A stretch of DNA of 32,472 nucleotides from Pigoraptor vietnamica (Eukaryota > Opisthokonta > Filasterea), in the NCBI GenBank assembly GCA_943704525.1, contig CALSCQ010001116.1, positions 1-32,472 on the forward strand, given 5' to 3'. The translations under genes were made by a program, and so were the position numbers. The notes below the pieces were generated by a model that made no database searches, was not told the origin of the DNA, and worked only from the letters and a program-made list of their open reading frames with translations. This document shows, piece after piece, positions 1-32,472 of the stretch (the first letter of the stretch is position 1; each line of letters opens with the position of its first letter).

Positions 1-20
1 CCCCCGCCCTCTCACTACAG

Positions 21-4066
<4,046 letters not shown>

Positions 4067-4271
4067 GACACAGGCATGCACACACAAATTATTATAAAAA
4101 GCTGAGTTGGCGCTGGGTAAGGTTGTGGGACTTTGGCCAACTTTCGCTTGGCTGAACGGCTCGACGGTGCGAATGCATAACCCCAACCCACTGTCTACGG
4201 AACTAGAAGTGTATTCTTAGTCGTTCGAAGCCGGGGAGGGCTTCAGACAACCATTGCGACCATCGCCGGGC

Positions 4272-7200
4272 TCACACGCTTGAAGTATCCGGCAGAACGA
4301 GATCAAGATATGTTCCGGGACGCTGCAAGGCAGCACGTGCGCCGGATGAAACAACCGACTCTTCTGGAACCGTAACAGTTGAGATAGCCACGGCCTCCAG
4401 CGCCAACCCTGTCGCACTTCGCTGCAGGGCAGGTGTGTTGTCTGCCGTCCGTGTGTGCCTGCTCGCGGCCGACAACGTGGTCGTCTGAGACACAAGGTCC
4501 GAAAACGATGGTCTCGCCCTTGGATCCGTGTGCCAACAGCAGCGGACGAGGTCGAATAGAGGCTCGGGGCAGAGTGGTGGGCGCTCAAGGCGAAGCCCGG
4601 CACGAAGGCGCGTCAACAGCTCGGAAATCGCAACGCCCTCTATGTAGGCACCAATATAGAATGAACCGTCCGTCAGCACAAAATGCATCCACGCCCGCCA
4701 ACTTAGACAAGACGAACGGAGAGCAGGAGCGACTCGACTGGCAAAAACAGAGAGACGGCAGCCACACAGTGGAGAAAAAATAAGAAAAAAAAAAACAAAA
4801 CACCTACCGTATGGGACACGGCCGAACGCAAAGCACTCCCACACGCAGACGCCGTATGACCACCTGCCGACACGGTCCAGACCTACTATAAGACTCAAAT
4901 TGCCGGTGACTGACTGAGTCGGTCAATGCAGCACACTACTCACACGTCCGTCTGCTCGCTGTACTTGCGCTCGGAAATGACCTCGGGTGCCATCCATCGC
5001 AGCGGAAGGCGCTCTTTCCCGCCACGCTTGCTTCTGTAGTACTCGGAAGACCCCTCGGTGTGACGCGAGAGACCAAAGTCGGCGATCTTCGCCAAATAAT
5101 CGCCGAAAGAATCCTGACCGATCAGTACGTTTCTCGCCGCCAGGTCGCGATGTCTTCGGCCGTTGAAATGGGAAGAAGAAAAAGTCGGGACGGGGTAATG
5201 ATGCAATGATAAGCAAAAAAAAAAAGGACTGGTCGAACGCATATCCAACACCGTCGAGTCACGGCACAACACGTCTAACGCACACAGCCGGTTACGGCCC
5301 GATGCGCACACTGCCGAATTCACAGACACTCACACAATCCCGACCGACGCGAGGTACTCCATGCCGCGTGCAATGTGAAGCGCGAAGCCGAGCAGCAAGA
5401 AATGCGTGCTCGTCGTCGTGCGGCGGTGCTGCGGAATCGCCTGAACGAACGAGCGCAGGCTTCCGTGCGTCGCAAACTCGAGCAGGATCAGCATAGGCTC
5501 CTTGTTCACCGCGACGCCCACGAGCGAGATGACGTTCGGGTGGACTTGAAGTCCGCTCATCACTTCGGCCTCGTCGATAAACGCGATTCGCTCCCGGTAC
5601 GTCGAACCGTCGCGCAGCAGCTTGGCGGCACAGAGACGCCGGAGACCCCACGCAGTGAGCAGGGCCTTCTGTACGATCCCGAACTCGCCCTGGCCGAGGG
5701 GACCCATCAAGTCAATGTCGTCATGGGACACTTCGAGGGAGGAGAGCTTGCTCTGCACGGCGGGCTTTCGAAAGTGGTCCGCGAGAAATCGTTCGTGTGA
5801 CATGCGGCTTGCGGCGCGCCTTTCGGCCCTCAGTCGACGCCACATGAACGCCGCCACGACCAAGAGGGCAGCGCAGGGTACAATGACGGCAGGAAGTACG
5901 ACCGATAGTCGGAGATCCGTGTCTGTAACTGGGACATTTCGAAAAGAGGTGATTAGCGTGTATAGGGGTACTGAATGTTGGCCTAACAGGCACACATATT
6001 TGTGAGTCCGGGGGTCTCTCGCAGGAAGCAACACAAAGCACACACACCCAAGAAAGCACGCACACACACAAACACACACCCGCACACGCACACGCACACG
6101 CACACGCCTACGCACACGCGCACACAACCAAACAAACGCACGCGCGCGCACACACACACACACACACGCACACAAGCACACACACACACGCCACACACAC
6201 ACACACGGACACACGCACGCACGCACGCACGCACGCACACACTCACAGAGACAGCGGCAAACTCACTGTTGTCAGAACTGCCGTTGCTGTCCGCATCGGC
6301 GTCTGCAGGTGCTGCGAAAGCGACCAGCACACTCATCGTGCCGGCACTGCCAGCACTGCGCACCGAGCCAACGCTATCCGAATCGCCGATTCCGCCAAGG
6401 ACAACGACGGCGGTCCGGTTGACCGGTGTGCAGGCGCGCACGCTATAGTATGTTTGCGGAAATTCGATGCAGGAGGCCGCGTACGCCGCTTGTCGAAATG
6501 CAACAGCGGCATGGCCCTGTACACCCGTTGGGAGCTTCCCGCTGAACTCGGCCCATGCATTCTGGTGCAAGTCGTAAACAAACGTGTCCGCCGACTTTTC
6601 CGAGACGCTGTCGCCGCCGATAAGGAGGATGCGACGCGAATCGAGCTGAACGGCCGCAAGACGGGCGAGGGCCGGGGGCCCCGTCCCCGCGGGCTTGAGA
6701 AGCGTCCACGTACGAGACACTGGGGAAAGAGGGTTAGACCCGGATTATGTCACAAGTATTTTACACACATTGCGAATGCAAAAGGAAGTTGCCATCTGAC
6801 GAGGCAAGATTACATACCGACTTCGAACTTCCAAAACTCGCTTGAAAGGACGGTATTAACTTCGCCGCCGTACACCCCGAAAGCAGTGTCGCTCATTTGT
6901 ACGGCCGCGTGGTCACGCCGAGGAACAGGCCCCGCGCCGGTCCATTCGAGTTGACTCCAACGCTAGCAATCGGCAGGTGTGCAAGTGAGCGAGTCGAAGA
7001 CGCATAACGAGTCCCCCCGCCATTCACCATCCCCATTTGACCGTGCGAAAGGCCCCGTACCCCACCACGCACTGATAAAGTGCGCACCCATTTTCCATGC
7101 GACACGCAGCGTGCGTCAAAAAAAATGCTATTAAGAAACTGAACAAATCCGAGGGGAGAACCCCACCTTAGTGGCAAAGTCGAAGCGCCAGAGGTCGCCA

Positions 7201-10200
7201 GTTTGAGTGTGCTCGTTCTCCCCGCCGAAAGCAAACAGAGCACCCATCACTACGACGCACGAGTGACGAGAGCGTGGTCTGGGATATATGTCGACTGGAA
7301 TGGTCAAAGTCCACGTGCCTGCACACCAACTCGTTGTGTCACCTCCAGTGCGTCGGCATCAAATTTTTTGTGCGCCACATCCACAAAGACAGGCGCAACG
7401 CACCCATCCGACTACCCATCCACACACACACGCGCGCGCGCGTACGCGTAGACAAATGCACGAATCGCAATATACGCGCACACAGCGGTTGGGAATGCGC
7501 GCGCACACAACATATTAACTGAAGACGCCGTACACATCATGCCACAAAACTCACAAACGCGCTCACAAGGAAATTGCTCGTTAACAAGAGATGGCCGCGG
7601 CCGTTGTCAAATAGGGCTTCTTACCGCGCACGATGTCGAATTCCCATAAATCGTTCGTAACAGTGCTGCCATGGGAAGTGGGCAGGCTGCCACCAAAGAC
7701 GTACATGCGGCCTTGGCTGTGGACGGCGCAATGGCGCTCCCGGGGCAGTGGCCAACTGCCATTGTTGTAAGCAACTTCCTTCCACTCAAGAAGATCTGCA
7801 AGGCGCAACAGCCGGAGGGGAAGGCCACCGCTAAGCCGATGCACAGCCGAATTCATAAAAATACATACAGTGATCGCACGCCCGAAGCATGCATATGGGA
7901 ACGAACGAATGCGAGACACTGACCACCATCAAGCTGCAAAGCACAAACCCGCATAAAAAGACACTTGCCGTAGTTTAGTAAATACGTCTTATTGGTGGTC
8001 GTATCGCCGACATGGCCGCCAAACACGATGATCGTATTATTCTCCGTTACGACAGTAGAGTGATACGAACACGCCGGCGGCACACTGTTGAAACTGGCGA
8101 CTTCACCCCAAGACCAGTCCCCTGTGGACTCGACATGGTGTCAGACCGAGAAGGGCACGTGCCACATGATGTCACTCCATGCAAAGGCACGGCGAGGGAG
8201 TTATCAACACGTTGTGATTAATGGTAGACGCGGGTTCCAACGGCACGACAATCACACTGAGCAGAGACACCAACCGGCAGTCGGTGACCGGGGCGCAAAG
8301 TCGCCCGTCGCCGAGTCAACGCCCGTGCGCAGCGAAACCTTGAGCTCTTCGAGCGCCCACGTTATCCAACCAACGGCACTCAACGTCACGACGACGGGGC
8401 ATTGCGATCCGGAGTCAGCGCGGACCGAGACAGTCCGCAAATCTTGCATGCGCTCGCACGACTGGGTTTCATAATGGCTTTAAAAGAAGAAGGAGAAGAA
8501 GAAGAAAAAAGAGCTCATTGCATCGAAGAATATTACGACAGCCAATTACAAGCGAAGAGTATCGGAAAAACGCACCTGAAACGACGCATTGGCGCATGCG
8601 GCAAATGCAATTCCGTCATTGCTCGCATCGAGCGCAAAATTGCCGCCTGCGAACGTGCCGTTGAAACGGCGCTCGAGCGCAAGGCCAATGGCAAGCCCAA
8701 TTCGCTTAACAGCGGAGCCAAGCAGCCTGTCGGCGTAGGCAGAACCGGCGAAGGTGGTCTGGCTTTCGTCGCGGTCAACGCCTATAACGAAAACGCCACG
8801 TGACGCAGCGTAGAGAATCGCCGAGGAACCCGCCCCTCCCGCACAACCGAAGATGACGTCCGCGCCGCTGTCGATGAAATCTGAGCTCGCATTGGATGAA
8901 ATGGCGAGTCAGGAGTAGCGGGCGGAACAGAAGCAAGTGGTATTGCAGCACGTCATAAACAGGCGGTCCCCGACAAAGGCGAAAGAAGAGAGGACAAAAA
9001 TACACGCACATCAGAGGGAACAAGACAAACCGTGCTTACCCGCTGCCATCGACATTGAAAGAGTTGCGTCGTCAAATTTGGGAAGGTAACCGGCACGCAC
9101 TTTGCAGTCCTTACAGACGACATTGACGCCCTTCGCGAAGCCGTTGCGAAAACGCCGCACTGGCTCTAACGGGACGCCCGCAATTATGCCCACAACGCGC
9201 GACTGCAGAGCGCAGGGCAATGTTGTCACAGACGGAGGGGCCGGCCACACAAGAAAGAAACTACAGCACTCGGACCCTCCCGCACATTGAGTTCACGCAC
9301 GACGACGGCGCTCGTTAGAAAATTAAGAAGATTGAAAACTTCGCCCCGGAGTCAGCATACCTTCGTCACGACACCTGCTCCGTGCCAGCGCAGAACTTAC
9401 ATTTAGCTATAGTCAAGGATGGGCAGTTGAAGGGGAAAGCAGCGACTGATTGAGGCAATACAGCAGAAACTCCGATCCAAAACTCGGCGCAAAACCCACC
9501 CGCAACGAGGCCAGCCATGTAGCCTGCCTGGTCCTCGGCGAACACAGCCCCTTGGAGGTTGCCAGAGTGCGCGTCGGTAATTGCGCTATCGATGAGGGTG
9601 AATGCAACGTTTTGATGCATGGCCGCGGCACTCTGGAGCAAGGGCTCATACTGGGCGCCCATCGCGATGACGTGGACGACTGTGATGGGGCTCCTTTGTA
9701 CGGCAGCCGCGATCGTTAGCAAAATAAGAGTGAACATGGCTTCTAAACCGCGCGGAGAGGGTCATCCCAAAGGGCGCGAACCCGCGCATCGGAGTGATAG
9801 GAACGGTGGCACCGAACACTTTCCCGCACACAATTGACAATCATGTCAGCACAGAGACACAAACAGCGCCGGCAACGCACCGCACGCACGCACACACTCA
9901 CTTTGCGATTCGGTCGCTCAAGACATTCCCTTTGTCCGTGGTCGGAATTGTCGTGTCGAGGGTGCATCGTTCCTCCCCAAAGAAAGCCCTCGTCGTATTT
10001 CTGCAGCCTTCCCATATGAGGGCAGCGAATTCGTTTGGCGTTCCCTCTGTGTGCCGGCAACAACAACAGTCCAAGGACGGTGCAGGAAACGCGCAGGTTA
10101 GCAACGCCGGAGGGACGTGTGCGGAACGAGTACAACAGCTGCTAATAGAAAATCATGGCGCATTCACAGTATATGCGTCTGCGCGCGGCGCACATGCACA

Positions 10201-10227
10201 ATGGACCCGCCAGCACAGCGAAGCAGA

Positions 10228-10293
<66 letters not shown>

Positions 10294-10698
10294 ACCGACA
10301 GAGACTCGCACGCCTGCTCGTAGGGACACGAAAGAAACGCCAACTCAAGACGCACACAGCGTTCAATCTCGGAACATTGACAGGCGACGAAAAATAATAC
10401 CGCGATTTGACAACATAGCTCATCAAACCACTAAGACCCCACCCGAAGCGACGATATTGCCCTCTGCAAGCACAAGCACCGTGACGTTGGCGCTCGGCGG
10501 GATCGCGGCGGACAGAGACCACGCCTTCCGGAGCCGCGCGTGTGACAACGGCGCTTGGGCAGCATCGCGCTCACGAGCCGGCGAACTTCGGAGATCGCCG
10601 GCAGAGCTTGCATCAATCGTGTTGGCATTTGTGTGTGCGAGTAAATGGCACGCAAGCACGAAGAAGGAGGCGATGCGAACAACAGCTAGCGCCGTCAT
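4272..10698 (-). CDS. Receptor tyrosine kinase with BMP/PnrA-like and Kelch ectodomain
   Basis: Predicted cell-surface receptor of 1188 residues. Sixteen exons, all phases consistent: 10698-10443, 10046-9902, 9693-9500, 9374-9361, 9202-9040, 8880-8576, 8461-8275, 8121-7969, 7795-7625, 7318-7167, 6962-6818, 6719-6267, 5928-5334, 5153-4944, 4863-4808, 4639-4272. Signal peptide at residues 1-25. Residues ~70-420 match the BMP/Med/PnrA periplasmic-binding family ([41 protein letters not shown] at 290-295). Six Kelch repeats occupy ~422-745 ([42 protein letters not shown]). Transmembrane helix ~787-809. Kinase ~850-1118 has GQGEFG, Lys882, HRDLAARN (Asp981), DFG (Asp1003), paired Tyr1016-1017, [10 protein letters not shown] and DVWSYG, which mark a tyrosine rather than Ser/Thr kinase. 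The tail ends in a TYLDLV motif. Several N-glycosylation sequons lie in the ectodomain. The ligand is unknown; bacterial relatives bind nucleosides. Confidence 0.88.
6060..6245 (-). repeat. Imperfect (CA/GT)n and CACG-rich tract in a receptor-kinase intron
   Basis: Mixed CACACA, CGCACA and ACGC repeats fill most of intron 5929-6266, between the last Kelch exon and the transmembrane exon. Read on the gene's strand it is GT-rich, downstream of the GTGAGT donor. Confidence 0.9.
7796..7968 (-). other. Probable GC-AG intron in the receptor kinase
   Basis: Between Kelch exons the only donor that keeps the frame (phase 1) and the repeat pattern reads GCAAGT after TACG. The acceptor is TTGCAG. Joining here gives [14 protein letters not shown], a normal Kelch blade junction. 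The nearest GT, four bases on, gives the wrong phase. Confidence 0.7.
9361..9374 (-). other. 14-nt microexon (exon 4 of the receptor kinase)
   Basis: The exon before it ends in phase 1 at 9500 and the exon after it begins in phase 0 at 9202, so a direct join breaks the frame. This 14-base stretch has AG before it and GTATGC after it. It restores the frame and adds the residues GVVTK between YMAGLVA and SRVVGIIAG. That is the place where bacterial BMP proteins carry a short Thr/Lys-containing linker before the VG strand. Confidence 0.75.
10229..10289 (-). repeat. (CA)n microsatellite, sense-strand (GT)n, receptor-kinase intron 1
   Basis: About 30 uninterrupted dinucleotide units inside intron 10047-10442. 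On the coding strand the tract reads (GT)n. It splits the signal-peptide exon from the next BMP exon. Confidence 0.97.
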
Positions 10699-10919
10699 GG
10701 CGTCCGTCCATACAGCGTGGATTCAGTATTGTAACAGGGCTCCAGCACCAGCGCATGCATTTGGCGACACGCTCGGCTGTGGCGTTTTGCGTAAGCTGTT
10801 GCGTTTGTGTAAACAGTTCTGAAGCAAACAGACGCACTCACCAACACAGTCGGTAGCGCCGAGTCCGGGCGGCTGTCTGAGTCGTTCATCCGAATTGGCC
10901 ATTTTACTATGTCGAGCTT

Positions 10920-12662
10920 TTATTCGAGTAGTTTTCGCACACGCGACAGTGGCTCTCTGTTGGCAATAGGACAGCCCTTCACGCTCAGCACGCACACACG
11001 CTCGAGATGAGAAACGTCAGTCACACGCCGACAGCCATCCAGAATGAGAGTGTGGACGCCGCCAAGCATGGAGACATCCGACACCGGCGTGTGCGCTAAG
11101 TCGAGGTGGTAGACGCCGCCGAGCTGCGACACATCCTCCACTCTACAAAGTGCGAGGCTCAGGGTGTGCACCCGACCGAGCGCGGATACGTCGACGTCCG
11201 TTACCGCACAGCGGCTAAGATTCAAGTTGCGAACGGACCCGAGCTTCGAGAAGTCAGAAATGGCCTCACAGTAAGAGAGGTTGAGGGCAGACAAGTTGCC
11301 GAGCGCGGAAACGTCCTTTACGGGCGTGTTGTGGAGAGTGAGTGTGTGGACGTGCCAGAGCGCGCTGACATCTAAAACATTCGCGGACGAGAGATCGAGC
11401 GTGTGACAGTTACGCAGGGCGGCAAGGCCTTGGACGACAGTGCCCGACCGGCGGCCCCCAAACTGAAGACGAAGCGTATGTACGCGGCCGAATGTTGAGA
11501 CGTCCGACACTCTAGTAAACGACAGGTCGAGCGTATGCACCGAGCCCAGCGCACGACACACCTCGTCCGTCCACTCGAAGCACGATTGCGAGAGGTCGAC
11601 CTCGTGCACGCCATTGAGCGACGCAAGGCCGACCAGATCGTGCATTTCGGTCAGTCGGAGCGTGTGGACGCGACCGAGTGCCGAAACGTCGAGATCCTCA
11701 CACATAGAGAGCTCGAGCGTGTGGGCGGCGCCGAGCATGGACACGTCCTTCACTTGGCCACACTCGCGGAGGATGAGTGTTCTGACGCGACCGGCGGCCG
11801 ATACGTCGACGAGGCTACTGGACTCTGAAAGGTCGAGAAAGCGGAGGCACCCCAGCTCGGGCGGGATCGACGTCAGCTGGGAATTGTGCCACGTGAACGA
11901 GCGGAGGTATGTCGACGGCGGCAGCGCAACGACAGACCTGGCGTAGAGGACAACTTCGCGCGCGTTCTCCAGCACGCGGAGATCGGCGTCATGCACGCCC
12001 CCAACGGTAACACAGTGCGCGAGTCGCAATGCCGAGATGCCGCCATACCTATTCCGGGGCGTGAGGCGAACGTTTACGCGCCGCACACCTTCGAGGGAAG
12101 AAAGGTCGGGCGTCTCCGTACCGTAGAGATAAACCGACTCGGCCTTGCGGAAGGGAGGCAGCGCGCCCTTGTACCAGCCGAGCGTGAGGTCGCGAACGTC
12201 AGCCAAGTGTGCGAGGGCATCCGCCAGTGGACATTGGACGTTCCAAAAAGACATGGTCACAGTGTGGACGCCCCGAAGTGGGCTCAAGTCGGTCGCCCCG
12301 CACGTGTCTTGTTCAAATTGTTCTGGTCTCATGAAGATGGCCGAGTGGACGCCCGCGAAAGGAGTGAGGTCGGTGAGCTCCTTCCACCCGTAGAGAACGA
12401 GGCGGTCGACGGGAATGAAGCTCTTGACCTCCTCGCGAAACGCGCCGTCCTCGACGAACTTGCGGTTGTAGAGTGGCCACAGGTGGTAGAGACGCTCGCG
12501 GCGGAGGACGCGAAAGAGGCGCCCGCACGTTTTGGCCAGCGCGGCCGTGTCTATGGTCGAGAGGTAGGGCAGAATGTGGACGACGATCGTCTCCGCGGGG
12601 AGCGAGTCGAGGTTGGGTGCGTCATTCCCGCCGGCGTGAACGCTGACGGCGGTGGACTGCAT
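10920..12662 (-). CDS. F-box / leucine-rich-repeat protein, intronless
   Basis: 580-residue protein in a single exon, ATG at 12662 and TAA at 10920. Residues ~17-60 form an F-box (LPAETIVVHILPYL, then an LAKTCGRLFRVL helix), which would bind Skp1 in an SCF ubiquitin ligase. From about residue 75 to the end run irregular leucine-rich repeats of about 22 residues with the consensus DVSxLGxVHTLxLS. At least fifteen are recognisable and they would form the substrate-recognition solenoid. A pyrimidine-rich stretch ending in CTGACAG lies just upstream of the ATG, so a 5'-UTR intron is possible. It is the only gene here without coding introns. The stop is 221 bp upstream of the receptor-kinase start on the same strand. 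Substrate unknown. Confidence 0.85.
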   Translation of the reverse strand: MQSTAVSVHAGGNDAPNLDSLPAETIVVHILPYLSTIDTAALAKTCGRLFRVLRRERLYHLWPLYNRKFVEDGAFREEVKSFIPVDRLVLYGWKELTDLTPFAGVHSAIFMRPEQFEQDTCGATDLSPLRGVHTVTMSFWNVQCPLADALAHLADVRDLTLGWYKGALPPFRKAESVYLYGTETPDLSSLEGVRRVNVRLTPRNRYGGISALRLAHCVTVGGVHDADLRVLENAREVVLYARSVVALPPSTYLRSFTWHNSQLTSIPPELGCLRFLDLSESSSLVDVSAAGRVRTLILRECGQVKDVSMLGAAHTLELSMCEDLDVSALGRVHTLRLTEMHDLVGLASLNGVHEVDLSQSCFEWTDEVCRALGSVHTLDLSFTRVSDVSTFGRVHTLRLQFGGRRSGTVVQGLAALRNCHTLDLSSANVLDVSALWHVHTLTLHNTPVKDVSALGNLSALNLSYCEAISDFSKLGSVRNLNLSRCAVTDVDVSALGRVHTLSLALCRVEDVSQLGGVYHLDLAHTPVSDVSMLGGVHTLILDGCRRVTDVSHLERVCVLSVKGCPIANREPLSRVRKLLE

Positions 12663-12972
12663 CGCGTATTCTGTCAGGAAGGAGAAAGTAAAAGCATGAG
12701 TATTAGGACTGCCTTCCCTCCAAACAACGCCACCCAAACTCGCCTCTCGAGAAAAAAGAAGCGAGAGAGAGAAAAGTGGGTAGGTTTGATGTTCGATTGG
12801 GAAAAGTTTGAACGTCATGAAGTGCAGTTGTTGAATAACGGTGTTTTTCAGTGGATCCGGACAGCCCAGACACACCAGCCGAGAACGGCCCCTCGAACTC
12901 TTCAGTTGTTCCTGCACTTCGTCGCACGCACTTTCGCAAAGTGTGGCATGCAGGGAGCGCTTCTCTATTTGA
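12663..12972. promoter_or_regulatory. Divergent promoter region between the F-box/LRR and P450 genes
   Basis: 310 bp between two start codons on opposite strands, so it must hold both 5' ends. I see no clear TATA box. A pyrimidine-rich run followed by CTGACAG on the minus strand (about 12671-12690) may be a 5'-UTR intron acceptor. Confidence 0.5.
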
Positions 12973-14282
12973 ATGGACGGCGGGCAAGGGTCGCTGCTGC
13001 GTGCGGTGGGCGCGGCGGTGGCTGTTGTCATCATCACTGCGGTGTGCTGGGTGCGATGGAGGACGCGTCGCACGCACGTGCGCGAGACGGCGCAGAGGCG
13101 AGTGGACGGAGAAAGAGGCCAGCAAGGAAAGGGAGGGGGAGTGAGTGCTGTGAACGAACTCGCGGATTCGATCGAGCGCGTGGATGGCGCAGTGTGCATC
13201 ACGTCGCTTCGTGGCATTACGCTCGCACTACGCGACAAGGCGCTTTCGGCGAATGCAATTGGCGGCATTTTCGGCCGTTTGAGCGACGTCGAGAGAGGGT
13301 CGTTTGCGCACATGGAGGGTGTGCTGAGGGCGCAGTTGCTGTCGCTGGAAGGGGCGCGGCACACGCGCGTGAGGCGGGTGATCGCGAGGCACTTTCGACA
13401 GAGCGAGTGGGTGGAAGAAGGGGATGCGCTCTTGTGCGCGAGTTGTCACGCGCGACTGTGTCTTTTTGACTTGACTCTCACGCGGCGCCTGCCTCGCCCT
13501 TACAACTCACTCTCCTGCATGCCTCTACTCACTCCATCTCAGGTGTGTTCGTCGCACTCCCCTGGTCGAGATGCATGCGAATCGCGCTGTGGACGCACTT
13601 CGCAGCGATATGGAATCCCTTGGCAGTGCCGATCTCGTCCCTATTGCGGCACAGTTCTCCCTCAGTGTGCGTTGAACGTGACTGCGCGCACACTCCGACT
13701 GTCACTTATAAGGGGGGGCCATCAAGGCTCTCTCTCCGTATATCCCCCTTCGATTGTGAGCCAACGCCACGCTGCACACGCCGCTGTCGTCGCACAACAC
13801 TCCTCTAGTTCGTCCCCCTTCTCCTTCTCACCGCTAAGCGCCTCTCTTTGCTCGCCGTAGGTCATCCTCGGCATGCTCGGAATCGACGCGTCGCACGGCG
13901 CTCTTATGCTGTCGTGCACGCGTGCCATCGAGGACGTCTTTGGCCCGCACGACGACGAGGGCCTTTTGCTTGCATGCGCCCGCGCGGACTCGTTCCTCCG
14001 CGAATGTGAGGCTGTCGTGTTGCAGCGCATGGGTGTGGAGCGTGAGGGATGGAGTACTGAAGCTCCCGAGCTCACCGGCGGTGGGCACGAGAGAGTGGGG
14101 GATAGTGCGGACGATCGGGAAAGCGACGAAGAAGCCGACGGCAGCGTGTCATCCGATGGTGCAATTCTCGACGATTTTGCGCGACTCGTGCGAGAAGGAG
14201 TATTGACGACGACGGAGGTGCGTACACGTACATTGCGGTTTGTGGGTGGCCGAGGCAGTTATCCTCTCGAAGACTTTACTCG

Positions 14283-14374
<92 letters not shown>

Positions 14375-15107
14375 CCGGCGCAGGCCGTCGCAAATGCCGT
14401 CTTCCTGGTCATGGCCGGCCATTCCACGACCGCCTCCCTCGTCACACACGGCGTGCGCGAACTCATTCTCAGCGGTAACTGGCCGACACTCGTGCCATCG
14501 AACAGCAAGCCACTCTCCCGCGCTCACACTGACGCGGCGGGCAAGCACAGCAGTCTCTCTGCGAGTGGGGCGGCGCATGCGGCGTGGTGCCTTGAGCGCA
14601 TCGCCCCCGTTCAACTGCTCTTTCGCGTGTTACCGCCGGACTGGCCTCCCGTGTGTCCCGGTGACATGGCAGGCAGCGAGCGCACCCTCGTGCTGGACCT
14701 TGCCGCTGCACAGAGAGAGCTGCTTGCATTGCGTGAGAATGTGAAAGAGGTGGGTGAACTGCGTGCGTCCGCGGGCACCTTAATGGGCTCGCAGACAACC
14801 GTATTTGTAAACAGTCGATGTGCTGCCACTCTGTTTCCATCACAAAATTGTCCCATTAGTCAGCGATATTTACGCGCGCTTTGCACAGCCCCGCAGTTCG
14901 CACCCAGTGCTTGCGTTTGGCGCCGGCCGCCACCAATGCCTTGGGCGCGCGTTGGGCACACTCGAGGCCGCGACGTTCTTTGGCGCGCTTGCGCGGGAAT
15001 TTCCCGCCCTTTCACTGTGCGGTGATGGGGATGCGCCGTCCGAGCAAGCGCACGGGACAGTGGCCGACCTGCCCTCTCTGTGGCTGGCGTCGTCATCGTC
15101 GTCGTGA
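12973..15107 (+). CDS. Cytochrome P450, membrane-anchored, with altered ExxR
   Basis: 519-residue haem-thiolate monooxygenase. Exons: 12973-13433, 13543-13666, 13861-14217, 14384-14753, 14860-15107; frame kept throughout, stop TGA. The last intron (14754-14859) is the least certain. Residues ~10-27 form an N-terminal membrane anchor, as in microsomal P450s. A C-helix-like HTRVRRVIARHF has His in place of the usual Trp, the state common in bacterial P450s. The I-helix oxygen motif is AGHSTT (325-330). The haem loop FGAGRHQCLG puts the axial Cys at 464, followed by a GTLEA L-helix as in bacterial class I enzymes. The K-helix reads CLERIAPV: Arg386 is present but the Glu three residues before it is Cys383. 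Residues ~195-300 include an acidic low-complexity insert. Substrate unknown. Confidence 0.85.
14285..14367 (+). repeat. (CA)n microsatellite in P450 intron 3
   Basis: About 41 CA units within intron 14218-14383, close to the 3' splice site (GGCGCAG). It is the exception in this window: the sense strand carries CA, not GT. Confidence 0.97.
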
Positions 15108-15282
15108 CGTCATTACAGGTGGTGTGCGACGAACGTCCTGCCACTTCAGATCCCGCGTGTATGGCTTCTGCTTCCCCTGTCGGCATTATTCTTTACACTC
15201 GGCACGTTCAATTCGACGCACGCCCGCTCATTCCCACACTTCCAACGAAGGCAGAAGGCAGTATAAGGGAAACAACAAGCAT

Positions 15283-15638
15283 TTATCGCTCCACAGCGTC
15301 AGTGCCCGTCAGCCCCTCGCCCGCCAGCTCGTCCCGCTGTCGCGCTATGCCAATAAGCGCATCAATCTTTGCAACCTTGTCGTCGGATTCGTCGAGAACA
15401 AAGCGAATTTCGGGCGCGTATTTCATCTTGACTATGTCTTGTACGGCGAAGCGAAGCCACGACGCAGAGCGGTCGAGGAGATCGCCCATTGCGCGCAACT
15501 GCGAGCGCAAACGGGCGACTTAGAGAGAACGAATAGGCCACGCCAGGAGTTCACGCGCACGTAACTATGGTAGTCATTAATAAGGCACTACTCACAATTA
15601 CACACACGCACATACACACACACATACAGACACACATA

Positions 15639-15678
<40 letters not shown>

Positions 15679-18426
15679 CGCTCCCAGCACAGCACGTGGC
15701 GCACAGAGTGGATGGAGTGCCCACCTTGTCATTGTGGTCGTGCACGTAGAACACCTGGCACACAGCGAGGTCGCGGGACATTTCCGCCTGCGAGCGCAAG
15801 AGCCACGCGGTCAGCCACTAATATCTTCTGGGCGCATTTTCGCCTCGTCCCTCTCAGTTTCCCCTTCTTCCCACTGGAAAAATATACTCTCAACATACAA
15901 GCGCACAAACTGACATCAGGCCTCCACGCACGCCCGCGACATCGGCGTGCCACGCATCCTCAAACGAACCTTCGTGATGTTCAGTGATGCGTTGACTAGC
16001 GCGCGCCGAATGGGCAGAAGCGAAGAGTCCAATTTTGCATCGTTCAAAAAGCACTTCATGACGGCCTGTTGTGAGTAGGAGGAGAGAAACAGAGTCAGTC
16101 GCACACGCGATGACGAACAGATACTGGCAGGAGGCAAGACACGCACACACACACACACACACACAACACGCCCACACATGCACACAACCAATACACATAC
16201 TCACTCATACAGAGTCGACGCACACATACGGACACACACCTTGTGATACTCGGTCTGCACTTGCAAGACGCGAACGCTGCCGCGCGTTCCCACGCGAGGA
16301 ACCTTTGGCAGCTTGAGCTTGCCGAACGTTGCCTTTGCGTACGCCGCTACATCGGACTGCGGAAAGGGGTCCGATCAGGAGTTCGATGAGCGAGAGGCGC
16401 ATGCAGCAAAACACACGTTGACGATACACGTTAGACGTAGCCCAGCTCACGCACACGTACACAGGCCCGCACCCACACACACACACACACACACGCACAC
16501 ACACACGCACACGCACACGCGCGCGCGCGCACACACACGCACGCACGCAACGCACGCACCTTGGTCTCCTTGAGAATGTCCCTCTTTTGCTTGTTCGTGA
16601 GCGCGAGCGGGCCCAGCCCAATCCGGGACACGGCGTCGTTCAGGTACTTCCCGGGCTTCTGCAGCCGCAACTGCGCCTTTCGCATCTGCACCCACTCCTG
16701 AAACTCCTCCGACTCCTCGTGCACGTGACCCATCTTGCGGGACATGCGCTTGCCCTCGCCACTCCCCTTCTGCGGCTCGTCCTCAAGGTCCAAATCGCCC
16801 CCATCTTCGTCTTCCCTGTCAAGCGCCCCCTTCCCCCCGCGACGCGACGACCGCGACGAAGCCATAAGCGCCTTCATCGACTCTTCGTACTGGGCAGCGT
16901 CCGCTTCGCGCGCCGCCGCAGACATTTCGGGCGTCGGCGGGTTTTTCCGCATGGCGGCCGACACGCGCGCGGACAGACGGTGCTCGATAACGTTGAAAAA
17001 CGACGTCTCGCTGGCGCTGTCGACGTCGGAACCGGAAAAGAATCGCGTGACCTCCTCCTCAAGGTCGTCGACGCGCACGCCTGGGGGAAGTGCGGTGATG
17101 GTGTTGTTAGGCTTCGGGGCCTCACGTGACTGCTTGCGCTTGCGACCGTGTGCCTTTGCCTGCGCCCTCGCGATCAGTTCCGACATGGCTGACCTCGTGA
17201 CCACGCGCACTTCGACGGCGTAGTCGTCGCGGTGAGGTGCATTGGGACTGCGCAATGCATGCGGACGAGCGATTCGGATGAACAGGCCTCGCACGCCGCA
17301 CGCGCATTCTGTTGCCGGGACACACACACACACACACACACCTCACATGTGCAAATCACAGACACTCGCACGAATAGACTACCCCGTGCACATGAAACGA
17401 CACGCACGCATGCACGCATAGCGCACACGATACGCGGCACCCACTCTACGGGGGAAAAGCTCGAATGGCGCGGGGCCTTGGTCTTCTTCTTCGCCTCCGC
17501 GAGCATCTTCAGCTTCAGGGATGCTTCCGCCAGCTTTGCGCGCACGTTCACGTCGATCTCCTCATCCATCATTTCGCGCGTGCGCCTCTCAAACGCCCCA
17601 AAGTCCGCGTCCGACTCCGGCGTCGCGCGGGAAATGGCCTCCGCAAGCCTCTCGGCGTCCTCGTAGCGCTGTTGCGTGGCCCGTCGCCTCTCCTCCTCCA
17701 GACGCTGCCTCTCGCCCAGCGGCACACCCTCCGCCGTGAAATCGCTGGCCGGCACGCCGTACTTTTTCTGCATGCGCTCGATGTTCCCTCGTTGGCGCTC
17801 GCTGTGGATGGTCGCGGCCACGTGCTTCGGAGGTCCCCGTTGGGTGCGCGCGGCCGCCTCAGGCGGAGGGGGAAGCTCCGCCACGGCCTCTTCCGCCGCC
17901 GCAGCCTCCGCCGCATCTTTCATCACCTGTAGCTGTCGCAAGAGATCGCGCGTGCGTCTCCGACCCCTCCCACCACCCGCCGCAACATCCCCGGTCTCTC
18001 CAACGTCCTCTGCCGCGCCTGCGCTGGGGGACGACTCCGACGGCGGCTTCTCCGCCTGTTTTGCCCATGGATCCCCACCGCTGTGCGCGCTTGGGACGGC
18101 GGGGTCCGTCGCCGAGGTCTGTCCGAGGGATTGTTGCCGTTCGAATTGGCGCTTGAGTTCTTCCATCGACACTCCCGTTGAGGGCGTTGCGATATCGACC
18201 GTTTTAACGGCTCTGCGGGCAGATCGAACACAATGGGCACGCGATTAGGGAAGACCTCGGTAGAACAAGCGAGGGCGACGCACCGTCCTCCCTTCACACG
18301 CGCGGCGACGGGGCAGTGTGTGTGAAACAGTGCGGTCCGCACATGTTTCGCCGAGAGCGGCGCTGCGCGCGCGCAAGTCGTACATGTCGCAAGTGAAACG
18401 GTCCGGAGAGCGAGCGAAGCCGCCAT
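15283..18426 (-). CDS. RbfA-domain protein with long N-terminal extension, probably mitochondrial
   Basis: 696 residues from seven exons: 18426-18284, 18212-17445, 17247-16560, 16356-16240, 16065-15970, 15787-15725, 15498-15283. The third exon's start is uncertain: an acceptor about 40 bp further in is also in phase. The C-terminal ~165 residues match ribosome-binding factor A (FGKLKLPKVPRVG, LNITKAEMSRDLAVCQVFY, LRFAVQDIVKMKYAPEIRF, DDKVAKIDALI), which binds 16S-type rRNA during small-subunit maturation. The N-terminus is rich in Ala, Arg, Ser and Thr with no acidic residue in the first 45 positions, which looks like a mitochondrial presequence. Residues ~50-530 are charged, Glu/Arg/Ala-rich and probably coiled-coil in part (MEELKRQFERQ), unlike bacterial RbfA of about 130 residues. 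The role is inferred from the C-terminal domain; the extension is unrecognised. Confidence 0.8.
15600..15676 (-). repeat. CA-rich microsatellite in the last RbfA-gene intron
   Basis: CACA and CATACA units within intron 15499-15724. On the gene's strand the tract is (GT)n, starting about 48 bases after the GTGGGC donor. Confidence 0.95.
16142..16170 (-). repeat. Short CA tract in an RbfA-gene intron
   Basis: About ten CA units inside intron 16066-16239. It reads (GT)n on the sense strand, downstream of the GTGTGT donor. Confidence 0.9.
16471..16551 (-). repeat. CA/CG-rich microsatellite in an RbfA-gene intron
   Basis: CACACA, CGCACA and CGCGCG units inside intron 16357-16559. On the sense strand the intron opens GTGCGTGCGT and runs almost directly into the repeat. 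Confidence 0.93.
17322..17341 (-). repeat. Short CA tract in RbfA-gene intron 2
   Basis: Ten CA units inside intron 17248-17444. Sense strand reads (GT)n. Confidence 0.9.
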
Positions 18427-18867
18427 TTCTTTGGAGGGGCGTGGGATGGGTTCGTGAGAGGAGCTCCTGTTCGCGCTTTTCTGTTCTCAGTGGTTGAGCG
18501 TTACTCCGCCGGCACGTGCAATGCGCGTTACTCTCATATCACGTGATCAACCGCTGTTCTATTTCAGGTATCACGTGCGCTTCTATATTTAAGCTCAGGG
18601 GTGGTAAATTTCCTTTTATGTAACGAGGGAATGTGGCCATGTTACTCCACATGACCCTTGTCGCCAGTTTCTCCGCATCACGTCACGTCGCCCCAACAAA
18701 AGGAAAAGAAAACAAACGAGCCTTGGCATATCCCACACAGTGGCACGCGGGACACGCTTTCTTACGCATATAATCCTTACCGCACATTCGTTTTTTTCGT
18801 GCGATCATGTCGTAAACTCCTGTGTGTCATGTTGGGGTGTGTATGTTGGGGTGTGTGACTGCCACCA
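18427..18867. promoter_or_regulatory. Divergent promoter between the RbfA-like and MFS genes
   Basis: 441 bp between opposed start codons. It holds a palindromic TCACGTGA at 18539-18546 and TCACGTGC at 18571-18578, which are E-box/bZIP-like sites. A TATATTTAAG at 18584-18593 could be a TATA box for either side. GTTAC or GTAAC occurs at 18500, 18527, 18620 and 18641, twice as GTTACTCC. The motifs are direct observation; function is inference. Confidence 0.5.
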
Positions 18868-20273
18868 ATGGCTGATGCCGCTGTGAACGCGCACAAGGCC
18901 GACTTTGTCGCGCCTCGGCGGTGCTGGCGACCCACGCCATGGCTCGTCGCGCCCGTTCTCTTTCTCTCGCTCTACATGGCGCTGATCCAAGTGACGGTGC
19001 TTCAGCTGGCCGTGCAGGACATCATGTGCGAACGGTACGCCAATCGCACCGAATATCCCAACCCGCGCCAGTGCAAGGACGACCACGCGAGCTCGAAGGC
19101 GTCGCTGTGGGCCATGTACTTCAACTTAGCCGTCACAATTCCTTCGATCGTGTCGGCTGGCACTCTGGGCGCGCTGTCGGACACATACGGACGCCGCATC
19201 ATGATCTTTCTCCCGTCGCTTGGGGCCGCGATCCAGTCCTTTCTCTTCGTCGTGTGGTCCCACTTTGACCTGCGCCTCGAGTTTCTGTTTGTCGGCCAGT
19301 TTGTCTGGGGCATCTCGGGCGGCGTACCGACGCTGTTGATGGCGGTGTTCGCGTACGTCGCTGACGCCTGCGCGCCCGGCCAGCGCTCGCTTGCGATTGG
19401 CCTCATGGAGTCGATGGTTTATCTCGGATCGGCGGCCGGACCCCTCACTGCGGGCGTGCTGAGCAAGTGGGTCGCTGCATGTTTCGTAGGCTCGCGATGA
19501 TTCTCAGTTTCGTACGTGTTCTGTTGTTCTTTGTCTCTGTTTTGACACTAGGTCCATCGCGTGTTCGCAGGCACTTTGGCCACGCGACGCCCTTCGCCGT
19601 CGCGGGTGGCGTGCTCGCTGCCATCGCCCTCTACAGCGTCTTTCTCCCCGAGTCGCTCTCAGAGGACAAACGCAAGTCGCGGCCCACGTGGCGAAAGGCG
19701 AATCTCATTGGCGCACTGTCCATTCTCGTGCGGCCGACGACGCAGGGACACAAACAGTGAGTCTCTTACACGTGATTGTGTGCTGCGCCCATGGCATGTG
19801 TGGTCGAGCACTGTGACTATTATGCTGACCGAATGACGTGTGTGGATGTGACCTTGCGCACGAGCGTCGCCCTTGCGATCGTGCGTTGTGTTCGCGCTTG
19901 CTCATACGCAACCCCTCCCTCTGCATCGTTGCAGCGCACTCGTCTTCCTCAGCGTCGCCTTCTCCCTCGTCTACACAAACGCCCTCGGCTTTCAAACGGT
20001 GACTCTCCTCTTCACGCGGCGCAAGTTTGGGTGGGACTCGGACATGGCCGGCTACTTTCTCTCCTCCGATTACGTCGCGCGGTTCGCTGTCGTGCTATGC
20101 CTCCTGCCGCTCTACTACGCCGCCATTCGCAAGCGCATTTCGGAGCCGCGTTTTGTGCAGCTCAGCCTGTTGTTTGCCGTCGCCAGCGCTATCGGCTTCT
20201 CGCTCGTGAACACTACGACGCAGATGATGGGAGGTGCGTGCAACTGTGGTAATGCTTTCTTGTTGTGTTGGAT

Positions 20274-20316
<43 letters not shown>

Positions 20317-20864
20317 AAGTGTGTATGTGTACGTGTGTGCATGTGCGTGCGTGTGTGTCCGTGTGTGTTGCACTTTGTTCTAATCCCTTGCCTGCCGCAG
20401 TTATCGCGATCGATGCATTCGGCGGCTTCTCTCTCCCAATTATGCGCGCCCTCTTCAGCCGCTTCGTGCTCCCCACCGAGCAAGGCGCCGTCTTCAGCGC
20501 AATCGCCGCGCTAGAGAGCATCTTCGGCATTGTCTCCCCGCTCCTGTTCAATAGCGTCTACTCTGCAACAAGCCGCGTGTACCCCGGCCTGAGTTACGCC
20601 ATCATGGGGGCGCTCGCGTGCGTCAGCATCCTGTCGCTCACGCAAGTTCCTGCGCCGGGTGAAGAAGGTTACGGACTCCTTCGTGCCAGCGACGATGAAG
20701 AGGCATGTGCTGCGTCTGGTACGGAGGAATGGTGCGAGGACGCCTCTCGTGTCGAGGAACCCGACCTGCGGCCGTACGGCGCTGTAGGGGGACTGCCCGC
20801 GCGGTGCGTTGGGTCTCGCGACAGTGCCGCGGATAGGTTGCTGGGGCGCAACTCGGACGTCTGA
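18868..20864 (+). CDS. Major facilitator superfamily transporter, SLC46-like
   Basis: 515 residues. Exons: 18868-19466, 19571-19756, 19935-20233, 20401-20864, phases 2, 2 and 1, TGA stop. Start ATG sits in a CCACCAATGG context. Residues 24-48 form the first membrane helix, followed by a loop with Cys54 and Cys69, an NRT glycosylation sequon and then helix 2. The MFS motif-A loop is GALSDTYGRR (101-110). About twelve hydrophobic segments follow, with a VVAxxGISGG-like helix 4-5 region (FVWGISGGVPTLLMAVFAYV) and a charged C-terminal tail. The arrangement, with the loop after helix 1, resembles the SLC46 (proton-coupled folate and related) and tetracycline-transporter-like branch. Substrate cannot be told from sequence. 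Intron 3 holds a GT microsatellite. Confidence 0.85.
20275..20315 (+). repeat. (GT)n microsatellite in MFS intron 3
   Basis: About 20 GT units on the sense strand in intron 20234-20400, followed by degenerate GT-rich sequence to about 20370. The donor is GTGCGT. Confidence 0.96.
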
Positions 20865-21285
20865 GTTATGTGCGTGTAGTCTGTTGTGTGCGCGTTTTTG
20901 TGTGCGTGTGCGTGCGGCGTCCTCGATTGCGTGTTGATAAGACGGATAAATGGCATCAACGAAAGTTTGGTGTAACAGGCATGGGCTCGGGACACTTGAA
21001 AATTGGTGTATCAGAACCGACGGAAAACGAGAGACAGAGAGACAATAACGCCACGCCAAAGTTCCGCGAGTAACGCAAGTGCAGTGCAGGGTGTGACAGA
21101 GTCGAGGAGGCCCCAGGCCAGCCCGTGTCTGTGTGTTACGCATGCGTGCGTGAGTCTGTGTGTGGAGAGTTCGTGAGTGCATGTGTCTGTGAGCGCGCGT
21201 AAATGTACACGAAGGGCCCCTCATTCGAAGTAGAGGCCAAACACAATCCCCGTGGCGAATAGGGACGACGGCGAGGAAGGGCCCC
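20865..21285. other. Convergent intergenic region, MFS to dynein light chain
   Basis: 421 bp holding both 3' ends. GT-rich around 20870-20920 and 21120-21200, then the distal copy of the 65-bp repeat. I see no gene in it. Confidence 0.6.
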
Positions 21286-21340
21286 TCATTCGAAGTAGAG
21301 GCCAAACACAATCCCCGTGGCGAATAGGGACGACTGCGAG
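21211..21340. repeat. 65-bp tandem duplication containing the last exon of the dynein gene
   Basis: Two head-to-tail copies, 21211-21275 and 21276-21340, identical except for G versus T at 21270/21335. The copy nearer the gene (21276-21340) contains the splice acceptor, the 48-bp final coding exon and its stop. The distal copy has the same exon and stop, but the differing base changes the acceptor CGCAG to CGCCG. Confidence 0.95.
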
Positions 21341-22530
21341 GAAGAGGACGATGTTTTGTGCGGTGAGGACAACTGCCTTGACAGTTCAGGAATCGCACAG
21401 AACCATTGGCACGTGATACATGGATGCACGCACGCAAACATACTACACACACACGCGCTCACACGCGCAGGCGTGCACACACGCTCACACATACGCGCAA
21501 GCACCCCACACATACACACAACACATAAAGCGTAAGGGAGTTAAACTCACGTTCTTGAAGGACGACGACGCATACGAGTCCTTGTCGAGGTCCCACAGGC
21601 ACCGCGAGGCCACGCGAATCCCTTGTCCCTTATTGGCGCCGATGCTCACAAGGCACACGTACTTGTACCGGCTAAAGCCGAGATCTGCTCAACGACAGAC
21701 GGAAATGCGTCACACACACACGCACAGAAACACTCTCACAAATACAAACGCACACACAGTTTTCACTCGATCGTACTAAGAATGAAGTCGCCGAGCGATC
21801 GCCCCACGCTGCCGACTGAATTTGCCCCTCTACCCCGCCACTCCCTAACCCATACGCTCAAAGCTTCCCAGAAGCAACAACAGCACAACGGACGCGCACA
21901 AATACGCACCCTTCACGCGCTCGAGGATGATGGCCGAGAGGGTCTTTGCGAGCTGCTTGCTGGCCTGTTCGTCGTACTTCTCCTCCTTCAACTTGGACGT
22001 GAGCACTTCGTTGATGATGTCCGTCACAACCCAGTGCTGGAACCTGCCGTTGCCCATTCATCAGCACAATAATTCCCACTCGCGCTATAGGGACTCGCCT
22101 CTCCCTTATCCCCTCCCTTCCCTCCTCGTGTGCATGCAGAGTTGGCACACATCTGGCCTCTGATCGACATCCCTCGCCCCCACTCACTTCTTCGTCGGGT
22201 GCGTCCTGTACGTATTCTCATACAGCTTTTGTGGCATGCGCGCCGTGTTCTCTCCATTGTCCGCGCTCGGTGCCTCCGACAGCTCCGCCGCACTCCTTGC
22301 CGCGAGGGCATTCTCCTACGCACACGTGGGACGATGGGCGCAATTTGAGTGCTCTGAAGAACAAAAACACCAACATATACAGGCCGATTTGATCGCACAC
22401 AGCTCTCTCCACAAGCGTGCACGTAGATGGAGCCTGTTCCATGGTCCGTGCTACACACCTGCGGCTGCTGAGGCGCGGCCGCCGTGTCTTGCGTGGTCGC
22501 CTCGGCGGATCCCTCATTGTCCTCCGCCAT
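21286..22530 (-). CDS. Tctex1-type dynein light chain
   Basis: 171 residues from five exons: 22530-22459, 22315-22188, 22043-21910, 21684-21551, 21333-21286; phases 0, 2, 1, 0. A Tctex-family light chain (DYNLT/TCTEX1D) binds the dynein intermediate chain in the cytoplasm or in cilia. Residues 1-60 are an acidic, Ala/Gln-rich extension. The domain follows: ENTYRTHPTKKFQHW, VVTDIINEVLTSKL, a basic QLAKTLSAIILERVKG helix, then YKYVCLVSIGANKGQG, SRCLWDLDKDS and the closing strand SLFATGIVFGLYFE. The N-terminal extension and the IGANKGQG and WDLDKDS strands fit the axonemal/IFT-dynein TCTEX1D branch better than short cytoplasmic DYNLT1, which suggests a flagellated organism. Subgroup uncertain. 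The final exon lies in a tandem duplication. Confidence 0.9.
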
Positions 22531-22988
22531 CTTTCTCTCCAACTGCGCAACTCCCACACCACACAGACGCACCGCAAGTTTACAAGTACACGGTCGGGGG
22601 GGGTTGACGATGTGCGCGAGTGTTAATCGTGCTCTCAGAAATGGAGTGTGGATGCGAATCTTTTGTGGTCGAGCTGAGTGTCTGAGCCTCAAACTGTTGG
22701 CTGTCCGGTAAGGACTGTCGAATTGAAAAGCTTGCATTCTCCAACACACTTTTCTGGACGTCTCAATTATTGTCTCTCGGGTGTTGCTACGTGACAACCA
22801 GGAATTTATTACATCCGGGGTGATTATGTAACATACTGTTACGTTTTGTTACAAGATTGATACTGACCACCGAAACCGCGTTTTTGGATGAAACCTTCCG
22901 CTTCCGCAGCGACTTTCCGCTTTATACGCTGTTATAGCTTACAGCTATCCTCTACGTGCGCGCACACAGTTGCCGGACACAGGGAATA
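22531..22988. promoter_or_regulatory. Divergent promoter between the dynein light chain and Wss1-like genes
   Basis: 458 bp between opposed start codons. It contains TTACATCCGGG at 22809-22819, GTAAC at 22828 and GTTAC at 22838 and 22848, the last two exactly 10 bp apart. The same 11-mer recurs upstream of the Rrp6 gene at 32211-32221. Function is inferred from position only. Confidence 0.5.
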
Positions 22989-24482
22989 ATGGTGCTCGCA
23001 AGTGTCTCCGATTTGCCAACGGAGCTCAAGTTTGAAACGCTCAAATGGGACAACGACCCGCACGCCGTGCGACTACTGGCGTGCGCGTGCGAACAGGTCA
23101 GTCGCATTGCGGTACGGGTGATGTCTCACTGTTGAAATTCTCGTGATTCTGTCCTCACCGCAGCTCGTTTGGTCTTTTAGGTTAAGCCGGTCGTTGCACG
23201 GCGAAAATGGCGCGTGGGCATCGTGCGGGAGTTTTACCCAGACAATGACAGTCTCCTGGGTCTCAATGTGAATGCGGGGCAGGAAATTCGCATCCGTTTG
23301 CGACGTCCACGCGACAAGCAGTCGTTTTATCCGCCTCACGACGTGCTTGGGACGCTCATTCACGAACTGACTCACAATGGTACGTCCTCAAGCAGTTTCT
23401 GCGGGCCCTGAACTGCGTCAATCACTCTACACAGACGGTGCACACACTCGCGCGCACACATTCACACGTCCTTCGTTTCTAAAAGCCTCGTTTTTTTGCA
23501 GCCGTGGGTCCTCACAACGCAAGCTTTTACAAGTTGATGGACGAAATTTACTCGGAAGTGGAGGCATTGATCGACAAGGGCGCTGTGCCGTCATTCGACG
23601 GATATCGGTACGCGGGCGAGGGAGAGCGATTGGGGGGCGGACGCGCGCTGCCAGACAGGCGCGCTGTGCGAAATGCCGCCGCGGCAGCAGCGGAAAAGAG
23701 GCTTCGGAATACGACGTTGTTGGGAAATGGGCCCAGGTGAGAGAGTGTGCATTAGGTCTCGGCTGACTATGAAGCAAGACTTTCAACAGTACTTATTCCA
23801 TGCACTATATTTTCTGCTCTGCTGTTTGAACACGTTCATCCTTCCGTACTCTTTGGATTGTGACTAATTTCCACATGATTGTTCCTTTTCCAGAGTGCTC
23901 GGCGGAGGTGAAGATCGCCTCCACAAAGTCCTATCTCCGTCCGAAATGGCAGCAATGGCGGCTGAGCGGCGATTGCGCGATTCCCTCTGGTGTGGCGTGC
24001 ACGACGAAAGCGAGGGAGGGCCTTCGACGGGCACTGCTATAGCACCCGCCTTGCCGCTCGCTCCACCGCTGCAAACTGCCTCGACAAACGGGCCGCGCGC
24101 TGCTTCGTTGGCTCGTGAAGGCGCCCGTTTAGGTCCGACTGATGCAAGAGCACCCGCTGTCGCAAGCGGCGTCTTATCCAGTGAACCACGTGACGCGGGT
24201 CGGAAGCGCCAGGCCTCGAATGATGTGGTAGTTCTGGACGGCGCCTTGGCGGAAACGAAACGGCGCCGTGACGTGACGTCAAATTCCGACGTCACTTGGG
24301 ATTGCGGACTGTGCACGTTCGTCAACACTGTGAACGGTATCGACGCCCGACAGTGCGCCGTGTGTGGAACGGCACGGGAACTCTCCCGCGTCGGTGCGCG
24401 TCTGTGGAGCTGCGTCCGGTGCACGGCCGCGAATGATGTTGGGCTTTTGCGCTGTGCCGTCTGCGATGCAGCGAGGGGGTGA
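22989..24482 (+). CDS. Wss1/SPRTN-like metalloprotease (WLM domain) with RanBP2 zinc fingers
   Basis: 376 residues; exons 22989-23096, 23181-23379, 23502-23736, 23894-24482, phases 0, 1, 2, TGA stop. The WLM domain (~1-150) has the protease signature HELTHNAVGPHNASF, with zinc ligands His97, His101 and His107 and catalytic Glu98. The third His is supplied by the next exon across intron 23380-23501. Yeast Wss1 and metazoan SPRTN use this fold to cut proteins crosslinked to DNA, including SUMO-modified ones. The middle is low-complexity and basic in places (GRKRQ, ETKRRRD, a possible nuclear signal). Two C4 RanBP2-type fingers end the protein: WDCGLC...CAVCG and WSCVRC...CAVCD, which in relatives bind ubiquitin-like proteins or RNA. 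Role in DNA-protein-crosslink repair is inferred from family. Confidence 0.88.
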
Positions 24483-25439
24483 CTTGGCACAATCTAATTA
24501 ATCTTCACTGTGCCGACATATATACGATAAGTTGGGATTGGAAGTATGAACTGGCTCCCGCACTGTGATCCCGCACTTAAATTTTCCGATTCGTCCGTAC
24601 ATCTAATATGGTAACAATGTCCAATTATATACATATTTGGCCATTATTAAGTCCCTTATATGGGCAAGAATGTCCTATTTTATACATTAGTGGCAATACA
24701 GTCCAGACACAATGGAATTTTCCCCCGCGAAACACGGGTGTTTTCCGATTTTGTTTCGTCCATATCCATTTCTCATACAAATTTCAGTCCCATACGGAAA
24801 TCCTTTTCCATACTGAGGTGGCATACTCACACCCCCAATCCACACAGATGTGCGCGCTCCTCGCATCCCCCTCTCGATCCATCCTCCATCGCGCCTCCTT
24901 TCGCCTCTCTCGCGCGCCATCCGTGCACAGCGGGCGAGTATCCTTGATGCTCTGACATCGCCGATGCGCGTGGTTCAAGTTCCGCGCCCACTTTTCTCCC
25001 GTTGAACTTCGCGGTTTTGAGGCTGTTTCACTTCTGTTTTTGCGGCACATTTCAAATCGGCGTCTTTATAACTACAAAGAGTAGTCTTCGCGCGTTTAGA
25101 CCGCTCGATTTTTGGACCGGCCGAGTTGGAAAGGCGCGCGCGTGTGTGCGATCGGTGGCCGTTTGCCTGGTGGCGTCGTGGGTGCTGTGCCATTGTTCGG
25201 ATCTGAGTCCGTCCCACATTCCATTCGCACGGCTTGCCTGCCCCCCGTGAACTCCCCAGTGTTTCTCCTTGCGATTTACGGTTGAGAAGTGCCGTTGATG
25301 CGCCCGTTTATGCGTTCTAGGACTTGGTTTTGTGTGTGCTGTCTTAGTTTGCGGCTTCCGTGTTTGTTGCTCGACGTGTGTGTGTGTGTGGGACTGACAT
25401 TGTGTGTTTGCTGTTTGTTTTCAGTACCAGGCCACAACC
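24483..25439. other. Intergenic region and probable 5'-UTR intron upstream of PP1
   Basis: 957 bp without a supportable gene. 24490-24830 is AT-rich compared with its surroundings and contains a diverged ~53-bp tandem repeat. From about 25130 it turns GT-rich. A pyrimidine-rich TTTGTTTTCAG ends at 25424, 15 bases before the PP1 ATG, with a short GT run at 25377-25390, so a 5'-UTR intron probably ends there. Its donor is not clear. Confidence 0.55.
24616..24705. repeat. Diverged AT-rich tandem repeat, two units
   Basis: Two related stretches start AATGTCC at 24616 and 24669, 53 bp apart. Each continues with an AT-rich ATATACAT/TATACATT core, a TGGC and a closing AGTCC. Roughly three quarters of positions agree by eye. 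It may be a remnant of a mobile element or a satellite; no coding sequence is visible. Confidence 0.45.
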
Positions 25440-27664
<2,225 letters not shown>

Positions 27665-28204
27665 GAAGAGCCAGCAATGCCACCCTCCGCGAGGCACGCC
27701 TGCGTGTGTGGGCGTAGCCGGTGGCGGCGGCGACCTCTGATGCATTTTTGTGCGGCCGTTCGAAGAGCTCGTCGGCCGCGGCAATGTGTATAGACTGGCG
27801 TGCGCTTCTCTTTACGAGGGCGCGCGTCCCTTGTGTGCATGTCCCGCTGTTGTGTCTGCATTTTATCCGCGCGTGCGTTCGCGGCAGCTGCGCGTTTGTG
27901 CTTGGCGCTTGTCTGGTTTCTCGTTGCCGTTTCAAATTGCTCTGTGCACGGTGTTGAGTCGTCGGTTTCTGACAATGGATGTGAGGAGAGGTGTGTGACC
28001 GCGCGCGCCGCGTCTATCACCTTTGCTCGCTTCCACTGTTGTGGGTGCAGCGTGTGAAGCGCTGCAATGCTCCCTCGGCGCCGTCTGCCAGTGGCAAATG
28101 AAACGGAGGCAAACACTTTTGTTCGAAGTGTAGGCTAGGTATTGGATAGCAAGCACTACTTGCACCAATTCGCACACTGTCACGGGCAAACCCTGTGTAC
28201 TTTT
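27665..28204. other. Convergent intergenic region, PP1 to Rrp6
   Basis: 540 bp holding the 3' ends of two opposed genes. Only short, overlapping open frames on both strands and no recognisable domain. I see no gene here. Confidence 0.6.
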
Positions 28205-31200
28205 TCACCGCTTCTGCTGCGGTGCCCACTTTCCGGGCGTCGCACCGTCCTTCGGCTTGCGCACGCCACCCTGCCCTCCCGACGCGCCTCCAGCGGCTGG
28301 TGAGCTGTACGTGACGCTGCGCTGTCCAGACTTGGGACGGACATTTGCGCGCACGCGGCCACCGCCACGCTTCGGCTCGATCGTCTCCGAGTAAGGGTTA
28401 AAGACCGGCGCCTGTGCGTTGAGGGGGCGACCACCCTGATCAACACCAGCGCCCGCCGCACCCATCGCAGCACCGGCCGACGAATAGTCGTAAGGGACAA
28501 ACTGGGTGCCCTCAGGAAGACGGCGCCCAACGGGCTTGCCGCCAGCACCGCCAGCACCGCCCCGGATGGCTGCACGAGAATGGGTTAGGAAGGCCCGTTA
28601 GCGAGTGGGATAACGCGCACACTTCCAACATGACAAATTTGAACGCACACACATAAAACGATGTGCCCACACCACAACGCCATTCTCACTAACACGCACC
28701 TGCGCCAGAGCCCTTGGGGCCGGAAAGTGCATTCGCAATCGCCGCATTCGCTGCGCTCGAAACGGCAGCGGCACTCGACAGGCTGCCCGCCGCGTCCTGT
28801 CGCGACGCCCCGCCCGGCGCAGCGCCGGACGGATTCCACCCAATTCGCCGCATAAAGGCATTGACGTCCTCGCCCTCGGCCGCCTTGGGAACGCCCGCGG
28901 GGCCGTGGTCATCCATGCCGACACTATCGAGCATCGCAGGATCGGATCCCGAGCGCTCGCGCGAGTGCGCGCCAGAAAGTCCCACGGTGTTGAGGCTGTT
29001 CGTGCTGTTGTTTGCACTGCTTCGTGTCATCCCACTCGCCCCGGCCGCTGCGGCTGCCGCGCCGTTTTCGAGAGTGAGCGGTGAGAGGGGCATGGCGAAC
29101 GAGTCCTCCTTCAGCCGCTTCTTCTCCTTGTTGCGCTTGCGGTTCATGTTCGACAGCTGGTAAATCTCAGAGTAGCTCCGCGGCTCCCGCTGGCCCATGG
29201 GGGTCGGCGGCTTGGCGGGAATTTCGGCGGGCGCGTGCTCACCCGTCGTCACAGAAGATGCCGCCGCTGCAGGTGCTCCGGTCCCTTCGGCCGCTGCAGA
29301 CGTCGCACTGCTCGTGTTGGCGCCCGCGGCCGCAGGAGCGCCCGAGGACGTGCGCGCCTGAATGTGCGCGAGGGGCGACTCGAACGACCCGTGAATTCCG
29401 CGCGCCACTGCACGCGCGTCCGCCAGCGACACCGCCCCGCCACCGATGAGGCCTGCCGGGATGGTCGCAGAGGGTTGAAAGAGACCGCCCGAGCCCACGA
29501 CGCCGGCGTCCTCGTCCGCGTAGTCGTCCAGCGCAGCGCCGTCCACGTCCATGGCCGCGGCATCGCCCTGCGCCGATGCTATCGTCACGCCGGCACCGTC
29601 TGTGGGAGGGCTGGCGACCCACCCCGCAAACTGGAAGAGCTGGTGCGGCGTGACTATGGGCGCGTGGGGCTGGGACGCCTGCTGGGGCTGCACAGGGGCA
29701 GACGGCGCGGGGATGGCCTGTGCGGCGCCGTACGCACCGCCGAGATCGATGCCGACCTGCTGCGCCACTTGTTGCGGGGGCGGCGGCGGTTGCGCGTCGG
29801 CCGAGACGCTCTCTTTGGCCTTCTGAATGGCGACGACGAGGTCTCCGGCGCCGACACGCACGAGCGGAGGCGTGGGGTTGCAGCACGCGATCACGCCCGA
29901 GGGCTCCGTGGGCATGGCCTCAGCGATCGCAAACATCATGTGGTTGGGGAGTACGTAGCGCGTGCTCTCGTCTTCGTCCCTCGCGACACGATCGCGCCAG
30001 GCGTAGACGGCCTTCAAGACGGCGAGCTGCTGCGACGAGAGGGGTCGGCTGTAGCGCGCGTAGAGGTGGAGGTGGCTCGTATCGGTGAGGAGCTCCTTTT
30101 CGTATCGCTTCAGGCAAATGTCGCGGCTCCGGTTGAGCGCTGCGATGAGGAGGTTCTTGTTGGCGCCGCCGCGCATGATGAGCTCCGTCCGTAGCTTGTC
30201 GTAAATGTAGAGCAGGTAGTGCGTGTCCTCGCGCGCGTAACGGAGCATCTCGGCGGGAATCGGCCGCATGCGCCAGTCGGCGAGCTGGTACTTCTTGTCC
30301 GCGTTAACGTTGCAGTACGTCTTGAGGAGGTGGGCGAGGCCAAAGCTAGGGAAGTCGAGAAGGCGCGCGGCCTGTCCCGTGTCGAACAGATTGACAATGT
30401 AGAGCCCAAAGTCCCTCTGCAGCCACACAACGTCGCTGTCGGCGCCGTGGAGGACCTTGACGATCCGAGGGTCCGTGAACGGCTTGTGCAGGGCAGACTG
30501 CGGGATAAGTTCACGAAAGGACAAACGTCAGAATATTTGTTCCGAAGCGAATAATTATCAACGGACAAACATAGACAAAATATCTGACACCCCCGTAACC
30601 ATACACAAATGCAGTTGCGAAAACGACACACCTGCATGTGCGACCGCAGCTCGAGCGTGTCAACGAGAAAGTCCTCGTCGCGCGTGGACACCTGCATCAG
30701 GCACACAATGCCCTGGAACGAGCGATAGCTGTGCTGCTCGAGGTCAATCGCAAACTCAGAGACGCCCTCCAGCTTGCGACCGAGCGCCTGCAGAAGCGCG
30801 GGGGTGTCGACCCACGTGCACGGCACCTGTGGACACAACAAGAAACGGGAAAAGGTAAAGAGCGACGAATGTGAGCCTCGAGAACGACAACGAAAACAGC
30901 AGCCTTAAACGCGGACGACGCAGCCAAAAGATACAGCGCACCGTGTCGCCGAGCCACGTGCAGGTCCCAACAGCGCAGCGCACCTGCTCCAAGGGAAGAG
31001 GCGCGCGCTCCTCGCCGACTTCGAGCTGCTCCGCCGTCGGCTTCCAGCTCTCGAGCTCGAGCTGAAACGGGTGCGGATAACCGCCGGGCACAATGCCGCC
31101 ATCGTCCGACGAGATGCCGAGTCCTCGAATGTGCGATTGAATGTGGGGCGGTACAACGTCCCGCTCTGGCGAGGGACCGCGGCTGTGGGGCGGGACGCCG

Positions 31201-32028
31201 TAGTCGTGCGCCTTCGCAAGCGGATGCGGCACAAAGGGTGTGTTTGAGTTGTCGATCTTGTCCTCGAAGCTCAGCTGCGGGCGCTTGATGTTCTTGGCGT
31301 GCACGAGAGAGTAGTCGAGGCGCGTGCCCTTCGGAGTGAGCCGCGCGATGAGAGCGGGGCTCTGCTGCGAACCCGCGGGAAGAACGGGGCGCGCGTTCTT
31401 TGAGACACCTGCGGCCTCGTCCAGCATGACATCCACCTGCAGAAAGCACACGCCACATGTTCAGACGCTGTAAAGTAACGCCAGGAGTCGCGTGTAACAA
31501 GCAACGAAAACAGCAAATGCACACACACAAAGACGCTCCTGAAGACAAAAACACACTTATATAAAAAAAATAAAAATAAAAAATAAAAAAAGAAAAAAGA
31601 AAAAAAGAAAGAAACAACGACGAGGAAAAAGGCACGCACAAGAAAAGGCGAAACGAAAGGGGTCAACGGACCTTCTCGAGCACAGAGTCCACGGCATCCA
31701 CAATCGCCTCAAAGCGCGCGTCGTCGTCATCGGCCGCACCGGCGCCCGTGTTAAACGCGGGTGCGCCATCGGGACGCTCCTGCCTCAGCAGCTGTTGCAC
31801 TCCATTTAAAAGACGCGCCCCAACGCCCTCCATCAGCCGGCGAAACTGCGGAAAGCTGCCGTAAAACTCGTAATCCGCGCCCGCCTCGGGCAACTGGTTC
31901 GACCGCCGTGTCGAATCCACCAGGGACTCAAGCAACTGCTTCGAAAAGGACTCGAGCGTGGGATGCCCTGGAACAAAATCGCCCCCTGGCGGCCCCGCGG
32001 CGTCATGGTGCACGCCGCCCGTCGCCAT
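28205..32028 (-). CDS. EXOSC10: Exosome 3'-5' exoribonuclease Rrp6/EXOSC10
   Basis: 1055 residues; exons 32028-31672, 31436-30984, 30826-30632, 30497-28700, 28569-28205; TGA stop. Nuclear exosome nuclease for rRNA, snoRNA and RNA-surveillance trimming. Residues ~15-118 fit the PMC2NT domain that binds the Rrp47/C1D cofactor. The DEDD-Y exonuclease domain has FAIDLEQHSYRS (Asp298, Glu300), HGADSDVVWLQRDFG (Asp357) and YAREDTHYLLYIYDKLR (final Tyr and Asp), almost as in human EXOSC10. The HRDC domain follows (LSSQQLAVLKAVYAWRDRVAR). The C-terminal ~450 residues are Ala/Gly/Pro/Ser-rich and disordered, with a basic, Gly-rich end (PKRGGGRVRANVRPK) that could bind RNA. An upstream in-frame ATG at 32196 would add 56 hydrophobic residues; I chose 32028 because PMC2NT begins soon after. 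Confidence 0.94.

Positions 32029-32472
<444 letters not shown>

Follow-up and report, generated by a model that had tools for sequence, protein, structure and literature searches.

Venus kinase receptors (VKRs) are receptor tyrosine kinases (RTKs) of invertebrates and, to our knowledge, the signals sensed by RTKs of the unicellular relatives of animals are largely open. Two reports describe a VKR head of binding-protein type that drives the tyrosine kinase, and name arginine among the amino acids that activate it (PMC3703292, PMC4026697), and VKR-like proteins have been reported in choanoflagellates. In Dictyostelium, fAR1 is described as a receptor whose flytrap head senses bacterial cues, namely folate and LPS (PMC5969738), and class C GPCRs with BMP heads are reported for clades 2-7 of the dictyostelid family 3 (PMC10445921). 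The locus of Pigoraptor vietnamica described here probably encodes a further variation on this theme: a single-pass RTK that carries a PnrA-type nucleoside-binding domain and a six-bladed Kelch propeller outside the cell, and that would be gated by a nucleoside-like metabolite.

The window, a stretch of 32,472 nucleotides, is one contig (C446) of a genome of 32.5 Mb in 1395 contigs. On its minus strand, from 10698 to 4272, sixteen exons join in a single frame, as the first-pass annotation had proposed, and yield 1188 amino acids and a stop codon with no internal stops. Exon prediction by codon bias missed exons of this gene because its codon bias is weak; junctions were instead set by hand from the domain frames, and each was checked against a paralogue in the same genome (L024, on contig C1015). 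The exons, presumably spliced as modelled, are as follows.

Exon 1, 10698-10443, minus strand: start codon, signal peptide (hydrophobic core at residues 3-21) and first BMP strand.
Exon 2, 10046-9902, minus strand: BMP; holds F92 (equivalent of BmpA F27) within a segment of 10 residues.
Exon 3, 9693-9500, minus strand: BMP; holds D169 (equivalent of the ribose Asp) and a segment of 10 residues.
Exon 4, 9374-9361, minus strand: micro-exon of 14 bases, GVVTK; the L024 counterpart also has 14 bases, GIVTK.
Exon 5, 9202-9040, minus strand: BMP; holds F221 and F246 (equivalent of the base-stacking Phe).
Exon 6, 8880-8576, minus strand: BMP; holds V292-D293 (in VIGVDRDE) and K316.
Exon 7, 8461-8275, minus strand: end of the BMP domain and linker.
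Exons 8-12, 8121-7969, 7795-7625, 7318-7167, 6962-6818 and 6719-6267, minus strand: Kelch propeller.
Exon 13, 5928-5334, minus strand: transmembrane (TM) helix (5902-5846), juxtamembrane RRLRAERR and kinase N-lobe (GQGEFG, AAK, DEAEV).
Exon 14, 5153-4944, minus strand: a segment of 11 residues, the YY activation-loop pair, Y1016 and Y1017 (5041-5036), and PLRWMAPE.
Exon 15, 4863-4808, minus strand: a segment of 19 residues; L024 identical at 18 of 18 compared residues.
Exon 16, 4639-4272, minus strand: end of the kinase C-lobe, tail and stop; tail motif GTYLDLV (4316-4296), with the tyrosine Y1177.

The DNA itself shows which domains there are and how they are ordered, as well as the catalytic motifs and the pocket residues, and a second copy of the gene repeats this arrangement. 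A Pfam scan of the joined protein, together with hydropathy, returned the order first put forward (signal peptide, BMP, Kelch, TM helix, tyrosine kinase), with the Bmp, Kelch and kinase profiles all over their curated cut-offs. Bmp (PF02608) matches residues 142-351 at 2.1e-32 (112.8 bits against a cut-off of 24.1), which places the domain within the segment, residues 60-420, where it had been proposed; PF07714 matches residues 853-1118 at 1.8e-74. The six Kelch repeats of the initial reading are likewise recovered, in the match to PF24681 (1.7e-68) and in six GG-type blade motifs at residues 453, 504, 558, 609, 660 and 734. GAG at 589 also fits the pattern but is left out of the blade count; six other Kelch or propeller models also exceed their own cut-offs, and LZTR1, KLHDC and other Kelch chains are among the PDB matches to this part. 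The Bmp and kinase assignments do not depend on joining the exons, since PF02608 matches three window exons separately (9432-9671, 9041-9205 and 8600-8905) and PF07714 matches two. The BMP part drew Bmp and Peripla_BP_4 only, and in the same scan of the joined protein there was no PF00211 (guanylyl cyclase), no 7tm_3 (there is a single internal hydrophobic segment) and, at E up to 1, a range in which HMMER filters drop most matches above 0.1, no ANF-receptor family.

Hydrophobic windows of 19 residues reach 1.6 at two separate places, residue 3 (the signal peptide) and residue 789 (the TM helix). Between them lie 765 residues with 10 N-glycosylation sequons, against 4.4 expected by shuffling and a count reached in 0.7% of shuffles; the 380 residues after the TM helix have none, against 0.5 expected. 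This placement, confined to the N-terminal side of the TM helix, fits a BMP-Kelch part outside the cell, and we infer that it would be displayed at the cell surface.

The joining of exons draws on genomic sequence, and the 338-base intron that separates exon 12 from exon 13 holds a CA/GT microsatellite; both points would suit two adjacent genes wrongly joined, one for a secreted or membrane BMP-Kelch protein and the other for a separate kinase. The paralogue speaks against such a false join. All 15 exon queries match L024 in the same order as in the window gene (the first at E 0.007 only), and 13 of the 15 junction phases agree with a hand-set model of L024, donors and acceptors included; the exon 12-13 junction is permitted there at equal phase. 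The exon 1 donor (GTGGGG) equals the L024 donor in place and phase, and intron 8 is of GC-AG type in both copies, each with a GCAAGT donor. Identity between the two copies is 67% in exons 2-16, against 41% in the introns over the longer length, and dN/dS is 0.19 for the BMP exons 2-7, 0.24 for the Kelch exons 8-12 and 0.17 for exons 13, 15 and 16, in a comparison that leaves out exons 1 and 14 and in which dS is near saturation throughout. Furthermore, the open frame containing the TM exon 13 has no Met before the TM helix, so a separate kinase gene starting there would be without a membrane anchor. Also against a false join, a single protein, P0003, unites BMP and Kelch with a hydrophobic segment and a domain of kinase-like type, and kinase matches lie downstream on the same strand at five other BMP-Kelch loci of this genome (two of them thin). 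Because L024 is collinear, with a common exon plan that extends to the micro-exon and the GC-AG intron, and because dN/dS is low, the BMP, Kelch and kinase exons most likely constitute one gene, and we regard two misjoined genes as very unlikely.

As assembled, L024 has an exon 14 that falls 23 bases short of that in the window gene, and the frame is lost around the DFG motif, which accounts for the two junction phases, the last two, that differ. The L024 copy may be broken, or the assembly may be wrong there. The same loss of frame could be taken as a sign that the window locus is itself a decaying pseudogene, an idea we find scarcely credible in view of its 16 of 16 open exons, its catalytic motifs and its low dN/dS against L024.

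The kinase was first described as a full tyrosine kinase with its catalytic motifs, and the profile match, motifs, PDB matches and tree all agree with that description. Its motifs comprise GQGEFG, the AAK lysine, a set amounting to 16 residues, the paired activation-loop tyrosines and PLRWMAPE, and the active-site motif set of tyrosine-kinase type (30 residues in all) is complete, as these motifs are commonly read. The best 60 of 2549 PDB matches are all tyrosine kinases (EGFR, FGFR1/3/4, EphB4, Tie2). A midpoint-rooted tree was built from 50 kinase rows, none of them an insulin-receptor sequence; in it the window kinase falls in a group of 35 rows (70% support), mostly with HRDLAARN, and its sister at 100% support is a kinase of the same genome, L051 on contig C327. 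By sequence, the window kinase is a true tyrosine kinase, and it is predicted to be active. The L051 frame runs to 1378 codons, with a long, repetitive ectodomain that at E 0.01 matched no Pfam family, neither BMP nor Kelch included. The tail motif reads GTYLDLV in the window protein, GTYIDLV in L024 and SYLNLTV in L051, and GTYLDLV is predicted to be a phosphotyrosine docking site. Counted by exon, the genome has 177 PF07714 matches (Ser/Thr kinases included), 27 SH2 matches and 16 tyrosine phosphatase matches, so that the means to write, read and erase phosphotyrosine are all there.

Among solved structures, the BMP domain comes closest to PnrA of S. pneumoniae (2.3e-24), TmpC/PnrA of T. pallidum (1.9e-19) and Lbp (3.5e-18), followed by BmpA (4.1e-17) and BmpD (7.7e-13). 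For BmpA, a 2026 study describes a conserved pocket of Phe27, Phe151, Phe176, Val224, Asp225 and Lys242, with Asp98 among the ribose contacts (PMC13325309). All seven have identical counterparts in the window protein (F92, F221, F246, V292, D293, K316 and D169, respectively), in a mapping that runs through TmpC/PnrA alignments and spacing rather than a direct BmpA alignment and that leaves out Asp24, Ile147 and Ala200; the loop residues Asp19 and Asn28, compared by eye, are changed. The N-terminal loop near the base is reported to differ between PnrA and BmpD (PMC7093131). This base-touching loop is replaced in the window protein, and for that reason sequence does not suffice to name the exact ligand.

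Conservation of the pocket was surveyed across 13 BMP-Kelch-type domains, namely those of the window gene, of 11 further loci that have both domains and of L025, a locus cut by its contig end; a column is termed ambiguous where two exon alignments overlap and one alone gives the conserved residue. Equivalents of D225 and K242 are kept in 13 of 13, those of V224 in 12 (Ile in L028) and D98 in 12 (L028 ambiguous), that of F151 in 10 (Leu in L017; L019 and L028 ambiguous) and that of F176 in nine (L015, L019, L025 and L026 ambiguous). The F27 equivalent is Phe in nine of the 10 readable cases (Tyr in L017), with five on weak matches. Different residues stand at the few readable columns of L029, a fragment, and of the four BMP loci that showed no Kelch (L014, L016, L023 and L027).

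Since the residues that contact sugar and base are kept, a nucleoside is our best guess for the ligand, with riboflavin or a pterin as the main alternative. The latter would leave the architecture as proposed and put another flat heteroaromatic prey metabolite (riboflavin, folate or pterin) in the BMP cleft. A riboflavin-binding protein of BMP fold, 4iil, matches the predicted structure of a homologue as well as PnrA does. (In the structure model of P0004, a Catenaria protein, mean confidence is low and the membrane part unreliable.) In sequence, however, 4iil is only marginally similar (E 0.73, whereas TmpC reaches 1.9e-19), and the protein retains all four positions named for BmpA and TmpC, two stacking Phe and the Asp and Lys in contact with ribose; we consider a non-nucleoside ligand rather unlikely, if well worth bearing in mind. 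It is distinctly less probable that the Kelch propeller sees the ligand, for instance a surface glycan or a partner protein, and that the BMP domain is now structural. Kelch propellers commonly bind proteins, and the Kelch-less BMP loci of this genome differ at readable pocket columns, which would agree with such a division of labour. An unused pocket, however, would not be expected to stay kept across strongly diverged BMP-Kelch copies, as this one has, and dN/dS is no higher in the BMP exons than in the Kelch exons. A nucleoside in the BMP cleft remains the reading that we favour.

The supposition that this ectodomain is special to the receptor did not hold, as BMP-Kelch heads also occur with a cyclase, with class C GPCRs and with other kinases. 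In the same genome they lie upstream of other kinase exons, at the five loci mentioned above. P0003, from the EukProt entry for Opistho-2, which we take to be Pigoraptor chileana, has a BMP-Kelch head, a hydrophobic segment, a kinase-like domain and a guanylyl cyclase. Its ectodomain is 68% identical to that of locus L018 over 502 aligned residues, and the two are joined at 100% support in a BMP tree rooted by choice on P0002/P0006, from which L014, L016, L023, L027 and L029 were left out for short length. This likeness makes the source of the window probably a close relative of the opisthokont Opistho-2, not an apusomonad or amoebozoan; Pigoraptor is placed in Filasterea. Among fungi, Catenaria (P0004) and Allomyces (P0005) carry a BMP-Kelch head on a class C GPCR. 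From these sequences, BMP-Kelch appears to be a widespread eukaryotic sensor head, here joined to an RTK kinase of animal type.

The combination with a tyrosine kinase was sought elsewhere, as had been suggested. A BMP-only search of 5.8 billion proteins gave seven matches with no other case of BMP plus tyrosine kinase, and a second search of the same set gave none by Pfam assignments among the best 120 of 1949; both searches need common five-residue words and similar length, and distant cases could be missed. P0003, one of the seven, has PF07714, but by eye its domain is a kinase-homology domain. When residues 1-900 were compared with the protein database, scoring the 7993 candidates with the most common words, one Kelch protein alone was found. 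Among the titles and abstract openings listed for RTKs, BMP heads, BMP-Kelch receptors and PnrA structures, none mentions an RTK with a BMP head. A binding-protein head on an RTK is already known, and so, from sequence databases, is a BMP-Kelch head; within their limits, these searches listed no second protein that unites BMP and Kelch with a tyrosine kinase.

As we envisage its operation, the two lobes of the PnrA domain would close on a small metabolite, a nucleoside or a molecule like it, whose source may be prey bacteria or damaged cells, and the Kelch blades may link or dimerise the head. The change would pass from BMP through the propeller and the single helix to the kinase, whereupon two kinase domains would meet and phosphorylate each other, the paired activation-loop tyrosines being probable sites of autophosphorylation; the tail motif could then recruit SH2 proteins, which the genome encodes. 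Historically, a BMP domain of bacterial origin would have combined with Kelch into a general eukaryotic sensor head, and a later fusion would have put this head on an RTK kinase; the closest kinase found for it in the genome bears another ectodomain. More tentatively, this may be the first nucleoside-gated RTK: in a unicellular holozoan, a BMP-Kelch "nutrient antenna", general among eukaryotes, of bacterial origin and in use with guanylyl cyclases, kinases of TKL type and class C GPCRs too, would drive tyrosine phosphorylation of animal type in response to nucleosides of prey or damaged cells. If so, early RTKs would have read food chemistry before growth factors. Through the predicted receptor the cell would convert a dissolved small molecule, which prey may supply, into a signal of tyrosine phosphorylation. 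Crystal structures and measured ligands exist for the head family, and its pocket residues have been named (seven are kept here), so that ligand binding and receptor activation are directly testable. One sensor head common to several outputs (tyrosine kinase, other kinases, guanylyl cyclase and class C GPCR), and one kinase type under different heads in a single genome, offer a concrete picture of pre-animal receptor assembly by domain swapping.

Comparison with known systems places the receptor among several partial likenesses. With the bacterial PnrA/TmpC, Lbp, BmpA and BmpD it has in common PF02608, the seven pocket positions and perhaps the fold, as predicted for a homologue, whereas those are described as substrate-binding proteins of ABC transporters (PMC7093131, PMC13325309) and the domain here is the head of a receptor kinase. 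L051 offers the nearest kinase domain, a similar tail and, by eye, a signal peptide and TM helix, but under another ectodomain without BMP and Kelch. P0003 matches it in the BMP and Kelch ectodomain (49% identity over the searched BMP region, residues 150-360) and differs in having a kinase-homology domain (HGHLKSSN and GDYG, by eye) and a guanylyl cyclase in place of a tyrosine kinase. The class C GPCRs likewise set an extracellular BMP-type head (dictyostelids) or BMP-Kelch head (fungi) on a signalling receptor, but their output has seven helices, in contrast to the one helix and tyrosine kinase found here. The nearest precedent is the VKR, with a head of another family: VKRs are described with a head of ANF-receptor or class C GPCR type and an insulin-receptor-like kinase, whereas the head of this receptor is a BMP/PnrA domain with a Kelch propeller; the best 60 PDB matches of its kinase are EGFR, FGFR, EphB4 and Tie2.

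Several other receptor loci were found in the P. vietnamica genome. In two of them, L023 and L027, a kinase-homology region and then a guanylyl cyclase come after the BMP domain, with no Kelch repeats seen in either, and the pocket columns that could be read (positions equivalent to conserved BmpA pocket residues) carry differing residues. From sequence, these loci appear to be receptor cyclases, perhaps with a different ligand for the BMP domain. The nearest relative found for the kinase of the window receptor is encoded by L051 (631-4767), a single-exon open frame of 1378 codons specifying a receptor tyrosine kinase, the long repetitive ectodomain of which gave no Pfam match. In the collinear paralogue L024, exon 14 (L024:6411-6597) is 23 bases shorter in the assembly than its counterpart in the window gene, and the frame is lost around the DFG motif in the assembled sequence, either because the sequence was lost recently or because it was misassembled; constraint is nevertheless still apparent in exons 15 and 16.

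Other features of the window are as follows.

2486-3946, plus strand: chondroitin N-acetylgalactosaminyltransferase-like open frame (PF05679, 2.6e-13), adjoining the receptor gene
6050-6240 and 10230-10292: CA/GT microsatellites within introns of the receptor gene
10923-13445, minus strand: leucine-rich repeats in a long open frame, which also gives an F-box-like match that falls short of its cut-off
18859-20861, plus strand: two open frames with MFS transporter matches, that of the second below its cut-off
28692-30527, minus strand: 3'-5' exonuclease and HRDC domain, an order of domains that resembles Rrp6

The CA/GT microsatellites recur at other places in the window. The presence of a chondroitin N-acetylgalactosaminyltransferase-like frame beside the receptor is noteworthy in an organism that is likely unicellular.

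Among relatives of the BMP-Kelch head, the ectodomain of L018, at the end of contig C126, is 68% identical to that of P0003, a receptor guanylyl cyclase from EukProt Opistho-2, a similarity that points to a close relative of this opisthokont as the source of the genome. A CPxC motif occurs in P0003, in the class C GPCRs P0004 (Catenaria; C162-P163-C165) and P0005 (Allomyces), and in two further database BMP-Kelch proteins (P0007 and P0008); by comparison with these five, it is absent from P0002 and P0006, the database BMP proteins chosen as root of the BMP tree. The window protein carries a variant of it, VCKDC, at residue 232.
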